Assembly (NCBI GenBank): GCA_024451685.1
Contig: JAMXCW010000001.1
Coordinates: 124,001-188,000 of the forward strand
DNA from: Candidatus Bathyanammoxibius amoris
GTDB taxonomy: Bacteria; Planctomycetota; Brocadiia; Brocadiales; Bathyanammoxibiaceae
Direction: 5' to 3'
Length of the DNA: 64,000 bases
The notes under the pieces are model-generated. The model had not been told where the DNA came from. It saw only the letters and a list, made by a program, of their open reading frames with translations, and did no database searches. Position numbers and translations under genes: made by a program. Positions within the stretch are counted from its first letter, which is position 1. Every line of letters starts with the position of its first letter. Shown here piece by piece: positions 1-64,000 of the stretch.

Positions 1-23
1 TCTGTAACAACCTCTGCCATCAT
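1..23 (-). CDS. 5' end of an unidentified gene leaving the window
   Basis: Only the first seven or eight codons are inside the window (M-M-A-E-V-V-T). The start is supported by a strong Shine-Dalgarno GGAGGA (complement of 31-36) seven bases before the ATG at 23-21; a second ATG follows directly at 20-18. It lies 52 bases downstream of the coiled-coil gene at 76-846 on the same strand, so the two may be co-transcribed. Nothing can be said about function. Confidence 0.4.
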
Positions 24-75
24 ATAACCTTCCTCCAGGGGAGCACAAAGTGATATTTTGTTACAAAATTCTTAT

Positions 76-846
76 TTATTCCTTTTGTCCTTCTTCCTCG
101 GCCTTTTGCTTGTGACGCCATTTGATATTGCTTTCCACAAGCTTGTGGAATAAACTCCCTGATTTTATCGCACCAGGGCGCGAAGCAGGGGTTTTTGGTT
201 GTGACTGGGCAGCGCCTGAAGCGGACACGGTGGGTTGGGGATGGCTGGTTGGTGTGGTTTCACTTTTGCTTACGACGCGAAGGGGATATGTATTATGCGG
301 GAAACTCTCAATAAGCTGAGTAGGAAGGCTCTCTTTGATATTTTCGAACAGATCGATTGGTATTGTCCCCCTTGCCCCCTCCAGTATATCCTCTACCACC
401 TGTTGTATCTTTTCCTCGTACTTTTCACTGGTTATTGACGTTTGAGCCCTTGTGCCCCCCTGGAACGCTATCTTCCTCGCGTCCACCTCACTGCGAAGGC
501 GGGTCATCTCATCCTCAAGTGCCACACACTTCTTTTCTAGCCTTTCCTTCTCGCCGGGAGGCCCTCCCGAGCCCTCCTTAAGTGCCTCCAATTGCTCCGA
601 CAGGTTCTCTGATTTAATCCGGAGTTCGTCCCTTTCCTTCGATAAGGCCTCAGACCTCTTTTCAAGCCCGTCCTCGACGGCTTTTTGTACGATCTCGTTA
701 AGCGTCTTCTCGCTAACTACGCGAACCTCGGATAGACCCTGTTTGCGAAAGGCCTTAAGGGGAATGCTCGATACCACCTGATCGATTGCACTTCCTACAA
801 CAGAAGTACTTTCGTCTGGATAGGAGCCGAAGTGCTCTTTGTACAT
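76..846 (-). CDS. Hypothetical coiled-coil protein, 256 aa
   Basis: I do not recognise this family. The protein is soluble by appearance, with no signal peptide or membrane span. Residues about 1-55 are mixed, about 60-125 form a charged heptad-rich coiled coil, 140-190 carry a second helical region, and about 195-232 are rich in Pro, Ser, Thr and Ala like a flexible linker before a basic tail. The ATG is preceded by AAGGAAAGGG. Upstream (867-886) is a clean inverted repeat that may be an operator. A structural or cytoskeletal-adaptor role would fit the architecture, but this is a guess. Confidence 0.7.
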   Translation of the reverse strand: MYKEHFGSYPDESTSVVGSAIDQVVSSIPLKAFRKQGLSEVRVVSEKTLNEIVQKAVEDGLEKRSEALSKERDELRIKSENLSEQLEALKEGSGGPPGEKERLEKKCVALEDEMTRLRSEVDARKIAFQGGTRAQTSITSEKYEEKIQQVVEDILEGARGTIPIDLFENIKESLPTQLIESFPHNTYPLRVVSKSETTPTSHPQPTVSASGAAQSQPKTPASRPGAIKSGSLFHKLVESNIKWRHKQKAEEEGQKE

Positions 847-866
847 GCCCTTTCCTTACAAAGCCC

Positions 867-886
867 TGCTAACGGTACGGTTAGCA
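867..886. promoter_or_regulatory. 20-bp inverted repeat upstream of the coiled-coil gene
   Basis: TGCTAAC and GTTAGCA arms (7 bp, perfect) are separated by GGTACG. The element sits about 21 bases before the start codon of the - strand gene at 76-846, where a repressor operator would lie. No regulator is identified. Confidence 0.4.
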
Positions 887-1014
887 AGATTTAAAAACAT
901 CCTATGAATTTACTTTACGGAATCGTACAATAAACCAAATTCCTTGTCAATAGTATAATTTCAATATATCTAAGCGTTATTAGAGAAATGGGTTATGGAA
1001 AGGTTCGAAGGCCC

Positions 1015-1044
1015 TTGCCAAGTAAACAGGCGCTGGTTTATAAT
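1015..1044 (+). promoter_or_regulatory. Sigma-70-type promoter for queE-queC
   Basis: TTGCCA (1015-1020) and TATAAT (1039-1044) are spaced by 18 bases. A transcript would start near 1051 and leave a leader of about 45 nt before queE. I saw no clear preQ1 aptamer in the leader. Confidence 0.55.
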
Positions 1045-1096
1045 TTGAAAAGGTATTGACGGAACCTACTGTTTGAAGGGGGAATAAGTCTGTTTT

Positions 1097-1804
1097 ATGC
1101 TAAAAGTAACGGAGATATTTAAGAGTATTCAGGGGGAATCTACCTATGCCGGGTTGCCTTGCGCCTTTGTGAGGCTGACGGGGTGTAATTTGAGGTGCAA
1201 CTACTGTGACACGGTCCATGCCTACGAGAACGGTGTGGATATGGATATTGAGGAGATACTTTCCAGTATAAGGCTGCTGGACTGTAATTTGGTGGAAATT
1301 ACCGGGGGTGAGCCCCTGCTTCAAGATGAGACCAGAGAATTAGTTTCGGCGCTCCTGGAGGAGGGTCGCCGTGTGCTGGTCGAGACCAATGGTTCGCTGG
1401 ATATAAGTGTACTGCCTGAGGGGGCCGTAAGGATTGTAGACCTGAAATGCCCTGACAGTGGTATGGTTGATGAAGTGGATTGGATAAACATTGAAAGGCT
1501 GAGACCGGGTGATGAGGTGAAGTTTGTTATAAGTTCGAGAAGGGATTATGACTGGGTAAAAGGGGTTATAGAGAAACACAAACTGACGGAGAAGGTGGAG
1601 GTTCTCGTTGGCGTAGCTTTCGGTAAATTGGAACTCCAACAGGTAGCCTCCTGGATATTGGAAGACGGGGTTGACGTCCGTTTCCAATTACAGGTACATC
1701 GTTATATCTGGCCGGCTGGAACACGGGAAGGCATAACGCTGAGGAGCATGTGTAGATATGAAAGCGGGTCTGGCAGTGGTACTCCTGAGTGGAGGTATGG
1801 ATAG
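1097..1804 (+). CDS. queE: 7-carboxy-7-deazaguanine synthase QueE
   Basis: Radical SAM enzyme that converts 6-carboxytetrahydropterin to 7-carboxy-7-deazaguanine, the step before QueC in preQ0/queuosine synthesis. The [4Fe-4S] binding cysteines are C30, C34 and C37 (GCNLRCNYCDT), the CxxxCxxC form of this motif; the N-terminal IFKSIQGES is characteristic of QueE. The 235-residue length is normal. The ATG follows an AAGGGGGA Shine-Dalgarno. The 3' end overlaps queC by 47 bases, which indicates translational coupling. QueD and QueF are not in the window. Confidence 0.93.
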   Translation: MLKVTEIFKSIQGESTYAGLPCAFVRLTGCNLRCNYCDTVHAYENGVDMDIEEILSSIRLLDCNLVEITGGEPLLQDETRELVSALLEEGRRVLVETNGSLDISVLPEGAVRIVDLKCPDSGMVDEVDWINIERLRPGDEVKFVISSRRDYDWVKGVIEKHKLTEKVEVLVGVAFGKLELQQVASWILEDGVDVRFQLQVHRYIWPAGTREGITLRSMCRYESGSGSGTPEWRYG

Positions 1805-2444
1805 CTGTGTAGTTGCAGCCATGGCCAGCGAGTCTTATGAGCTGGCCTGTCTTCACGTAAACTACAAGCAGAGGACTGAGGTAAGAGAGCTAAAGGCATA
1901 CAGCGAAATTGCGTCTTACTACGGAGTGCCTGAGGAAAAGAGGCTGGTCATAGATATGGCCTATCTGGGTGCCATTGGCGGTTCCAGTCTCACCGACCGT
2001 GACATCGCCGTCCCAACATCTGCCACAACCTCGAATAATATACCTTCCACATATGTACCCTTCAGGAATACACACCTGCTTGCGGCCGGGGTCTCGTGGG
2101 CAGAGGTGATAGGGGCGGAGAAGGTATTTATCGGCGCAGTGGAGGATGACGTTACAGGTTATCCCGACTGCAGGGAACAGTATTATAAGGTCTTTAACAA
2201 GCTCGTGGAGGCCGGTACCAGACCTGAGACACGCGTAACCGTGGAGACGCCCCTGATTCACATGAATAAGGCCGAGATAGTCGCTAAAGGGGTCTCACTG
2301 GGAGCGCCCTTTCACCTCAGCTGGTCTTGCTACAAGGAAGAAGAAAAAGCATGTGGGCGGTGTCAGAGTTGCTTGTTACGGCATGAGGCCTTTAGCCAGG
2401 CAGGACACAAAGACCCGGTACCCTGCCAGACAGACAACCCCTAG
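1758..2444 (+). CDS. queC: 7-cyano-7-deazaguanine synthase QueC
   Basis: ATP-dependent ligase turning 7-carboxy-7-deazaguanine and ammonia into preQ0. The PP-loop ATP pyrophosphatase motif SGGMDS is at residues 11-16. Four C-terminal cysteines (C191, C199, C202, C205; CGRCQSCLLR) form the expected zinc site. The 228 residues match the family. It starts inside queE, and its TAG stop overlaps the stop of convergent rnc by three bases, so there is no room for a separate terminator between them. Confidence 0.95.
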   Translation: MKAGLAVVLLSGGMDSCVVAAMASESYELACLHVNYKQRTEVRELKAYSEIASYYGVPEEKRLVIDMAYLGAIGGSSLTDRDIAVPTSATTSNNIPSTYVPFRNTHLLAAGVSWAEVIGAEKVFIGAVEDDVTGYPDCREQYYKVFNKLVEAGTRPETRVTVETPLIHMNKAEIVAKGVSLGAPFHLSWSCYKEEEKACGRCQSCLLRHEAFSQAGHKDPVPCQTDNP

Positions 2445-3166
2445 AGTTTTGTCGCTATGTGATCTTTGTCACGGGTGATTAAGTCGAGTGTTTCTTCCGC
2501 GGCGATCTGTTCCGCCTCTTTCTTGCTCAGTCCCTTACCCTGGCCGTAGGTATTGTCATTGATTGCCACTACAACCTCAAAGGTCTTGCCATGGTCCGGC
2601 CCGTGCTGTCCAATTACGTTATATTGCGGGGTAGTATTCAGATGCTTCTGGCAGTACTGTTGAAGCAGGCTCTTGTAGTTCCTGGCATGTTCGTCTTTAG
2701 AGACAGGCCCTATTTCCTCTGACAGATGTGTAAGGATAAAATCGCTTGCCGCACCGACACCACCGTCCAAATAAATAGCCGCGATGATGGCCTCGAATAC
2801 GTTGGCGACGATGGATCTCGGGAAACCTTTCTTACCGTTGAGTCCCTTGCCAACGGTTATGTATCGGCCGAGCTTCAACCTGTTTGCAACCTTGGCCAGG
2901 ATGGGCTGACTCACCACGACGGACTTTATCCTTGTGAGCTCGCCCTCGCTGAAGTCGGGAAAGGTATTGTAGAGGTACCCGGAGATTATCATCCCAAGTA
3001 CGGCGTCGCCAAGAAACTCCATCCTCTCGTTGCTGCCGTTGTATTCAAGCTTACAGGACGTGTGTATAAGCGCCCTCTCAAGCAAAGAGATGTCCTTAAA
3101 GGTGTGTTTAAGACCTTTCTGACACCGCTTTAGCTTCTCTTTCCTGCTGGTTTCCTGAACTATCAT
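2441..3166 (-). CDS. rnc: Ribonuclease III
   Basis: Double-strand-specific endoribonuclease for rRNA and mRNA processing. The RIIID signature NERMEFLGDAVLG contains E47, E50 and D54; the second metal-binding helix reads SIVANVFEAI with E125. Residues about 165-230 form a double-stranded RNA binding domain. Position 122 is Asn where E. coli has Asp; I believe such ANVFE variants occur in planctomycetes, so this need not mean inactivity. The start overlaps the upstream NYN gene by 59 bases, and the stop overlaps queC. Length (241 aa) is typical. Confidence 0.94.
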   Translation of the reverse strand: MIVQETSRKEKLKRCQKGLKHTFKDISLLERALIHTSCKLEYNGSNERMEFLGDAVLGMIISGYLYNTFPDFSEGELTRIKSVVVSQPILAKVANRLKLGRYITVGKGLNGKKGFPRSIVANVFEAIIAAIYLDGGVGAASDFILTHLSEEIGPVSKDEHARNYKSLLQQYCQKHLNTTPQYNVIGQHGPDHGKTFEVVVAINDNTYGQGKGLSKKEAEQIAAEETLDLITRDKDHIATKL

Positions 3167-3683
3167 CCCGCTGAAACTTTTTCTCCTTAAATAACAGTGA
3201 CTCTTCTATGGCGGTGTATTTTGTGGCAGCGTCAATAAGCTCGACAGAGGTGCTCTTGCGGAAGGAGACGACTTCAACCCTGCACCCGTGCGCCTTTAGC
3301 ATCTCAAGTAGAGGCGCGAAATCGCCGTCGCCTGAGACAAGCACCACGGTGTCCAGCTTGGGCGCTATGGCGATCGTGTCTATGGCGATGCCCATGTCCC
3401 AATCCCCCTTGGCGGTACCGTCAGGACGTAACCGAAGGTCCTTTGATTTTATCTCGTAACCCAGCCGCTCAAGGGCGTCTGTAAAGCTCGATTGGTCTAC
3501 GTCTGACTTCTTGACCACATAGGCTATGGCCCTTATAAGTTTTCTGTCCCCGATTATTTCCTGAAGAAGCTTGGAGTAATCTATCTTTGACTGGTGCAAG
3601 GCCTTAGCCGAATAAAACATATTCTGGACGTCTACGAATACCGCTACCCGTTGTTCTGATATTGTTATTGGACCTGGACTCAT
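3108..3683 (-). CDS. NYN-domain (LabA/DUF88) protein, PIN-like nuclease fold
   Basis: The NYN fold is related to PIN and FLAP nucleases and is generally linked to RNA cleavage. Acidic positions of the active centre are visible: the VFVDVQNMF strand near residue 18, KGDWDMGIAID near 95 and LVSGDGDFAPLL near 117, followed by the GCRVEVVSF strand. After residue about 165 comes a charged tail. It is upstream of rnc and overlaps it by 59 bases, so two probable RNases are translated together. The substrate is unknown; LabA-type proteins in cyanobacteria act in clock output, but most members are uncharacterised. Confidence 0.82.
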   Translation of the reverse strand: MSPGPITISEQRVAVFVDVQNMFYSAKALHQSKIDYSKLLQEIIGDRKLIRAIAYVVKKSDVDQSSFTDALERLGYEIKSKDLRLRPDGTAKGDWDMGIAIDTIAIAPKLDTVVLVSGDGDFAPLLEMLKAHGCRVEVVSFRKSTSVELIDAATKYTAIEESLLFKEKKFQRDDSSGNQQEREAKAVSERS

Positions 3684-3745
3684 CTATCTCCCTTGAAATA
3701 TTGTGGTTAAAACCATAGGATTTCTCTAAATTTTCATTCTATCAT

Positions 3746-3803
3746 TGTTACGGTAACAGTCAAACTAAATTTGTTTGACACTCTTCTTAAATTCTGATAT
3801 AGG
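3746..3803 (+). promoter_or_regulatory. Promoter for pheA with an adjacent short palindrome
   Basis: TTGACA (3775-3780) and TATAGG (3798-3803) are spaced by 17 bases. A 13-bp palindrome TGTTAC-G-GTAACA (3746-3758) lies just upstream of the -35 box and could bind an activator or repressor. No leader peptide rich in Phe is evident before pheA. Confidence 0.5.
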
Positions 3804-3868
3804 TATGAGTTAAAACGCTTTAGCCTTCGAAAATTCCTCCGTGTAGATAACCTTTCCCAAGGGTCAAA

Positions 3869-4948
3869 ATGAATACTGAAGGTACGTTAGAATCCTTAAG
3901 AAAACAGATTGACGGCCTCGATTTAAAGACGGTTAAGCTCCTTAATGAACGCGCCAGGATTGCCCAAAAGATAGGCGAGGTGAAGAGACAAACCAGTGCG
4001 GAGGTCTATCACCCGAACAGGGAGCAGCAGGTCTACGAGAGGGTTATCTCAGAAAACACAGGCCCTCTGCCCGACGACACATTGAGGGCAATATACAGGG
4101 AGCTTATGGCTGGTTCCAGGGCCCTCGAGGGAACCCTCAAGGTCTCCTATTTGGGACCGGTGGGCACCTTCAGCTTTGTGGCCGCCAGAAAGAGTTTTGG
4201 CGCCTCTGTTGAATACGTACCCCAAAGGGGAATTGACGCGGTCTTCAGGGAGGTAGAAACCGGCCGGGTAGACTACGGGATAGTCCCCGCTGAGAACTCT
4301 ACAGAGGGGGGCATACGTGAGACGCTGAACATGTTTCAGGAGTGTGACGTCAAGATTTGTGCGGAGGTCATACTCCCCGTGCACCATAGCCTTATGGCCC
4401 GCTGCGCTATGGGGGAGGTTAAGAGGGTGTACTCAAAACTTCAGGTCTTTTCCCAGTGCAGGAATTGGCTTTCGGACAATTTCCCCGATGCGGAACTGCT
4501 GGAGGTAGGCAGCACCACCGAGGCCGCGCAGATGGCAAAAAAAGAGTCCGGCGCCGCTGCTATAGCCCACGCTGAAGTGGCTGAACCATGCGGACTTGAA
4601 GTCCTGTGCGCCAGCATTGAGGACAACCCCGACAACGTTACAAGATTCTATGTCTTAAGTAATTCGTTTTCCAGCCCGAGCGGTAAGGACAAGACGGCCG
4701 TGATGTGCTACATAAAAAACCAGGTGGGCGCCCTTTACGGGATTTTGCACCCGTTTAGAAAATATGGTGTCAACCTGACCAGTATAGAGTCGCTACCTTC
4801 CGGCAGGAAGGCCTGGAATTACAGTTTCTACATAGAGTTTGAGGGCCATGTCCAGGACGAAAACGTTAAGAAGGCCCTTGAAAGGGTCAGCCGCGTGTGC
4901 CTGGAGCTTAAGGTCTTGGGCTCATTCCCAAGAAGCAGCCAACTCTGA
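3869..4948 (+). CDS. pheA: Bifunctional chorismate mutase / prephenate dehydratase
   Basis: P-protein that converts chorismate to prephenate and then phenylpyruvate. Residues about 5-90 are an AroQ chorismate mutase (LRKQIDGLDLKTVKLLNERA). Residues about 95-270 are the prephenate dehydratase (YLGPVGTFS; catalytic Thr in NVTRFYVLS). Residues about 280-355 are an ACT domain with the phenylalanine-binding SIESLPSGR motif, so feedback inhibition by Phe is expected. The 359-residue length is standard. The stop codon is 16 bases before the tpiA start. Confidence 0.95.
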   Translation: MNTEGTLESLRKQIDGLDLKTVKLLNERARIAQKIGEVKRQTSAEVYHPNREQQVYERVISENTGPLPDDTLRAIYRELMAGSRALEGTLKVSYLGPVGTFSFVAARKSFGASVEYVPQRGIDAVFREVETGRVDYGIVPAENSTEGGIRETLNMFQECDVKICAEVILPVHHSLMARCAMGEVKRVYSKLQVFSQCRNWLSDNFPDAELLEVGSTTEAAQMAKKESGAAAIAHAEVAEPCGLEVLCASIEDNPDNVTRFYVLSNSFSSPSGKDKTAVMCYIKNQVGALYGILHPFRKYGVNLTSIESLPSGRKAWNYSFYIEFEGHVQDENVKKALERVSRVCLELKVLGSFPRSSQL

Positions 4949-4964
4949 GAAAGGAATCCGGGTA

Positions 4965-5741
4965 GTGCTAAGACCTTTTATTGTAGGTAATTGGAAAATG
5001 AACCTGTCCCTGGAGGAGTCGAAAGACTTGGCTGGCTCCATAAGGGACGGCGTCAAAGATATCAAGGACGTGGATGTAGGTGTATGTCCGCCCTTTGCGT
5101 TTCTCGACGGCGTGTACTCTGTCTTGAAGGGCGGCAGCGTCATCCTGGGTGCCCAGAACATGCACTGGGAGAGTAAAGGGGCCTTCACAGGAGAGGTCTC
5201 CGGCGATATGATTAGAGAGGTGGGGTGTACACATGTTATACTGGGCCACTCCGAGAGAAGACACGTCTTCGGTGAAACGGATTCAATGATAAACCTGAAA
5301 CTTAAGGCGGCCTTTGCCCGGGACTTGATGCCCATATTCTGTATTGGCGAGAAGCTGGAGGAACGAGAGTCAGGCAAGACCTCTGAGGTTATAGAGAGAC
5401 AACTCAAGGCCGGCCTGGAAGGTCTCAGTGCCGGAGATGCCTCAAAGTTGACCATAGCCTATGAACCGGTATGGGCCATTGGCACGGGTAAGAACGCAAC
5501 CCCCGCTCAGGCACAAGAGGTTCATGGCCGGATTCGAGCGTTGCTGAAACAGTCTTACGATGAAGGCGTATCGAACCGGATTAGAATACAGTACGGAGGG
5601 AGTGCCAAGCCGGATAACGCAGCCGAATTGCTGTCACAACCGGATATAAACGGGTTCCTGGTAGGAGGCGCCAGTCTGAAGAAGGATTCATTCTTGAAAA
5701 TGGTCTCAATCGCATTTGAACAAGTGGAGAGTCCCGCTTAG
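4965..5741 (+). CDS. tpiA: Triosephosphate isomerase
   Basis: Interconverts dihydroxyacetone phosphate and glyceraldehyde 3-phosphate. With the GTG at 4965 the protein is 258 aa: NWKMN with K11, H95 in ILGHSERR, the catalytic Glu in AYEPVWAIGTG near 170, and the phosphate loop YGGSAKPDN. The longer open frame (from 4839) lies inside pheA and does not look like TIM, whereas GAGAAAGGA sits about 11 bases before the GTG, so I use the GTG. A secG gene follows 10 bases later, a common pairing in bacteria. Confidence 0.95.
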   Translation: MLRPFIVGNWKMNLSLEESKDLAGSIRDGVKDIKDVDVGVCPPFAFLDGVYSVLKGGSVILGAQNMHWESKGAFTGEVSGDMIREVGCTHVILGHSERRHVFGETDSMINLKLKAAFARDLMPIFCIGEKLEERESGKTSEVIERQLKAGLEGLSAGDASKLTIAYEPVWAIGTGKNATPAQAQEVHGRIRALLKQSYDEGVSNRIRIQYGGSAKPDNAAELLSQPDINGFLVGGASLKKDSFLKMVSIAFEQVESPA

Positions 5742-5751
5742 GGAGAGGAAG

Positions 5752-6366
5752 ATGGAGTTAAACGAAAAAACAGTTAAATGGGCGCTGGCCGTCATCGTAG
5801 TCTTTGGCCTTGTATTTACCATGACTATGATGCAGATGGTTTCGGCCCTTAAGATGTTTTTGGTGCTTACATGTGCCGTGCTCTTAGGCACCATACTATT
5901 ACAGGCGGGCAAAGGAGGCGGATTGGCGGCTATTGGCGGTCTGCAGGACCAGTCTTCCTTTGGCACCAGGACGAGCACGTTCCTCAGTAAGCTTACCTAT
6001 CTGATAGGAGCAGTCTTCATTGTCACAACTATATGTTTGACGAAGATCTCAAGTGTCACGTTTGTAGAGAAGGCTGCCCCGCAGCCGGCAGCTGAGATGC
6101 CTGCCGGACAACTACCACCGGGGCATCCGCCCACAGAAGGGCTCCCGCCGGGGCATCCGCCCATGGAAGGGCTCCCGCCCGGACATCCGCCCACGGAAGG
6201 GCTCCCGCCGGGACATCCGTCTCCGGGAGGGGTACCAGCAATTGTACCTCCGCAGGAGAAGCCGGCAAGCGCTACATTAGGCTGGCAGGAAAAGCCGGAG
6301 GCAGACAAAGAGAAGAAGCAGGAGGCAAAAGAATCTGAGGAGCAAAAGGGGTCTCCTGATAAGTAA
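5752..6366 (+). CDS. secG: SecG-like translocase subunit with extended repeat tail
   Basis: Non-essential third subunit of the SecYEG channel. The SecG signature is clear: a membrane span, then LLQAGKGGGLAAIGG, FGTRTSTFLSKLT and a second span. Two things are unusual. An extra hydrophobic span (about residues 9-27) precedes the canonical two, and after about residue 105 there is a long tail containing four tandem LPPGHPPTEG-type decapeptides, then a highly charged Lys/Glu end. Ordinary SecG is about 75-120 residues; this one is 204. The ATG at 5752 has GGAGAGGA in front; an earlier in-frame ATG at 5716 lies inside tpiA. Confidence 0.85.
   Translation: MELNEKTVKWALAVIVVFGLVFTMTMMQMVSALKMFLVLTCAVLLGTILLQAGKGGGLAAIGGLQDQSSFGTRTSTFLSKLTYLIGAVFIVTTICLTKISSVTFVEKAAPQPAAEMPAGQLPPGHPPTEGLPPGHPPMEGLPPGHPPTEGLPPGHPSPGGVPAIVPPQEKPASATLGWQEKPEADKEKKQEAKESEEQKGSPDK
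6112..6231 (+). repeat. 4 x 30-bp tandem repeat inside secG
   Basis: Four in-frame 30-bp units encode LPPGHPPTEG, LPPGHPPMEG, LPPGHPPTEG and LPPGHPSPGG. Units differ at few, mostly silent, positions, as expected of a recently expanded minisatellite under protein-level constraint. Confidence 0.9.
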
Positions 6367-6442
6367 CGTGGTGTATCCGGGGTGGTTGCTGCATGTGTGT
6401 TGGGTAGTAACCGTACAAGACTGACCAGGTATTGGAGGTAGT

Positions 6443-7327
6443 ATGTTGAGGAGTATGACCGGTTTCGGCAGGGCTGAAAGTAGAGAAGGCAATGCCACCC
6501 TTACGGTGGAGGTCCGTTCCGTCAACAACCGGTTCCTGAAAGTGAGTTCCAGGGTGCCGGAACCGTTCTTACCGTTTCAAGAGCGGCTGGAAAGGATATT
6601 GAAAGATAGGCTGACACGGGGCAGTGTATTTATGGAGATAGAGTACAAACTTCTTCATGAGCCTCCGGCCTTTCAGGTCAATCTGGAGACACTTAAGGGT
6701 TACTACCGTGCCATAAAAGAACTGGGAGGTGAATTGGGACCGGAAGGAGAAGTGCCTCTGGCCGCCTTATTCTCCCTGCCGGGTATCTGTGAGAGGGTCA
6801 AGCCGCAGGGAAACAACATAGAAGAATTATTGCCCGCCTTCGAGGGTCTGGTGGGTTCAGCACTGAACGAGCTAATCAATATGCGTGAACAAGAGGGCAA
6901 GGCCCTGGAAGAGGGGCTCGTCTGCTCGAAGGAACGGATAGCACGTCTCCTTGGCGTACTGGAGGAGCGTGCACCTGAGGTCGTTAGCAGCTACAGGGAC
7001 AGGTTGAAAAAAAGGGTGTCCAATCTGCTTAAAGGCGTAGACGTGGAACTGTCGGATAGTGACTTGGCCAGAGAGGTAGCAGTTTTCGCGGAGCGCTCTG
7101 ATATCACGGAGGAGATTACCAGGCTCAGGAGTCACATCGCACAGATGGATGAAGCCTTGGGAAAAGAGGCCCCGTCGGGCAGGAAACAGGAGTTTATTGT
7201 GCAAGAGATGTTCAGAGAGGCTAACACAATGGGTTCTAAGGCCTGTGACGGGGACATGCTTCAGATTGTAATCGACATAAAGATGGAAGTTGAGAAGATA
7301 AAAGAGCAGGTCTTCAATGTCGAGTGA
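6443..7327 (+). CDS. yicC: YicC/YloC-family endoribonuclease
   Basis: Members of this family are now regarded as endoribonucleases acting on mRNA or small RNAs. The N-terminal MLRSMTGFGRAE and EVRSVNNRFLKV (about residues 1-45) and the C-terminal GRKQEFIVQEMFREANTMGSK are the two conserved ends; the middle is helical. The 294-residue length is normal. The ATG is preceded by GGAGG. The 3' end overlaps gmk by 11 bases; YicC next to guanylate kinase is a widespread arrangement. Confidence 0.9.
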   Translation: MLRSMTGFGRAESREGNATLTVEVRSVNNRFLKVSSRVPEPFLPFQERLERILKDRLTRGSVFMEIEYKLLHEPPAFQVNLETLKGYYRAIKELGGELGPEGEVPLAALFSLPGICERVKPQGNNIEELLPAFEGLVGSALNELINMREQEGKALEEGLVCSKERIARLLGVLEERAPEVVSSYRDRLKKRVSNLLKGVDVELSDSDLAREVAVFAERSDITEEITRLRSHIAQMDEALGKEAPSGRKQEFIVQEMFREANTMGSKACDGDMLQIVIDIKMEVEKIKEQVFNVE

Positions 7328-7892
7328 CAACGGCGGTAGAAGAGGGAAGCTGGTAATAATCTCGGGTCCGTCCGGTTCGGGGAAAACCACAATTTGCCGG
7401 GAACTGGTCAAACACCCCGGGGTGAAGATATCAGTCTCGGTAACCACCAGGGCCCCGCGTCCCCGGGAGGTGGAGGGCCAGGATTATTATTTTGTCGGTG
7501 AGGATGAATTTGGAAGGAGAGTAAAGGAAGGGCGCTTTGTAGAACACGCCCGGTATTCCGGGACCCTTTACGGTACACTTCGTAAACCGTTGGAGAGGGC
7601 CCTGGAAGAAGGCCTGACATATTTGCTTGAGGTAGACGTCCAGGGAGCGCTTCAGGTAATGGAGAAATACCCTGATGCCATCTCAATCTTCATCATGCCG
7701 CCGGGTGAGGACGTCCTCAAAAGACGCCTTATGGATAGAAATACCGACAAAGAACAGGATATTAACAGGCGGCTGGACATAGCCGGGCAGGAGCTGGAGC
7801 ACTCCTCCCGGTACAAATATCGTGTAGTGAACGACAAACTGGAGGACGCATTGGACGAAATTTTCGACATCCTGGGGCTGCTTAAGGGGTAA
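7317..7892 (+). CDS. gmk: Guanylate kinase
   Basis: Phosphorylates GMP to GDP with ATP. The P-loop GPSGSGKT is at residues 17-24, followed by the GMP-binding SVTTRAPRPREVEGQDYYFV region and the lid RLMDRNTDKEQDINRR. The 191 residues are close to the family norm. It overlaps yicC by 11 bases and is followed four bases later by the coaC-like gene. No rpoZ lies between gmk and coaC, although that order is common elsewhere. Confidence 0.95.
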   Translation: MSSDNGGRRGKLVIISGPSGSGKTTICRELVKHPGVKISVSVTTRAPRPREVEGQDYYFVGEDEFGRRVKEGRFVEHARYSGTLYGTLRKPLERALEEGLTYLLEVDVQGALQVMEKYPDAISIFIMPPGEDVLKRRLMDRNTDKEQDINRRLDIAGQELEHSSRYKYRVVNDKLEDALDEIFDILGLLKG

Positions 7893-7896
7893 TGGA

Positions 7897-8526
7897 ATGT
7901 CCTACACCATAATCCTTGGAGTGACGGGCAGTATAGCGGCCTATAAGGCCTGCGAGATTACGTCAGGCCTGGTAAAGTCTGGTGTGGACGTGGTGGTGGT
8001 TATGACCAGACCGGCCCAGCGTTTTATCCAGCCACTGACGTTTCGCACGCTCTCGAAGAATGAAGTCGTTACGGGTCTTTTTGGAAGGACAGAGGTCCAT
8101 GACCCGTATCACGTCTCCCTGGCCGACAGGGCAGACCTGATACTGGTGGCACCTGCGACGGCCGCCATTATCGGCAATGTTGCCTCAGGTGTGTCCGATG
8201 ACATACTTACCTGCACGCTCCTGGCATCCCGTGCAAGGGTAATCATGGCCCCTGCAATGGATGACAATATGTACCACCACCCCATAGTCCAGGCAAATAT
8301 TTCGAGATTGAAGGAGATTGGGTACGGGTTCATAGGCCCCGTTGAGGGACGTCTCTCCACGGGAAAGGTAGGCGTGGGGCGTCTTGCACCCGTTGAAGAG
8401 ATAATAAATACGGTACTGGAGGAATTAAAAACGCTTTCACCAAAAAGCAGGGGTACGGCACGCCGTGCCCCTACCGTTAAAAAAAAGGTTGGGAGACAGG
8501 CCGGTGGAAAGAGTAGTAAGGGTTAA
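7897..8526 (+). CDS. coaC: Phosphopantothenoylcysteine decarboxylase-type flavoprotein, stand-alone
   Basis: HFCD-family FMN flavoprotein; decarboxylation of 4'-phosphopantothenoylcysteine in CoA synthesis is the likely role. Visible are [10 protein letters not shown] (residues 8-17), active-site H72 in [20 protein letters not shown], and PAMDDNM (119-125) in place of the usual PxMNxxM, with Asp at the Asn position. It ends after about 180 residues of fold and has no CoaB synthetase domain, which most bacteria fuse here. The last about 25 residues ([20 protein letters not shown]) are strongly basic, and part of them is encoded by a palindromic element at 8449-8472. The gene overlaps dut by 23 bases. 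Confidence 0.8.
8449..8472. repeat. REP-like palindrome inside the 3' end of coaC
   Basis: Arms AGGGGTACGGC and GCCGTGCCCCT (11 bp with one G-T pair) surround a two-base loop. The sequence resembles the GTAGGGGCAC...GTGCCCCTAC elements found between genes elsewhere in this window, but here it is translated as part of the CoaC tail and lies just upstream of the dut start. Confidence 0.65.
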
Positions 8527-8956
8527 TATAAAGAAAAAAGAGGGTTGCGAAGACCTGCCCGCCCCTCAGTACATGAGTGAGGGAGCCAGCGGCGCAGACC
8601 TGTATGCGGCCGTAAATGGAGAACAGGTATTGGAGCCGTCCGGCATACTGACCGTGCCTACTGGAATGTTTATAGAGCTTCCATCGGGATACGAGGCGCA
8701 GGTGAGGCCGCGGAGTGGGCTGGCGCTCAGGCACGGGCTTTCCATAGTTAACGCCCCGGGGACAATAGACAATGATTACCGCGGGGAGATATGTGTCATC
8801 CTGTGCAACCTGGGGAAAGAACCTGTTAAGATAAACCGCGGTATGCGCATCGCACAGTTGATCTTTCAGCCGGTAGTGAGAGCTGAATTCATTGAAGTGA
8901 AGGAGCTGGGAACCACCCGGAGAAACGAGGGTGGTTTCGGCCACACGGGGGTATAA
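8504..8956 (+). CDS. dut: Deoxyuridine 5'-triphosphate nucleotidohydrolase
   Basis: Trimeric dUTPase that keeps uracil out of DNA and supplies dUMP. All five motifs are present: [11 protein letters not shown] (I), [11 protein letters not shown] (II), [11 protein letters not shown] (III), [11 protein letters not shown] (IV) and [11 protein letters not shown] (V, with N-E where R-G/G-x is usual). I choose the GTG at 8504, which gives the standard 150 residues and has GGGAGAC about seven bases upstream. An upstream GTG at 8465 would add a basic stretch read from the palindromic element and is less likely. Confidence 0.92.
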
Positions 8957-8961
8957 GGCAG

Positions 8962-11070
8962 ATGGATAAAAAGAAACTCCTGAAGATCTCTCTGGCGGTG
9001 TTTCTGATAGCTTTTGCGCTCTTTACCCTCATTAGTTTAATAAGCTATCACGCGTCAGACCCGCCGTTCGCCGATTACCCGGGGAGCAGTTCTATAAAGA
9101 ACTTATGCGGACGGTTTGGGGCGGTACTTTCAGGTTACGCGCTCTCATGGCTGGGCCTTGCCACCTTTCCGCTGGTAGGGTTGATAGGCACGGGGGGCGT
9201 GATGCTGCTCTTGCGCGGGAGGGTGGAAGACCTGTGGATAAAGGCCATTGGCGGATTAATGCTTACGGTATCCATCGCACTGGTATTTTCTTTGATAGGG
9301 CATATCCTGCCAAACAAGGGCGCCATCGGATGGGCCGGGGGGATTCTGGGTAATGCCGCATCCAGCAGGCTCCTCGACAATTTAGGTCTTGCCGGCACCT
9401 GCGTATTCCTGAGTTTCGGATTCCTGACCTCAAGCATTCTCCTCTTTAACGTGAGTCCGGTCGAGACCGTCTCATCCTTAGTCAGACGGATCAAGAATAG
9501 AAGGAGGTCTAAGCCCGCTGTTTCCAAGGAGGAACGTGTTTCCAAACCCCCCGCAGAGGAAAGACCTCTTGAGGGAACAGCTTCGTGGCCGGGACCACTT
9601 TTACTGCCCATTGACCTGCTTGAGAAGCGCTCTGAGTCAGAGAAGGTAGATGACGAAGAGTCTCTGAAGAAGAGGGCGGAGGCGCTGGAAGATTCTCTGG
9701 CACAGTTTAACGTGATCGCGCAGGTGGTTGGCTTTGAGACGGGCCCCGCCATAACCATGTATGAACTGGAACTGGCGCCGGGCACCAAGGTCTCAAAAGT
9801 TTTATCACTTTCCGATGACCTGGCGATGGCCTTGAAGGCCCCCAGCATCAGGGTGGTGGCCCCGCTGCCGGGGAAGTCTACCGTAGGCATAGAGGTGCCG
9901 AATCACAAGAGAAAGAACGTGGGACTGAGGGGGCTGCTCGAAATCATTCAGGACGGCAAGGTCAACCTGGAGGACAGCGCGATCCCCCTGCCCCTTGGCA
10001 GGGACATAACGGGCTATCCTATTTACTGTGACCTGTCCGGAATGCCGCATCTCCTTATTGCCGGCACTACCGGTTCCGGAAAATCCATCTGCCTGAACTC
10101 ACTGATACTCAGCATATTATTCCTGATGTCCCAGAAGGAGTTAAAGCTCCTGCTTGTAGACCCCAAGCTGGTAGAATTCTCACCGTTTAAAGACATACCA
10201 CACCTCATCAGCCCCGTGGTTACTGACGTAAAGGAGGCGCAGGCCGTACTTGAGTGGGCAGTGAGCAAGATGGACGAACGTTACGGGCTGCTGGCGCGGG
10301 CAGGCGTAAAGAACATAGCGGAATACAACAAATTGGGGGAAAAGGGCCTTAAGAAGAGGTTGGGCCTGGACAGCTATATCGACCCGGAGTTTTATAGCCT
10401 TCCTTACATAGTGATAATAATAGACGAGCTTGCGGACCTTATGATGGCGGCGTCGAAGAAGGTAGAGAATGCGGTTACACGGTTGGCGCAGAAGTCGCGT
10501 GCCGTGGGCATCCACCTGGTAGTCTCCACCCAGCGTCCTTCCGTGGACGTCGTTACGGGTCTGATAAAGTCCAATCTCCCTGCCCGGGTTTCGTTCCTCG
10601 TGGCCTCGAAGGTAGATTCGAGAACGGTGCTCGACCAAAATGGCGCCGAGAACCTCCTTGGAGAAGGTGACATGCTGTTTATGCCGCCGGGGAGTTCCGA
10701 GCTGGTGAGGGTGCAGGGTGCGTACGTCAGTAACGAAGAGGTTGAAAGGGTGGTGGAATTCGTGAAGAAACAGGCCCGGCCGGAATTCTCCACAGAGCTT
10801 AGAGACTGGAAACTCGAGGCCAAGAGAGAAGATAGAAGCGACCCCCTTTATAGTGAGGCCGTTAAGACGGTGCTTGATGCCGGGAGGTGCAACGAAAGAC
10901 TGCTTCAGGAAAAACTTAACCTAACCTATCCGCAGGCCGTTAAACTGCTGTGCCAGATGACGGAAGACGGCATTGTCAGTGAATATAAAGAAGGTGTGCA
11001 GAGGGAGGTCCTGCTCAGCCCGGAAGAATGGGAACCGCCGGGCAATAAAAAAGTACGAACCAACAGATGA
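8962..11070 (+). CDS. ftsK: DNA translocase FtsK/SpoIIIE
   Basis: Hexameric motor that segregates chromosome termini at the septum. The N-terminal about 165 residues hold four or more membrane spans. A charged linker (about 175-230) is short compared with E. coli. The alpha/beta motor has Walker A AGTTGSGKS (367-375) and Walker B IVIIIDELADLM (D488-E489), plus TRLAQKSRAVGIHLVVSTQRP. Residues about 630-690 form the winged-helix gamma domain that reads KOPS-type sequences. At 702 aa it is of the compact SpoIIIE size. It is five bases downstream of dut. Confidence 0.94.
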   Translation: MDKKKLLKISLAVFLIAFALFTLISLISYHASDPPFADYPGSSSIKNLCGRFGAVLSGYALSWLGLATFPLVGLIGTGGVMLLLRGRVEDLWIKAIGGLMLTVSIALVFSLIGHILPNKGAIGWAGGILGNAASSRLLDNLGLAGTCVFLSFGFLTSSILLFNVSPVETVSSLVRRIKNRRRSKPAVSKEERVSKPPAEERPLEGTASWPGPLLLPIDLLEKRSESEKVDDEESLKKRAEALEDSLAQFNVIAQVVGFETGPAITMYELELAPGTKVSKVLSLSDDLAMALKAPSIRVVAPLPGKSTVGIEVPNHKRKNVGLRGLLEIIQDGKVNLEDSAIPLPLGRDITGYPIYCDLSGMPHLLIAGTTGSGKSICLNSLILSILFLMSQKELKLLLVDPKLVEFSPFKDIPHLISPVVTDVKEAQAVLEWAVSKMDERYGLLARAGVKNIAEYNKLGEKGLKKRLGLDSYIDPEFYSLPYIVIIIDELADLMMAASKKVENAVTRLAQKSRAVGIHLVVSTQRPSVDVVTGLIKSNLPARVSFLVASKVDSRTVLDQNGAENLLGEGDMLFMPPGSSELVRVQGAYVSNEEVERVVEFVKKQARPEFSTELRDWKLEAKREDRSDPLYSEAVKTVLDAGRCNERLLQEKLNLTYPQAVKLLCQMTEDGIVSEYKEGVQREVLLSPEEWEPPGNKKVRTNR

Positions 11071-11077
11071 GATATGT

Positions 11078-12409
11078 ATGAAGACAAAGACGCAGATACA
11101 GACGCAGAAGATAGCGCTGGTAAGCCTGGGTTGTTCTAAGAACCTGGTCGATTCCGAGAAGATGCTGGGCCGGCTCGCGCAGGGAGAGGTCGTCTTCTGT
11201 CAAGACCCGGCGCTTGCGGATGTACTGATCATAAACACCTGTGGCTTTGTAAAAGACGCTAAAGAGGAATCCATAAATACCATCCTCGAGATGGCGAAAC
11301 TTAAGGAGGAATGTGGACTGGAGAAGCTTATCGTAACCGGTTGTCTTGCTGAACGTTACGAAAAGGAACTGATAAGGGATATACCGGAAATCGACCACGT
11401 GGTGGAACTTGAGAACTTTGACAGGATAGCCGAACTCTCAGGTATAACTGGGCGGGAAAAGGGGTCTAACGGGTCGTGCGACGTTAGCGATTCGTTCCGC
11501 GTCCGCCTGACCCCCAAGCATTATGCGTATCTGAAGATATCCGAGGGCTGCAGCAACAGTTGCAGCTATTGCGCAATACCCGCGATACGGGGCCCCTTCG
11601 GGAGCCGTCCCATGGATGAGATTCTGCGGGAGGCCGAAGGGCTTGCGGCCGGCGGTGCCAGGGAGTTAAACCTGATAGCACAAGACAGCACCCTGTATGG
11701 CGTGGATATTTACGGACGCCAGTGCCTGCACGAGCTGCTGGGAAGGCTCTCAAAAATAGACCCCATCAAGTGGATAAGGCTTCTCTATACACACCCCGCA
11801 CACTTCTACCCGGAACTTATCGGTGAAATAGCCGGTAACGAGAGGGTCGTTAAGTACGTAGACATGCCCGTGCAGCATATTAGTGATAAGATGCTTGAAC
11901 TGATGGGCAGGGAGGTCACGCGCTCCCGGGTGGAGGAACTGATACGGAGGCTTCGCAAAGAGATCCCGGGGCTCGTTCTGCGCACTACCATGATAGTGGG
12001 TTTCCCCGGGGAAGGCGAGAGGGAGTTCCGCGAACTGCTTGCATTCCTGGAAGAGACAGCCTTTGAGAGGCTGGGGGTGTTTGTTTATTCGCAAGAAGAA
12101 GGCACACCGGCCGCGGCCTTTAAGGGCCGGGTTCCGGAGCCGGAGAAACAGAGGAGGCTTGCCGAGGTGATGACCCTGCAGCAGGGAATAACCTTCGACA
12201 AAAACGGCCAACTTGTTGGAAAAAACCTTGAGGTCCTTGTGGACGGCGTTCAGGAGGGTGGCCGGAGCTGGCTGGCCAGGTCGTACAGAGACGCCCCCGA
12301 GGTAGACGGAAACGTGATAGTGTTTGATACGGGATTGGTACCCGGAGAATTTAAAAAAGTAACAATTACACATCAAGAGGGATATGACCTTGTCGCAAAT
12401 TGCGTGTAG
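11078..12409 (+). CDS. rimO: Ribosomal protein S12 methylthiotransferase RimO
   Basis: Radical SAM enzyme adding a methylthio group to Asp of ribosomal protein S12. The N-terminal UPF0004 domain has C19 (SLGCSKNLVDSE), NTCGFVKDAKEES and VTGCLAERY for the auxiliary cluster. C158, C162 and C165 (GCSNSCSYC) bind the SAM cluster. A C-terminal TRAM domain follows. RimO rather than MiaB is favoured by GCSKNLVDSE and by the AIPAIRGPFGSRP sequence. I use the ATG at 11078, eight bases after the ftsK stop, giving 443 aa; the longer frame lies inside ftsK. It overlaps pgsA by 26 bases. Confidence 0.93.
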   Translation: MKTKTQIQTQKIALVSLGCSKNLVDSEKMLGRLAQGEVVFCQDPALADVLIINTCGFVKDAKEESINTILEMAKLKEECGLEKLIVTGCLAERYEKELIRDIPEIDHVVELENFDRIAELSGITGREKGSNGSCDVSDSFRVRLTPKHYAYLKISEGCSNSCSYCAIPAIRGPFGSRPMDEILREAEGLAAGGARELNLIAQDSTLYGVDIYGRQCLHELLGRLSKIDPIKWIRLLYTHPAHFYPELIGEIAGNERVVKYVDMPVQHISDKMLELMGREVTRSRVEELIRRLRKEIPGLVLRTTMIVGFPGEGEREFRELLAFLEETAFERLGVFVYSQEEGTPAAAFKGRVPEPEKQRRLAEVMTLQQGITFDKNGQLVGKNLEVLVDGVQEGGRSWLARSYRDAPEVDGNVIVFDTGLVPGEFKKVTITHQEGYDLVANCV

Positions 12410-13031
12410 TGATTACCAGCAGGCGGAGAAACGGCGCGGAGTTAAGAGGCTTATCGAGCCTTTCTATTATCTACCGAATCAGTTGACCGTGCTCAGATTG
12501 GTTATGGGCATAGTGTTCTTTTTCATCCTGACTCTCGGGTTATATGACCTTGCCCTGGTGGTGTTCATTATCGCCACAATAACAGATTTTCTTGATGGGT
12601 ATCTGGCAAGGAAGAGGGGACTGATAAGTAATTTTGGAAGGATAGCGGACCCCCTGGTAGACAAGGTAATTATATGCGGCGGGTTTATAGTACTTGTTGC
12701 AAACGACCAGCCTGTTATCGGGGCCTGGGTGGCGGCGGTAATCGTGTTACGGGAGCTGCTCATTGGTCTCCTGAGAGGTTATGTTGAGTTTTTCAGGGGT
12801 ATACGCTTCCCCGGCAGCACCGCGGGGAAGTGGAAGATGACGGGCCAGTGTGTCGCCCTGTATTCGGTGATGCTTTACGCCGGCCATTTCACCGGGGTGT
12901 GGTGGGCCAGGATGTGGGTGGACCTCACGGTCTGGTTTGCGGTGAGCATTACCATTTACTCAGGGCTGCTCTACCTGTATGGTGCCGGTTCGCTCCTGCG
13001 AAAACGCGCTGCGGGCGTAGCAATAGAGTAG
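12384..13031 (+). CDS. pgsA: CDP-diacylglycerol-glycerol-3-phosphate 3-phosphatidyltransferase
   Basis: Membrane enzyme making phosphatidylglycerophosphate, the first step to phosphatidylglycerol. The CDP-alcohol phosphotransferase motif D-x2-D-G-x2-A-R-x8-G-x3-D-x3-D is intact near residues 68-95 (TDFLDGYLAR...GRIADPLVDK). Several hydrophobic spans surround it. The first about 25 residues are polar and the true start may be slightly later. PgsA is favoured over other family members by the PNQLTVLRL N-terminus and by length; PgsA after RimO is a recurrent gene order. Confidence 0.88.
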   Translation: MTLSQIACSDYQQAEKRRGVKRLIEPFYYLPNQLTVLRLVMGIVFFFILTLGLYDLALVVFIIATITDFLDGYLARKRGLISNFGRIADPLVDKVIICGGFIVLVANDQPVIGAWVAAVIVLRELLIGLLRGYVEFFRGIRFPGSTAGKWKMTGQCVALYSVMLYAGHFTGVWWARMWVDLTVWFAVSITIYSGLLYLYGAGSLLRKRAAGVAIE

Positions 13032-13039
13032 GAGAGCTT

Positions 13040-13780
13040 ATGGGGTTTTGTAAGACACAGGCAGTAGTACTAAGGCGGAATGATTATAGTAATTCCAGCC
13101 AGATAGTCACGTTCTACACAAGAACTCACGGGAAGGTCCGTGCGCTGGCAAAGGGGTCAAAGCGCGCGGGGAGGAAACCCCCCGGTGCCATCGAGTTGTT
13201 TTCACACATGGAGATAGTCTTCATACAAAAGGAAAATACGGACCTGCATCTGCTGACGGAGTGGGAATCACTCGGAGACTCTCCGGCGTTCAGGAAGGAC
13301 GTTGAGCGGTTCTATGCGGCCTGCCACGTCGTAAAATTGGCCTGTGAGCTTACCGGGGACGGGGATGAAAATGAGCCTCTCTTTGATTTAATATTGAATG
13401 CCCTTTTCAGCCTTTCTTTGACTAAACACACGGACGTGGTCTTACGCGCCTTCGAACTTCAAACGCTGAAGCTTCTGGGTTACCTGCCACAGTTAGATGA
13501 GTGTGCCAACTGTGGTGCTGACCTTGCTGGGAGGCCCGGAGCAGTCTTCAGCCCCGTCGATAAAGGGTTGTTGTGTAGAAGGTGCGCGGGAGGAAAGGCG
13601 CATCACGGTCTCTCACCAGGCGCCGTCAGGGCGGCAGTCTTCCTGGCAGGTTCCTGTGTCACGACGTGTGACCGCCTTCGGCTGCCCCAGAAGGTCTCAG
13701 AGGAGATCAGGTTGTTAAGCCAGGGCTGTATGACGTTTGTATTGAATAGGCCCGTGGAGATGCGAAAGTTAGTGGTATGA
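13040..13780 (+). CDS. recO: DNA repair protein RecO
   Basis: Loads RecA on SSB-coated DNA with RecR and anneals strands. The N-terminal OB fold begins KTQAVVLRRNDYSNSSQIVTFYT, followed by a helical domain and a four-cysteine zinc site (CANCGADL ... CRRC, about residues 155-185). The ATG at 13040 follows GGAGAG and gives the usual 246 residues; the open frame extends far upstream inside pgsA but is not RecO-like there. The stop overlaps the next start by four bases. Confidence 0.9.
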   Translation: MGFCKTQAVVLRRNDYSNSSQIVTFYTRTHGKVRALAKGSKRAGRKPPGAIELFSHMEIVFIQKENTDLHLLTEWESLGDSPAFRKDVERFYAACHVVKLACELTGDGDENEPLFDLILNALFSLSLTKHTDVVLRAFELQTLKLLGYLPQLDECANCGADLAGRPGAVFSPVDKGLLCRRCAGGKAHHGLSPGAVRAAVFLAGSCVTTCDRLRLPQKVSEEIRLLSQGCMTFVLNRPVEMRKLVV

Positions 13781-14703
13781 AACGAAAGCGTCTTATTCTG
13801 TCGTTTATACTGGCGATTCTGGTGGTTTCTCCATCCGGTGTTTATGCGGACTGGGTGTGGAACAAAGGGACGGGGTGGGTAGACCCGTTGACCCTGGACC
13901 CCAGCGTCCCGGACCAGCGCTACAAGCTTGCTGTCGCGCTGATGGTGAACGGCGATTACGAAAGTGCGGTAAAGGAATTTCAGGCTGTATTAGACAGACA
14001 CCGCGATACCGACCTCGCTGAACCGTGTCAGTACAATATCGGTCAATCCCTTTTTCTGGCCGGTAAGTATAAGAAGGCGTTTAGGGCCTACGAGAGGCTC
14101 CTTGAAATGTTTCCGGGTACGAGAATAACCGGGTTGGTGTACAAAAAAGAGCTTGAGGCGGGCTTGGGGCTTATGCAGGTGAAGCCGAAGAAATCTGTTG
14201 AGATATTCGAGAGAATCATAGAGCACAATCCGCAGGGCCCTCTGGCGGCCGACGCTCAGGTGAAGATGGCAGACGCGTATTTCCTTGGCGAGGATTTTGT
14301 GAATGCCGAAGATGCGTACAGGGGTGTACTTGAGAATTATCCGAAGAGTGAGTGGGCGCCGTATTCCATGTACCGTATACCGTTGTGCAAGCTGAGTCTG
14401 GAGCTCCGCAGGGAGAGGGACATGGATAATCTCTGGAAGGCTCGAAACGGGTTTGAGGAGTACCTTGCGAATTATCCAGACAGTACTCTTGCTGATGAAG
14501 CGAAGAAGAACATCCACAGAGTCGAAGATTTTATAGCCCATAAAGAGTATGACATCGCCGAGTTCTACCTCCGCAAAAGGAAGCCTGCGTCGGCCATGGT
14601 GTACCTGAAGAGGATAGTGAGCAGATTCTCCAACACACGATGGGCAGCGAAATCACAGGATACAATTGACTTTTTGAAAAAGATTGATGCCGTCAGAAAG
14701 TGA
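13777..14703 (+). CDS. BamD/YfiO-like TPR protein, periplasmic
   Basis: A signal peptide (MKRKRLILSFILAILVVSPSGVYA) is followed by an unusual W-rich stretch and then five or more TPR-like helical hairpins (YKLAVALMVNGDYESAVKEF; YNIGQSLFLAGKYKKAFRAY; ADAYFLGEDFVNAEDAY; FYLRKRKPASAMVYL). This is the layout of BamD, the outer-membrane assembly lipoprotein, and its neighbour is lptE. No lipobox cysteine is visible, so it is probably soluble or held by partners. An alternative is a CpoB/YbgF-like protein. It overlaps recO by four and lptE by four bases. Confidence 0.75.
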   Translation: MKRKRLILSFILAILVVSPSGVYADWVWNKGTGWVDPLTLDPSVPDQRYKLAVALMVNGDYESAVKEFQAVLDRHRDTDLAEPCQYNIGQSLFLAGKYKKAFRAYERLLEMFPGTRITGLVYKKELEAGLGLMQVKPKKSVEIFERIIEHNPQGPLAADAQVKMADAYFLGEDFVNAEDAYRGVLENYPKSEWAPYSMYRIPLCKLSLELRRERDMDNLWKARNGFEEYLANYPDSTLADEAKKNIHRVEDFIAHKEYDIAEFYLRKRKPASAMVYLKRIVSRFSNTRWAAKSQDTIDFLKKIDAVRK

Positions 14704-15182
14704 TAAAGCGCATACTGATTATTCTGGTATTGTTTCTTGCGGGTTGTGGTTATACGTCTCGCTCACTTATCGAGCAGAACGTACGCAGTATATACGTGCC
14801 TATCTTTGATAATGAGACGTTCCGCCGCGGGCTGGAATTCAACCTGACCAGGGCCATAAAAGAAGAGATACTGTACAGGACACAACTCAAGATTGTAGAC
14901 AAAAGGCACGCCGATACAATCCTCACCGGGAAAATAAAAGAGGTGCAGGAAAACGTGCTGATAGAGAACCCCGATGCAGTGGTTGTAGAAAGTCGTGTAA
15001 CGGTTACCGTGGTGATTTCATGGGAAGACCAGAGGACCGGAAGATTCTTAATGAATAACAGGGCTGTATCTGCGGCCGCGGAGTTCATCGCGACCAGGGA
15101 CGAGGACGTTGAGTTTGGCGAGATAGAGGCGTTCACGGACCTCGCAGCAAAGGTCGTTAATTTGATGGAAAGAAATTGGTAG
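14700..15182 (+). CDS. lptE: LptE-like LPS-assembly lipoprotein
   Basis: LptE plugs the LptD channel that inserts lipopolysaccharide in the outer membrane. A lipoprotein signal with lipobox LAGC (Cys about residue 16) is followed by GYTSRSLIEQNVRSIYVPIFDNETFRRGLEFNLTRAI, typical of the family. The gene uses a GTG that overlaps the upstream stop (GTGA). At 160 aa it is of normal size. Its presence argues for an LPS-bearing outer membrane. LptD is not in the window. Confidence 0.82.
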   Translation: MIKRILIILVLFLAGCGYTSRSLIEQNVRSIYVPIFDNETFRRGLEFNLTRAIKEEILYRTQLKIVDKRHADTILTGKIKEVQENVLIENPDAVVVESRVTVTVVISWEDQRTGRFLMNNRAVSAAAEFIATRDEDVEFGEIEAFTDLAAKVVNLMERNW

Positions 15183-16366
15183 ATATCCTTACCAGGTACA
15201 ATCCCAGGGTACTGGACATCTCACAGTTGGAGAGAAAGGGTCTCCGGCGTGAGGGTGGCGGGGGAGGTGCGCACTGTACCCTGAGCCTGGACGGCCTGAG
15301 TGGGACACAGCGTGACCTGCTCAGCAAGTGGGCTTCAAGCGTGGGGGGGAGACTTAATACGGTGGTTAACGGTGCTTCCCGCTCGGCGTTCTTGTCTGTT
15401 AGCGAGCGGGCCTTGGGACGGACCCGTCCTTCTCCTGGAGATGCAGGGGCAGGTATAGAACATGTCCTGGATGCGGCAGGGGAGACGGTTTCCAGATACA
15501 GGAAGGAGTCTTTCCGTATCACTTATGGTAAGGGTACCCTGAAACTCGGTCGGAAGACCTGCGTAATGGGGGTTCTTAACGTGACGCCCGATTCCTTTTA
15601 TGATGGCGGTTGTTATTATGAACCGGAAAAGGCCTTAGCCCGCGCCTTTAAGATGATAGAGGAGGGAGCGGACATAATAGACGTAGGTGGCGTCTCAACC
15701 AGGCCGGGCTCCGGGACTGTTTCTGAGAAAGAAGAGCTCAGGCGGATAACTCCTGTCATTAAAGGGCTTTCCAGCCACACCAGGGTGCCCATCTCAGTCG
15801 ACACCTGCCGCGCGCGTGTTGCTGAGAAGGCACTTGAAGCCGGCGCGCAGATCGTAAACGACGTTAGCGGACTTGGGGATGAAGACATGGCCAGGGTGGT
15901 TGCCTCTTCCGACGCACCCGTCGTCATCATGCACATGAAAGGCAGGCCCCACCGCATGCCCAAAAACCCTGCGTACAAAGACCTGCTCGCGGAAATTACA
16001 CTTTTTTTGAGGAAGAGAATCGGCGAGGCCGTGAGTGCCGGTGTTGATGAATCGAACATAATAGTTGACCCCGGCATAGGTTTTGGGAAAAGTCCCGGTC
16101 AGTCGCTGGAGGTATTGCGCCGATTAGGTGAATTGAGGTCCCTGGGCCTGCCTATTATGGTAGGCACTTCGAATAAGAGTTTTATAAGGCACGTCCTGAG
16201 TTCGACAGACAATGGGGAAGCGCCGGACGCTGGCGATGTGTTGTATGGAACGCTTGCCACCATTGCACTGGCCATCAATAATGGCGCCAAGATTGTGAGG
16301 GTGCATCAAGTGCGTGAAGCGGTACACTTCACCGCTGTCTGCGCGGCCGTTACCAGAGAATCTTAA
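15176..16366 (+). CDS. folP: Dihydropteroate synthase with N-terminal extension
   Basis: Joins 4-aminobenzoate to hydroxymethyl-dihydropterin diphosphate in folate synthesis. The TIM-barrel DHPS starts near residue 125 (GVLNVTPDSFYDGG, DIIDVGGVSTRPGS, SVDTCRARVAEKALEAGAQIVNDVSG, DPGIGFGKS, GTSNKSFI). The preceding about 120 residues form an extra domain (VLDISQLERKG; SLDGLSGTQRDLLSKWASSVGG) that I recall from long FolP proteins of other phyla. The start is a TTG overlapping the lptE stop; no ATG or GTG in the extension fits better. Folate supply is relevant to an organism using tetrahydrofolate for acetyl-CoA synthesis. Confidence 0.9.
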   Translation: MVDILTRYNPRVLDISQLERKGLRREGGGGGAHCTLSLDGLSGTQRDLLSKWASSVGGRLNTVVNGASRSAFLSVSERALGRTRPSPGDAGAGIEHVLDAAGETVSRYRKESFRITYGKGTLKLGRKTCVMGVLNVTPDSFYDGGCYYEPEKALARAFKMIEEGADIIDVGGVSTRPGSGTVSEKEELRRITPVIKGLSSHTRVPISVDTCRARVAEKALEAGAQIVNDVSGLGDEDMARVVASSDAPVVIMHMKGRPHRMPKNPAYKDLLAEITLFLRKRIGEAVSAGVDESNIIVDPGIGFGKSPGQSLEVLRRLGELRSLGLPIMVGTSNKSFIRHVLSSTDNGEAPDAGDVLYGTLATIALAINNGAKIVRVHQVREAVHFTAVCAAVTRES

Positions 16367-16371
16367 GAAAA

Positions 16372-17199
16372 ATGGACCGGTTATACGGAGATATAGACCT
16401 TTTTGTTGCCCTTAAAGCGGCGGCAGAGATATTCATCATATTCTTGATGTTGTATTTCATGCTCCGCTTTATGCAGGGTACCCGTGGTGTCGGGGTCATG
16501 AGGGGCCTGGTATTTATCCTGGTCATTGCGACGGTAATTCTGCTCGTTATCGTGCGCAAGTTGCAGCTCTATACTATAGATTGGCTCCTTACAGAGTTTT
16601 TACCGATGGTTACGATACCGTTCATCATCCTTTTTCAGCCCGAGCTGCGCCGTGCGCTGGTCCGGCTCGGAGAGAACCCATTCCTGGGGGTTTTCTTTAA
16701 GGGCGAGTCTCCTATGTTAGATGAGGTGGTCGTGGCCGCCTCCGTCCTGGCGAAGAACGGGCTGGGCGGGATTATCGCCATTGAGAGAAAGGTGGGGCTC
16801 GATCATTTTGTGGAGGCGGGAACGCGCGTTGACGCAAATATATCCAGCGAACTTATAAACACGATATTCTGGCCCGGTTCTCCGCTGCACGACGGGGCGG
16901 TTATAATTCAGGAACAAAAGGTGGCCGCGGCCGGGTGCCTGTTACCCCTGAGCGATGACCCCACCATGGACAAATCCCTTGGCACACGTCACAGGGCCGC
17001 GATGGGGCTTACCGAGGAAACCGATGCAGTCGCAATCGTTATCTCAGAGGAGACAGGGGTTATTTCCCTTGCCGTAAAGGGAAAAATCAACAGTGGGCTG
17101 GATGAAAAAGACCTGAAAAAAGCCCTGGGTCGTCTGTTAAAGGGCGGTAGCGGAAATTCTAGAGGTGATAGACTTGCTCAAGGAAGCGCTATTCAATAA
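16372..17199 (+). CDS. cdaA: Diadenylate cyclase CdaA
   Basis: Makes the second messenger c-di-AMP from two ATP. Three N-terminal membrane spans (about residues 12-80) precede the DAC domain with the DGA motif (PLHDGAVIIQ) and the RHR motif (GTRHRAAMG). The 275-residue length fits. It begins six bases after folP and overlaps the YbbR gene by 35 bases; cdaA-cdaR pairing is standard and implies that the next protein modulates it. Confidence 0.93.
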   Translation: MDRLYGDIDLFVALKAAAEIFIIFLMLYFMLRFMQGTRGVGVMRGLVFILVIATVILLVIVRKLQLYTIDWLLTEFLPMVTIPFIILFQPELRRALVRLGENPFLGVFFKGESPMLDEVVVAASVLAKNGLGGIIAIERKVGLDHFVEAGTRVDANISSELINTIFWPGSPLHDGAVIIQEQKVAAAGCLLPLSDDPTMDKSLGTRHRAAMGLTEETDAVAIVISEETGVISLAVKGKINSGLDEKDLKKALGRLLKGGSGNSRGDRLAQGSAIQ

Positions 17200-18166
17200 T
17201 CTCGGTGCGAAACTCATGGCCCTTGCGATGGCCCTGGCACTCTGGCTGTTCGCAACGGGAAAGTATACGGGTGAATTAAGCTCCACGGTACCCCTGGAGG
17301 TCTCTTTTCCTCCGGGGTATACGTTGCTTAACCAGTCTGCAACCACGGTTGATATAAGGCTCAAAGGGCCAAAGGGCGGTATCGACTATGTATCCGAACT
17401 GGTAGGACAGAGAAAGATAATTGCCAGATGCGGGGTGTACGTTGAGGGCAGGGAGAACGAAGACGTTATTGAGGAAATGGTGATTCTCGAGAAGAAGAAT
17501 TTTAATCTCCCCTATGACGTCAAGCTGGATATGGTAAGGCCCAAGAAGGTGAAGTTCACGCTGGTGAAACGGGAGACTAAGACCCTGTCGGTGGAGCTTC
17601 AAAAATGGGGAGAACCACCACCGGGTTACGAGGTTACCGGGGAGTTTTTCTTCCCGTTTGAGGTACAGGTGACCGGCCCGGCCAACATCCTCAGAGACGC
17701 GACGGTACTGAAAACGCTCCCAATTGACATATCCAATCTGACCCCCGACCAAAACCGTACGTTTCCATGGCAGGTGCCGCTGGAACAGAGGGTGATAATT
17801 AATAGAGACGATAAGACCTTAACGGCCCCTGTAGAGTGTGAAGGGGTGGTTAACGTGTGGTTTGATATCGCAGAGGAATTGGAAAGCAAGGAGTTCGAGA
17901 GGGTAGGGGTAAGGCTCCTTGAGCCGCCTGACTTCCCGTACGAGGTACAACTGGAGCAGAAGTTTGTCAACCTCAAGGTAAAGGGCCCACGGTCAGTCCT
18001 GGATAAATTAATGTCGCCGTCCGTATACGTAGACGTGAGCGATCTCAAACCCCCCGGACCATACAAAGAGCCTCTCATCTGCAAATTACCCCCGATGGTG
18101 AAATTAGACGAACAGCTGCCGGACATACATCTGGACATCACGGGGGGCGAAGCAGCAAAGAAATGA
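17165..18166 (+). CDS. YbbR-domain protein, CdaA regulator (CdaR-like)
   Basis: One N-terminal membrane span (about residues 10-30, KLMALAMALALWLFATG) is followed by tandem YbbR repeats outside the membrane (for example VDIRLKGPKGGIDYV and VNLKVKGPRSVLDKL). In Firmicutes such proteins bind and tune CdaA. The gene uses a GTG inside the cdaA 3' end and shares a four-base overlap with pdxJ. The proline-rich end (LKPPGPYKEPLICKLPP) is normal for the fold. Confidence 0.85.
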   Translation: MIDLLKEALFNNLGAKLMALAMALALWLFATGKYTGELSSTVPLEVSFPPGYTLLNQSATTVDIRLKGPKGGIDYVSELVGQRKIIARCGVYVEGRENEDVIEEMVILEKKNFNLPYDVKLDMVRPKKVKFTLVKRETKTLSVELQKWGEPPPGYEVTGEFFFPFEVQVTGPANILRDATVLKTLPIDISNLTPDQNRTFPWQVPLEQRVIINRDDKTLTAPVECEGVVNVWFDIAEELESKEFERVGVRLLEPPDFPYEVQLEQKFVNLKVKGPRSVLDKLMSPSVYVDVSDLKPPGPYKEPLICKLPPMVKLDEQLPDIHLDITGGEAAKK

Positions 18167-18924
18167 CAAAGCTGGGGGTAAACGTAGACCATGTGGCTAC
18201 GCTTCGGCAGGCCAGGATGACCTATGAACCGGATCCGGTAACGGCAGCCTCCCTGGCAGACCTGGGAGGGGCCGACATCATTACTATACACCTCAGGGAG
18301 GACCGCAGGCACATACAGGACAGAGACCTGAAACTGCTCAAACAGACGGTGTTTACGAAGTTAAACCTGGAGATGTCCATGGCCCGTGAGATAGTAGAAT
18401 TAGCCCTGGCAGAGGGGCCTGCACAGGTTACGTTCGTACCTGAAAAGAGACAGGAGATTACCACCGAAGGCGGGCTTGACGTGGTTTCCCGGAGAAAGGT
18501 CCTTGCCCCGCTGATTGAGAGGTTTAAGGAACGGGGCATAGCGGTAAGTCTGTTTATTGACCCTGAGACACAACAGATACAGGGAGCCAGGGAGGTAGGG
18601 GCGGAATTTGTAGAACTCCACACGGGCGCCTATGCCAATGCGGAGACGGAGACCGAGCAGATGGACATGCTCGAGAAACTTTACCGGTGCGCCGGCCTCT
18701 CCAGAGAAGCGGGGCTAAGGGTAAACGCCGGTCACGGCCTTACGTACAAAAATGTCGGGCCTGTTGTAGAAAAAATAGGCGCCGAAGAACTCCACATAGG
18801 CCACAGCATCATCTCAAGGGCAGTGTTTGTGGGGATTAAGAAGGCGGTTGAAGAAATGAAGGAGTTGATATATAAACATAGTTTGCGGGCAAAGACGGGC
18901 GGGCGGCCCAGGGTGCGTTCTTAG
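18163..18924 (+). CDS. pdxJ: Pyridoxine 5'-phosphate synthase PdxJ
   Basis: Condenses 3-amino-2-oxopropyl phosphate with 1-deoxyxylulose 5-phosphate to form pyridoxine phosphate. LGVNVDHVATLRQAR at the N-terminus, TIHLREDRRHI, and LRVNAGHGLTY with HIGHSI near the end are diagnostic. The 253-residue length is slightly above the usual 240, with an extra basic tail. The ATG overlaps the preceding stop by four bases, consistent with one transcript from folP onward. Confidence 0.95.
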   Translation: MTKLGVNVDHVATLRQARMTYEPDPVTAASLADLGGADIITIHLREDRRHIQDRDLKLLKQTVFTKLNLEMSMAREIVELALAEGPAQVTFVPEKRQEITTEGGLDVVSRRKVLAPLIERFKERGIAVSLFIDPETQQIQGAREVGAEFVELHTGAYANAETETEQMDMLEKLYRCAGLSREAGLRVNAGHGLTYKNVGPVVEKIGAEELHIGHSIISRAVFVGIKKAVEEMKELIYKHSLRAKTGGRPRVRS

Positions 18925-18977
18925 ACCCGAAACGTGCGTCCGGGACGACAAAAACCCCCAGAAGCGGGAGAGAACAG

Positions 18978-19844
18978 ATGTTTGCCGGTTCGATAGTGGC
19001 GCTGGTTACACCTTTTAAGGACGGTGAAGTAGACCTCAAAAAGCTGGAGGAACTAATAGAGTTCCACGTACGCGAGGGCACCAGTGCCATCTCTCCGTGT
19101 GGTACGACGGGGGAATCTCCCACCCTCTCGCATGAGGAGCACGAAAAGGTGATATCTGAAGTAGTCCGGATGGTCCGGGGCCGCGTGCCCGTAATAGCCG
19201 GCACAGGCTCTAACAATACCCGCGAGGCCTTGAGGCTGACCAGGTACGCGCGCAAGGCCGGCGCTGACGGCGCACTCGTCATTACACCGTATTATAACAA
19301 ACCGACGCAGGAGGGACTTTACAGACATTTTAAGACCCTGGCTGAAGAGGCGGATATACCCATCGTTCTTTATAACGTGCCATCGAGAACCGGGGTGTCT
19401 ACCTCCCCCGAAACCGTTGCAAGGCTCGCCGAGCTGAAGAACATTGTGGCAATAAAAGAGGCCAGCGGCAGTCTTGACCAGATTAGCGCAATCCTGAGGC
19501 TGTGCGACATAACCGTACTTTCGGGAGAGGATTCCTTAATCCTTCCCATCCTTTCAATAGGCGGAAAAGGCGTGGTTTCCGTAGTAGCCAACATTGTGCC
19601 CGGGGATACGCGCGCCGTGATAGACAGCTTCTTTAAGGGAGACCTGGAGACGGCCAGAAAGGCACACGACAGGCTCTACCCGCTGACAAAGGCCATGTTC
19701 ATAGAGACAAACCCTATTCCCGTAAAGACGGCCATGAGGGTACTGGGCAGGCTGAACGGGGAGATGAGGCTGCCCCTTTGCGATATGGCCGGGGCCCATG
19801 AGCAGCAGTTGACGGAGGCCCTCAAGGACTACGGTCTTCTATAG
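18978..19844 (+). CDS. dapA: 4-hydroxy-tetrahydrodipicolinate synthase
   Basis: Condenses pyruvate and aspartate semialdehyde, the entry to lysine and diaminopimelate synthesis. Y132 (LYNVPSRTG) and Schiff-base lysine K160 (VAIKEASGS) are present, with [15 protein letters not shown] near residue 41 and [11 protein letters not shown] near 104. The 288 residues are typical. A peptidoglycan role for diaminopimelate is expected if the organism has a wall. Confidence 0.94.
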
Positions 19845-19858
19845 AGAGAAAAGGTTTG

Positions 19859-20422
19859 ATGGACCACGAAAAAATAATAAAAGCCGTACACCTTTTCCTG
19901 GAAGCCATCGGGGAGGACCCGGACCGCCCCGGCCTGCGCGGCACACCGGAAAGGGTTGCGGACATGTGTAAGGAGATTTTTGGCGGGATAGGGGTGGATG
20001 CAGGTAAGGAGATAAAGGTCTTGAAGGCCACAGGTCACGACGAGGTAGTCCTGCTAAAAGACCTGCCCTTCTATTCCGTTTGTGAGCACCATATCCTGCC
20101 GTTTGTGGGTATGGCCCATGTGGCCTATATCCCCAAGGCAGGCCGTATAACGGGAATAAGCAAGCTTGCCCGCGTGGTAGAACTACACGCGAATAAGTTA
20201 CAGGTCCAGGAGCGGCTTACAACTGACATCGCAGACAGCATTATGGACGCACTCGAGCCCAGGGGGGTGCTCGTGGTAATCCAGGCCGAGCACCTGTGTA
20301 TGACCATGCGGGGAGTGAAGAAACCCGGTTCGAAGGTTCAGACTTCCGTGGTGAGGGGTATTTTCAGGGAAAACCCTGCGACCAGGGCTGAGGCCATGTC
20401 CCTTATACTGGCCGTCAGATAG
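19859..20422 (+). CDS. folE: GTP cyclohydrolase I
   Basis: Converts GTP to dihydroneopterin triphosphate, the first step of folate and also of queuosine synthesis, linking it to queE/queC and folP here. The zinc ligands lie in [11 protein letters not shown] and [24 protein letters not shown] is the family signature. I use the ATG at 19859 rather than the TTG one codon before it; AGAGAAAAGG lies in front. It is 14 bases after dapA. Confidence 0.95.
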
Positions 20423-20552
20423 CGCCCTTTTGCCATGAGAAAAGGACATCTGGATTCGAGGCCGCGCTTGATACATGCCGGGCCGGATGAGCTATACCGC
20501 TCTGGCGCGAAATAAATCTTTACCGGTTAGTGTGAAGTAAGGAGGACATAAT

Positions 20553-22127
20553 ATGATAAAAAAGACCTTATTATGCCTCTGCCTGTCGGCGTTCCTGTTG
20601 CTTGGGCCGGCCGCGCGGGCAGAAGAAAAAGGGGCTAATCCTCCGGAAAAGGGTGCCGTGGAGTTTAGCACGAGTATTGGTTTTCTAAACCTCTCCTTGA
20701 CGGACTGCATACTTATCGGTCTCAAGAACAATCTGGACATGGAGATTGCCAGAATAGACCCGCTTATCGAAGACAAAGACATATCCGTCCAGAAGGCCCC
20801 CTTTGACCCGGTCTTTGAGGCGGAAGGCGGGTTTCGAAACCCCAACGACCCCATCAACTCTGACTTTATCACGGGTGTTGCGCCCAGTGAGCTGCACCGG
20901 AAAATCCAGACGCTCGACGTCTCGCTCAGCATGCTGACCCCCATAGGTGCGACCTTCAACGTAGACTACTTTCTTGACAAGACATTGCGAAGCACGAGTA
21001 GAGGTGTGGCGCTCAATCCGGCCGTTGACACCTTTGTTGAGGTGAGTTTCACGCAGCCCCTGCTGAAGAAGTTCGGCATATTCTACACCAGAAGCAAGAT
21101 TTACATGGCCCGGAACGACAAAAAGATATCTCTTTACGCCTTTAAAAGGATCGCCATAAACGTAGCAAACGAGATCCAGAAGGCGTACTGGGACCTTGTG
21201 AGGACTATCGAGGACCTGAAGGTCGCGCACCAGGCCCTGACCAGGGCCCAGGAATTCCTGAGGAGCGATAAGCTCAAGGTGGATGCGGGAATCCTTGCGC
21301 CACTGGATTTAATGGTAGACCAGGAAGAGGTTGCTTTTAGAGAGGAAGAAATAATCCTCGCCGAAAGAGATGTGCAGGACATGGAGGACGAACTGAAGTA
21401 TCTCCTTAATTTCTTCAGTCCGGGCGGCGCCCCGTGGCTTGCCGAGATATCGGTTATCCCCGTAGACAAACCCGTGTTTGACGTGAGGGACGTAAGCCTG
21501 GAGGAATCCATAAACGTGGCCTTTGAAAACAGGCCGGAACTGTTTGAACAAAAACTCACGCTGGATAACACAGAGATAGAGAGAAGAAGGAAGAGGAACG
21601 AACTCCTCCCCCAGTTGGATTTGGAAGGCGGTCTGAGATACAGCGGGCTGGCTAGACACCTCGACAGGTCCCAGAAATCACTGCTTACAGGGGACTTTCA
21701 GGAGGAATACGCGAGAATCATCTTCAAGATACCCATAGGCCTCAGGAAGGGACGTGCCGAGTACGCAAAGGCAAAGTATGAAAAGAGGAAGGCCCAGCTG
21801 GAACTTTCAAAACAGGAGCGCAAGATAATTGTTGATGTGAGAGAGGTCGTGAGGCGCTTGCGCACGAGCCGGAAGCTTGTAGGGAACACGAGGAAGACCC
21901 TGAAATATGCCAGACGCAGGCTGGAAGCGGAGGAGAAGAAATACGCCGTCGGGAGGACCACAAACATCGAGGTCTTGAGGGCGCAAAATTCCCTGGCCGC
22001 ACAGGAAGCAAGGGCGATTAGGGCCCTGACAGAGCACCATAAGTCGCAGGGAGAGCTTGAGGCCGCCAAGGGAACCATCCTTGAGCGGTTCAATATTGTT
22101 CTGGAGGGCACGGGTCTCGGTCAATGA
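20553..22127 (+). CDS. TolC-family outer-membrane efflux protein
   Basis: Outer-membrane channel component of tripartite efflux or type I secretion. A signal peptide (about residues 1-23, ending AARA) is followed by two OEP repeats with long amphipathic helices: ALTRAQEFLRSDKLKVDAG near residue 230 and RLEAEEKKYAVGRTTNIEVL near 470. The 524-residue size is typical. An AAGGAGG precedes the ATG. No periplasmic adaptor or pump gene is adjacent, so the partner is unknown. Confidence 0.85.
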   Translation: MIKKTLLCLCLSAFLLLGPAARAEEKGANPPEKGAVEFSTSIGFLNLSLTDCILIGLKNNLDMEIARIDPLIEDKDISVQKAPFDPVFEAEGGFRNPNDPINSDFITGVAPSELHRKIQTLDVSLSMLTPIGATFNVDYFLDKTLRSTSRGVALNPAVDTFVEVSFTQPLLKKFGIFYTRSKIYMARNDKKISLYAFKRIAINVANEIQKAYWDLVRTIEDLKVAHQALTRAQEFLRSDKLKVDAGILAPLDLMVDQEEVAFREEEIILAERDVQDMEDELKYLLNFFSPGGAPWLAEISVIPVDKPVFDVRDVSLEESINVAFENRPELFEQKLTLDNTEIERRRKRNELLPQLDLEGGLRYSGLARHLDRSQKSLLTGDFQEEYARIIFKIPIGLRKGRAEYAKAKYEKRKAQLELSKQERKIIVDVREVVRRLRTSRKLVGNTRKTLKYARRRLEAEEKKYAVGRTTNIEVLRAQNSLAAQEARAIRALTEHHKSQGELEAAKGTILERFNIVLEGTGLGQ

Positions 22128-22373
22128 GCTTGTCTGTGTGCGCTTATGCGGAGCTAAAGACGTGTAAATGAATGGTTGGCGCAAGGGACAGGCGGCGCTG
22201 ATAATTAAAGTGGTAATACCGGAGGTTGCCATTATACTGACGGGTTTATTGGTCTGATATGTGGAAGGATTTGGCCGCGGGGTTATTTTCCGCCTGCCGG
22301 CCGGATGTTATATTATGAGAGTTCTGAAAAGGTGCATTAAAGGTTGTGGGGACTGCTAAAGTGAGAGGACGGC

Positions 22374-22493
22374 ATGAAGAAGAAGAAGAAGAAATGGTAT
22401 AATACCTCACGGCAGAGGATATTGATTATCGTAGCGATACCTATTGCAGTGGCCGCTATAGTAGTTAACGTAATTATGTTTCTGCTTTATTAG
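22374..22493 (+). CDS. Tiny single-span membrane protein, 39 aa
   Basis: The reading frame encodes six consecutive lysines, a short polar stretch and one hydrophobic span (ILIIVAIPIAVAAIVVNVIMF) with a short C-terminus, so an N-in topology is expected. Upstream GTGAGAGGAC offers GAGAGG as ribosome binding site. A similar 32-residue gene lies at 27450-27548, on the other side of the pseudopilin array, with the matching core IVxxxAxVVNxxxF. Function unknown; small accessory proteins of secretion or pilus machines have this look. Confidence 0.5.
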   Translation: MKKKKKKWYNTSRQRILIIVAIPIAVAAIVVNVIMFLLY

Positions 22494-22670
22494 AAGTTAT
22501 GTGATGAAAGAGTCCGGGTATGTGATTGTTTCCTGGCCACGGCGCGGACAGACAGTTGTTTGCCGCATGTTTGACCAACAAAAACGGCAAGGGATGAGAG
22601 CTGCCCGCTCCCCTTCAACCTTGCCCCTACGAAACCCCGTTTATTTCTACTGTAAACGGACCGCCATCCC

Positions 22671-23258
22671 TTATTTTATACGGTAGGCGATGTCGTCGCC
22701 GTCGACTGTCGGCGCATCCCTCCCCTGCGAAAACGTTGTTTCGATTGTCTCGTTGGGTCCGGCGGATAGTACCCAGACCGCGTTACTGGCGTTGGGCAGG
22801 AGCTTGTTCGCGTTGCACACGTATTGGTTTCCCCAGGGGTCCTGCCGGATAGGGCCCATATAAGGCCCCCGCCAGGCAAATTCCCCGCTCTCGGAATATG
22901 CGTTCCCACCACCAGTGCCACTCGGCTTGTTCTCGTTTAGCTGGTTTTCAAATGTGTCGGATGTGCTAAAGGACCAGCCACTAGGTGTATCCCCATCCGA
23001 GGTGATTAGAACGTCAAATACGGTATCACTCGGGCTGGTCAAAGTCCCGTTTGCGTATATAGGAAAGCGTGCCGTGTCCTTGTTAAAGGCCAACAACGCC
23101 TCACCGAGGGCCTTCGTGTCCTGCTCCGCCCTCCGGGTCTTCGCCGACCCTAGGTAGGTTCTTACCGTCGGGACAAGTATACCCGCCATTATCCCCACAA
23201 TGGCAAGTACTATTACAATCTCTAAGAGTGTAAAACCGTTTTTACGCCTGCTGTTCAC
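22671..23258 (-). CDS. GspG-like pseudopilin 1, 195 aa
   Basis: Class III prepilin: RRKNG|FTLLEIVIVLAIVGI, cleaved after Gly and methylated on Phe by a PilD-type peptidase, with the required Glu at position 5. The long helix is followed by a variable domain and a GspG-type C-terminal block WRGPYMGPIRQDPWGNQYV ... VLSAGPNETIET ... DDIAYRI shared by all five genes of the array. The start is a GTG with AGGTGG upstream. It is the last gene of the array in transcription order. Major pseudopilins GspG are usually about 140 residues; this one is longer. Confidence 0.82.
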   Translation of the reverse strand: MNSRRKNGFTLLEIVIVLAIVGIMAGILVPTVRTYLGSAKTRRAEQDTKALGEALLAFNKDTARFPIYANGTLTSPSDTVFDVLITSDGDTPSGWSFSTSDTFENQLNENKPSGTGGGNAYSESGEFAWRGPYMGPIRQDPWGNQYVCNANKLLPNASNAVWVLSAGPNETIETTFSQGRDAPTVDGDDIAYRIK

Positions 23259-23540
23259 TTTTCCACCTGTTCCCTCTACGGATTGTGTACTGGTCGAGCC
23301 TTCGGCCTCAAGGGCCTCAGCCCGAAGGCTTGCTCGACTTTCTGTAGGGGCAACCCCCTGTGGTTGCCCTTGTAGGTTTCTAGGGCAGGCACGGGGGTCT
23401 GCCCCTACCGATATGTTAGCAGAGTAAGCCTGCCCCTACAAATGTTACTGGTCGGGCCGTGCCATAGGCAGGTCTGTCACGCCTCCTGATGCGGATATTG
23501 CGACTTGGCGCACCAGCCTGTCTTCTGTAGCTGTTTCCTG

Positions 23541-23591
23541 TAGCTGCTCGATTTATCGAGCTTATCTGTGACCCCATAAATGGGGCAGCTA
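23541..23591. repeat. Cloverleaf-like nested inverted repeat
   Basis: An outer stem TAGCTGC/GCAGCTA encloses two complete hairpins, CTCGA-TTTA-TCGAG and CCCCAT-AA-ATGGGG, giving a three-way junction in single-stranded DNA or RNA. Structured single-stranded elements of this sort are typical targets of REP-associated transposases, but none is encoded in the window. Confidence 0.5.
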
Positions 23592-23605
23592 CTTTGTCTT
23601 TTGTA

Positions 23606-23720
23606 GGGACAGGGTTTGTCCCTGTCCGCGGACAGCCACAAGGGCTGTCCCTACATCTTCGTCCGATACGGATCGCGCCTGAGGGGGACTCACCTTCAGC
23701 GAGGATCGAACGCTGCAGTC
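23606..23720. repeat. Duplicated intergenic element, copy A
   Basis: About 115 bp nearly identical to 24674-24794. It contains the GTAGGGACAG palindrome (arms at 23602-23612 and 23645-23655), an inner GGACAG...CTGTCC stem and a non-palindromic half with GTCCGATACGGATCGCGCC and CTCACCTTCAGCGAGGATC. Both copies precede a pseudopilin gene terminus in the same orientation. Confidence 0.8.
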
Positions 23721-23788
23721 TCCATGCCCCAGGACTAATGGCTCTGAACCGCCCTGCCAAAACGTGCCGCACAACAAGCCAGGCCGTA

Positions 23789-24556
23789 TTAATCAGATAC
23801 GCCGCTGATGGACGCCCTTTTCTGGAACATCATTATCCCGATGTCATCGGACGTGGAGGACAACCCCAGGCTACTAGGAGCGGGCTCGTTGTTCAGGATG
23901 GGCGAGTTCACGCCCGTCTCCAGCGTCTCGTTCGGCCCGCCGCTGATTATCCACACGTAGTTGAATACAAGGCCCACCCCCGTGCCGGTTGTACGATTCG
24001 TAAAGGCATTAGCATATATCAGATAGTTCCTGCCCCACGGGTCGTTGAACACCTGGGCCATGTACGGCCCCGCCCAGTTCACATCGGCGGCTATGTAGAA
24101 GCCGTTAGGAGTGGCGGTAGTGCCGCCGGGATTGTCGATTGTGAGGTGGTTCACCAATGCCTGCACCTCGGTGGTGCTGCCTCCCCAAGTTGCACCCGCA
24201 TCGCCCGCATCAGGGTCTTGCACGTTGCCGCCAAGTCCTGTTGTGGCGAAAAGATTAAAGTTTGCGTCTACCGAACCGCTCCTCAGTACCTCTACGCCGG
24301 TTGGAGAGGTCTCACCTGTCCTGGTGGGCCATGTGCCGGTATCCTTGTGGAACAGGGATATGGCGGCGCTTATACCGTCAACGTCCTGTTTTGCCTTTGC
24401 CACGCGTGCGGACTCGATCTGGTCTATCGCGACGGGTACTACGACTGCCGCCAGTGTGGCCGTAATGGCTACCACAGCCGCCACCTCAGGCAGTGTAAAC
24501 CCTTTTCTATCTTTCAGCCCCGAGAAGAGCTTCTTTGCCCTCCTTAATAGCTTCAT
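23789..24556 (-). CDS. GspG-like pseudopilin 2, 255 aa
   Basis: The prepilin site RKG|FTLPEVAAVVAITATLAAVVVP has Glu5 but a Pro at position 4 of the mature helix, unlike its neighbours. A basic leader of about 19 residues precedes it. The C-terminal domain keeps NWAGPYMAQVFNDPWGRNYLI, GGPNETLET and DDIGIMMF. It is the longest of the five. GAGGG lies nine bases before the ATG. It might be a minor pseudopilin, with the tandem pair at 24870-26154 as major subunits, but this is inference. Confidence 0.82.
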   Translation of the reverse strand: MKLLRRAKKLFSGLKDRKGFTLPEVAAVVAITATLAAVVVPVAIDQIESARVAKAKQDVDGISAAISLFHKDTGTWPTRTGETSPTGVEVLRSGSVDANFNLFATTGLGGNVQDPDAGDAGATWGGSTTEVQALVNHLTIDNPGGTTATPNGFYIAADVNWAGPYMAQVFNDPWGRNYLIYANAFTNRTTGTGVGLVFNYVWIISGGPNETLETGVNSPILNNEPAPSSLGLSSTSDDIGIMMFQKRASISGVSD

Positions 24557-24869
24557 TTTTCTTACCCTCTTTATTTTAAGGTTTCGTCAGCCATAAAAAT
24601 CAGGCTAACTTACGCACATTACCATGATAAGCGCTGTTGAACAAGGTTGCTTTCCCTTTTTGTCCTCTGTAGCAGGGACAGGGTTTATCTCTGTCCGCGG
24701 ACAGCCACAAGGGCTGTCCCTGCATCTTCTCTTCGTCCGATACGGATCGCGCCTGAGGCGGACTCACCTTCAGCGAGGATCGGACGCTACAGTCCCAGGG
24801 TGCGTCTCGACGCACCGCCTTTGATGAGAGTATCGTAGAGCTAAAGCCCTGTGGCACCCACACCTGCGC
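24557..24869. repeat. Spacer between pseudopilin genes 2 and 3
   Basis: 313 bases without a gene. Most is occupied by copy B of the duplicated element (24674-24794), with about 115 bases on the side of gene 2 that show no feature I can name. Confidence 0.6.
24674..24794. repeat. Duplicated intergenic element, copy B
   Basis: Matches 23606-23720 along its whole length, differing by scattered substitutions and a six-base insertion near 24730. Like copy A it carries the GGGACAG...CTGTCCC palindrome followed by the GATACGGATCGCGCC half. Confidence 0.8.
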
Positions 24870-25475
24870 TTACTTGATGCGGAAGACGATGTCGTCTCCG
24901 CCCACGGTTATAGTCCCCCCGGTCCCGGTCTGTTCAAAGTCGGTATCAACGACCTTGTTGGGACCCGGAGAGAGCACAAACACGGGCTGTGTGCCGTTGA
25001 CGTTGGCTTTCTGCAGGAACTCTACGTTAACAAGATACGCGCTGCCCCAGGGGTCTTCATCGATCCTTTCCAGATATGGACCTCTCCAGCGACGACTGCC
25101 GGTGGAGTCATAGCTCGCACCATTCGTGAAAACGTGGTCGGAAAGGTCATCCGGCGCCCCAGTGACCTTGGCCTCCCAGCCTGTCGCAGTACCGTCATCA
25201 GCGGTGTCTCCGGCTCCTACCAGTATGTCAATAGTTTCCAATTGAGGCGAAGCGTTTGAAACCAACGAAATAGGCCACTCTGCGGTGTCAGCGTTCAAAG
25301 CGGCTAGTGCCGTTGCGATATGCTGCACATCCGCCTGGGCCTTCCTGTTCCTGGAATCGCCCACGTACCGGGTCAGGGTCGGTGCCAGTATACCGGCCAG
25401 CACGGCGATTATGGCCAGCACGATGACGATTTCAATCAGTGTGAAACCACCCGTACTTCTAAGGTTCTTAGTCAT
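24870..25475 (-). CDS. GspG-like pseudopilin 3, 201 aa
   Basis: Prepilin site TGG|FTLIEIVIVLAIIAVLAGILAP with Glu5. The C-terminal block reads RRWRGPYLERIDEDPWGSAYLVN, VLSPGPNKVVDT and DDIVFRIK. It is nearly identical at both ends to the next gene (25552-26154), with divergence concentrated in the middle (about residues 65-115), so the pair is a recent tandem duplication with a variable exposed region. GGAG lies before the ATG. Confidence 0.85.
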   Translation of the reverse strand: MTKNLRSTGGFTLIEIVIVLAIIAVLAGILAPTLTRYVGDSRNRKAQADVQHIATALAALNADTAEWPISLVSNASPQLETIDILVGAGDTADDGTATGWEAKVTGAPDDLSDHVFTNGASYDSTGSRRWRGPYLERIDEDPWGSAYLVNVEFLQKANVNGTQPVFVLSPGPNKVVDTDFEQTGTGGTITVGGDDIVFRIK

Positions 25476-25551
25476 TTTTCTACTCCTTTTAATTTCCAGT
25501 GCCGTTTCAGGGGTACAGGTTATTGCCCCCCTGCGGCACCCGCACCTGCGC

Positions 25552-26154
25552 TTACTTGATACGGAAAATGATGTCGTCTAAGCCCACCGTGATAGTAGGT
25601 CCGGCCTGGTCAAAGTTGGTATCAATGACCTTGTTGGGACCTGCAGAGAGCACAAACACGGGCTTTGTGCCGTTGACGTTGCCTTTCTGCAGGAACTCTA
25701 CGTTAACAAGATACGCGCTGCCCCAGGGGTCTTCATCGATCTTTTCCAGATATGGACCTCTCCAGCGACGTCTGCCGGTGGAGTCATAGACCGCACCATT
25801 CGTGAAAATGTGGTCGGAAAGGTCATCCTGGAGCAAAGCGACTTTTTTTATCGTCCAGCCTGTCCCAGTACCGTCAACAGCGGCGTCTCCAGATCCTGCC
25901 AGCATGTCAACATTTTCAGTTGGAGGCGAAGCGCTTAAATCCGTCGAAATAGGCCAGTCTAAGGTGTCAGCGTTCAAAGCGGCTAATGCCGTTGCGATGT
26001 GCTGCGTGTCCGCCTGGGCCTTCCTGTTCCTGGAATCACCCACGTACCGGGTCAGGGTCGGGGCCAGTATACCGGCCAGCACGGCGATTATGGCCAGCAC
26101 GATGACGATTTCAATCAGTGTAAAACCGCTCGCACTTCTAAGGTTTTTTGTCAT
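25552..26154 (-). CDS. GspG-like pseudopilin 4, 200 aa
   Basis: Tandem paralogue of pseudopilin 3. Prepilin site SG|FTLIEIVIVLAIIAVLAGILAP, same C-terminal block (RRWRGPYLEKIDEDPWGSAYLVN, VLSAGPNKVIDT, DDIIFRIK). The 76-base spacer to the next gene and the one upstream (120 bases) contain no clear promoter, so it is probably transcribed from the sigma-54 promoter upstream of gene 5. GAGGG precedes the ATG. Confidence 0.85.
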   Translation of the reverse strand: MTKNLRSASGFTLIEIVIVLAIIAVLAGILAPTLTRYVGDSRNRKAQADTQHIATALAALNADTLDWPISTDLSASPPTENVDMLAGSGDAAVDGTGTGWTIKKVALLQDDLSDHIFTNGAVYDSTGRRRWRGPYLEKIDEDPWGSAYLVNVEFLQKGNVNGTKPVFVLSAGPNKVIDTNFDQAGPTITVGLDDIIFRIK

Positions 26155-26274
26155 TTTCTTACCCTCTTAAAAATGCCCTAAGGTTTAAAAACTACTAACA
26201 AAATAACAAACACTAACGCTCAATGCATCTCTTGTCGGTTCTGCCCCCCAGATAAACCGTTCTCCTCTCCACAA

Positions 26275-26934
26275 TCATATGCCGCCGGACAGCATCAGAT
26301 ATCCTATATCGTCACCGTTTGACGTCAGGCCGGTTGTGGGGTCGGAGTTCAATGTCTCCGAGTCTTTATCGGTCTCTATGGTCTCGTTAGGTCCGGCGGA
26401 GAGCACCCAGGCATAGATAGGGGCCTCGCTTGTGCCCGAATCGTAGAACCCCTTGGCTATCACCAGATAGTTCCTTCCCCAGGGGTCCGTACCCACCTCG
26501 CCTATATACGGCCCTCTCCAAGCACCGTTGTTGTCCTCATAAGCATCGGCAACACCGCCGGGATTGTCTACCAGGAGATGGTTGCTTAACTTATCCGCCT
26601 CCGAAAGTTCCCACAGAGCGCTTATTTCCGAAACGAAGTTCGGGTCGAGAGTGCTGTCACTCCCGGTTCTCAACACCTCTATCTTGTCCATATCCGCGCC
26701 TTTCCTGGTGGGGAACTCTGTCGTGTCGTTATAAAGGGTAACTATGGCCGTAGCGATACTCTTAACCTCGGCTCTGGCGGAAACCTTTCTCGCGGTATTA
26801 ACCTTGTCCAGGGCAATAGGCATAACGGTAGCCGCGAGTACCGCCACAATTGCTACCACTATCGCAATTTCCATGAGTGTGAGACCCCGTGAGGACCTCA
26901 ATTCGGCCACCCTAACTAGCACCCAGTTAATCAT
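26275..26934 (-). CDS. GspG-like pseudopilin 5, first gene of the array, 219 aa
   Basis: Prepilin site SRG|LTLMEIAIVVAIVAVLAATVMP: Leu replaces the usual Phe at +1, Glu5 is kept. A 17-residue leader precedes it. The C-terminal block reads WRGPYIGEVGTDPWGRNYLV, VLSAGPNETIET and DDIGYLML. It lies about 40 bases downstream of the predicted start of a sigma-54 promoter. The Leu at +1 and the position in the array suggest a minor or initiating pseudopilin, which is inference only. Confidence 0.82.
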   Translation of the reverse strand: MINWVLVRVAELRSSRGLTLMEIAIVVAIVAVLAATVMPIALDKVNTARKVSARAEVKSIATAIVTLYNDTTEFPTRKGADMDKIEVLRTGSDSTLDPNFVSEISALWELSEADKLSNHLLVDNPGGVADAYEDNNGAWRGPYIGEVGTDPWGRNYLVIAKGFYDSGTSEAPIYAWVLSAGPNETIETDKDSETLNSDPTTGLTSNGDDIGYLMLSGGI

Positions 26935-26985
26935 TTAACAAATCCTTTACTCCGGTTAAAGACACATATCCCATAAATATAGTTC

Positions 26986-27000
26986 GCAATCTCCATGCCA
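26986..27000 (-). promoter_or_regulatory. Sigma-54 promoter of the pseudopilin array
   Basis: Read on the - strand the site is TGGCATG-GAGA-TTGC, an almost ideal -24/-12 element with exactly ten bases between GG and GC. Transcription would start near 26975, about 40 bases before the first pseudopilin gene, with AAGGA as its ribosome site. Sigma-54 control is well known for pilin genes. A bacterial enhancer-binding protein is needed; one NtrC-type activator is encoded at 45070, but no link is shown. Confidence 0.8.
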
Positions 27001-27012
27001 GAAAGATACCGT

Positions 27013-27022
27013 GGGGGGGGGG
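27013..27022. repeat. Homopolymer run of ten G (C on the transcribed array strand)
   Basis: Ten consecutive G lie 13 bases upstream of the -24 element of the sigma-54 promoter. Tracts of this length slip during replication and in several pathogens switch expression by altering promoter geometry. Confidence 0.8.
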
Positions 27023-27449
27023 TGGAATGCTAATATTATAAGATTCGCACTGTAAAGAGGTTATGATATAAGTCATTGCATACACTGGTGTTTGCATCTC
27101 TTGTGCAGGCATATTAAGCTACAAATTTTGTAGTTGGTGCTACATTGTTTGTAGTCCTGATCCAGCTGTATTACGGTACTTACATGGCACGGGTTTTTGC
27201 CTAAGTGTCTTCCTGGCAGGAACTTGGCGCTGCTGCGGGTGCCGCAGGGCGGGCGTGCCCCCCCTACGGGCGTTCCGTTGTTGTAGGGACAGCCATAAGG
27301 CCTCGCGTCAAACATCGTTACCACGTTAATGGTTCAATAGAAAAGACTTGACAAAAATGTGGACAAAAAGGTAAAAGAATCAGGACCAGAAAGTATCGTA
27401 TTGGGGCAAGATATCTATTCATCGTAATTTATATTTATAGGGAGAAGAG

Positions 27450-27548
27450 ATGAGTAAGAGGGTGAAAATAATGATTCTTGCATTAATCGTGCTGGGTGTG
27501 GCGGCTGCGGTAGTCAATGGGCTTCTGTTTAGTGGCAATTTGCTGTAG
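27450..27548 (+). CDS. Tiny single-span membrane protein, 32 aa
   Basis: Encodes MSKRVKIM, a hydrophobic span (ILALIVLGVAAAVVNGLLF) and SGNLL. A GGAGAAG ribosome site lies directly upstream at ideal distance. The core AAVVNxLLF resembles AAIVVNVIMF of the 39-residue protein at 22374. A hairpin with arms AGTTA...CTGC/GCAG...TAACT follows (27557-27583). Function unknown. Confidence 0.5.
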   Translation: MSKRVKIMILALIVLGVAAAVVNGLLFSGNLL

Positions 27549-27834
27549 TTTTTTAAGGCGAGTTACCCTGCTGTTGCAGTAACTACGCCACGGCGGGAAT
27601 GGAAGGTAGTTTTGAACCTCTGTGAAACGTGTGTTTTGACGTTAAAACGAGCGAATTGTTCATTTATAGCATCTTATAAACGCACAAGACATGTTTGTTC
27701 TGCGTCCGATACGGGACCTTACGCTGTGTTATTATAGTTTCCGTCACAGGGGGTTTGTCATATATCAAATTACGCATAGTCTTGTATAAAAAGAGCTTAT
27801 TGCGTCTTTGATATCACATGCTGAGTAAGGGGAG

Positions 27835-28950
27835 GTGCCTGGCGAGTTGGAACGCAAGAAGGCGGTGGTGGATATTAGCGAGCTTCTCCGTTTCGCCAAA
27901 GAGGAGGGGGCTTCAGACCTGCATCTCAGCGCGGGTGAGCCGGCGATGTTGCGTGTTAACGGCGAGATAAGGAAGATTGATTCACCCCCGTTGAAGAGAG
28001 AGGATATCCATGACCTCCTTTACGACATATTCAACGATAGACAGAAGATGATGTTCGAGGAGGACCATGAGATAGACTTCTCGCTGGATTTCAAGGGTAT
28101 AGCGCGTTTCAGGGTGAACGCCTATCTCCAGAACCGCGGTGAGGCGATTGCGTTCAGGCCCATACCGAATAAGGTCCCGACTTTGAAGGAACTTGGGCTT
28201 CCCGGCATCCTCGCTGAAATGGTAAAGAAGCCCAAGGGGCTTATTCTGGTCACAGGGCCTACGGGGTCCGGCAAATCTACCACTCTGGCGGCCATGATAG
28301 AGATGATAAACCAGAGCCAGAGGCTTCATATTATAACTATTGAGGACCCCATAGAGTTTACCTACGAGCCAAAGAAGTGTCTGATAAATCAGCGTGAGCT
28401 TGGCACACACACAAAGAGCTTTGCCCGGGCTCTGAGGGCGGCATTGAGGGAAGACCCCGATGTTATTCTGGTGGGTGAACTGCGGGACCTTGAGACCATC
28501 GGCCTCGCCATGACAGCCGCAGAAACAGGCCATCTCGTGCTCGGTACACTCCATACCTCGGGTGCGTCAAAGACCGTTAACAGGATAATAGACGCCTTCC
28601 CCGGAGACCAGCAGTCACAGATACGCAGCATGTTCTCAGGGGCGATATCTGCTATTATGTCTCAGGTGCTGCTAAGACGTAAGGACGGCAAGGGCAGGGT
28701 GGCCGCCGTAGAGGTGCTGCTGGGCTCGCCGGCCATCCGGCACCAGATTAGAGACGGAAAGGTGGCGATGATACCGGCTACCATGCAGACGAGTAAACAG
28801 ATGGGTATGCAGACGATGGATGCGGCGCTTATTGACCTGTATAACGCCGGGTTGGTGGGTATGGACGTCATATTGCCCCACCTGAGCAGCCCTGAGGCGA
28901 TGGCCAATCAGCAGGGAAAGGCGTTGGGTAATCAGCCGGAAAAGGCTTAG
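27835..28950 (+). CDS. pilT: PilT-type twitching motility ATPase
   Basis: Hexameric retraction ATPase of type IV pili. GASDLHLSAGEP near the N-terminus, Walker A GPTGSGKST, the Asp box IITIEDPIEF, the Walker B region DPDVILVGELRDLETI and the His box HLVLGTLHT are all present. The 371 residues fit the family. Start choice is uncertain: the GTG at 27835 overlaps the GGGGAGG sequence, so translation may begin at TTG 27847 or GTG 27865, which would give the usual short N-terminus. pilU follows 15 bases later. No pilB, pilC or gspE is in the window. Confidence 0.9.
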   Translation: MPGELERKKAVVDISELLRFAKEEGASDLHLSAGEPAMLRVNGEIRKIDSPPLKREDIHDLLYDIFNDRQKMMFEEDHEIDFSLDFKGIARFRVNAYLQNRGEAIAFRPIPNKVPTLKELGLPGILAEMVKKPKGLILVTGPTGSGKSTTLAAMIEMINQSQRLHIITIEDPIEFTYEPKKCLINQRELGTHTKSFARALRAALREDPDVILVGELRDLETIGLAMTAAETGHLVLGTLHTSGASKTVNRIIDAFPGDQQSQIRSMFSGAISAIMSQVLLRRKDGKGRVAAVEVLLGSPAIRHQIRDGKVAMIPATMQTSKQMGMQTMDAALIDLYNAGLVGMDVILPHLSSPEAMANQQGKALGNQPEKA

Positions 28951-28965
28951 GGCCGGGGTCTGGTT

Positions 28966-30087
28966 ATGGATATAGAAAAACTTTTGGAAGAAATGGTCCG
29001 CAGGAAGGCCTCTGACATCTACATTACCACGGGTGTGCCCGTAACCTACCGCATTGAGGATGACCTGACGGTCTCGGATAAATATAAGGAACCTCTCGGC
29101 CGTGAGCAGATACAGGAGCTGGCCTTCTCCCTGATGAGTGACAGGCAGAAAGAGGCGTTTGTGAGGGAACGCGAGCTGAATTCCGCCCTTTCGTATCCCG
29201 GCCTCGGCCGTTTCAGGGTGAATATGTGTTATCAGAGAAGTTCCATCGGCCTGGTTATAAGACACGTTAAACATCGCGTGATGAGTTTTACAGAGCTTGG
29301 CCTGCCCCCCATACTTGGGGATATATCGATGAGCAGGAGGGGGCTGGTGCTGGTTGTGGGCACTGCGGGCTCCGGTAAATCTACCACACTGGCTGCGATG
29401 GTGGACTACAGGGCCTCCAACGCATCCGGGCATATCGTCACGGTAGAGGACCCCATAGAGTTTCTTTATACACACAAGCGTTCAATAGTCACGCAGAGGG
29501 AGGTGGGCACAGACACCCACTCATATGGAGATGCCCTGAGGAACGCATTCAGACAGGCGCCGGACGTTATCCTTATCGGTGAGATACGTGACACGGAGAC
29601 CATGGAGGCGGCACTTTCTTTTGCCGAAACCGGACACCTCTGCATGAGTACGCTGCACGCCAATAATGCCAATCAGGCGATTGAACGTATACTGACCTTC
29701 TTTCCCGCGGCCATGCACGAGCAGGTATACGTACTGCTGTCGCTGAACCTCCGGGCAATCGTATCTCAAAGGATCGTCCCTACCACGACCGGCGGCTCCA
29801 GGGTGGCCGCCATGGAGATTTTACTCGATACGCCACGGGTCAAGGACCTTATACACAAGAGGGAGGTGGAACTGCTGAAAGAGACGATGGCAAAGGGGAA
29901 CCAGGAAGGCATGTTTACCTTCGACCAGTCCCTTTTTGAACTGTTTAAGGGGGGACAGATAAGCTATGAGACCGCCCTGTCCCATGCCGACGGCATGAGT
30001 GATCTCCGCCTGAGGATTAAGACCGAGGGTCTTATGAAGGAGTCAAAGGGGACGCGGAAGTCTTCCTTCAAACTGAAAACCACATAA
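28966..30087 (+). CDS. pilU: PilU-type retraction ATPase
   Basis: Second PilT-family ATPase, usually acting with PilT. It shows KASDIYITTGVP, a Walker A GTAGSGKST (Thr of GPTGSGKS replaced by Ala), HIVTVEDPIEF, DVILIGEIRDTETM and HLCMSTLHANN. The QAIERILTFFP stretch and FDQSLFELFKGG near the C-terminus are PilU-like. It forms an operon with pilT. A role in retracting the pseudopilus encoded next door, rather than a motility pilus, cannot be excluded. Confidence 0.88.
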   Translation: MDIEKLLEEMVRRKASDIYITTGVPVTYRIEDDLTVSDKYKEPLGREQIQELAFSLMSDRQKEAFVRERELNSALSYPGLGRFRVNMCYQRSSIGLVIRHVKHRVMSFTELGLPPILGDISMSRRGLVLVVGTAGSGKSTTLAAMVDYRASNASGHIVTVEDPIEFLYTHKRSIVTQREVGTDTHSYGDALRNAFRQAPDVILIGEIRDTETMEAALSFAETGHLCMSTLHANNANQAIERILTFFPAAMHEQVYVLLSLNLRAIVSQRIVPTTTGGSRVAAMEILLDTPRVKDLIHKREVELLKETMAKGNQEGMFTFDQSLFELFKGGQISYETALSHADGMSDLRLRIKTEGLMKESKGTRKSSFKLKTT

Positions 30088-30463
30088 GACTTCCACGACA
30101 AAGCTGCTGCAGTCCGACAGAAACCACGAAAAGGAACGTCTATTTTACAGTTATTTTCTACACTTACGAATGCAGATTTATTTTATAGAATGCCCTGCGA
30201 GGCTTTTAGCCTGGAAAAGACGCTAAAATAGGCTAAAATATGTTTCGGTGTGCGAACGACGCGTGAACAGTGACAACCGGCAGTACTGATAGTATATGAT
30301 GACCCACCGCTGCGGAGCGCTGTTGGCTCTGTCCTTGTGCCGGGAGGCTTCAATTCTTGCGGTGTTTGTGTTCTGTGTCTACGTGAAAAACGTTTAACGA
30401 ATTGTTACCGGACTTGAGGGAGCTAGTTTATGCACGCATTCTCGTCAGGAGGGCCGTTTTGTG
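30088..30463. other. Intergenic region between pilU and the haem protein gene
   Basis: 376 bases without a gene. A small AGGCT-TTT-AGCCT hairpin near 30199 is not followed by a T run, and I see no convincing promoter; AT-rich blocks near 30140-30240 may contain one. AGGAGGG at 30447-30453 belongs to the next gene. Confidence 0.5.
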
Positions 30464-31108
30464 ATGTATAATAATCTTCGTCTGGTTTGTTTCTTGACGG
30501 CATTTTGTATTGGCCTGGCGTTGTTATCAGACGTCAGCGCACGCGAAAAAGACATTGAGTCCCAAAACAAACGTACGATAGAGTTGGAGTGTATGTATGA
30601 ATGTATTGCCGACACGAGTGCCACCATGCTTCTCTCCATCCGTAACGTTATTGCGAAAAACCAGAAGCTCATAAACCGGGACCCCGAGACGGGAAACTTC
30701 TATTTCAAGGGTTTTGTGCCGGCGGTTGCCGGCAGCCGTGTAGCCAACGACTTCAGCCTCAGGACGGGTTACAAGTTGAAGCAGACGGCCCTCAGGGTCA
30801 GGAACCCCCAGAACAAACCTGACGAGTGGGAAAAAAAGACACTGTTGATACTCGAAGAGAACGGAATGAAAGAGAGTTTCGGAGAAATGACCGAGATGGA
30901 CGGTAGAGAGGTTTATCGTTACATGAAGCCGTTATATATGGAAAAGGAATGTGTGGTCTGCCATTCCACGTACGAGGCCATGCCCCCGGAGGTCAGGGCA
31001 TACATGGAGAGCAATTACGGCAGTGACAACGCGATGGGGTATAAGCTGGGCGACCTGCGCGGAGGTATAAGTGTTGTAGTACCGGTAATGGATATGCCTT
31101 GTCCTTGA
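30464..31108 (+). CDS. Periplasmic DUF3365 (Tll0287-like) single-haem c-type protein
   Basis: A signal peptide (ending about DVSA, residue 26) is followed by the DUF3365 domain, known from Tll0287 as a PAS-like haem-binding fold thought to sense redox state or ligands. One c-type haem motif CVVCHS lies at about residues 163-168, with a GFVPAVAG segment and the LRGGISVVVPV strand typical of the family. ATG 30464 is preferred; GTG 30461 one codon before is also possible. It sits directly ahead of a Cache histidine kinase and a response regulator and is probably their sensory partner. Confidence 0.82.
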   Translation: MYNNLRLVCFLTAFCIGLALLSDVSAREKDIESQNKRTIELECMYECIADTSATMLLSIRNVIAKNQKLINRDPETGNFYFKGFVPAVAGSRVANDFSLRTGYKLKQTALRVRNPQNKPDEWEKKTLLILEENGMKESFGEMTEMDGREVYRYMKPLYMEKECVVCHSTYEAMPPEVRAYMESNYGSDNAMGYKLGDLRGGISVVVPVMDMPCP

Positions 31109-31158
31109 GTCCTTGCGGGGCGGAAGTTTTGTCTAACCTGTATTAATCGAAGGGCTAT

Positions 31159-33480
31159 ATGCCCAGAAAGATTTTAACACGTTTTGGCGTGAACCTGCTT
31201 TGCTGGTTCATGCTGGTTGCGTTGTTGCCTTTAACGATTGCGGGCACGGTATGCTACTTTTTTGTTAAAGGCCAGATCAAGCAGGACGTGTTTAACGAGC
31301 TGCAGGTAGAGGCATGGGGCATTCAAGGTGATATAGCCGCCATCCTGGGTGAAAACCTGGCCAGGGTTGAGGGCTTTAGTTCAGACGGGTACATCAGAGA
31401 TGCCACCAGGGCTCTGACGCTCCAGGTAGAGGAATCACAAAAGATAAGGCAGGACCTCAATATACACCTCGAGGTGAACAAAAAGAGCCTTGACCCGGGT
31501 ATTATCGAGGTCTTTGTCGCAGACACTACCGGGAAGATTGTCGCCTCGACGTCCGGTGGCCAGGCCGGGAAAGACATTTCAGGGAAACGGTATTTCACAC
31601 AGCCATTTCTCCATTTTGAACAGACCGGCCCCGTTTTTGGCAGGGAAACAATGCCGATGGACAGTACCGGTGAACCGGACCTTATTTTCTCTACCTTACT
31701 AACCGATAAGCACCTGCATACGCCGATAGGTATTATAGCCAACAGGGTTTCGATAGGCGTACTGCTGAATACCATAAGGCAAAGTCTGTATATCCCCGGC
31801 GAAGGTACAAATCCGAGGGACCATAGCAAGATTCACATCTTAAACAAAGACCACTTTGTACTGGCAACGTCAGGCGGGTTAACGGACGCGCATTCGAGGG
31901 ATATTGCCGGTACGTCCGTGATAGAAAAGGCGTTTGCAGAGAACATGGCAGTGATTGACACGTATAAAGCCCCCTCGGGGCATTGGGTGCTGGGTGCAGC
32001 AGTACCTGTCAAAGAGACAGGTTGGGTAATATTGGCCGAGAGGGACTACGGCGCTGCCTTTGCCCCCCTTGGCAGGATTCGGAACCTGTTTATTATACTT
32101 AACTGTTCTGCGGCGGTTATGGCGTTCCTGGTCGCCTTTTTTGTCTCAAGAAACATGGGCGTTGCCATCAGAAAACTCAAAGACGGCACTGAAATAGTTG
32201 CCAAGGGAAACCTCGACCACAAGATAGAACTGAAGCGAAAGGATGAACTCAAGGACCTGGGCCTCTCCTTTAACGCGATGACCGGCAGGTTAAAGGAATA
32301 TACGGAGCAAATGGCGCAAAGGGGGAAAGAGGTCCTGGAAAGTGAAAAGAAGTACAGAACACTGGTTGAAAACCTGCCGCAAAAGATATTCTATAAGGAT
32401 AAAGATTCGGTCTACGTCTCTTGCAACGAAAACTACGCGCGAGACCTGAAGATCAAGCCTGAGGAGATAGCCGGAAAGACAGATTATGGCTTTTACCCGA
32501 AGGAGGTGGCCGAAAAACACAGGGCGGGCGACAAAAGAATTATGAAATTGGGGAAGACGGAAGACATAGAAGAGAAATACTTTCGTGATGGAAAAGAGTT
32601 TTTTGTCTATATGGTCAAAACACCCGTTAAGGATGAAAAAGGCAATACCGTCGGCATACTCGGTATCTTCTGGGACATCACCGAGCGCAAGCGGATGGAG
32701 GACGAGCTGAAAAGGACGCAGAAACAGCTCTTTCAGGCGGAAAAGATGTCCTCTCTCGGCACGCTTGCATCGGGTATAGCACATGAAGTAAATAACCCCT
32801 TGAGCTATGCAATAAACAATCTCGAACTGATGAAGGACTATGTTAGAGATATTGCCTCTATTGAGGGGCAGCAGTTGGATAAGAAGAAGGTTCTCCACAC
32901 GTTGGGGGAGATGCAGAAATGCCTGGACGACACCAGCGCGGGGACGGAACAGATACGGCGGATAATCTCAACCGTGTATGAGTTCTCACATCCCGGACGG
33001 GACAGACTCGACCACGTTGACATAAACAAGACGGTAGATGCCGCTCTGGAGGTCGTACGGCACGAACTCAAGTACAAGGTAAAGATAACGAAGGACTATG
33101 CCGAGCTTCCGGAGATATCGTCCTATCCCCAGTATCTGGTCCAGGTCTTTACAAACCTGTTTCTGAATGCGGTCCATGCCATCCCTGACTCCGGGGAAAT
33201 ACGCATCAAGACCTACCGGCAGGGGCAGGCGGTCTGCATCGAAATAAGTGACACGGGCGTAGGCATTCCGGAAGAGGATCTAAAGAGAATATTTGACCCG
33301 TTCTTCACCACGAAAGACGTGGGCAAGGGTACGGGGCTTGGATTGAGCATCGTTTACAACCTGGTCACAAAGGCGGAGGGTGACATAGAGGTGTCGAGCA
33401 CCGTCGGGAAAGGTACGACGTTTAAGATAACCTTGCCCCTTGGGGCAAAAGCAGACACCTCTTCACCGGAACGCGGATAA
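31159..33480 (+). CDS. Cache-HAMP-PAS hybrid-free sensor histidine kinase, 773 aa
   Basis: Membrane sensor kinase. Span one is at about residues 13-35, a periplasmic double-Cache domain at about 40-300 ([34 protein letters not shown]), span two about 308-330, then HAMP (about 330-385), PAS (about 395-515, [25 protein letters not shown]), the H-box [11 protein letters not shown] with H542, and an HATPase domain with N, G1 ([11 protein letters not shown]), F and G2 ([10 protein letters not shown]) boxes. No receiver domain is attached. The signal is unknown; the haem protein upstream and the receiver protein downstream are likely partners. Confidence 0.9.
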
Positions 33481-33511
33481 GCACTGAATCCGCATAATAA
33501 CGATTTAACTT

Positions 33512-34072
33512 ATGAAGCCGGAAGAATATACGATATTGATAGTTGATGATGACGAAAAGGTCCTGGGCTCCCTGGAGAGGACCTTTAAACGGATCGGGTA
33601 CAACGTACTCCTGGCACAGAGTGGCGAGGAGGGACTCAATCTCCTCCGCAACAATAATGTAGAACTTATAATTTCAGACGTCAGGATGCCCATAATGTCA
33701 GGCGTTGGGTTTTTAGAAAAGGCCAGGGAGACCGTACCCCACGCCGTGAGAATAGTAATGACCGCCTACGCGGACATCCAGGCCGCAGCCGAGGCAATAA
33801 ACAATCTGGGCGTGTTTAAATTTATACTTAAACCGTGGGACAGGTACCATCTGGAAAAGGTAGTAAAACAGGCGCTGGAGCACTACGAGACTGTTTCAGA
33901 AGACAGACGCCTGCACAGGCAGTTGCTCGAACAAAATAAAGAACTTGCCAAAAAGGCCGATTCCGCCAGCAGGACTATAGCCGATATGGAGAAGAAGACA
34001 ACCGTACTCGAACGTAAACTCAACAAACTCCAGGCAAAACACCAGGAAGCCGCACGAGGGAAGAAAAAATAG
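33512..34072 (+). CDS. Response regulator: receiver plus C-terminal coiled coil
   Basis: Residues 1-125 are a receiver with VDDDE, phospho-acceptor D56 (IISDVRMP), T-A-Y and K-P-W. This variant (KPWDRYHLEKVVKQALEHY) is typical of RpfG-type regulators that carry an HD-GYP domain, but here the protein instead ends in a 60-residue Lys-rich coiled coil. No output enzyme or DNA-binding domain is present, so it probably works by protein contact. It follows the kinase by 31 bases. Confidence 0.85.
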   Translation: MKPEEYTILIVDDDEKVLGSLERTFKRIGYNVLLAQSGEEGLNLLRNNNVELIISDVRMPIMSGVGFLEKARETVPHAVRIVMTAYADIQAAAEAINNLGVFKFILKPWDRYHLEKVVKQALEHYETVSEDRRLHRQLLEQNKELAKKADSASRTIADMEKKTTVLERKLNKLQAKHQEAARGKKK

Positions 34073-34147
34073 AGCCTTTATCTTCCAAATTATCCTTTCA
34101 AATCCCTCTGCTGTTATCTGTAAATGGTTGATTAGACAAAAACCCCT

Positions 34148-34176
34148 TTGCAAGAACGTTCTTTCATCGCTATAAT
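34148..34176 (+). promoter_or_regulatory. Promoter of the tRNA pair
   Basis: TTGCAA (34148-34153), 17-base spacer, TATAAT (34171-34176); a transcript would begin near 34183, about 20 bases before tRNA-Lys. The spacer begins with a palindrome AAGAACGTTCTT. Confidence 0.65.
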
Positions 34177-34201
34177 CAATTTTTTTGAGTTTTGCTGTAA
34201 G

Positions 34202-34274
34202 GGGGGCATAGCTCAGTTGGTAGAGCAACGGCCTTTTAAGCCGTAGGTCGGAGGTTCGAGCCCTCCTGCCCTCA
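34202..34274 (+). tRNA. tRNA-Lys (anticodon TTT)
   Basis: A full cloverleaf can be drawn: acceptor GGGGGCA/TGCCCTC with one G-T pair, D arm AGCTCAGTTGGTAGAGC, anticodon arm ACGGC-CTTTTAA-GCCGT with anticodon TTT, T arm GGAGG-TTCGAGC-CCTCC, discriminator A. The CCA end is not encoded. Confidence 0.95.
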
Positions 34275-34295
34275 CTTGTATCAGCGGTTTATCGT

Positions 34296-34373
34296 GGCCC
34301 CTTCGTCCAGCCCGGTCCAGGACATCAGATTTTCGATCTGAGAACACGGGTTCGAATCCCGTAGGGGTCACCA
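34296..34373 (+). tRNA. tRNA-Glu (anticodon TTC)
   Basis: Acceptor GGCCCCT/AGGGGTC, anticodon arm TCAGA-TTTTCGA-TCTGA with anticodon TTC, T arm ACGGG-TTCGAAT-CCCGT, discriminator A. Unlike the neighbouring tRNA-Lys, the CCA end is encoded (34371-34373). The two genes are 21 bases apart and likely co-transcribed. Confidence 0.95.
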
Positions 34374-34568
34374 TCCTCTCTTTGTATTCCTTGTGGTGAA
34401 AAAACATGTACAGCGACGGACAGGGCAGCGCCCGGCTCATGATAGAGGGAGACCCCGTCGCCGCATCCCGCAAGAGGCTCAACCACATCGAAGAAAAACG
34501 AAAAGGCCTTGGGATATGACGGGTGGAAACTGTAAACAGTTCTCGCTGGTTCAGCCGGGTTGTGTGAC

Positions 34569-34982
34569 TTAGTATCCCTGTCGCGGCAGGCGCTGTGCCA
34601 CAGCCGCAAGCGCCTTTTCAATCTTGCGCACCTTGGGCTCCAGCTCATAGGTCAGCTTGTCCTCGAGCTTTTTACACCTCTGCGCGTTTTCTTTTATTAT
34701 CCGGGACATAGTATATGAATCGTTTTTAATCTGCTTTTTGAGGTCCTGCAACGCACTGGTGTTGTTTTGAATATTACGGTTGCATTGTTCAACGGCGCGG
34801 ACTAATTGGCGGAAGCTGGCCAATGACGCGTATCTCTGGTCCAGGTCCATGTCCGCAGCAACAACTTTATTGCCGGTGTTTGAGCCCTCAAACATAATCA
34901 AATAAGAAAGAACTACCAGGAAAAAAGTCCCTGTCAGGAAGAATAGGACCACCCGGTTTCCCGTTTTTCCGAAACATTTCAT
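34569..34982 (-). CDS. Hypothetical membrane-anchored coiled-coil protein, 137 aa
   Basis: A short basic N-terminus, one membrane span (about residues 11-30, VVLFFLTGTFFLVVLSYLIMF) and then a helical domain with heptad pattern (QLVRAVEQCNRNIQNNTSALQDLKKQI; KKLEDKLTYELEPKVRKIEKAL). The domain is probably on the outer face of the inner membrane. Two cysteines (about 79 and 114) might pair. No family recognised. The ribosome site is weak (GGGGTTGGAA). Coding is likely because the frame is long for the region and codon use resembles neighbours. Confidence 0.6.
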   Translation of the reverse strand: MKCFGKTGNRVVLFFLTGTFFLVVLSYLIMFEGSNTGNKVVAADMDLDQRYASLASFRQLVRAVEQCNRNIQNNTSALQDLKKQIKNDSYTMSRIIKENAQRCKKLEDKLTYELEPKVRKIEKALAAVAQRLPRQGY

Positions 34983-35387
34983 ATTTCCAACCCCCTGTTG
35001 AATATGCGGACCCGGCGGTACTGTAATCCGGGACCGGAAGTTGCGGCTGTCTCTGCGAGGACTATCAGCTATTGGACTGCTATTTTCAAGTAGTTTTTTC
35101 TGATGATTTATGTCTGTTTAGATGTTTTTCATGTAACGAGATCACTGCAAGAATGCATGACAAAACTGTCATTGCGAGGAGCTAAAGCGACGAAGCAATC
35201 TCGTAAATCGTTTTTACCGAAAAACGTGAGATTGCTTCGCTGCCCTTTCGCTGCGCTCAGGGCTTCGGCTCGCAATGACAACACGGTGTTAAGAGACTTT
35301 TTCAGAGGTCTCATTTTCACTTAACGGTTTTTTCGGTCTCCATGTTCTCCAATCCGTTTCAGTATTCCACCCTTTTCTATATCTTAA
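34983..35387. other. Intergenic region containing a dispersed repeat
   Basis: 405 bases with no gene; the central 114 bases are the repeat at 35167-35280. The rest is AT-rich and shows nothing I can name. Confidence 0.6.
35167..35280. repeat. 114-bp double inverted repeat (TTGCGAGGAGC / AGCAATCTC type)
   Basis: Outer arms TGTCATTGCGAG and CTCGCAATGACA (12 bp, perfect) enclose inner arms CGAAGCAATCTC and GAGATTGCTTCG (12 bp, perfect). Elements with this wording occur in many copies in unrelated bacterial genomes and behave as non-autonomous REP/MITE-type repeats. It sits between two - strand genes, in a region without coding. Confidence 0.85.
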
Positions 35388-36404
35388 TTATAAATATTCC
35401 ACTTCTTCAATTACGATTTCTAACTCTTGCCGACTATATTCTTCCTTTAAGGTCTGCTTAGCACTATTGTAATTTTTTGGCCATTCAAATTCTATATCGC
35501 TCGTAATATTAACAAGAAGGTAACAAGCTGTTTGCATCCCGCTCTCTCTAGCCTGCTTGAGTTGGTCTTTAGCTCGATCCTCAATATCTACCCTCATTTT
35601 CTTTATCAATAGGTCAACGGGGTGTTTGGCATTCTGTTCTATTGTTCCAAGTGGCCTTATTGACACTGACAAGCTATTATCTGGAGAATACTCAATTTGT
35701 ATTCTTCCTGTGGATAGCGACCCATTTAGCTTGTGTTGAATAAAAACCGATCTAAAAAATTGTTTCAATTTTTCAATTTCATCTAAATTAAGATCATTCT
35801 TACTATTTATGGGTTTCCATTTAAATTTAATATAAGGAGCTATCCCCAGTGGCCTTGTACCGCTTATAGCCTCTGCGGCAGCCCACCATCTCATAAGGTA
35901 TTCACGAAGTTTATCAGGGTGACGGAGGAATTTGGCCTCTACGGCAATATTAGAATCACTAGAACAGGCGTTGAAATCGGGAGTTTTTATTTTTGGTTGT
36001 CTGGGTTCTAAGGTAATAGAGTGGCCTGACTCTGCATAATGAAGCATCCCACGAATTTCAGCCCTAGCATCCAACATCCGATTATGTACCTCGTTTTCTA
36101 ATGCCTTAGTAATCATCTCCTTCGCAAGGTCATTATGATAGTCCTTAAAATCATCGGAAGTAAGTGTTTCCTCGAGTTTTTTCAGTTCCTTTTCTAGTTT
36201 TCCGAGCCTTTCCTTTGTGTTTAGATAAGACCAACAAAATATCGGATTCAGCAGGCAATCTTCAGCCGAATGAGAATGTTTCGCGGCACGTGCTTCAATA
36301 ATGGGCAACCAGAACATGCCGAGATTATTGTATTTCTCCATATTTCGCCGAGTTGTCTTAAGGAAAGTCTCGATGGAAATCTCATAAATACATGGTCTTG
36401 CCAT
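35388..36404 (-). CDS. Putative PD-(D/E)XK-fold protein, 338 aa, AT-rich
   Basis: No known family is recognised. A nuclease-like signature is visible: P142-D143-F, then after 12 residues I-A-V-E156-A-K158 (PDFNACSSDSNIAVEAKF), matching the beta-hairpin of PD-(D/E)XK enzymes. Residues about 60-120 are a long charged helix pair; after residue 165 there is a mixed domain. The same P(D/E)F...IAVEAK wording appears in the protein at 39474. The gene starts 20 bases after the dinB stop, so it may be the last gene of the lexA-dinB transcript, but it is clearly AT-richer than dinB, suggesting transfer. A catalytic role is inference. Confidence 0.6.
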   Translation of the reverse strand: MARPCIYEISIETFLKTTRRNMEKYNNLGMFWLPIIEARAAKHSHSAEDCLLNPIFCWSYLNTKERLGKLEKELKKLEETLTSDDFKDYHNDLAKEMITKALENEVHNRMLDARAEIRGMLHYAESGHSITLEPRQPKIKTPDFNACSSDSNIAVEAKFLRHPDKLREYLMRWWAAAEAISGTRPLGIAPYIKFKWKPINSKNDLNLDEIEKLKQFFRSVFIQHKLNGSLSTGRIQIEYSPDNSLSVSIRPLGTIEQNAKHPVDLLIKKMRVDIEDRAKDQLKQARESGMQTACYLLVNITSDIEFEWPKNYNSAKQTLKEEYSRQELEIVIEEVEYL

Positions 36405-36424
36405 TTGTTCTTCGATAACTTTGT

Positions 36425-37693
36425 TTAATATTCCACCCTCTTCACACCGTTTGGGCGCCAGGCGGGGGAGATGACGCCGTTGCCGCCGTTACCGTTGCTG
36501 CCATGGCCGTTACCATTACCGTTGCCGTTAACGGGCTCAAGCAGCCTTCCCCGGGCGAGGGTGAACTCGCCGTAGCGGTCGTTTACCGAGTCTACGGCGT
36601 GGATAAGGTCTTTTTCCTTCCGGTCTTTCTTAAAAAGCGGCGGTTGTTCTATTTTCACCAGACCGCTCACGCTCACCCCCACCAGCCTCACCGGTTTTTT
36701 CAGCTTGAAGGATTTAAGGAGTGACGTGGCCAGACGGCATATCTCAAACCCGTCGTTCAGATACTCCCCGATGGTCTTTCTCCGGGAGAAGGTGTGGAAG
36801 TTCGAGTAGCGGATGGTAAGGGTGACCGTCCTGCCGAGGTAGTGTCCGCGCCGCAACCTCCTGCCCACCATTTCCGAGAGCTGGAGGATGTGACGTTCGA
36901 GGGTTTCGGGGTTATAGACGTCCCTGTTCAGGGTGGTGCTGTGGCCAACGGACTTTACGTCCGGCTCCCGGTCCACGGGTACGACCTGGCTGTCGTCGAG
37001 GCCCTGCGCCATGAGGTGGAGTCTCTCGCCCACCACGCCGAACCTCTTCTTCAGCGTCCTTACCGGTGTGCCTGCCAGTTCACCGCAGGTCTTTATGCCC
37101 ATCTCACCGAGGTTTTTTGTTATCCGCGGCCCTATACCGGTAATGTCACCGACGGGCAGGTCTTTAAGGATTTTTCCCGCCTCCCGGCGGTTACGGATTA
37201 CCACAAGCCCATCCGGCTTCTTCATGCCGCTTGCGAGTTTCGCGAGGAGCTTGTTGGGGGCCAGGCCTATGGAGCAGGTAAGGCCAAAAGTGTCCTTAAT
37301 CCGGCGTCTTATCTCCGAGGCCATGTCTGCCGCCCCGTTAGAGAGCCCCGCGGCGCCCGTTATGTCCATAAAGACCTCGTCCACCGAATACACCTCTACA
37401 AGGGGGGTGTACTGTTTATATAGTTTAACCAGCCGGGTGCAGGTATCGGTGTATCTCTGGTTATTTGCATGGACGAAGATAAGCCACGGGCAGAGCCTCT
37501 TTGCCTCGCCCCTGGTCATGCCCGTCTTTATTCCGAAGGCCCTGGCCTCGTAGGAGGCGGTACTGATTACGGTCCTCTTTTGAGAGCCGATGACGGCTAC
37601 GGGCCTGCCCCTCAGCCTCGGGTCTACCCGCTGCTCCACCGAGGCGAAAAAGGCGTCCATGTCTACGTGCATAATAACTTTATTTTTCTTCAT
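36425..37693 (-). CDS. dinB: DNA polymerase IV (Y family)
   Basis: Error-prone translesion polymerase. MHVDMDAFFASVEQ with D11 and D13 region, STASYEARAFGIKTGM, and YSVDEVFMDI with the catalytic acidic pair are intact; the thumb has helix-hairpin-helix IGPRITKNLGEMGIKT; the little finger follows (about 230-350). After residue about 375 comes a low-complexity Asn-Gly tail (NGNGNGNGHGSNGNGGNG) before a short basic end; there is no clear beta-clamp peptide of the QLxLF type there. It is the fourth gene of the lexA operon, so SOS induction is expected. Confidence 0.94.
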   Translation of the reverse strand: MKKNKVIMHVDMDAFFASVEQRVDPRLRGRPVAVIGSQKRTVISTASYEARAFGIKTGMTRGEAKRLCPWLIFVHANNQRYTDTCTRLVKLYKQYTPLVEVYSVDEVFMDITGAAGLSNGAADMASEIRRRIKDTFGLTCSIGLAPNKLLAKLASGMKKPDGLVVIRNRREAGKILKDLPVGDITGIGPRITKNLGEMGIKTCGELAGTPVRTLKKRFGVVGERLHLMAQGLDDSQVVPVDREPDVKSVGHSTTLNRDVYNPETLERHILQLSEMVGRRLRRGHYLGRTVTLTIRYSNFHTFSRRKTIGEYLNDGFEICRLATSLLKSFKLKKPVRLVGVSVSGLVKIEQPPLFKKDRKEKDLIHAVDSVNDRYGEFTLARGRLLEPVNGNGNGNGHGSNGNGGNGVISPAWRPNGVKRVEY

Positions 37694-37730
37694 AATAAAC
37701 AGGCTCCATTCGGTCTATGATGTAACGACC

Positions 37731-37856
37731 TTAGATTTGATGGGCCACCCCTTGCAACAGATACACTATCAGGACCGCAATAAAGACGACCGTCGTCCAG
37801 AACACACAAAAGGCCGACGACGCATCACAGCCCAAACCGTACTCATCTCTGTCCAT
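37731..37856 (-). CDS. 41-residue membrane protein in the lexA-dinB operon
   Basis: Too short for most gene finders but well supported: GGAGGAACTGA places a consensus ribosome site before the ATG, the frame is open for 41 codons, and it encodes a polar N-terminus (MDRDEYGLGCDASS) and one hydrophobic span (CVFWTTVVFIAVLIVYLL). It fills the gap between the DUF6504-like gene and dinB with spacings of 36 and 37 bases. In other bacteria small SOS-induced membrane proteins (SulA-independent, such as SidA or YneA) halt division; whether this one does is inference. Confidence 0.6.
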   Translation of the reverse strand: MDRDEYGLGCDASSAFCVFWTTVVFIAVLIVYLLQGVAHQI

Positions 37857-37892
37857 TCAGTTCCTCCGTTTTAGTTATAAACAGTTTCCGGT

Positions 37893-38156
37893 TCATCCGG
37901 TTTCCACGTTTGCAAGTTCCCATACGGAATTTTCGGTGTTGTACAGCAGCTCGTAGAGGTTCGCCCCGTCGGTCACGGAGAAGTGGTGTATAACCGCCCT
38001 TCCCTGACGGCTTGTCCAGGTGTAGGTTATGGACTTGATGCGGTGCTGTCTGCTGTTCCATTTGAACCACACGGGTTTTATCTTCTCGCCGTCTCCAAAT
38101 ACCGCGCCAACCTTGACGCGCTCGTTAATCGGGGCAATCACTGTGTCGCTCTCCAC
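37893..38156 (-). CDS. DUF6504-like protein, 87 aa
   Basis: The sequence pattern KPVWFKWNSRQHRIKSITYTW ... RAVIHHFSVTDG..YELLYN....WEL matches what I remember of DUF6504, a small domain encoded beside dinB, imuB and dnaE2 genes in actinobacteria; I cannot confirm this without a profile search. The likely start is GTG 38156. The frame is the same as lexA and is open from the lexA stop onward, including a (AGC)5 serine run at 38163-38177, so translation by read-through or an upstream start is possible. Function unknown; context points to lesion tolerance. Confidence 0.6.
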   Translation of the reverse strand: MESDTVIAPINERVKVGAVFGDGEKIKPVWFKWNSRQHRIKSITYTWTSRQGRAVIHHFSVTDGANLYELLYNTENSVWELANVETG

Positions 38157-38192
38157 CGGGATGCTGCTGCTGCTGCTGTAGAATTTTTCCCC

Positions 38193-38807
38193 TCATAAAC
38201 TCCTCAGAACCGCCACTACCTTACCCACCACGGTGACGCTGGATTGCCCCGGCCCGATAACTATGTCCTTATAGGCGGGGTTTGCGGGCACAAGCCTTAT
38301 CTCCCTGCCCCGCTTGTAGAATTTTTTCACGGTGGCCTCGTCGTCTATCAGCGCGGCCACGATGTCGCCATTATTCGCAGTGGGCTGGGGCCTTACCACC
38401 ACGTAGTCGCCGTCCTCTATGTGGGCCTCAACCATACTGTCCCCTTCTACTTTAAGTAGGAAGTTGCCACCCCCCACCGTAAAAGATTTATCAACGGCTA
38501 CATATTCCTCCACGTCCTCTATGGCCGGGTGGGGTGCGCCAGCCCTGATATGGCCTACGAGGGGGAGGGTTACCGGTCTGCCCGCGCCCAGAGACTCGCA
38601 GAACTCGATTGCCCGTGCCTTACTTGAACGCCGGATGTAGCCCTTTTCCACAAGGGCGGATAAACAGTTCTGGATGGCGCTGTGACTGGCCAGCCCCAGC
38701 CCGTCCTTCATCTCCCGTATACTCGGCGGGTAACCCGTTTCCTCAATATATTTCTTCAGGAACTCAAATGCCCTGGTCTGTGCCTTTGTAAGGGTTCTTG
38801 TTACCAT
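38193..38807 (-). CDS. lexA: SOS repressor LexA
   Basis: A winged-helix DNA-binding domain (residues about 1-65, LTKAQTRAFEFLKKYIEETGYPPSIREM) is followed by the self-cleaving S24 domain with cleavage site A89-G90, S124 (EGDSMVEAHI) and K161 (ATVKKFYK). I choose the ATG at 38807 (204 aa, E. coli-like); an ATG 18 bases earlier lies inside the operator. Neither start has a Shine-Dalgarno, and the predicted promoter would begin transcription within two bases of 38807, so a leaderless message is plausible. It leads an operon with the DUF6504-like gene, the 41-aa gene and dinB. Confidence 0.94.
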   Translation of the reverse strand: MVTRTLTKAQTRAFEFLKKYIEETGYPPSIREMKDGLGLASHSAIQNCLSALVEKGYIRRSSKARAIEFCESLGAGRPVTLPLVGHIRAGAPHPAIEDVEEYVAVDKSFTVGGGNFLLKVEGDSMVEAHIEDGDYVVVRPQPTANNGDIVAALIDDEATVKKFYKRGREIRLVPANPAYKDIVIGPGQSSVTVVGKVVAVLRSL

Positions 38808-38827
38808 ATGGTACGTTTGTACCATAT
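38806..38827. promoter_or_regulatory. Probable LexA operator
   Basis: A perfect inverted repeat: ATATGGTAC, four-base spacer GTTT, GTACCATAT. It overlaps the predicted -10 box and the lexA start codon, so bound repressor would block initiation. The core GGTAC-N4-GTACC differs from the E. coli (CTGT-N8-ACAG) and Firmicutes (GAAC-N4-GTTC) boxes. Confidence 0.75.
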
Positions 38828-38844
38828 TATGTAAAGGTTGTCAA
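38816..38844 (-). promoter_or_regulatory. Promoter of the lexA operon
   Basis: On the - strand TTGACA (38844-38839), 17-base spacer, TACAAA (38821-38816). The start would be near 38809, adjacent to ATG 38807. Confidence 0.55.
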
Positions 38845-38890
38845 GAGAGATTATGCCTGCACATAGTGTTTTGTTTTAGAATACAACATA

Positions 38891-38918
38891 TTGCATAATT
38901 AGCTTATTATGGTACAAT
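38891..38918 (+). promoter_or_regulatory. Divergent promoter for the gene at 38986
   Basis: TTGCAT (38891-38896), 16-base spacer, TACAAT (38913-38918). The -10 overlaps TATGGTAC, which is one perfect arm of the lexA operator followed by a degenerate second arm (GTAGCAAT), so weak LexA control of this gene is possible. Confidence 0.5.
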
Positions 38919-38985
38919 ATGTAGCAATATGGTGGGTGTATCTAACAAACACCCTTTTACCTTTTTAGCGGAAGAGAATTAAAAT

Positions 38986-39282
38986 ATGGCTCACAAAAAA
39001 TTTAAAAAAGGACAAGAAACCCACGATAGGAAAGTTGCTGCGGTTGCTGCGAATGCTAAAGCTCATGGAGCTCGAGGAGTTAAGGTTGCTTTGCCGGGAC
39101 ACAAACAACCGCCAAAAATTGCTGGCCGTATACCGGATGTTTCCTGGAAGAAACCAGATGGAACACCCACAATAAGAGAGATAGACACGGGGGAATTGAT
39201 CGGTGCTGAAAAGAAACAGGACAAGGCATTTAAGGAATGGGCAAAGCAAAATAATGCTGATTACAAACGGCTAAAGACGTAG
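38986..39282 (+). CDS. Small basic protein, 98 aa, function unknown
   Basis: A lysine-rich N-terminus (MAHKKFKKGQ, then KVAAVAANAKAHGARGVKVALPGHK) is followed by GRIPDVSWKKPDGTPTIREI-D-T-G and a charged helix. The P50-D51 ... E65-I-D67 spacing recalls the PD-(D/E)XK hairpin in forms where the last Lys is replaced, as in small nuclease-like or resolvase-like domains, but the match is weak. GGAAGAG lies upstream of the ATG. It is AT-rich and transcribed divergently from lexA. Confidence 0.55.
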   Translation: MAHKKFKKGQETHDRKVAAVAANAKAHGARGVKVALPGHKQPPKIAGRIPDVSWKKPDGTPTIREIDTGELIGAEKKQDKAFKEWAKQNNADYKRLKT

Positions 39283-39473
39283 GCTTTGCCTGTAGGGATT
39301 TTGTTAAGCGTAATGTTAACCAGCCTAAACAGCTTTTTTAACTGCACCTTGTTCCTCTCTCAACTTGGCTAGGTTATTTTTTATGACACTAGCTTCCCCA
39401 CTTAGCCCTTGGAAGAAATTCTAAAGATACCCCAAGGATAAGCTACTTGGTTCTAGTCACAAAGGTACATTAA

Positions 39474-40616
39474 ATGAAGATTAGCAGAAACAACCCCTGC
39501 CCATGCGGAAGTGGGAAAAAGTATAAAAAGTGCTGCTATTTAAAACCCAAAACCCCCTCTTCGCAGACTATTCCTCCTGAGATACTCAGAAAGATTCAAG
39601 AAACTCAAGATCAAGAGAATGAGAGGCGTAGACAGTATGGTGAAGTTCGCCCAATAATTCACGCTGATTTCAAAGGACATAAATTCGTTGCCGTTGGGAG
39701 TGAACTTCATTACGGAAAGAATTGGAAAAGCTTTCCGGGCTTCCTTTTGTATTACATTAAAACACGCTTGGGAAGCGATTGGGGTAATGCAGAATTAAAG
39801 AAGCCTCTTGAACAAAGACATCAAATTATGCAATGGTATGACGCTATGTGTCGTTTCCAACAAAAGCAAAAGCCTAATTCAGAAGGTATCTATGAAGCAG
39901 TTCCTAATGGCGCATTTTCTGCCTATATATTACTGGCGTATGACTTATATGTCCTTAGAGATAATCAAGTATTACAAGACGACATTATAAGAAGATTGAA
40001 AATACCTGACCAATTTCAAGGTGCGCGGCATGAGTTATTTGCCACTGCAACATGTAGAAGAGCAGGATTTTCAATAGAATTTGAGGACGAGAAGGACAGG
40101 AGCAAAAAACATCCCGAGTTCATTGCAACACATAAACAAACTGGTCAAAAAATAGCTGTGGAAGCTAAAAGTAAGCATAGGAAAGGGATACTTGGATATC
40201 CAGGAATACGTGAAGCGAATAACGAAATCAAGCTAGACGTAACTTCACTCATAAACAAGGCAATCAAAAAGGGTGCAGATATTCCCTTAGTCATTTTTGT
40301 TGATACGAATTTACCCCCAAGTAACGCTAAACAGGTATACAAAGGGCAACAACCCTCGAAGGAATTTCAGAGGATCCTAGATAAGATGCAAGCATCTAAA
40401 GATGGCAAGGATTTGTTTAACCTAATAGTATTTACAAATCATCCGCATCATTATGGACGCGATGATGAAGACGATCCGCAACGACATACTACAAGTGTCT
40501 TTTCTTCAAAGCCAGCCATTATACCCACACGTTATCAATGTATAATTGATTTACATGATGCAGCTAGGCAACATGGAAATGTGCCTAATGAATTCCCACT
40601 AGATTTTAACAATTAG
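39474..40616 (+). CDS. SEC-C motif protein with PD-(D/E)XK-like domain, 380 aa
   Basis: The N-terminus is a textbook SEC-C zinc motif (NPCPCGSGKKYKKCC, Cys 9, 11, 20, 21), a nucleic-acid or protein-binding finger found at SecA ends and on many nucleases. Residues about 40-175 are a helical domain. A nuclease-like core follows: E187 in a helix (GARHELFATATCRRAGF), P214-E215-F, then I-A-V-E230-A-K232. PE for PD is tolerated in this fold. IPLVIFVDTNLP near 275 would be a later core strand. The C-terminus carries His/Asp-rich loops. AT-rich, probably acquired. Target unknown. Confidence 0.65.
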   Translation: MKISRNNPCPCGSGKKYKKCCYLKPKTPSSQTIPPEILRKIQETQDQENERRRQYGEVRPIIHADFKGHKFVAVGSELHYGKNWKSFPGFLLYYIKTRLGSDWGNAELKKPLEQRHQIMQWYDAMCRFQQKQKPNSEGIYEAVPNGAFSAYILLAYDLYVLRDNQVLQDDIIRRLKIPDQFQGARHELFATATCRRAGFSIEFEDEKDRSKKHPEFIATHKQTGQKIAVEAKSKHRKGILGYPGIREANNEIKLDVTSLINKAIKKGADIPLVIFVDTNLPPSNAKQVYKGQQPSKEFQRILDKMQASKDGKDLFNLIVFTNHPHHYGRDDEDDPQRHTTSVFSSKPAIIPTRYQCIIDLHDAARQHGNVPNEFPLDFNN

Positions 40617-40787
40617 AATTAAATCTATTTATAACGTTTTGCCACCCTTCCGTCTTTTCCCCTATAAATCCCCTCCCATATCTGCTATCCTTCCGGTTGT
40701 TTTTGCCGAAAAAAACTCCGATCCCGGACATTAGTCTAAGCGGTCTTCCTGCGGGCTTTGGATTAATTAATAATGTAAGGAGATGGC

Positions 40788-41489
40788 ATGGGCGTTCTTA
40801 CCCGGGTTACGGGTCTCTTAAGACGCGAGACCGCGTTCAACGCGGTTGCTGACCGCTATGACGTCCTTGCCGGAAAGATAACCCCCGAGCTTTACCGCGG
40901 ATTTGTGGAGGCGGTGGCACGTGAGCTCAAATCGGGCAGGATACTGGACGTCGGCACGGGACCCGGCTACGTGCCCATAGAGATAGCGAAGAGGAATAAA
41001 GAGGTCTGTGTGGACGGAGTTGACATCGCGGAGAATTTTATAACGATAGCCGAACGTAACGCCCGCGAGGCGGCCCTATCGGACAGACTCCACTTTGAGC
41101 CGGGCGACGCCACCGGTATGAGGTTTGAGGATAACAGCTACGATATGGTAATAAGCACGGGCGCCCTGCACCACTGGAAGAATCCGGCCGGGGTAATAGA
41201 CGAGATGTACAGGGTACTGAGGCCCGGCGGCCAGGCATGGGTGCTTGACCCAAACAAGGAGTGTTCCAAAGAGGAGTGGAAAGAATTTCTGGAGAAAATT
41301 ACTAAACTCTCTGAGGCCGGATTCTTTGGCCGGCTGTGGCTCCGCTTTGGAATGTGGAGGGAGATAAGGATGAGCTGTTACTCGATGGCGCAGATAGAGG
41401 AGATGGCGGGGGCAAGCAGCTTCGGCGGCTGCGACATCCATACAGACGGCGTGTTTATGACCATAAAACTGAAGAAGGGATGGACATGA
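40788..41489 (+). CDS. Class I SAM-dependent methyltransferase
   Basis: Motif I is ILDVGTGPGYVPIEIAKR (about residues 48-65), motif II VDGVDIAENF, motif III YDMVISTGALHHWKNP and post-III VLRPGGQAWVLDP; the fold is that of UbiE-like small-molecule methyltransferases. The acceptor cannot be read from the sequence. AAGGAG stands nine bases before the ATG. The stop overlaps the start of the M28 peptidase by four bases (ATGA), so both act in one operon. Confidence 0.85.
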   Translation: MGVLTRVTGLLRRETAFNAVADRYDVLAGKITPELYRGFVEAVARELKSGRILDVGTGPGYVPIEIAKRNKEVCVDGVDIAENFITIAERNAREAALSDRLHFEPGDATGMRFEDNSYDMVISTGALHHWKNPAGVIDEMYRVLRPGGQAWVLDPNKECSKEEWKEFLEKITKLSEAGFFGRLWLRFGMWREIRMSCYSMAQIEEMAGASSFGGCDIHTDGVFMTIKLKKGWT

Positions 41490-42694
41490 CGGCGTTTGAC
41501 GCGCGAAAGGCGTACGAGTATGCGTGCGCGGTTGCCGGACCCCGCAAGACGGGTTCGCCGGGGGAGGCCGCGGCCGTCGGGTATATAACCGACAGGCTGA
41601 GGGGGTTCGGGTTTGACGTGCGTGAGGACCCGTTCAGTTTTTCCACCGCGCTCAAGCTGTTCATGAAGCTGACCATACTGTCCATACTGGTCACACTTCT
41701 CCTCGTGTTCTTTTTGTTTTACGTTAACCCGTTCCTTACGGGCGTGGCGGTAGCGCTCATGCTCTTTCTCGTGCTCCGCTTCATGTCGGGCATACCGTTT
41801 GTTGCCACTGTCAGGGGGCTTCTCTTCAGGAAGCTGCCTTTTTCCGGCAGACAGGAGTCAAGGAATATAGTCGCGACGACGGCCACTGGCAGTACGAGTA
41901 AAAGACCGCATGTCTACATCCTGGCCCACTACGACTCAAAGAGCCAGAGCCTGCCGCTCATCTACAGGATGGTGCTGATAGGGGTCTTCTACTTCGGCTG
42001 TATATACATACTGGGCCACTACATCCTTGCCGCGCTGGTGTGGGGCAGTCCCGGCGGATGGCTCTACGCCGCGTACTGTCTGGTAAATTTTTCCGGCATC
42101 CTGCTGTTGTCTATGGTAGAGGGGAACTACTCGCCGGGCGCCATTGACAACGCCTCAGGCGTGGGAACGCTCCTCCATCTGGCCGAGATTGTCAGCCGGG
42201 AGCCGGAGTTTTTTAAAGACGTGGACATAACCTTCGTGGCAACGGGGGCCGAAGAAGAGGCGCTTGCCGGCGCCTTTCACCTGACGAAGTCGCTTACCGA
42301 CGACGCTGTGGATGATAAAGGTAATTGTTATTTTATCAACCTCGACGGTGTGGGTCTTAATGGCCGCATATACTGCACCCACAAGATAGGCATCCACCTC
42401 ACGTTCACAAGGGGGCAGGGAGATTTCGCAAGGCTGGTAAAGGAGGCGGGCAAAGAGGAGGGGCTTGAGGTGAAGGCTCCGCCCGTGGTGCTGGGTGTCA
42501 TGGCCGACCATTTTCCTCTTGTTTACGAGGGTTTTAATGCCGTTACGCTCTCGACTATCTCAAAAAAGGCCCGGGTAGTGCACACCAACAAAGACGGTAT
42601 AGACCAGCTTGAGCTAGAGGGTTTTGACACCACCGGACGCCTTGTCCTCAGGGTGATTGATAAGATTGAGAAGATTGGGAAGCGGTACGGCTAA
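41486..42694 (+). CDS. Membrane-embedded M28-family metallopeptidase
   Basis: Zinc aminopeptidase fold in the membrane. After a short cytoplasmic part come two spans (about residues 52-105), the first metal motif ILAHYDSKS (about 148), two or more spans (about 165-215), then PGAIDNASGVGTLLHLAEI with the shared Asp, FVATGAEEEALAGA with the Glu pair, NLDGVG and VMADHFPL with the last His. Spans inserted within a peptidase domain are unusual but known for ER- and bacterial M28 relatives. ATG 41486 gives 402 aa and a four-base overlap with the methyltransferase; AAGGG lies six bases before. Confidence 0.8.
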   Translation: MTAFDARKAYEYACAVAGPRKTGSPGEAAAVGYITDRLRGFGFDVREDPFSFSTALKLFMKLTILSILVTLLLVFFLFYVNPFLTGVAVALMLFLVLRFMSGIPFVATVRGLLFRKLPFSGRQESRNIVATTATGSTSKRPHVYILAHYDSKSQSLPLIYRMVLIGVFYFGCIYILGHYILAALVWGSPGGWLYAAYCLVNFSGILLLSMVEGNYSPGAIDNASGVGTLLHLAEIVSREPEFFKDVDITFVATGAEEEALAGAFHLTKSLTDDAVDDKGNCYFINLDGVGLNGRIYCTHKIGIHLTFTRGQGDFARLVKEAGKEEGLEVKAPPVVLGVMADHFPLVYEGFNAVTLSTISKKARVVHTNKDGIDQLELEGFDTTGRLVLRVIDKIEKIGKRYG

Positions 42695-42714
42695 CGGCTA
42701 AAGATCCGTGCCAA

Positions 42715-42736
42715 CCGCAGGGCTAAAGCCCTGCGG
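42715..42736. repeat. REP-like perfect hairpin after the M28 gene
   Basis: CCGCAGGGCT and AGCCCTGCGG (10 bp, perfect) with an AA loop, 20 bases past the stop codon. No T run follows, so it is more likely a repeat element than an intrinsic terminator, although it could stabilise the 3' end. Confidence 0.6.
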
Positions 42737-42773
42737 CACCCTCCAAGGGCGGATTTGCAACCTGCCCGCGAAC

Positions 42774-42795
42774 GGACAGACCGGAAGGTCTGTCC
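42774..42795. repeat. GGACAGACC hairpin before the molybdopterin gene
   Basis: GGACAGACC-GGAA-GGTCTGTCC (9-bp perfect stem) followed by CTACA, the same wording as the GTAGGGACAG elements near 23606 and 51425. It lies 19 bases before the start codon at 42815 and would form close to the ribosome site. Confidence 0.65.
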
Positions 42796-42814
42796 CTACA
42801 AATTTGGTTAACAG

Positions 42815-44767
42815 ATGATTGTAAAGACAACATGCCCCAGGGATTGTTATGACACCTGTTCCATCCTCACCACGGTTGAGGACGGCAGGGCGGTAAAGCT
42901 CGAGGGTAACCCGAAGCACCCGGTCACACAGGGTTTTATATGCTGGAAGATAAAGAACGCCTTGAAGTTCGTGTACTCGCCGGAGAGGGTGCTCTATCCG
43001 TTGAAACGGACCGGCCCCAAGGGATCGTCGGGCAAGTTCCGGCGTATAAGCTGGGACGAGGCGTACAGAGAGATTGCGGAAAGGTTCGGGGGGATAATAG
43101 ACAGACACGGGCCCGATGCCGTCCTGCCCTTTCATTATTTCGGCCACATGGGCCTGTTGGCGGCACACGCCTCCCAGAGGGTCTTTAACGCGCTGGGTGT
43201 GGGACACGGCGAACCTACGGTGTGCGCGCTTGCGGGGAGGATGGCGCTTAATTATGTATACGGCGGGTATTGGGGTATCGACCCGGAGAAAATCCTCGAC
43301 GCGAAACTGATAATCTTCTGGGGGCTTAACGGTCCGTGGAGCAATCTCCACGGCTACAACATGGCAAAGAAGGCGGTGCGCAACGGCGCCAGGTTTTATC
43401 TTATCGACCCGGTAAAGACCGCAAAAGACCTTGGCAAATACCTCCCCATCAGGCCGAACACAGACGGCGCGCTCGCACTGGGGCTGGCGAATTACCTGAT
43501 AACAAACGACCTCTATGACAGGGAGTCGGTGGAACGGTATGCGCACGGCTTTGAGAAGTTTGCCACGGTCGCAAGGGAGTTCGGGCTGGACAGGGTCGCA
43601 TGGACAACGGGCCTTTCAAAAGAAGATATCGTCCAGCTTGCGCGTGACATGGTCGAACTCAGGCCAAATTTTATTCACCTGGGGTTTGGGGCGCAGAAGC
43701 ACCTCTACGGGGGTGAGGCGGCCAGGGCCATAGCGCTGCTCCCCGTTCTGGCGGGCTCTCTTCGTGTCCAGTACAGCAACACCGACAGGGAGGTGGACCT
43801 GGGTTTCCTGCAGGGCACACAGTTTTCCAAAGGGTTGAGGAAGAGCTACAACATGTCACTGCTGGGCAGGATACTTGAGGAAGGCGGTGTGAAGGGTTTA
43901 TTCGTGTTCAACACGAACCCGGCGGTTAACCTGCCCAACCAGGAGCTGGTGCGGAGGGGTCTGGCCCGCGAGGACGTCTTTGTAGTCGTCCATGACCTGT
44001 TCTTGAACGATACGTGTGACTATGCGGACATCGTGCTCCCGGCCACCAGTTTCCTTGAGAGTTTTGACGTCCACACATGCTACTACCACAATTATTTATC
44101 CGTAAACGAGAGGGCAATAGCGCCGCCGGGTGAGGCGAGGCCCAATTATATGGCGTTTAAAGGGCTTGCCGGGGCCATGGGGCTTAACGCAGGGGAACTG
44201 TACCCGCCCGAAGAAGATATCCTGCAAGAGTTCATGGAGAGGAGCCCTGCAATAGATTTTTCCCTCAATGACCTGCGTAGAGAGGGGTTTCTAAAGATGG
44301 CCGTTATGCCTCAGGACCGTTTCCCCACCCCTTCGGGCAAGATAGAGTTTTATTCCCGGTTGGCTGAGAAGGACGGGCTGCCGCCGCTCCCCGGTTATTA
44401 TGAAGACGATACGGGGGGATATCCATTCCAGTTGATAACCGCCAACGAGATGCACGTCACCCGCTCTCAGTTCCACAACGTATGGCAGGAAGAGGTAGAG
44501 ACCGGGGTGCTTCTTAATAAAGACGATGCGAAGGCCAGGGGGATAGCCGACGGCGATAGGGTAAGGCTCAAGAACGGGCTGGGCGAACTCATTATGACGG
44601 TCAAACTCACGGATAACGTAAGCCCTGGAGTAGCACTGGCATACGGAGGAATCTGGCCCCGGCTCACCGGTGGCAGAGGCGTCAACGTACTAATACCCGA
44701 CCACATACAGGCATTTGGCGGAAATGCCGCTTACAACTCTACTTATGTTGACGTAGAGAAGATTTAG
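42815..44767 (+). CDS. Molybdopterin-dependent oxidoreductase (DMSO reductase family)
   Basis: Mo/W-bis-MGD enzyme with an N-terminal [4Fe-4S] site: C7, C11, C15 (CPRDCYDTC) and C43 (GFICWK). Then the MopB core with FWGLNGPWSNLHGYN, and the C-terminal cofactor-binding barrel with ITANEMHVTRSQFHNVWQ. C137 (TVCALAG) is near the position of the metal-ligand Cys/Sec in relatives, but I cannot assign it. No twin-arginine signal is present, so it is cytoplasmic. The 650 residues are at the small end. Substrate unknown; no electron-transfer subunit is adjacent. A moaA gene is 3 kb away. Confidence 0.85.
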   Translation: MIVKTTCPRDCYDTCSILTTVEDGRAVKLEGNPKHPVTQGFICWKIKNALKFVYSPERVLYPLKRTGPKGSSGKFRRISWDEAYREIAERFGGIIDRHGPDAVLPFHYFGHMGLLAAHASQRVFNALGVGHGEPTVCALAGRMALNYVYGGYWGIDPEKILDAKLIIFWGLNGPWSNLHGYNMAKKAVRNGARFYLIDPVKTAKDLGKYLPIRPNTDGALALGLANYLITNDLYDRESVERYAHGFEKFATVAREFGLDRVAWTTGLSKEDIVQLARDMVELRPNFIHLGFGAQKHLYGGEAARAIALLPVLAGSLRVQYSNTDREVDLGFLQGTQFSKGLRKSYNMSLLGRILEEGGVKGLFVFNTNPAVNLPNQELVRRGLAREDVFVVVHDLFLNDTCDYADIVLPATSFLESFDVHTCYYHNYLSVNERAIAPPGEARPNYMAFKGLAGAMGLNAGELYPPEEDILQEFMERSPAIDFSLNDLRREGFLKMAVMPQDRFPTPSGKIEFYSRLAEKDGLPPLPGYYEDDTGGYPFQLITANEMHVTRSQFHNVWQEEVETGVLLNKDDAKARGIADGDRVRLKNGLGELIMTVKLTDNVSPGVALAYGGIWPRLTGGRGVNVLIPDHIQAFGGNAAYNSTYVDVEKI

Positions 44768-45069
44768 CGTGGTTTTGTGTTTTAAGACCTCTGGGGAAAC
44801 AGTGTCGTGTTTTATTGATAATAATTTTTTTGTGTCGGTTTTTTATACACTTTTCCCCTTGAGCCTGTTGTTTGGCTGTGTTATTATTTTGTATATTCCC
44901 AAACTTGTATATTTTCAAACAATGGGCCGTGTTATGTTTAGGTCTATAAAAACCAGACGGATTGTATTATTCCTCAGAGTGGTTGCCTACCCCAGGGTTA
45001 TAAACGCGTTCAAGACTCTACCCGACAACAACGGGGGAAGAGGTCTGGAGGGAGAAGTAGTAAGAAGAG
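44768..45069. other. Intergenic region before the sigma-54 activator
   Basis: 302 AT-rich bases. A GTG-started frame (44769-45080) runs through but encodes an unconvincing, cysteine- and Phe-rich sequence and overlaps the next gene, so I do not call it. A promoter for the regulator is probably here; none stands out. GGAGGGAG at about 45048 serves the next gene. Confidence 0.5.
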
Positions 45070-46428
45070 ATGGAAAATAAGCTCAAAATCCTGATAGTCG
45101 ACGACGAGACCAACCTCCTTAAAACCCTCAGTGACATACTTTGTGAGAACGGCTTTGAGGTCTCAGTGGCGAAGAACGCGCGTGCGGCATTGGAGATGTT
45201 GGGGAAAGAGGAGTTCGACATAGCCCTGATTGACATCAGGATGCCCGGCATGGACGGTGTTGAACTCCTCGAAAGAATAAAGGAGAAGCACGAAAGGCTT
45301 GAAACAATAATAATGACGGCTTACGGCACGATCGAGACGGCCATAAAGGTGACAAAACTGGGTGCGTACGCATACATGCTTAAGCCCCTTGACGTTGACG
45401 AACTGCTGGTAAACATCCAGAAGATAGTCAGGCTTAAATCCCTCAAAGAAGAGGCGCGTTTCCTGCAGTTGCAGCTGGAAGAGAAGCATGGTTACAAGAA
45501 CATTATCGGTGAGTCCAGATTGATAAGACAGATAGTCAAGACTATAAAAAAGGTATCTCTCTCAAACTCCACGGTGCTTGTCATCGGGGAGAGCGGCAGT
45601 GGGAAAGAGATGGTGTCTGACGCCATCCATTACTCCAGCCGGCGCTACGCCAAGCCGTACGTCAAGATAAACTGTGCGGCGTTTCCTGAGAACCTGCTTG
45701 AGAGTGAGCTCTTTGGCTACGAGAAGGGCGCCTTCACGGGGGCGGATAAACAGAAGATAGGCAAGTTTGAGGTGGCACACGGCGGCACGCTCTTTCTTGA
45801 TGAAATAGGCGACATGCCCATGGCCATGCAGGCGAAGCTCCTCAGGGTACTTGAAAGGGGCGAATTCGAGAGGCTGGGGGGCAATGATGTGATAAAGGTA
45901 GACGTACGCTTTATCGCGGCCACCAACCAGAACATTGTGGAAATGATAGAGGAAAGACATTTCCGCAGCGACCTTTTCTACAGGCTCAACACCGTTATCA
46001 TTAACATGCCGGCCCTGGAGGAGAGGAAGGACGACATACCCCTCCTGATAGAGCATTTTCTAGAAAAATTTTCTACTGAAATGAGCAAGAGGGCGCCGCG
46101 CGTGACAGATGAAACAATGGATATTATGGTGTCATATCCGTGGCCGGGCAATGTCAGAGAGCTGGCCAATGCGATCGAGAGAGCGACAATATTCTGCGAA
46201 GACGGTGAAATAAGGCCCGATGACCTCCCTACGAACGTCCGGGAGGGACATATGGAGATTCCTTCAATGAAACTCTCAGGCGAACGTACGCTTGCAGCCC
46301 TGGAGATGCAACACATCGGCGACACCCTTAAGCTTACCAAAGGCAATAAGAACGAGGCCGCACGCGTGTTAGGAATCCATAGAGAGACCTTGTATAAAAA
46401 GATAAAAAAGTTTAACATATCCATATAG
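45070..46428 (+). CDS. Sigma-54-dependent response regulator (NtrC family)
   Basis: Bacterial enhancer-binding protein. Receiver (1-120) with phospho-site D55 (ALIDIRMPG), AAA+ domain with Walker A GESGSGKE (173-180; Glu in the Ser/Thr position as in many NtrC relatives with GESGTGKE), sigma-54 contact loop GAFTGA (220-225), Walker B GGTLFLDEIGDM, and a C-terminal Fis-type helix-turn-helix (GNKNEAARVLGIHRETLYKKIKKF, split by my reading at about 428-450). No cognate kinase is adjacent. Possible targets include the sigma-54 promoter at 26986, which is inference. Confidence 0.93.
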   Translation: MENKLKILIVDDETNLLKTLSDILCENGFEVSVAKNARAALEMLGKEEFDIALIDIRMPGMDGVELLERIKEKHERLETIIMTAYGTIETAIKVTKLGAYAYMLKPLDVDELLVNIQKIVRLKSLKEEARFLQLQLEEKHGYKNIIGESRLIRQIVKTIKKVSLSNSTVLVIGESGSGKEMVSDAIHYSSRRYAKPYVKINCAAFPENLLESELFGYEKGAFTGADKQKIGKFEVAHGGTLFLDEIGDMPMAMQAKLLRVLERGEFERLGGNDVIKVDVRFIAATNQNIVEMIEERHFRSDLFYRLNTVIINMPALEERKDDIPLLIEHFLEKFSTEMSKRAPRVTDETMDIMVSYPWPGNVRELANAIERATIFCEDGEIRPDDLPTNVREGHMEIPSMKLSGERTLAALEMQHIGDTLKLTKGNKNEAARVLGIHRETLYKKIKKFNISI

Positions 46429-46594
46429 CCGGTCTTGGGAGCGGAGAGACTTATGCGTCCGTTTAGAGATTTACTCGTTACGCACTTTGTTATGGATAAC
46501 ACGTTAGTTTAGCTGGTAGTGAACACTCGCCCGTCAGTCGCCACGAATTAAACTAATCGTAAACTGTCAGGCCAAGAAAGGGGTCAAAGTCGCC

Positions 46595-47722
46595 ATGTTA
46601 CGCAAACGCTTGCTAGGGTTGACGCTGTTGTTAACGGCAGCGGGCATCTTGTTTGGAACTACGGTTTGTCTGGCACGGACCGAACCTCTTTATGAATACA
46701 TCAAGGTCGAGGAGTATGACCCGCAAGACTTCGCGTTACTGTTACTCCCTGAATCAGTATTTCCCATCGAGAAGGTTATAAAATATGAGAAACGGCTCAA
46801 CGCGGGCTTCACGTTCCAGTTTGAGGAGGTAACGAGGACCTTCAATAAAGGCGATCTGCTGGGCGTGGAATACAGGGTAAGGTATCAACAAGGTCAGGGT
46901 GAAACCTACGAACCGCTTATATACTCAGTGGACTATACCGAGGCTGACCGCGGAATAAAGACCTCCATGGTGTCTTCGTCGTGGATAAAGGCGTATGAAT
47001 TTATAAAGAATGATACGGAGAAGAACGCCTTGATTATATGCTGGTGGCCCCACGCCAGAAGACTGCAGCTCTTCACGGGAAGAGAGACCCTGGTATCAGG
47101 CCCGTCCACGGGCCTTCTCAAGGAGTTTCCCGTACCGGATGAGAGGTACGCAGAGGCCACGCGCCGTTACGAACTGAAACGGTTTAGAGAAAAGGAAGGG
47201 CTGGAGAATGACGAGAAGTTGAGAGACGTGGCCAGGATGTTCTGCTCCCCTGAGGCCGCGGCCATTGATATAATGCAGAAGCACAACCCGCTGAACAGGC
47301 CCGTTTACATAGTGGCCAGTGCCGAAGAGCTACCCGAGATGGAGAACATAAACCGCCTCGGCGACGGGTATATAAAGCTCCGTAAACATTATGTACGTAG
47401 GTTTGCCACCACCTTTGAAAACGACATGGTCTTTTTGACCCAATGGCTGAAAGGCCGGGGCATAGAAACGTATTACACACAGGTTTTTGACGACTACTAC
47501 ACACTCTGGTTTCTCGAGGACCGGGGGGACCCTGAGATGCAGGGGGCGTTGCTGCTCAGATTTCTGCCGTTTAGCACGGGGCACGGACAGGAGATAGGGT
47601 ATTTTACGCCCGTATACCAGAGCCCGGAGGCCCATGTGTGGGTATATCGTTTTGTGCCGGAAGGCGTGCCGGTACGCAGAATAGATAGAGAGGGCGCGCG
47701 CCATTTTGGGGCGACACGCTAG
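46595..47722 (+). CDS. Hypothetical secreted protein, 375 aa
   Basis: A signal peptide (about residues 1-27, ending CLA) is followed by a soluble domain with no family I can name. The stretch NALIICWWPHARRLQLFTGRETLVSGPS (about 148-175; written here as three blocks: NALIICWWPHA, RRLQLFTGRET, LVSGPS) recalls the WWxxG and R-x-T pattern of the lumenal domain of STT3/PglB-type oligosaccharyltransferases and some membrane glycosyltransferases, but no membrane region is attached. AAAGGGG precedes the ATG. Placed between a sigma-54 activator and moaA; no obvious partner. Confidence 0.6.
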   Translation: MLRKRLLGLTLLLTAAGILFGTTVCLARTEPLYEYIKVEEYDPQDFALLLLPESVFPIEKVIKYEKRLNAGFTFQFEEVTRTFNKGDLLGVEYRVRYQQGQGETYEPLIYSVDYTEADRGIKTSMVSSSWIKAYEFIKNDTEKNALIICWWPHARRLQLFTGRETLVSGPSTGLLKEFPVPDERYAEATRRYELKRFREKEGLENDEKLRDVARMFCSPEAAAIDIMQKHNPLNRPVYIVASAEELPEMENINRLGDGYIKLRKHYVRRFATTFENDMVFLTQWLKGRGIETYYTQVFDDYYTLWFLEDRGDPEMQGALLLRFLPFSTGHGQEIGYFTPVYQSPEAHVWVYRFVPEGVPVRRIDREGARHFGATR

Positions 47723-47765
47723 TAATATAATGCAAAATGGAATAGTATATTATTTATATGAAGTA

Positions 47766-47829
47766 CGGAACGGCATGCCACAGGGGTGAGTGCCGGGAGA
47801 AGCAGCCACTGAAGAAGCAAGACCCGTTC
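47766..47829 (+). ncRNA. Structured leader of moaA (candidate cis-regulatory RNA)
   Basis: GGAACGG (47766... about 47768-47774) pairs with CCGTTCC (47824-47830) to close a domain of about 63 nt. Inside is a hairpin with GGCA/TGCC and CAC/GTG steps around an AGGG loop, then a purine-rich segment with GCAGCCACTGAAG. It ends about 35 bases before the moaA start, where GAGGG is the ribosome site. It does not match the order of conserved blocks I know for the Moco, cobalamin or c-di-GMP riboswitches. A regulatory role is inferred from position. Confidence 0.4.
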
Positions 47830-47864
47830 CAACACGGTCGAAGCAAACATAGAGGGCATTTATC

Positions 47865-48896
47865 ATGTTGGACCGATTCCAGAGAAAGATAACCCGCCTC
47901 AGGATATCCGTAACAGACCTTTGCAACCTATATTGTGTCTACTGCAAGCCGCCAAAGGGGGTGCATCACCTGCCGCGGAAGGAGATACTGAGCTTTGAGG
48001 AGATTGCCATGGTGGTGAGGTGTGCCGCGCAGTTAGGCGTCAGGAGCTACAGGCTCACTGGAGGCGAACCCTTAACCCGGAGGAACATGAAGTCTCTGGT
48101 CGCCTTACTGAGCAAGACCCCCGGTGTAGAAGACCTGGCCATGACCACAAACGGGGTAATACTCAAACGCTACGCCCGCGCGCTCAGGGACGCAGGCCTT
48201 ATGCGGATAAATATCAGCCTCGACAGCCTCCGGCAGGAGCGTTTCAAACGAATCACCGGCGGCGGCAACATTCAAGACGTGATAGATGGCATCGAGGCCG
48301 CCATTGGTGCGGGTTTTGAGCAGACCAAGGTCAACATGGTGGTCATGCGCGGCGTCAATGACGACGAAATAGAGGATTTTGCCCGGCTCAGCCTGGACAA
48401 GCCGCTGGAGGTCCGCTTCATAGAGTACATGGCATTTGGGTGCAGGATGATTGAAGAGAAAAAATTTGTCCCTGGTCGGGAGGTACTGGAGCGTATCGGT
48501 AAGATTGGAGCCCTGGAAATTGTGAGTGCGGCAGCTTCCGGGGCAGAAAAAATGCCGCGTGTTTCCGCGTCACAGGGGTTGAGAGGTCCTGCTAAACTAT
48601 ATCGTCTGGAGGGTGCCCGGGGCGTCCTGGGCCTGATATCTCCAGTAAGTCAGCCCTTCTGTGGAGACTGCAATCGCCTGAGACTCACCTCCGAGGGCAA
48701 ACTAAGGGCCTGCCTGCTTTCAGGCGGAGAGATAGACCTGAAGTCCATCCTCAGGGCGGAAGGCCATGTCTCAGACGGACAGCCGAATCCAGACCTGGAG
48801 AAGGCCGTGTGCGAGGCGTTTATTAAGGTATCTCATATGAAACCAGAGGTCCACTCAGGCCGGGGTGAACCGGTTATGTGCCAGATAGGCGGCTGA
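47865..48896 (+). CDS. moaA: GTP 3',8-cyclase MoaA
   Basis: Radical SAM enzyme starting molybdopterin synthesis. N-terminal cluster C20, C24, C27 (TDLCNLYCVYC); C-terminal GTP-site cluster in PFCGDCNRLRLT ... LRACL; C-terminal Gly-Gly (CQIGG) needed for catalysis is present. The 343-residue length is slightly above normal, with an insertion around residues 215-235 (SAAASGAEKMPRVSASQG). It probably supplies cofactor to enzymes such as the oxidoreductase at 42815. moaC, moaD and moaE are not in the window. Confidence 0.94.
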   Translation: MLDRFQRKITRLRISVTDLCNLYCVYCKPPKGVHHLPRKEILSFEEIAMVVRCAAQLGVRSYRLTGGEPLTRRNMKSLVALLSKTPGVEDLAMTTNGVILKRYARALRDAGLMRINISLDSLRQERFKRITGGGNIQDVIDGIEAAIGAGFEQTKVNMVVMRGVNDDEIEDFARLSLDKPLEVRFIEYMAFGCRMIEEKKFVPGREVLERIGKIGALEIVSAAASGAEKMPRVSASQGLRGPAKLYRLEGARGVLGLISPVSQPFCGDCNRLRLTSEGKLRACLLSGGEIDLKSILRAEGHVSDGQPNPDLEKAVCEAFIKVSHMKPEVHSGRGEPVMCQIGG

Positions 48897-49528
48897 ACCT
48901 TCACAAATCCTCAACCATATCTCTGCAGCGTTGGTCGAACTTTCCGTCTTGGCGAATTTTATTGTCGGAAATCTCGACTACCAAATGGTCTTAAGACTGT
49001 GAAGGTCGTTGCATACTAGCCACAATTTCCTTACGTCATCCTGGGTGTGCGATGCCCTGCCCCTTCAATGTTTTCTTGCCGGTTGCAAGCGACTGCGGGA
49101 GCGTAACCTCTAAAGATGCCCCTGGCGACAGAAAGTGTTTTTGTCCTAAGTCTAGTGGACATAGACACTAAGGGTAACCATTGTATCCCCACTTTTTGGG
49201 CAAAAAAAGTTTTAAAATTTTTAATGCTTTTCTCTTGCATTTCGGCTCGAAAGGAATAGAATCTGCGGGAACTGGGGGTCGAATGTCCCAACCTTCTATT
49301 TGGGGCTTGTCGTTGCTGATTTGTTTATGCGCTGGGGGTAAACTAAACTATGTGTGCCTATCCCCTTCGTTTTGATGTGTTGCGGCAGACCGAAGGGGTT
49401 GCTCGCCTGTATTTGTTGCTTTTTCGTAAAACGAGGGGTGTAGGGGAAAGATTATATACAAGAACCTGTTAACGAGTTTTTTTAAAGAGTGGCGGGATGT
49501 GTCTTTAGTTTTGAAAGGAGGCCGTACG
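48897..49528. other. Long intergenic region before the porin gene
   Basis: 632 bases. No convincing gene: a - strand frame at 49031-49291 has no coding character. A 10-bp palindrome GTCTTAAGAC (48988-48997) and A/T runs near 49200-49230 are the only marks. Such a long leader suggests regulated expression of the porin, but I find no clear -35/-10 pair. Confidence 0.5.
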
Positions 49529-51280
49529 ATGATGACGGGTCGTTTAAAGACCTGCCTGGGGGTGTTGCTAGGGAGCGCTTGCGTGCTTCTTTACGCCCTG
49601 CCTTGCAGCGCCGATAGTTCAGCCAGCATAGATGATATGCAGCAGGAACTTCGGTCACTCAAGGCGGAGGTAGAGTCTTTGAGGGCGGATTTGAATAACG
49701 GCAAGGATGAGATTCAGGTTCAGAATGATGAACTCCTTGCCTCGAAGAGAGAATACAGTCAACTCTCGGAACAAGTAAGAGGCCTGAGGCAGGCCAACAC
49801 GCAGGGCACGGATACGCTGAAGGACCAGATCAAGAAAGAGTTGGGAATAATCCCCAACGTCTACAACAACGCGGCCCGGAAGATACGTGTAGGGATGAAT
49901 CTGAGGACCAGGGGTGAGTATTCCAACACCTTCGCTCAGATGACGGACCTTATCGGTCAGTCGGGTTGGCGAAGTGGTGCGCCGATTTTCCCGAACTTCG
50001 GTAAGCCCGCCAACAGTCAGACGGTCGTATTGAGCCGTGTTCGGCTCAATATCGACGCCGACATCCATGAGCACCTCAGGGCGTTCTTGCAGATCCAGGA
50101 CTCCAGATACTGGGGTATTGAGGGTAATACCGGAGGCACTGCTGCCAGGATGGGTGGTACTTCTCCTATCGGGGGCGGCACGGGCCAGATTACGACGGAC
50201 TTCCATCAGGCCTATGTAGACGTCAGGAAGCTGTTCGACTACCCGGTTACGATGAGGGTTGGCCGCCAGGAGATTATCTGGGGCGACCACAGGCTGTTTG
50301 GCAGCTTCGGATGGCATAACATAGCCAACAGCTTTAACGCCATCAGGGGATTCTATGACGTGGAGGATTACGCGTTCCAGACCTTTGCTGCTATATTGGC
50401 CCATGACCCGCGTACATCCCGCGCCACAGCGGTAGGTGTCCCTGTGGGGGGAAGGGCAATGAAGTCCAATGACGTCCAGAACTATGGCGCTATGTTTACC
50501 CTTAAGAACCTGGTGCCTGATGGTAATCTGGCGTTGATGGTCCTTCACAATAATAACCAGCTTGGTGGCTTAGCGAATACACAGGCAAATAGTCGCGGCA
50601 ACAGGCAGATATGGGACGTTGGCGGCAGGATAGCGGGTAAGGTCGGAAAGCCCTTTGACTATTCCGGCGAATTCCACGGGCAGTGGGGTGAGTATCAGAA
50701 CCAGGACCATGAGGCGTTCGCAGGTTATATAGCCGCTGGCTACACCCTGCATGACGTTATGTGGAAGCCAAGGTTCGGTCTTGAAGGCGACTGGTCGCCC
50801 GGCGACGATGACGGTCGCTCTGGAGACCACGAGACATTCTTCAACTTCTACCCCACAAACCACAAGCACTACGGCTACATGGACCAGATGGCCTGGATGA
50901 ACATAAAGGCTATCAGGGGTCAGTTAAAGATTAAACCGATGAAGAAGATGGTTGCCTGGGCAGATGTATGGGGCATGTGGCTGGATGATACCGATGATAA
51001 CTGGTACAACGCCGGTCAGGCTACGATGCGCGGTTACTCGACGAATGGCCTTGCCAACCAGAATCCGAGTTCTCATCTGGGTACAGAGCTTGACCTGACC
51101 TGGAAGTACAAGCTCTACAAGAACGTTGCCCTGCAGGCGGGATACTCGCATTTCTTTGCTGGTGATTATCTCAAGGATACTGCGGCGACTGGCTCGGATC
51201 CAGCTACCCAGGGTGTAAGGCGGAGTAATAGTGGTGCTAGCAGTGACTGGGGCTACATGCAGATGGTAATAGGCTTCTAA
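49529..51280 (+). CDS. Outer-membrane porin, alginate-export-like, 583 aa
   Basis: Signal peptide (about residues 1-30, ending CSA), then a coiled coil (about 33-88, MQQELRSLKAEVESLRADL) that may tether the protein to the cell wall, then a long alternating beta region that ends in a terminal Phe (MQMVIGF), the usual barrel signature. The internal part (LSRVRLNIDADIHEHLRAFLQIQDSRYWG; VGRQEIIWGDHRLFGSF, each shortened here to recall the alginate-export family) is typical of that porin family. ATG 49529 has GGAGG seven bases upstream; the frame opens earlier at a GTG without such a site. A strong terminator follows. Confidence 0.85.
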   Translation: MMTGRLKTCLGVLLGSACVLLYALPCSADSSASIDDMQQELRSLKAEVESLRADLNNGKDEIQVQNDELLASKREYSQLSEQVRGLRQANTQGTDTLKDQIKKELGIIPNVYNNAARKIRVGMNLRTRGEYSNTFAQMTDLIGQSGWRSGAPIFPNFGKPANSQTVVLSRVRLNIDADIHEHLRAFLQIQDSRYWGIEGNTGGTAARMGGTSPIGGGTGQITTDFHQAYVDVRKLFDYPVTMRVGRQEIIWGDHRLFGSFGWHNIANSFNAIRGFYDVEDYAFQTFAAILAHDPRTSRATAVGVPVGGRAMKSNDVQNYGAMFTLKNLVPDGNLALMVLHNNNQLGGLANTQANSRGNRQIWDVGGRIAGKVGKPFDYSGEFHGQWGEYQNQDHEAFAGYIAAGYTLHDVMWKPRFGLEGDWSPGDDDGRSGDHETFFNFYPTNHKHYGYMDQMAWMNIKAIRGQLKIKPMKKMVAWADVWGMWLDDTDDNWYNAGQATMRGYSTNGLANQNPSSHLGTELDLTWKYKLYKNVALQAGYSHFFAGDYLKDTAATGSDPATQGVRRSNSGASSDWGYMQMVIGF

Positions 51281-51334
51281 GTCAGTTCTGTTAGTTGTAA
51301 GGACGGGCCTTTAGGTCTGTCCGTGAATGAACAC

Positions 51335-51369
51335 AAAAGGGATGGGCAGAAATGCCCATCCCTTTTTTT
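51335..51369. terminator. Bidirectional intrinsic terminator
   Basis: A 14-bp perfect stem (AAAAGGGATGGGCA / TGCCCATCCCTTTT) with a GAAA loop and a T run to 51369 on the + strand; the - strand has its own TTTT. It ends the porin transcript and probably also the CODH/ACS operon coming from the other side. Confidence 0.93.
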
Positions 51370-51497
51370 GTTGTATGATGCGGTGCTCAACGGACAGTTT
51401 CAAGCCTTATCCCTATTCGTAGTTTTTCGTAGGGACAGGCCTGCGCAACAGATGGCTGGTTTGCTTATGGTGTGTGGGCGCGAGCCCTCTCCCTGCA

Positions 51498-51926
51498 TTA
51501 TGTGCCGGAGACGTCCTCCAGTGGCAGGATGTTTCTTATCTTGTCGGGTATGCGTTTCGCCCTGAGATTTTCGTCTATGCAGACCAGTTTGGTATAGCCC
51601 TCCGCCAGGAGGGTGGAGGTGTCGCCGCCGGACTCTTCACGGTAGATCTTGTAAGACAGTTCCATCTGTGCGGCGGTAATCCCCGAGAGCCACGTTTCCA
51701 CCACCAGCAGGTCGTCAAAACGCGCCGGGGCCTTGTACTTGCAGTGTGCCTCAAGGACGGCCAGCTGTGTGTCGTCTTTTTCAAGTTCTGAGTATGGCAG
51801 GCCCAGGCCGCGAAGATATTCGAGCCGCGCGATTTCAAAATAGACGAAGTAGTTGGTATGGTGTACCACACCCATCTTGTCCGTTTCGGGATATCTGACC
51901 CGCAGTTTTGTGGTGGAAGATTTCAT
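51498..51926 (-). CDS. Acyl-CoA thioesterase, YbgC/FadM-like hotdog fold
   Basis: 4-hydroxybenzoyl-CoA-thioesterase family hydrolase. The signature RYPETDKMGVVHHTNYFVYFE (split: RYPETDKMGVVHH, TNYFVYFE, about residues 10-31) includes the catalytic Asp, followed by ARLEYLRGLGLPY. The 142-residue length is normal. It lies 94 bases downstream of acsE on the same strand and may be read with the CODH/ACS operon; whether it acts on acetyl-CoA or on fatty acyl-CoA cannot be told. Confidence 0.85.
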   Translation of the reverse strand: MKSSTTKLRVRYPETDKMGVVHHTNYFVYFEIARLEYLRGLGLPYSELEKDDTQLAVLEAHCKYKAPARFDDLLVVETWLSGITAAQMELSYKIYREESGGDTSTLLAEGYTKLVCIDENLRAKRIPDKIRNILPLEDVSGT

Positions 51927-52020
51927 TGTAAAGTCTATAAGGGTTAGACGTAAAGGTACACAGGATATACAGGCACGATCCGCCTGTGGCGGACATCGCC
52001 CTATTCTTGCGTCTTTCCGG

Positions 52021-52803
52021 TCAGCTCCGTGCCGCCTTTAAAAAATCGTCGTTATAGATATGTTTATTAAGGAGCATCTCCGTAGTTATGGCCGCGTCCA
52101 TCAGGTCTTTGTCCAGCGCGTCCATAACGGCGGAGTCAAGTCCTGCCGAGAGTGCCATTGTAAGGTATGCCCTGTTTATGAGGGGTCTCTCCTTGGTTCC
52201 CTGTGACAGGTTGCTCAGACCGCAGATGATGTGCGGTGGCGGGTCTGAGATGATACTTATCTGGCGGCAGACCTCAAGCAGGTAGCCAGGCTGTTTCTGG
52301 TCAACGTTTACCGGGAACAGTATAGGGTCTATAAATAACCGTGTCGGTTCAAGGCCCTTTTCCATCGCCGTTCCAACGATGCCTGCGGCTATCTCCAGAC
52401 GCGTATCTATATCCTGGGGTATGCCCCTCTTGTCGATGGTAAGACATACCAGTGAGGCGTTGTGCTCAAGGGCGAGGGCCACCCACTCGTCCAGGACCTC
52501 CAGGCTCTTGCAGGAGTTTATCAGCGCGGGGGCGCTGGCGGCCTTCAGCCCTGCCTTTGTCACGTCGATTTTCTGGCTGTCGATGGATACCGGGGTTTCA
52601 GACGCATCTTGCGTGGCGCTGACCAGCCACTGCATGGCCTCTGCCTGGTCGGCCACTCCGGGACCCACGTTCACGTCCAGGTAGTTTGCCCCGGCCTCTG
52701 TCTGACGTTTTGCCAGGTCATGAACGGCCGCAGGGTCACGGTCCTTTATCGCCTTCTTAACGTTAGAGAACATACCGTTTATTCTTTCACCGACAACTAT
52801 CAT
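52021..52803 (-). CDS. acsE: Methyltetrahydrofolate:corrinoid/iron-sulfur protein methyltransferase AcsE
   Basis: Moves the methyl group of CH3-tetrahydrofolate to the cobalt of the corrinoid iron-sulfur protein in the Wood-Ljungdahl pathway. TIM barrel of the pterin-binding family: VGERINGMF, GANYLDVNVGPGVADQ, PVSIDSQ, LINSCKS, ICGLSNLSQGTKERP. At 260 aa it matches Moorella MeTr. AGGAAGGGG lies before the ATG. It is separated from acsD by 54 bases. Confidence 0.94.
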   Translation of the reverse strand: MIVVGERINGMFSNVKKAIKDRDPAAVHDLAKRQTEAGANYLDVNVGPGVADQAEAMQWLVSATQDASETPVSIDSQKIDVTKAGLKAASAPALINSCKSLEVLDEWVALALEHNASLVCLTIDKRGIPQDIDTRLEIAAGIVGTAMEKGLEPTRLFIDPILFPVNVDQKQPGYLLEVCRQISIISDPPPHIICGLSNLSQGTKERPLINRAYLTMALSAGLDSAVMDALDKDLMDAAITTEMLLNKHIYNDDFLKAARS

Positions 52804-52857
52804 ATTCCCCTTCCTCTCTCATGAATCATCTGCATAATGTCAGTATCCATGCCCGCC

Positions 52858-53829
52858 TCAGGCACCATTGCCGTAGAGGTCGTCGATGCACTGTTTCACC
52901 GCTTTTACGGCCTTTGGGTGGAGCATCCTGATGATGTCTATCCCCGACTGCAGGATAGTGGTGGCGGTCACGGTCTCCCAGATTGGGCCCCTTTCTTTTG
53001 CAAGGCCCCATCCCGGTGCCTCGCTGTCTCCGGCCTTCGCCTCCTTGGCCCTCCAGGATTCGTACCCGACGTTCGTGAGGACTGGCAGCGCGAGCCACTT
53101 ATCACCGGAGAGGGCCGCAAGCCGCTGTCGTTCGTGGATTGAGTAGACATACTCAATGCCGTAACCCAGGGCACCCGTTGTCTGGAACATTACTATCCTG
53201 TCCACAGGGAAACCGATGTCGGTCGTGAGTATGTTCACCTGTTTCTGTATGTTTACGTCCACCGGGGCCTGCGTAATCAGGTTATGCCCGTCCGCCATGC
53301 ATATGGCGGTGATGGTCTTATAGTTGTCCTGTGTAGCACCGTAGAGGAGACATTTCTCCCCCTTGGCGGCCTGACTGACCTTTGGCATGATTTCGTTGTC
53401 CTTGTTTGGATCGTCACACCCCCAGATTATAAGCGGCACGCTGACGGCCTCTAACACGGAGCGCACGGTCTTGGCCGCGTCGTCCGGGCTTTTGTTACCC
53501 TTGTCCGGGTGGACACTGTCCAGCTTCAGGCAGACAAGGTCCGCGCCGAACTCCTTTACACATTTTTCCGCCCACCTGGCAGGGTCGTCAATGACGTCCT
53601 TATAATGCTCCAGAAGTGATTCGGGCCAGCCCTCCGGAGGCATATCCAGCACGTCCATGGCAATCGCCGGTTTGTTGCCCGTGCCGCCCTCAAAATCCAT
53701 GCAGGGGACACTGGCGGCCCCCCCGACCTTTACTACCTTCTCACGGGTGCCACCTTCTTCTTTAGTAGCTCCGATGGTGACTTCCCTCACTTTACCGGAC
53801 CAGTTCTCTGCTACACTGGGTATCTCCAT
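52858..53829 (-). CDS. acsD: Corrinoid/iron-sulfur protein small subunit
   Basis: Beta subunit of the CFeSP (also called CdhD), a TIM barrel that partners AcsC and contacts the methyltransferase. Visible family features: REVTIGATKEEGGTREKVVKVGG, FEGGTGNKPAIAMDVLD (both shortened in meaning here), GWGLAKERGPIWETVTATT near the C-terminus and LHPKAVKAVK. The 323-residue length fits. It follows cooC after a 109-base gap holding a perfect 20-bp palindrome. Confidence 0.93.
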   Translation of the reverse strand: MEIPSVAENWSGKVREVTIGATKEEGGTREKVVKVGGAASVPCMDFEGGTGNKPAIAMDVLDMPPEGWPESLLEHYKDVIDDPARWAEKCVKEFGADLVCLKLDSVHPDKGNKSPDDAAKTVRSVLEAVSVPLIIWGCDDPNKDNEIMPKVSQAAKGEKCLLYGATQDNYKTITAICMADGHNLITQAPVDVNIQKQVNILTTDIGFPVDRIVMFQTTGALGYGIEYVYSIHERQRLAALSGDKWLALPVLTNVGYESWRAKEAKAGDSEAPGWGLAKERGPIWETVTATTILQSGIDIIRMLHPKAVKAVKQCIDDLYGNGA

Positions 53830-53867
53830 AAGTATTCCTTTTCCTCTTCCTTGGCAAAGTTTTTTGA

Positions 53868-53887
53868 GGGCAATTCATGAATTGCCC
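53868..53887. repeat. Perfect 20-bp palindrome between cooC and acsD
   Basis: GGGCAATTCA/TGAATTGCCC without spacer. It has the wording of REP-type elements (GGGGCAATTC...GAATTGCCCC) and no T run on the transcribed strand, so it is not a normal terminator, though it may affect mRNA decay between cooC and acsD. Confidence 0.65.
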
Positions 53888-53938
53888 ATACATCGGCCAA
53901 AGACGTCAACGACCATATCGAAGACTCAGCCCCTACTG

Positions 53939-54715
53939 CTATTTACTTAATACCTCTGCGGTCAGGCGTTTCTTGAGAAACCCGCTCAACGCCGTATATG
54001 AAGGGTTGTCTCCCGGTATTTCCAGGAGTGACGTCCCATCGGAAGACGCCTTGAGTATTTCGGTATCAAACCCTATGAGAAGCTCCGGCTTGAGATTGTT
54101 TTTGTCCAGTTGCTTCCTGATATTCTCGCTTACACCTTCTTCGGGCACCCTGTTTAACAGAAGGGCCCTTTCTTTTATCGATATGGGAAGCTTCCGTGAG
54201 AGCTTCATTATCCTCTCGGCGGTAACGGCGCCTATTACCGTCGGCTCGCATACTACCAGCATGAGGTCAACGCGGTTGGTGGTCCTTCTGGACAGGTGTT
54301 CCATACCCGCTTCGTTGTCTATGACCACGAACGAGTACGACTTCCCGTAACTGTCCAAATACTTTCTCAAGAGGTTGTTCACGTAGCAGTAGCAACCTGG
54401 GCCTTCCGGTCTTCCCATGACCAGGAGGTCGAACTTAGACTTTTCAATTAAACAGCCCTCTATGCTGGATTCTATGTACATCTCCTTTGACATCCCCGCC
54501 GGAAAGTCCAATTTCTTCTCGATTACGTCTTCCCGGACGTCGGATACGCTTCTTTCACAGTCGACCCCAAGGGCGTTGCCCAGGGAGGCGTTCGGGTCGG
54601 CGTCTACGGCAAACACCGATTGCCCGAGCTGTTCTATCATGTAGCGAATAGTTAAGGCGGCGATGGTGGTTTTACCGGTTCCACCCTTGCCGGCTAATGC
54701 GATTGTAAATGGCAT
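53939..54715 (-). CDS. cooC: CooC-type nickel-insertion ATPase
   Basis: MinD/ParA-like ATPase that matures the nickel centre of CODH or ACS. The deviant P-loop GKGGTGKT (residues 9-16) with the extra Lys, FAVDADPNASLGNALG near 38 and the VIDNEAGMEHLSRRTT switch region near 125 are typical of CooC/AcsF. A CYCYV motif (about 100-104) supplies the dimer-interface cysteines that bind the metal. It lies between a metalloprotease gene and acsD. Confidence 0.9.
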   Translation of the reverse strand: MPFTIALAGKGGTGKTTIAALTIRYMIEQLGQSVFAVDADPNASLGNALGVDCERSVSDVREDVIEKKLDFPAGMSKEMYIESSIEGCLIEKSKFDLLVMGRPEGPGCYCYVNNLLRKYLDSYGKSYSFVVIDNEAGMEHLSRRTTNRVDLMLVVCEPTVIGAVTAERIMKLSRKLPISIKERALLLNRVPEEGVSENIRKQLDKNNLKPELLIGFDTEILKASSDGTSLLEIPGDNPSYTALSGFLKKRLTAEVLSK

Positions 54716-54801
54716 AAAATATCCCTTCCTTGCGAAACAACTAAGACCTTTGCAAAACCTTGCGTCAGAGCCATGCCGGAGGCAGGTCTGCCACTACAGC
54801 T

Positions 54802-56118
54802 TCAGCGTATTGTCCCAGGTTCTTTGCTCAATGCCGATGCCTTTACGGCATCTATAGACGCCCGGGGAACCCCGTCCAGGACTACTACGTCGCTCTCTCT
54901 GAGCGCTATATGCGCCTGTGTGACAGGGGTGCCGTCGTCCTCCCGCGTTGTGAATACCAATGAGTACTGTTCGGTGCCGGAGACCCCCTCGGAGCCGTAC
55001 TTCTTTGCGAGCACGGACGCATAACCCGCAAAGAATTCTTGCGCGTCGCCGGGCCCATCCCATGTAGTGAACCATACCAGGGCAACCTCGCCGGATGGTT
55101 CATGTTCGTATACTTGATAGAGGTCCCCGTCCCATCCCGAGGTGATCGTCTCCGGGGCATCTTCAAGAAATTCGTCAAGTAGCATACTCGTGTTGAATTC
55201 GCCCAGTGTATTTTCGCCAAGCAGCGTCCATCCCTTTCCCAACTCTTTCGATAGCTGTGGAAGTGTGATGGTTGTGGGGGAGTCTGCCTCCGCGAAATAT
55301 TTTTCAGGGTGCAGCACCTGCTCCGTTGACTGTGGGGGGTGCTCAAGCAGACGGTTCACCTGTGCCCAGCCGCCGGACTGTCTCAATTGTTGTATGAAGG
55401 TGAATCCGTTTATGTACGGGAACAGCACATTGCTTCTTATAAACGCGGGGGCGGATGTCATGAGCCTTCCGCCCATCGTGCTCGTGAATTCCTCGATAAG
55501 CGGCTCGATGTTTGGGAGCATGGTGGAGTCTCTCCCCATGGGTTTCAGCGCATAGTCTATCATCACCGAGTTCGCATCACCTTCCAGAAGTGCCTGTGTT
55601 GCCATTATACGGTCGTCGTTCTCTTTCTCCCGGAATATGGGCAGGTTTTCTATACCCACGTATTGGTCCTGAAGGGCGTGAGTCAGCTCATGGCTTATTA
55701 CGGGCCTGAGCAGGTTTTCCGGTATGTCGTCTATCAGGTACAGTGTTTTGGTCCGCCAGTCGTAGAAGCCCACTACTTGTTCGGTGTACAATTCGAGCAG
55801 GAAGGTTTCCAGATGCATATCCGGCGGTATAAGTCCAAACTTGGCCAGGGCCTTCTGGTCGGCCAGCAGCTTATCTCCCGGAAGCTCTTCTTTTATGAGT
55901 TTTTTGAGATACTCGCGCAGCTCGTCCTTCGTCTTTATGCCGTATTGGACAGGACCATCGAATTCAATGCCTCTTATGGCTGATACGTCCAGGGCTATCT
56001 CCTCTATGACGGCGTCAAGTGAGTCGTCCTTACTGCCCTCTTCCAGCCCCCCTGCACCGGCGGGCCAGAACAGCAACAACAGCAGGGCAGAAAATAATAA
56101 TATACAGGATTTTCTCAA
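54802..56118 (-). CDS. Secreted HExxH zinc metalloprotease, 438 aa
   Basis: Signal peptide (about residues 1-24) then a soluble domain. The gluzincin motif is HELTH (143-147) with a third ligand E179 in LLEGDAN. FYDWRTKTLYLIDD upstream of the motif is recurrent in this group of uncharacterised peptidases. Residues 260-430 form a second domain of unknown fold. It is 14 bases downstream of acsV and 86 before cooC, thus inside the CODH/ACS operon, which is unexpected for an exported enzyme. Substrate unknown. Confidence 0.78.
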   Translation of the reverse strand: MRKSCILLFSALLLLLFWPAGAGGLEEGSKDDSLDAVIEEIALDVSAIRGIEFDGPVQYGIKTKDELREYLKKLIKEELPGDKLLADQKALAKFGLIPPDMHLETFLLELYTEQVVGFYDWRTKTLYLIDDIPENLLRPVISHELTHALQDQYVGIENLPIFREKENDDRIMATQALLEGDANSVMIDYALKPMGRDSTMLPNIEPLIEEFTSTMGGRLMTSAPAFIRSNVLFPYINGFTFIQQLRQSGGWAQVNRLLEHPPQSTEQVLHPEKYFAEADSPTTITLPQLSKELGKGWTLLGENTLGEFNTSMLLDEFLEDAPETITSGWDGDLYQVYEHEPSGEVALVWFTTWDGPGDAQEFFAGYASVLAKKYGSEGVSGTEQYSLVFTTREDDGTPVTQAHIALRESDVVVLDGVPRASIDAVKASALSKEPGTIR

Positions 56119-56132
56119 GGATTTAAACCCCT

Positions 56133-58085
56133 CTAATCCTTTGTCTCACTTTCTATTGCGAGCGCGCGGTAAACGTTTGGAAATTCGTCCGGATTGGTGT
56201 GGGGAAGAAAGTTGGCCGACATAAACTTGTCCATAAATGCCGGATTTCCCATAAGGTCGAAGTAGGTCATCTTTGAGGCGATCTCATTTACCCTGCCGAA
56301 GGCCTCCTTCGAAAGCAGTGAGAGTCTGGCCCCTGCCAGGGAGCTGTTTCCAACGAAACAGACCTTGTGTGGAGGCATCTCGGGCAGCATGCCTATGGTT
56401 ATTGTGTTATCGATGTCCAGGTAATTGCCAAACCCGCCGGCGAGATAGACCGTCTCTATATCCGTGACGTTAAGACCCATTGAATCAATAAGTGTGGAAA
56501 CCGACGCGTATACAGCCGCCTTTGAACGGATGAGGTTCTCTATGTCTGCCTGTGTTATTGCGAGGTCCGTACCCGTGGCGGTTTCTTTCCCCTCTACCAG
56601 CAGGAACTCCCAGGTGTCTTCCGTCTTCCTGACGCGGGGTGTGGCACCCTTTACGAGCTTCCCGGATTTGTTCACCGCTCCGGAGCGCAGCAGGGCTGCA
56701 ATGGTGTCAAGGAGGCCTGACCCGCATATTCCCCTGGGCTGGCAGTCTCCGATTACCTTGTATCTGACGTCGAAATCTTCCGATATCTGTAATCTTTCAA
56801 TGGCCCCGTTGGCCGCGCGCATTCCGTGTTTGACGCCGCTGCCCTCAAACGCCGGCCCCGCGGAGGATGAGCAGCATACCAACCACTCCGTGTTACCAAG
56901 GGCGACCTCGCCGTTTGTGCCTATGTCTATGAACAGAGAGAGTGGACCCTGTTTGTCTAACCCGATGGCGGCGACGCCCCCGGTTATGTCTCCGCCGACA
57001 TAGGCAGCGACGCTGGGAAGACAATAAAGGAGGCCGTCCTGGTTTATGTTGATCCCCAGCTCTACGGCCTTCAGCCGGGGGACGGAGTTTGCCACAGGAA
57101 TATAAGGCTCCTTGCGGATAAGTGAGGGGTCGAGACCCAGTAAGAAGTGTATCATCGCGGTATTGCCGGAGCAGCACATCACTGAGACGTCTTCCGGGTG
57201 AAGGCCGTTTCTTAACGTGAGGGTGGAAATAAGCTCGTTTATGTCGTTTATGATGGTTTCTTGCATTTCCTTCAGAGAGCCTTTTTCCGTGGCGTAAATG
57301 ATTCGCTGTATGTAATCCTCTCCCCACTTCATCTGGGAGTTGTACGTGGCCTCGGAATCCAGTGTATGGTTGGTTGCCAGGTCGAGCAGTTGTACCACGA
57401 CGGTAGTCGTGCCCACGTCAACGGCAGCGCCGATCTGATTTCTTGTCGTGTCACCCGGCTCCAGTTTGATAATTTCCCTCATAGTGCCGTGCTCAGCCAC
57501 TGTGGCCGTTAATTTCCAGTCGCTTTTCCTGAGGATATCGGGCATCTGCCTTATGAGCTCGATGTCTGCCTCCAGCGATTCCATGTCGACGTCCTCTTTG
57601 AGCGTGACAGCCCTCAGCAGACGTTCATAATCCGCAAGGTTGTTGTCCATGGTAGGGGGTTCGAGCTCGACGTGCAGTTTCTTTACCAGCGGGTCATGCC
57701 TGTATTCCAGACCGGGCAGCAGTGCCGGTGTCATACCCGGGGTTACTTCCCTCTCTTCTTCCCGGGTTATGAGTATCTTTCCTGCTTCTATCCTGGTCTC
57801 GGGGGGGATTGAGACCAGGAGGTCGCTCTCTACCTTTGCCTGGCAGGCGAGGACGTATTTGTTCTTTATTTCCTTCTTTGATAGCAGCGGTGACGGCGGG
57901 CTCTCAGTGGCCCCTTCTTCTACTATGACCTTGCATTTTCCGCATGTGGCGACACCGCCGCAGAGGCTGGAGATGTAGACGTCCGCCTTGTGTGCCGCTT
58001 CCAGCACGGTGGTGCCCGGTTCAACCCCGACTGTCTTATCGTTGGGAAGGAAACGGATTTTAAAAGTATGGTTTTTCTTGGACAT
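56133..58085 (-). CDS. acsV: Reductive activator of the corrinoid/iron-sulfur protein (RACo/AcsV)
   Basis: ATP-dependent enzyme that returns inactive Co(II) CFeSP to Co(I). The N-terminal [2Fe-2S] ferredoxin has C42, C48, C51 and C81 (LCGGVATCGKCK ... LACQAK). A linker and middle domain lead to an ASKHA ATPase (DUF4445) with GAAVDVGTTTVVVQLLD near 218, FIDIGTNGEVALG near 392 and YLAGGFGNYLDI near 545. At 650 aa it matches characterised RACo proteins. It lies directly after acsC, as expected for its substrate. Confidence 0.93.
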   Translation of the reverse strand: MSKKNHTFKIRFLPNDKTVGVEPGTTVLEAAHKADVYISSLCGGVATCGKCKVIVEEGATESPPSPLLSKKEIKNKYVLACQAKVESDLLVSIPPETRIEAGKILITREEEREVTPGMTPALLPGLEYRHDPLVKKLHVELEPPTMDNNLADYERLLRAVTLKEDVDMESLEADIELIRQMPDILRKSDWKLTATVAEHGTMREIIKLEPGDTTRNQIGAAVDVGTTTVVVQLLDLATNHTLDSEATYNSQMKWGEDYIQRIIYATEKGSLKEMQETIINDINELISTLTLRNGLHPEDVSVMCCSGNTAMIHFLLGLDPSLIRKEPYIPVANSVPRLKAVELGININQDGLLYCLPSVAAYVGGDITGGVAAIGLDKQGPLSLFIDIGTNGEVALGNTEWLVCCSSSAGPAFEGSGVKHGMRAANGAIERLQISEDFDVRYKVIGDCQPRGICGSGLLDTIAALLRSGAVNKSGKLVKGATPRVRKTEDTWEFLLVEGKETATGTDLAITQADIENLIRSKAAVYASVSTLIDSMGLNVTDIETVYLAGGFGNYLDIDNTITIGMLPEMPPHKVCFVGNSSLAGARLSLLSKEAFGRVNEIASKMTYFDLMGNPAFMDKFMSANFLPHTNPDEFPNVYRALAIESETKD

Positions 58086-58200
58086 AGTGATGAGTGGGAG
58101 TGAGGTTTGGTCGAGGTGTCAGGCTGAGCTGGTGGTAAACGTTTCCATGTTTTCGACGCAAGGAATCTGTTCCGGGCATGACCTCCTCACTTTTGGCCGG

Positions 58201-59547
58201 CTATTTTAAATGTTCCCCGGAGGTCTTAAGAAAGGAAGGAAGCCCTGATGCCTCTTTGGGGCCGACGAGCACGTCCCAGCCGGTTTCCTCCTTAATCTTT
58301 TCAGACATAACCGCTACGAGTCCGGGGATGATGAGTTTCTTGTGTTTTACCTTTTCCTGTGCTCCTGACTGAGTAAGCGCCTTCCCCACCACCTTTTCGT
58401 TTAGTTTGTCTCCCGAGTAAGCGGTAAGGACGGAGGTCCCTTCTGTGTCTACTGCGAGGATGTAGGAAGGAATGCGGCTGGACTCAACCTCACCCTCAAC
58501 GGTGTAATACGTAAGAGAAAAATTGGTGGTAAACATAACGGGAGAGTTCTCGTTTACCTGTCCTACTTCATATAATTGTGATTTTACCTGTACGGGCTTC
58601 TGCGGGTCTGTGTATATGTTTTCCCTGACGGTGAGAAGGGGCATTACCTGCCATGGTTCGTAGCTCGACAGTACCACTATGCCCACATATTTTGCCATAA
58701 AGGTTGAGGCGTAGATTATCTCCTGGTACGGATCGCCATTATCCATGAAGGTGATTGTAGGGAAGCCCAGCGCACGGAAGTTCTTCTTGAGGGCGAGTCT
58801 CCTTATTTTAGTTAATCCCTGGAGTATGTCTTTGACTCCATTACCTTTGTAGTCTATCACGATGTCGTTGACTCCCAAGGCCTTGACCTTTTCAGTAAGG
58901 TCCGCCAGTTCCTCGAGGCTTGAGGCAAACACTCCTAAAGGACAGCCTTTTTCCTTGGCCAGTTTCGCCATCGGTTCATAGTTGTTGCCGTTTGCACCGT
59001 AGACCAGAGGTTTCTTTTCGGCCACGTGTTCAAGGGCCGCGCCCATGGCCTCCGCTGAGTCGCTTACAAGCACAATACCCAGCTTGGTTCCGGAGCCTAA
59101 CTTCTGCGCCGCCTTCGAGAATTTGTCCTTGTCGCCGCTCTCATTCTTGAGGGCTATGAGGTCTATGGAAATTTCCGTACCGACACGGTGGAACGTCAGG
59201 GCGTTTGCTTTCTCTATGTTTGCAGAGAGTTCTTCTTCACTCTGGTTGTCACTGATGGAGACGGCTACGCCCCCCGGGTTATAGAATTTCTCGTCGTGCC
59301 TGAAGAGTACGTTTTCCTCACCTATTTTGAGCGGGTCGTCTCCTGCACCGATGGTAACCAGCTTTATAGGAGGCGCAGCGGCCGCGCCCAGCGCATTCTT
59401 CGCCTCTTCGCTGACGTCGGGACATTCGTCCAGTGAGGCCTTCTTCTGTGCCATTTGCATGGCGAAGGCCAGGCAGGTGGGCCTGCCGCATTTCTTACAG
59501 TTTGTCTTCGGAAGCAGTTTGTAGATGTCTAGTCCGGTTAGTGCCAT
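58201..59547 (-). CDS. acsC: Corrinoid/iron-sulfur protein large subunit
   Basis: Gamma subunit of CFeSP (CdhE). The N-terminal [4Fe-4S] cluster is bound by C17, C20, C25 and C42 (NCKKCGRPTC ... DEC), spaced as in Moorella. A TIM barrel (about 90-320) and a C-terminal B12-binding domain (about 330-448) follow. It carries the methyl group from AcsE to the A-cluster of AcsB. It starts one base after the clpP-like stop, so the two are probably translationally coupled. Confidence 0.94.
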   Translation of the reverse strand: MALTGLDIYKLLPKTNCKKCGRPTCLAFAMQMAQKKASLDECPDVSEEAKNALGAAAAPPIKLVTIGAGDDPLKIGEENVLFRHDEKFYNPGGVAVSISDNQSEEELSANIEKANALTFHRVGTEISIDLIALKNESGDKDKFSKAAQKLGSGTKLGIVLVSDSAEAMGAALEHVAEKKPLVYGANGNNYEPMAKLAKEKGCPLGVFASSLEELADLTEKVKALGVNDIVIDYKGNGVKDILQGLTKIRRLALKKNFRALGFPTITFMDNGDPYQEIIYASTFMAKYVGIVVLSSYEPWQVMPLLTVRENIYTDPQKPVQVKSQLYEVGQVNENSPVMFTTNFSLTYYTVEGEVESSRIPSYILAVDTEGTSVLTAYSGDKLNEKVVGKALTQSGAQEKVKHKKLIIPGLVAVMSEKIKEETGWDVLVGPKEASGLPSFLKTSGEHLK

Positions 59548-59548
59548 T

Positions 59549-60151
59549 TTATCCCAGTTCGTCCCTGTTCTTGATTATTTTGCTAATTAGGCCGTATTTC
59601 AGGGCCTCCTCTCCACCCATCCAATAGTTTCTTCGAGTATCACTCTCCACCTTCTTTACGTCCTGGCCGGTTTCTTTAGCGATAAGGCGGTTTATCTTGT
59701 CACGGAATTTTAATATCTCGCTGGCCTCAATCTGTATGTCAGCTGCGGAACCCGTTACGCCGGTGCTTGGCTGATGTATGAGTATACGGGCGTTGGGCAG
59801 GCTGTATCTGTTCTTCTTTGTCGCTCCGAGAAGGATTATTACGGCCGCGCTCGCGGTGATACCGGCACAAATGGTTTTCACTTCAGGCTTTATGAATCTG
59901 GCCAGGTCGAATATTGCAAACCCGGCGTCCGCGTCGCCACCGGGGGAGTTGATAAACAGTTTTATCGGTTTCTTCGGGTCTTCCTGCTCCAGCAGCAGGA
60001 ATTGGGAGATGACCCGCTGCGCTATCTTCTTGTCTATCTCGTCTGCGATGATTATTGTGCGTGTTTTAAGTAGACGGGCGACAAACCCCTCTTCTTCGCG
60101 CTCCTTCTCTTGTGCGTCTGGTTTTGTTTTGTTCATTAGTTTATATTTCAT
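59549..60151 (-). CDS. clpP: ClpP-family serine protease inside the CODH/ACS operon
   Basis: The Clp protease fold and triad are retained: S101 (GITASAAVIILLGA), H126 (ILIHQP) and D171 (ESDTRRNYWM), plus FINSPGGDADAGFAIFD. The nucleophile context is SA where ClpP usually has SM. The N-terminus has a charged about 20-residue extension (KTKPDAQEKEREEEG) instead of the short ClpP loop; a later start at residue 6 is possible. No clpX or clpA is near. It overlaps acsB by four bases and abuts acsC, so it is translated with the acetyl-CoA synthase genes. It may be a specialised paralogue. Confidence 0.88.
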   Translation of the reverse strand: MKYKLMNKTKPDAQEKEREEEGFVARLLKTRTIIIADEIDKKIAQRVISQFLLLEQEDPKKPIKLFINSPGGDADAGFAIFDLARFIKPEVKTICAGITASAAVIILLGATKKNRYSLPNARILIHQPSTGVTGSAADIQIEASEILKFRDKINRLIAKETGQDVKKVESDTRRNYWMGGEEALKYGLISKIIKNRDELG

Positions 60152-62334
60152 ATTAGTGATTCCAGTGCGAGGGCCGGGTGATTTACCTTCTGCAGGTGGT
60201 TCAATACCTCTTCTTCCGTTGTGGCTATGGTCTCATCGGCGATCTTGCTGATAAAGTCCTCAAGTCCGAGTTCGTTGGCCGTCTGTTCTACGAAATGGCC
60301 GATTTCTTCTTTAAGCTCTTTGGGCATCCAGACAAGTCTTGCAAGACCGCCGTCTGCAGAGATGAATTTCTCGCTTGCCAGGAAGAGCTTGCTGTGGCCC
60401 ACAAATCCGGGGGTTTGCTGTCCGCCGCCCACCGAGCCGGCGAGCGTGGAGAACTTCATCCCGCAGGGGGTCATCTCTGTAAAGTCCCTGTGCACGGTCA
60501 TTACGCCGTTACACATGGGAAGCAGCACCGAGATGCATTCGAAGCAGCCGCAACTGGTCATGGGATCAACCAGCATGCTGTACATGCTCAGCCTCTCGAG
60601 CTTACGGCTGGAGGCATCTAAGAGGAAATTGTTGACACCTTCCCACTGACCGGCCGCCTCGTCAATAACGGCGCCCTTTTCTATGGGCTGGTTAGGTCCT
60701 GTGGGTGTAATCTCGTAAGAGGCCTTCGCATCGAGCCAGCTTACCGAGCCGCAGAGGCCGGAACGCTCAGGGGAGACGACGCAGACGTGGGTGGGCGCGA
60801 AACTCTGACACAGGGTGCAGCTGTAGAAGAGGTTAATGGTATTGTCCTTCATGCCCATTATACGTTCGTCTCTCTCTGTGAATGCCTTGCGTACCTCTTC
60901 CAGCCGCCCCGTTACGTCTTCCGGCTTGGTGTAGATCGTCACCCGCACCTTGTCGACTATTGCCCCGTATTCCTCGTGGAATTTCGCATGGAGTATGGTA
61001 CCGAGGTGTTTGAGCCGGAGGCCCGTCTTAAAGCCTTCTTTACTTATGCGGTGGCGTATCTGGTCGCGCTGGCCCATGTGGAATATGCCCTGGGCCTCAC
61101 CAATGAAACGGTGTACCTGACGCTCAAGGATAGGCTCGAAATCTTTCTGCATCTTGCGCCCCGCCACCTCCACGTATATGCCTGTGCTTACGTGTGACCC
61201 CTCTTCAAACTCGTCAAGGTCAGGCCCTACCAGCTCTATCTGGCCGTCATCAATCTCGCTGATTTCTCTCATAACTACAAATTCAAAGCCGTCCGTCTTC
61301 GGGCCGCCCAGCTCGACATACATGTCGTCCTTTCTGATTCTCTCTCCCTCGAAGGCGGGACCGTAGGACACGGGGATGTCTATCTTGTGGATGCTGACCT
61401 TAAGGCCTCTTACCTCGATGGCCTTTTCGACTATCTTGTCGTGAGTGATGTTCGACACGACATGTTCGTATGTACAGACGCCGGTGGGCAGTATCTCCGG
61501 GATATCCGCATCGGTGATGGTCGGGAAGCCGTAGTTTATCGCCCCGGCGGCGGTCGCGTACTGCTCGTCGCTTACACCGCCTCCCAGGGCCATTACAAAG
61601 GCGAATATTCGGTTCTGGTTATACTTCAGATTGCGGCGGAAGTCGCCCGGCTTGACGGCACCGAAGGACAGGGCCGCACGATTGGCAAAGCCAAGGGCGT
61701 ACACCGCGGCGCTTATACTATTGCCAAACGGCACCAATCGTGTCTCCCAGCCAAGCTGTACTCCTTTACTGTCCAACTGCTCCGCAAATTGCAAACCGTT
61801 GGCCCCTTTGTCGCACATAAAGACGTAAAGGTTCTTTTCCTGAAGTTCTCTGGCTATCCTGACCGCCGTGTCCGCATCTGGGGCCCCGCCTACCACGGCG
61901 GCGAACCCGGGGGCAGTGCCATCTACGAACTCAATCCCCCTCTCACGGAGTATTGAGTCGTCGGCCGCGCCCAGCCAGATGCCCTCAACGGGGTCAGGGC
62001 CTATGACATACTTGCAGGCCTCGATAATCTCTTCCGCAAAGAGGGTGCCCATCCCGGCGTCCAGCGCCTGTCCCAGGTAGGGGAGCCAGTGTTTATCTCC
62101 GGGGATAGGCGGCAACAGGTTCTTCGCACGTTCCAGGACGGGTTTGAATTCTCCAAGCGTTCTGACCTCCATGCCCGTCATGGAGTAGATTATTGGAAAG
62201 AAGTAGCCGGTATTTGGGAACTCAACCTGCTGGTCCTTACCCTTCTGGGCGATAGCCTCATTCAGTTTGTCTTCAGCACGTTTTATTATCTTATGGGCAC
62301 CACGGATAGCGGCAGTGCATATAATCCTAGACAT
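60148..62334 (-). CDS. acsB: Acetyl-CoA synthase catalytic subunit
   Basis: Forms acetyl-CoA from CO, the CFeSP methyl group and CoA. A-cluster ligands sit at C506, C509, C518 and C528 (SCTLCQS ... HVCVV ... LCGS) for the [4Fe-4S] and C595, C597 (TSCGCFEC) for the proximal/distal nickel pair, the same residue numbers as in Moorella. The full bacterial N-terminal CODH-binding domain is present (728 aa), unlike the shorter archaeal CdhC. It follows acsA by 13 bases and overlaps the clpP-like gene by four. Confidence 0.97.
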   Translation of the reverse strand: MSRIICTAAIRGAHKIIKRAEDKLNEAIAQKGKDQQVEFPNTGYFFPIIYSMTGMEVRTLGEFKPVLERAKNLLPPIPGDKHWLPYLGQALDAGMGTLFAEEIIEACKYVIGPDPVEGIWLGAADDSILRERGIEFVDGTAPGFAAVVGGAPDADTAVRIARELQEKNLYVFMCDKGANGLQFAEQLDSKGVQLGWETRLVPFGNSISAAVYALGFANRAALSFGAVKPGDFRRNLKYNQNRIFAFVMALGGGVSDEQYATAAGAINYGFPTITDADIPEILPTGVCTYEHVVSNITHDKIVEKAIEVRGLKVSIHKIDIPVSYGPAFEGERIRKDDMYVELGGPKTDGFEFVVMREISEIDDGQIELVGPDLDEFEEGSHVSTGIYVEVAGRKMQKDFEPILERQVHRFIGEAQGIFHMGQRDQIRHRISKEGFKTGLRLKHLGTILHAKFHEEYGAIVDKVRVTIYTKPEDVTGRLEEVRKAFTERDERIMGMKDNTINLFYSCTLCQSFAPTHVCVVSPERSGLCGSVSWLDAKASYEITPTGPNQPIEKGAVIDEAAGQWEGVNNFLLDASSRKLERLSMYSMLVDPMTSCGCFECISVLLPMCNGVMTVHRDFTEMTPCGMKFSTLAGSVGGGQQTPGFVGHSKLFLASEKFISADGGLARLVWMPKELKEEIGHFVEQTANELGLEDFISKIADETIATTEEEVLNHLQKVNHPALALESLI

Positions 62335-62347
62335 AAAGCTTGTCTCC

Positions 62348-64000
62348 TCAGACGTTTATGTCGAGCTTGCGCCTGTCTTCCATGTCGTAGAGTTTTCGTT
62401 CCGTGGCAACGTTAATGCCGAGCGCGTCTCTCTTCTTCTCAATGTGGTCGATCATCAGTTTCCCGACCTTGTCTATGTCGGGTTCAAAGGCCCACTTGCC
62501 TCCAAGCTCGTCTTCGAGTCCCTCGAGAAGCAGTTTCTGCAGGTCTGGCGCGCCCTGGACGGGGGAGTTAATCCCGAATATGGTAAAGATGCCGGACGCG
62601 ACGAAGAACTGCCCTATACAGAGGGCCTTTTCGTGCATCCATTCGAAACACGCCCCTGCCACGGGGAGTTCGCTTATGTCGTTGCCAAGCCCGCCTTCCT
62701 CTACAATCTCGGAGCAGGCTATGAGTATGCGGCTGTTGTCCACACAGGCCCCGGCGTGGAGCACCGGGGGCATCCCTACGGCTTCACACACCTCCCTGAG
62801 ACCCTTGCCACATGCCTCTTTGTATTCCGGTACCATCATACCCTCTTTGGCGCACTCCGTGGCGGCACACCCGGTCTGGATGACCAGTATATCGTTGGAT
62901 ATCAGCTCTTTTACAAGGTCGATGTACGGTTTGTGGCCCGGCAGGACCTTTGGGCTGGTACAGCCCACGATGCCGGCAATACCGCGTATCCTTCCGTTCA
63001 TGATGTTGTCGTTCAGGGGCCTGTAGCTGGCCCTGAACCTGCCTCCGAGCATGTATTTAATGGTCTCGTGGCTGAAACCTACCACTATCTCTTTTTCGCA
63101 GTCCTTCGGGATGAAGACCTTTGAACGGTCCCGCTTGGGATAGTTATCGATTGCCAGCTTAACGATCTTTTTTGCCACCACCATCGCGTTCTCATCGCTG
63201 ACCTCGATGTGCTCTGCTCCCGTAATCTTGCATTTGGGGGATGTGGTGATAAGCTTTGTGTGGAAGCACTTGGCCGTTTCTACGTCGCCCTGCATTATGC
63301 ACTGTATGTCGACGATTATCGCTTCGATGGCCCCTGTTGCGATGGCCATCTCCTGCATCTTCATGTGGCCGGCCATAGGTATCCCGTGGCGCATGAGTAG
63401 TTCGTTAGCGGTGCAGCAGATTCCTGAGAGGTTGATACCCTTTGCGCCGATGGCCTCGGCGGCCTTAAGGAGTTCCGGGTCTTGGGATGCAAGTGCCACC
63501 ATCTCGGAGAGCTGGGGCTCGTGGCCGTGTACCAGGATGTTTACCTGGTCTTCTTTGAGTACACCCAGGTTCGCCTTGCCCCTGATGGGTTTTGGTGTAC
63601 CGAAGAGGATGTCTTGGAGTTCGGTGGCTATCATGGAACCGCCCCAGCCGTCAGCAAGTGAGGTGCGGCTGGCCTGGCGTATGAGGTTTTTATAATCCTG
63701 GTCTGCGCCCATGCCGGTGCGGTGCATGCTCTCTGTGACCTCGCGGTCTATGGCCCTTGGGGTGATGTTTAGTTTCTCCCAGAGCTTCTGGCGTGCCTCG
63801 GGGGCGCGTTTGGTGAAGCGCTGATAACCGTATGGTTTGCCAAATTCGGCCAGGGCCATCTCGCCTACCTCTTCTGCGATTTCCTCGACCTTCCGGCCCT
63901 CGGTCTTCACGTCAAACCACTCGGCGACCATCATCAGCTTTTCTTCGTCCTTTATTTTATAGCCCGGGGCCTCTCCCCTGGCGGTAGCGACGAGAAGCTG
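62348..64000 (-). CDS. acsA: Carbon monoxide dehydrogenase catalytic subunit, 5' end outside the window
   Basis: Ni-Fe CODH of the ACS-linked type. The frame remains open to the window edge (550 codons seen); 22 codons upstream of the first internal Met continue the family sequence (YKIKDEEKL), so roughly the first 100 residues, including the B- and D-cluster cysteines, are missing. C-cluster ligands are visible: HGHEP, GICCTANE, DIQCIMQG, QTGCAATEC, HAGACVDNSR and GACFEWMHEKA. It leads the visible acs operon. Confidence 0.95.
   Translation of the reverse strand, partial: QLLVATARGEAPGYKIKDEEKLMMVAEWFDVKTEGRKVEEIAEEVGEMALAEFGKPYGYQRFTKRAPEARQKLWEKLNITPRAIDREVTESMHRTGMGADQDYKNLIRQASRTSLADGWGGSMIATELQDILFGTPKPIRGKANLGVLKEDQVNILVHGHEPQLSEMVALASQDPELLKAAEAIGAKGINLSGICCTANELLMRHGIPMAGHMKMQEMAIATGAIEAIIVDIQCIMQGDVETAKCFHTKLITTSPKCKITGAEHIEVSDENAMVVAKKIVKLAIDNYPKRDRSKVFIPKDCEKEIVVGFSHETIKYMLGGRFRASYRPLNDNIMNGRIRGIAGIVGCTSPKVLPGHKPYIDLVKELISNDILVIQTGCAATECAKEGMMVPEYKEACGKGLREVCEAVGMPPVLHAGACVDNSRILIACSEIVEEGGLGNDISELPVAGACFEWMHEKALCIGQFFVASGIFTIFGINSPVQGAPDLQKLLLEGLEDELGGKWAFEPDIDKVGKLMIDHIEKKRDALGINVATERKLYDMEDRRKLDINV

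Follow-up and report, generated by a model that had tools for sequence, protein, structure and literature searches.

The inverted repeat at the start of lexA is very probably the autoregulatory operator of the organism's own LexA, placed so as to shut a lexA-orf87-dinB unit, and the lexA message would be leaderless. The site was studied in a 64,000-nt stretch of the Candidatus Bathyanammoxibius amoris genome (the window) and compared with lexA loci of its order, including those of the window's own family (f1), a sister family (f5) and a further group of the order (f3). From these sequence comparisons we infer LexA binding, the position of the 5′ end, induction by DNA damage and cotranscription with dinB.

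The lexA gene, its neighbours and the host genome

The gene under study encodes a genuine LexA with helix-turn-helix and S24 domains. It is followed by two further genes on the same strand:

38193..38807, minus strand: lexA, 204 aa from the ATG at 38807 (TIGR00498, 211.3 bits against a cut-off of 110.95; Pfam LexA_DNA_bind, PF01726, and Peptidase_S24, PF00717)
37893..38156, minus strand: orf87, small conserved protein of 87 aa between lexA and dinB (tblastn, 30 of 33 distinct lexA loci of the order)
36425..37693, minus strand: dinB, DNA polymerase IV (PRK02406.1, 326.7 bits against a cut-off of 256), presumed to lie in the same transcription unit

The A-G cleavage context of the window LexA aligns with that of solved LexAs, and RecA-stimulated self-cleavage is predicted. 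The closest named relatives of the protein were found in Planctomycetes bacterium RIFCSPLOWO2_12_FULL_50_35 (81% identity), Candidatus Brocadiaceae bacterium T3Sed10_170 (64%) and a Planctomycetota MAG (61%).

The search for orf87 and dinB covered 33 of the order's 47 lexA loci. dinB lay 3′ of lexA in 19 of these 33 (with flanks of ~ 1.5 kb for most), and orf87 was not found behind lexA in three, among them locus L018 of the window's own family; L046 is cut by a contig end. No Pfam match was found for orf87, and its homologue in L021 gave a sub-threshold match to DUF6504 (E 0.05). The protein may be a standalone ImuB-C-like protein, a kind that can adjoin Pol IV genes according to the sections of PMC8072749 cited here. 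Genome G059 carries two different lexA-orf87-dinB cassettes (L048, identical to L085, and L093) with identical operator cores, reflecting either a duplication or a mixed bin.

The host assembly is a 2.07-Mb draft, 95% complete. An HZS_alpha (hydrazine synthase) domain was detected in six of seven sampled f5 genomes, in all three sampled f1 genomes (the window's own included) and in one of two f3 genomes, and in neither G059 nor G060. This distribution fits anammox bacteria and their kin, and does not in itself prove the metabolism. In the window's own genome (G000), outside the window, an HZS_alpha match of 70.2 bits lies at C12:59251-59565, within an open frame of 830 aa. Of nine genomes from the window's family, six yielded no lexA (G001, G002, G003, G005, G007 and G008; 77–94% complete, G007 being in 10 contigs), which suggests loss, although these drafts are incomplete.

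A probable operator core on the presumed −10 element, against the start codon

The inverted repeat ATATGGTAC-GTTT-GTACCATAT was confirmed at 38806–38827 of the window, where its last two bases are the A and T of the minus-strand ATG (38807–38805). Its outer ATAT arms are not conserved, leaving a conserved core of 14 bases. The elements of the region are as follows:

38806..38827, unstranded: full palindrome ATATGGTAC-N4-GTACCATAT, with the outer four bases on each side not conserved
38810..38823, minus strand: predicted LexA operator core, GGTACAAACGTACC on the coding strand (clade consensus RRTACANNYRTACC), present in six of six lexA loci of the clade
38839..38844, minus strand: −35 element TTGACA (TTGACAA invariant in six of six clade loci)
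38816..38821, minus strand: −10 element TACAAA (TACANN in relatives), within the operator, 17 nt from the −35
38805..38807, minus strand: conserved lexA start codon ATG, 8 nt past the −10 (predicted transcription start 38807–38809)
38823..38825, minus strand: alternative in-frame ATG within the operator, in frame solely in G000 and G004

The preliminary description of this DNA had placed a perfect repeat over the −10 box and ATG of lexA, and the repeat does sit on the presumed −10 and against the start codon. As such the palindrome is unremarkable, since perfect 9+4+9 inverted repeats occur at five places in the window, this one included; that the site is more than chance follows from its position together with its conservation at all six lexA loci of the clade. 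The remaining four repeats lie at 42715, 42774, 50029 and 51340. In the 2,068,674-base draft genome the core GGTACN4GTACC occurs at a single place, the lexA start, while a reversed control pattern occurs at three. A 12-base palindrome, TACCATATGGTA, at 38802–38813 overlaps the operator and was dropped because it is absent from G004.

The six clade loci come from five genomes (G000, G004, G006, G060 and, with two, G059) and share both the operator and its surroundings. Their cores read GGTACAAACGTACC, GGTACAAATGTACC, AGTACATTTATACC, GATACATTTGTACC and, twice, GGTACACTTGTACC, with one half ATAC rather than GTAC in two of the six operators (L019 and L049). The common plan can be written as TTGACA, 17 or 18 nt, a −10 TACANN inside RRTACANNYRTACC, 7 or 8 nt, and ATG. 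When the six loci (86–116 bases each) were aligned, the invariant columns were TTGACAA, a T, TACA, TACC and two A further down. LexA copies of G059 and G060 grouped with the window's family in the LexA tree (SH-aLRT 95, quick method).

Evidence for a probably leaderless lexA message

The distance from −10 to ATG was 7–8 nt in all six f1 loci, a geometry that fits a leaderless message in each of them. No Shine-Dalgarno match was found in the 25 nt before either ATG 38807 or ATG 38825, in line with an earlier claim for both candidate starts; by the same crude test, such a match preceded 37 of 57 window ORFs versus 11 of 57 internal controls, lexA being among the ORFs without one. Given the conserved spacing and the missing Shine-Dalgarno sequence, the best reading is that the lexA mRNA is most likely leaderless and begins on ATG 38807 or no more than two bases from it, as had been proposed in the preliminary description. 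ATG 38825 is probably not the lexA start, being in frame only in G000 and G004.

A simple scan for promoter-like pairs listed other hexamers instead of the TTGACA/TACAAA pair. The scan requires a T at position 6 and so misses a TACAAA −10; in this clade the −10 is TACANN because it is fixed by the operator in which it sits.

A precedent exists in Mycobacterium tuberculosis, where tagging and frameshift experiments placed the translation start of lexA at its transcription start (sections of PMC2897130 cited here). The likeness lies in the coincidence of start codon and transcription start, which in our case is predicted. No operator-on-start-codon arrangement appears in those sections of the M. 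tuberculosis account, whereas the window's clade has a predicted operator against the ATG.

Box type and LexA residue 44

The window site GGTACGTTTGTACC fits the Nostoc PCC 7120 LexA box, RGTACNNNDGTWCB, at every position, and LexA is predicted to bind it; a wider cyanobacterial consensus is AGTACWNWTGTACT (both from the cited sections of PMC3091678). The likeness resides in the GTAC-N4-GTAC core and its spacing, as in the Prochlorococcus MED4 lexA site GGTACAAATGTATT reported there. The box had been described earlier as distinct, and as neither the proteobacterial nor the Firmicutes SOS box. It does differ from the E. coli and Bacillus boxes, but since it matches a published cyanobacterial box it is not a new type. 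The Bacillus or Gram-positive box, given as CGAACN4GTTCG in the same portions of PMC3091678, has equal spacing, and most f5 and f3 loci use GAACANNTGTTC; compared with it, the window's clade shows one symmetric change, GAAC to GTAC, plus GG-CC flanks. Position relative to the gene also differs, as cyanobacterial lexA sites lie 35–132 nt before the first codon in those sections, whereas the site of the window's clade lies on it.

The passages of PMC3091678 cited list Glu44 as one of the residues with which E. coli LexA touches DNA. Three cyanobacterial LexAs have Gln44, said in the cited part of PMC13416735 to agree with other cyanobacterial LexAs, and the window LexA resembles them in having Gln44 in its recognition helix. 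Otherwise this helix is unlike theirs, with Ala41, Pro42 and Ser45 in the cyanobacterial sequences of that excerpt and Ser41, Ala42 and Asn45 in the window LexA.

Across the order, Gln44 (E. coli numbering) was present at seven of 47 LexA loci, and all seven had GTAC-type operators. Six of these constitute the window's clade, while the remaining one, L040 (G043), falls within f5 and carries the operator GGTGTACACATGTACACC. Among the other 40 loci, 32 had a GAAC-type site, one (L032, with Arg44) had a single GTAC half and seven had no good site. The count of 47 includes L152 and L156 (divergent, Phe44, operator not found), which were kept outside the tree. Duplicate rows were dropped: L047 and L082 are the contig of L018, L085 and L086 repeat L048 and L049, and L134, L135, L137, L140 and L143 repeat other loci. 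On a LexA tree of 48 rows, two changes are required.

A phylum-wide survey of residue 44 took in 40 loci, one from each of 40 genomes; a match was present in 305 of 391 genomes. The reading frame was recovered at 25 of the 40 loci and the upstream region scanned at 13, in none of which (0/13) was a GTAC or GAAC box seen. Three of these 13 (L182, L184 and L190), which belong to other parts of the phylum, have Gln44 as judged by eye, and with no such box in ~ 150 nt upstream they speak against Gln44 being sufficient for a GTAC box across the phylum. No cyanobacterial sequences were present among 60 listed of 3917 records of plasmid LexAs.

Putative operators of f5 and f3

At 23 of 26 f5 loci an operator matching GGTGAACANNTGTTCACC at a minimum of 13 of 16 positions lay 0–1 nt after a TATAAT-type −10, L040 among them being in fact of GTAC type and L032 mixed. 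The other three (L023, L029 and L035) matched at just 10–11 of 16 positions; they encode related LexAs with Arg44, and their decayed or altered operators, which end in TGAGCACC, are perhaps a third box type.

An in-frame ATG inside the operator, 9–10 nt past the −10, was found at 17 of the 26 f5 loci. Of the eight base pairs of symmetry, two were broken in 12 of these 17 operators and three in another three, while the last two had one broken pair and no broken pair, respectively; of the nine operators without such an ATG, seven had no broken pair and two had one (Mann-Whitney p = 6e-5, on rows that are related to one another). Lower symmetry is what would be expected in the former group, as there the bases would encode the first LexA residues. 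At two f5 loci (L020 and L021) the lexA ATG stands 33 nt past the −10, and a nine-codon ORF starts inside the operator and ends with a stop that overlaps the lexA ATG (ATGA); it is a possible coupled leader peptide.

The operator lies ~ 8 nt further upstream relative to the −10 in f1 than in f5, while the distance from −10 to ATG changes by just 1–3 nt. In f3, none of the ten scorable loci out of 13 had an in-operator ATG (L039, L042 and L151 had no promoter in the scored stretch). Leaderlessness is therefore not universal in the order, given these ten loci and the nine of 26 in f5.

Taken together, we suggest tentatively, at somewhat under even confidence, that the LexA box of the order switched from GAAC to GTAC at least twice, each time with Gln44 (nearly all others have Lys, Arg or Ser), with the leaderless −10 to ATG geometry fixed and the operator moving around it, and that the second half-site in f5 also serves as the first lexA codons and has decayed under that load. 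If this is true, residue 44 would be a main switch of LexA specificity, and lexA would present a case of a regulatory site and a coding start on shared bases.

Search for a wider SOS regulon

The preliminary description had proposed a genome-wide search for the box near damage genes. In this search the exact box occurred in the 2.07-Mb draft at lexA only, and no good match lay near recA; dinB, downstream of lexA, is itself a damage gene. Counts of the box did not exceed those of the reversed-pattern control in the organism's own genome (up to three mismatches), in five genomes (up to two) or in nine genomes (up to one), and a wide regulon was set aside on these grounds. A canonical SOS regulon, with several unlinked damage genes under one box, was not seen in this 95% complete draft.

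Up to three mismatches, 44 places were listed in the own genome, of which 17 were inspected (lexA, 14 loci and two more). Apart from lexA, three places came within one mismatch of GGTACANNTGTACC, all of them inside ORFs, and ORFs of at least 200 aa also contained 11 of 14 further places with two or three mismatches to a longer pattern. A single NB-ARC STAND ATPase gene (L013:1564-3018) is preceded by two weak three-mismatch sites, 146 nt apart (L012 and L013), probably by chance, and a zinc-ribbon gene begins 27 nt past another weak site (L011). The place at C22:18980 was considered as rRNA and ruled out, there being no Rfam match and the place lying in an ORF. Counts of the f5 box, taken in five genomes of that family, were also close to control (seven versus six in G033, equal in three and fewer in one).

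Around recA (16 genomes, ~ 1.5 kb on each side; 15 informative, the G001 recA lacking its 5′ end at a contig boundary), neither type of box rose above the level of five shuffled sequences per locus. The exception was one two-mismatch match far downstream, at position 3171 of L110 (G044). In the window's own genome recA directly follows a 189-aa ORF, which we take to be a gene of the RNA ligase/phosphodiesterase family, and the recA promoter may lie upstream of the scanned stretch.

With no excess of the box seen elsewhere and the lexA-orf87-dinB unit conserved, the likely target of the operator is this cassette, and its likely role is to autoregulate a small translesion unit induced by damage.

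Proposed mechanism and alternative explanations

A LexA dimer bound to GGTACANNTGTACC would cover both the −10 and the point at which lexA transcription begins, excluding RNA polymerase and shutting the lexA-orf87-dinB unit. Upon DNA damage, RecA would trigger LexA self-cleavage and the unit would be expressed, restoring LexA and making polymerase IV. LexA would be translated from a leaderless message whose first base most likely falls on ATG 38807 or no more than two bases away. Transcription and translation had both been thought to be blocked at this one site; a separate block on translation found no support, as LexA would act on double-stranded DNA, and a second block is not needed, because a stopped RNA polymerase leaves no message.

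LexA autoregulation could be correct without a leaderless mRNA, if transcription began at a different promoter further upstream and the ATG were recognised independently of a Shine-Dalgarno sequence, which we regard as unlikely. The other promoter-like pairs of the simple scan would agree with such a start, as would the f5 loci without an in-operator ATG and the scored f3 relatives, whose starts lie 24–130 nt past the −10; yet TTGACA and its spacing to TACANN are kept at all six clade loci with almost nothing invariant further upstream, and the 7–8 nt to the ATG are kept as well. It is very improbable that another regulator binds the site, or that the palindrome stands next to lexA by chance. 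Either would sit well with the number of perfect palindromes in the window and with the missing regulon, but the only exact core of the draft genome falls on the lexA start, the site is conserved throughout the clade and fits the cyanobacterial LexA box, and operator type covaries with the DNA-contact residue 44 of LexA.

As for the extent of the response, a full SOS regulon might exist in which many damage genes carry degenerate boxes missed by simple patterns. Bacterial LexA sites do vary, the assembly is ~ 95% complete, the STAND ATPase gene has its pair of three-mismatch sites upstream, and the inspection covered 17 of 44 weak places and ~ 1.5 kb on each side of recA. Against this stand counts at or below the reversed-pattern control whether one, two or three mismatches are allowed, the location inside ORFs of the other places within one mismatch, and a recA without a box, and we consider a hidden regulon of this kind quite improbable. 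The preferred reading remains autoregulation of lexA by its own LexA at a promoter with a leaderless message.

Relation to known systems and significance

The Deinococcus lexA-imuY-imuB-C-dnaE2 locus is a lexA-led mutagenesis cassette (cited sections of PMC8072749). As in that description, lexA of the window is presumed to be the first gene of an operon that also encodes a Y-family polymerase and a protein of 80–90 residues; in contrast to it, the polymerase is DinB, the cassette has no dnaE2, and orf87 is a candidate for ImuB-C. The box type (cyanobacteria), a leaderless lexA (M. tuberculosis) and lexA-led polymerase cassettes are thus already known. Their combination, a cyanobacterial-type box in Brocadiales lying on the −10, against the start codon and covarying with residue 44, was not seen in the literature searched, and it appears to be a neat variation on a known control circuit rather than a system of a new kind.

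The literature searched says little about the LexA boxes of planctomycetes. The order offers a natural experiment in LexA target change, in which the operator and one contact residue change together while the leaderless promoter stays nearly fixed, and the data suggest a very small, local SOS unit composed of lexA and a translesion polymerase, without recA.
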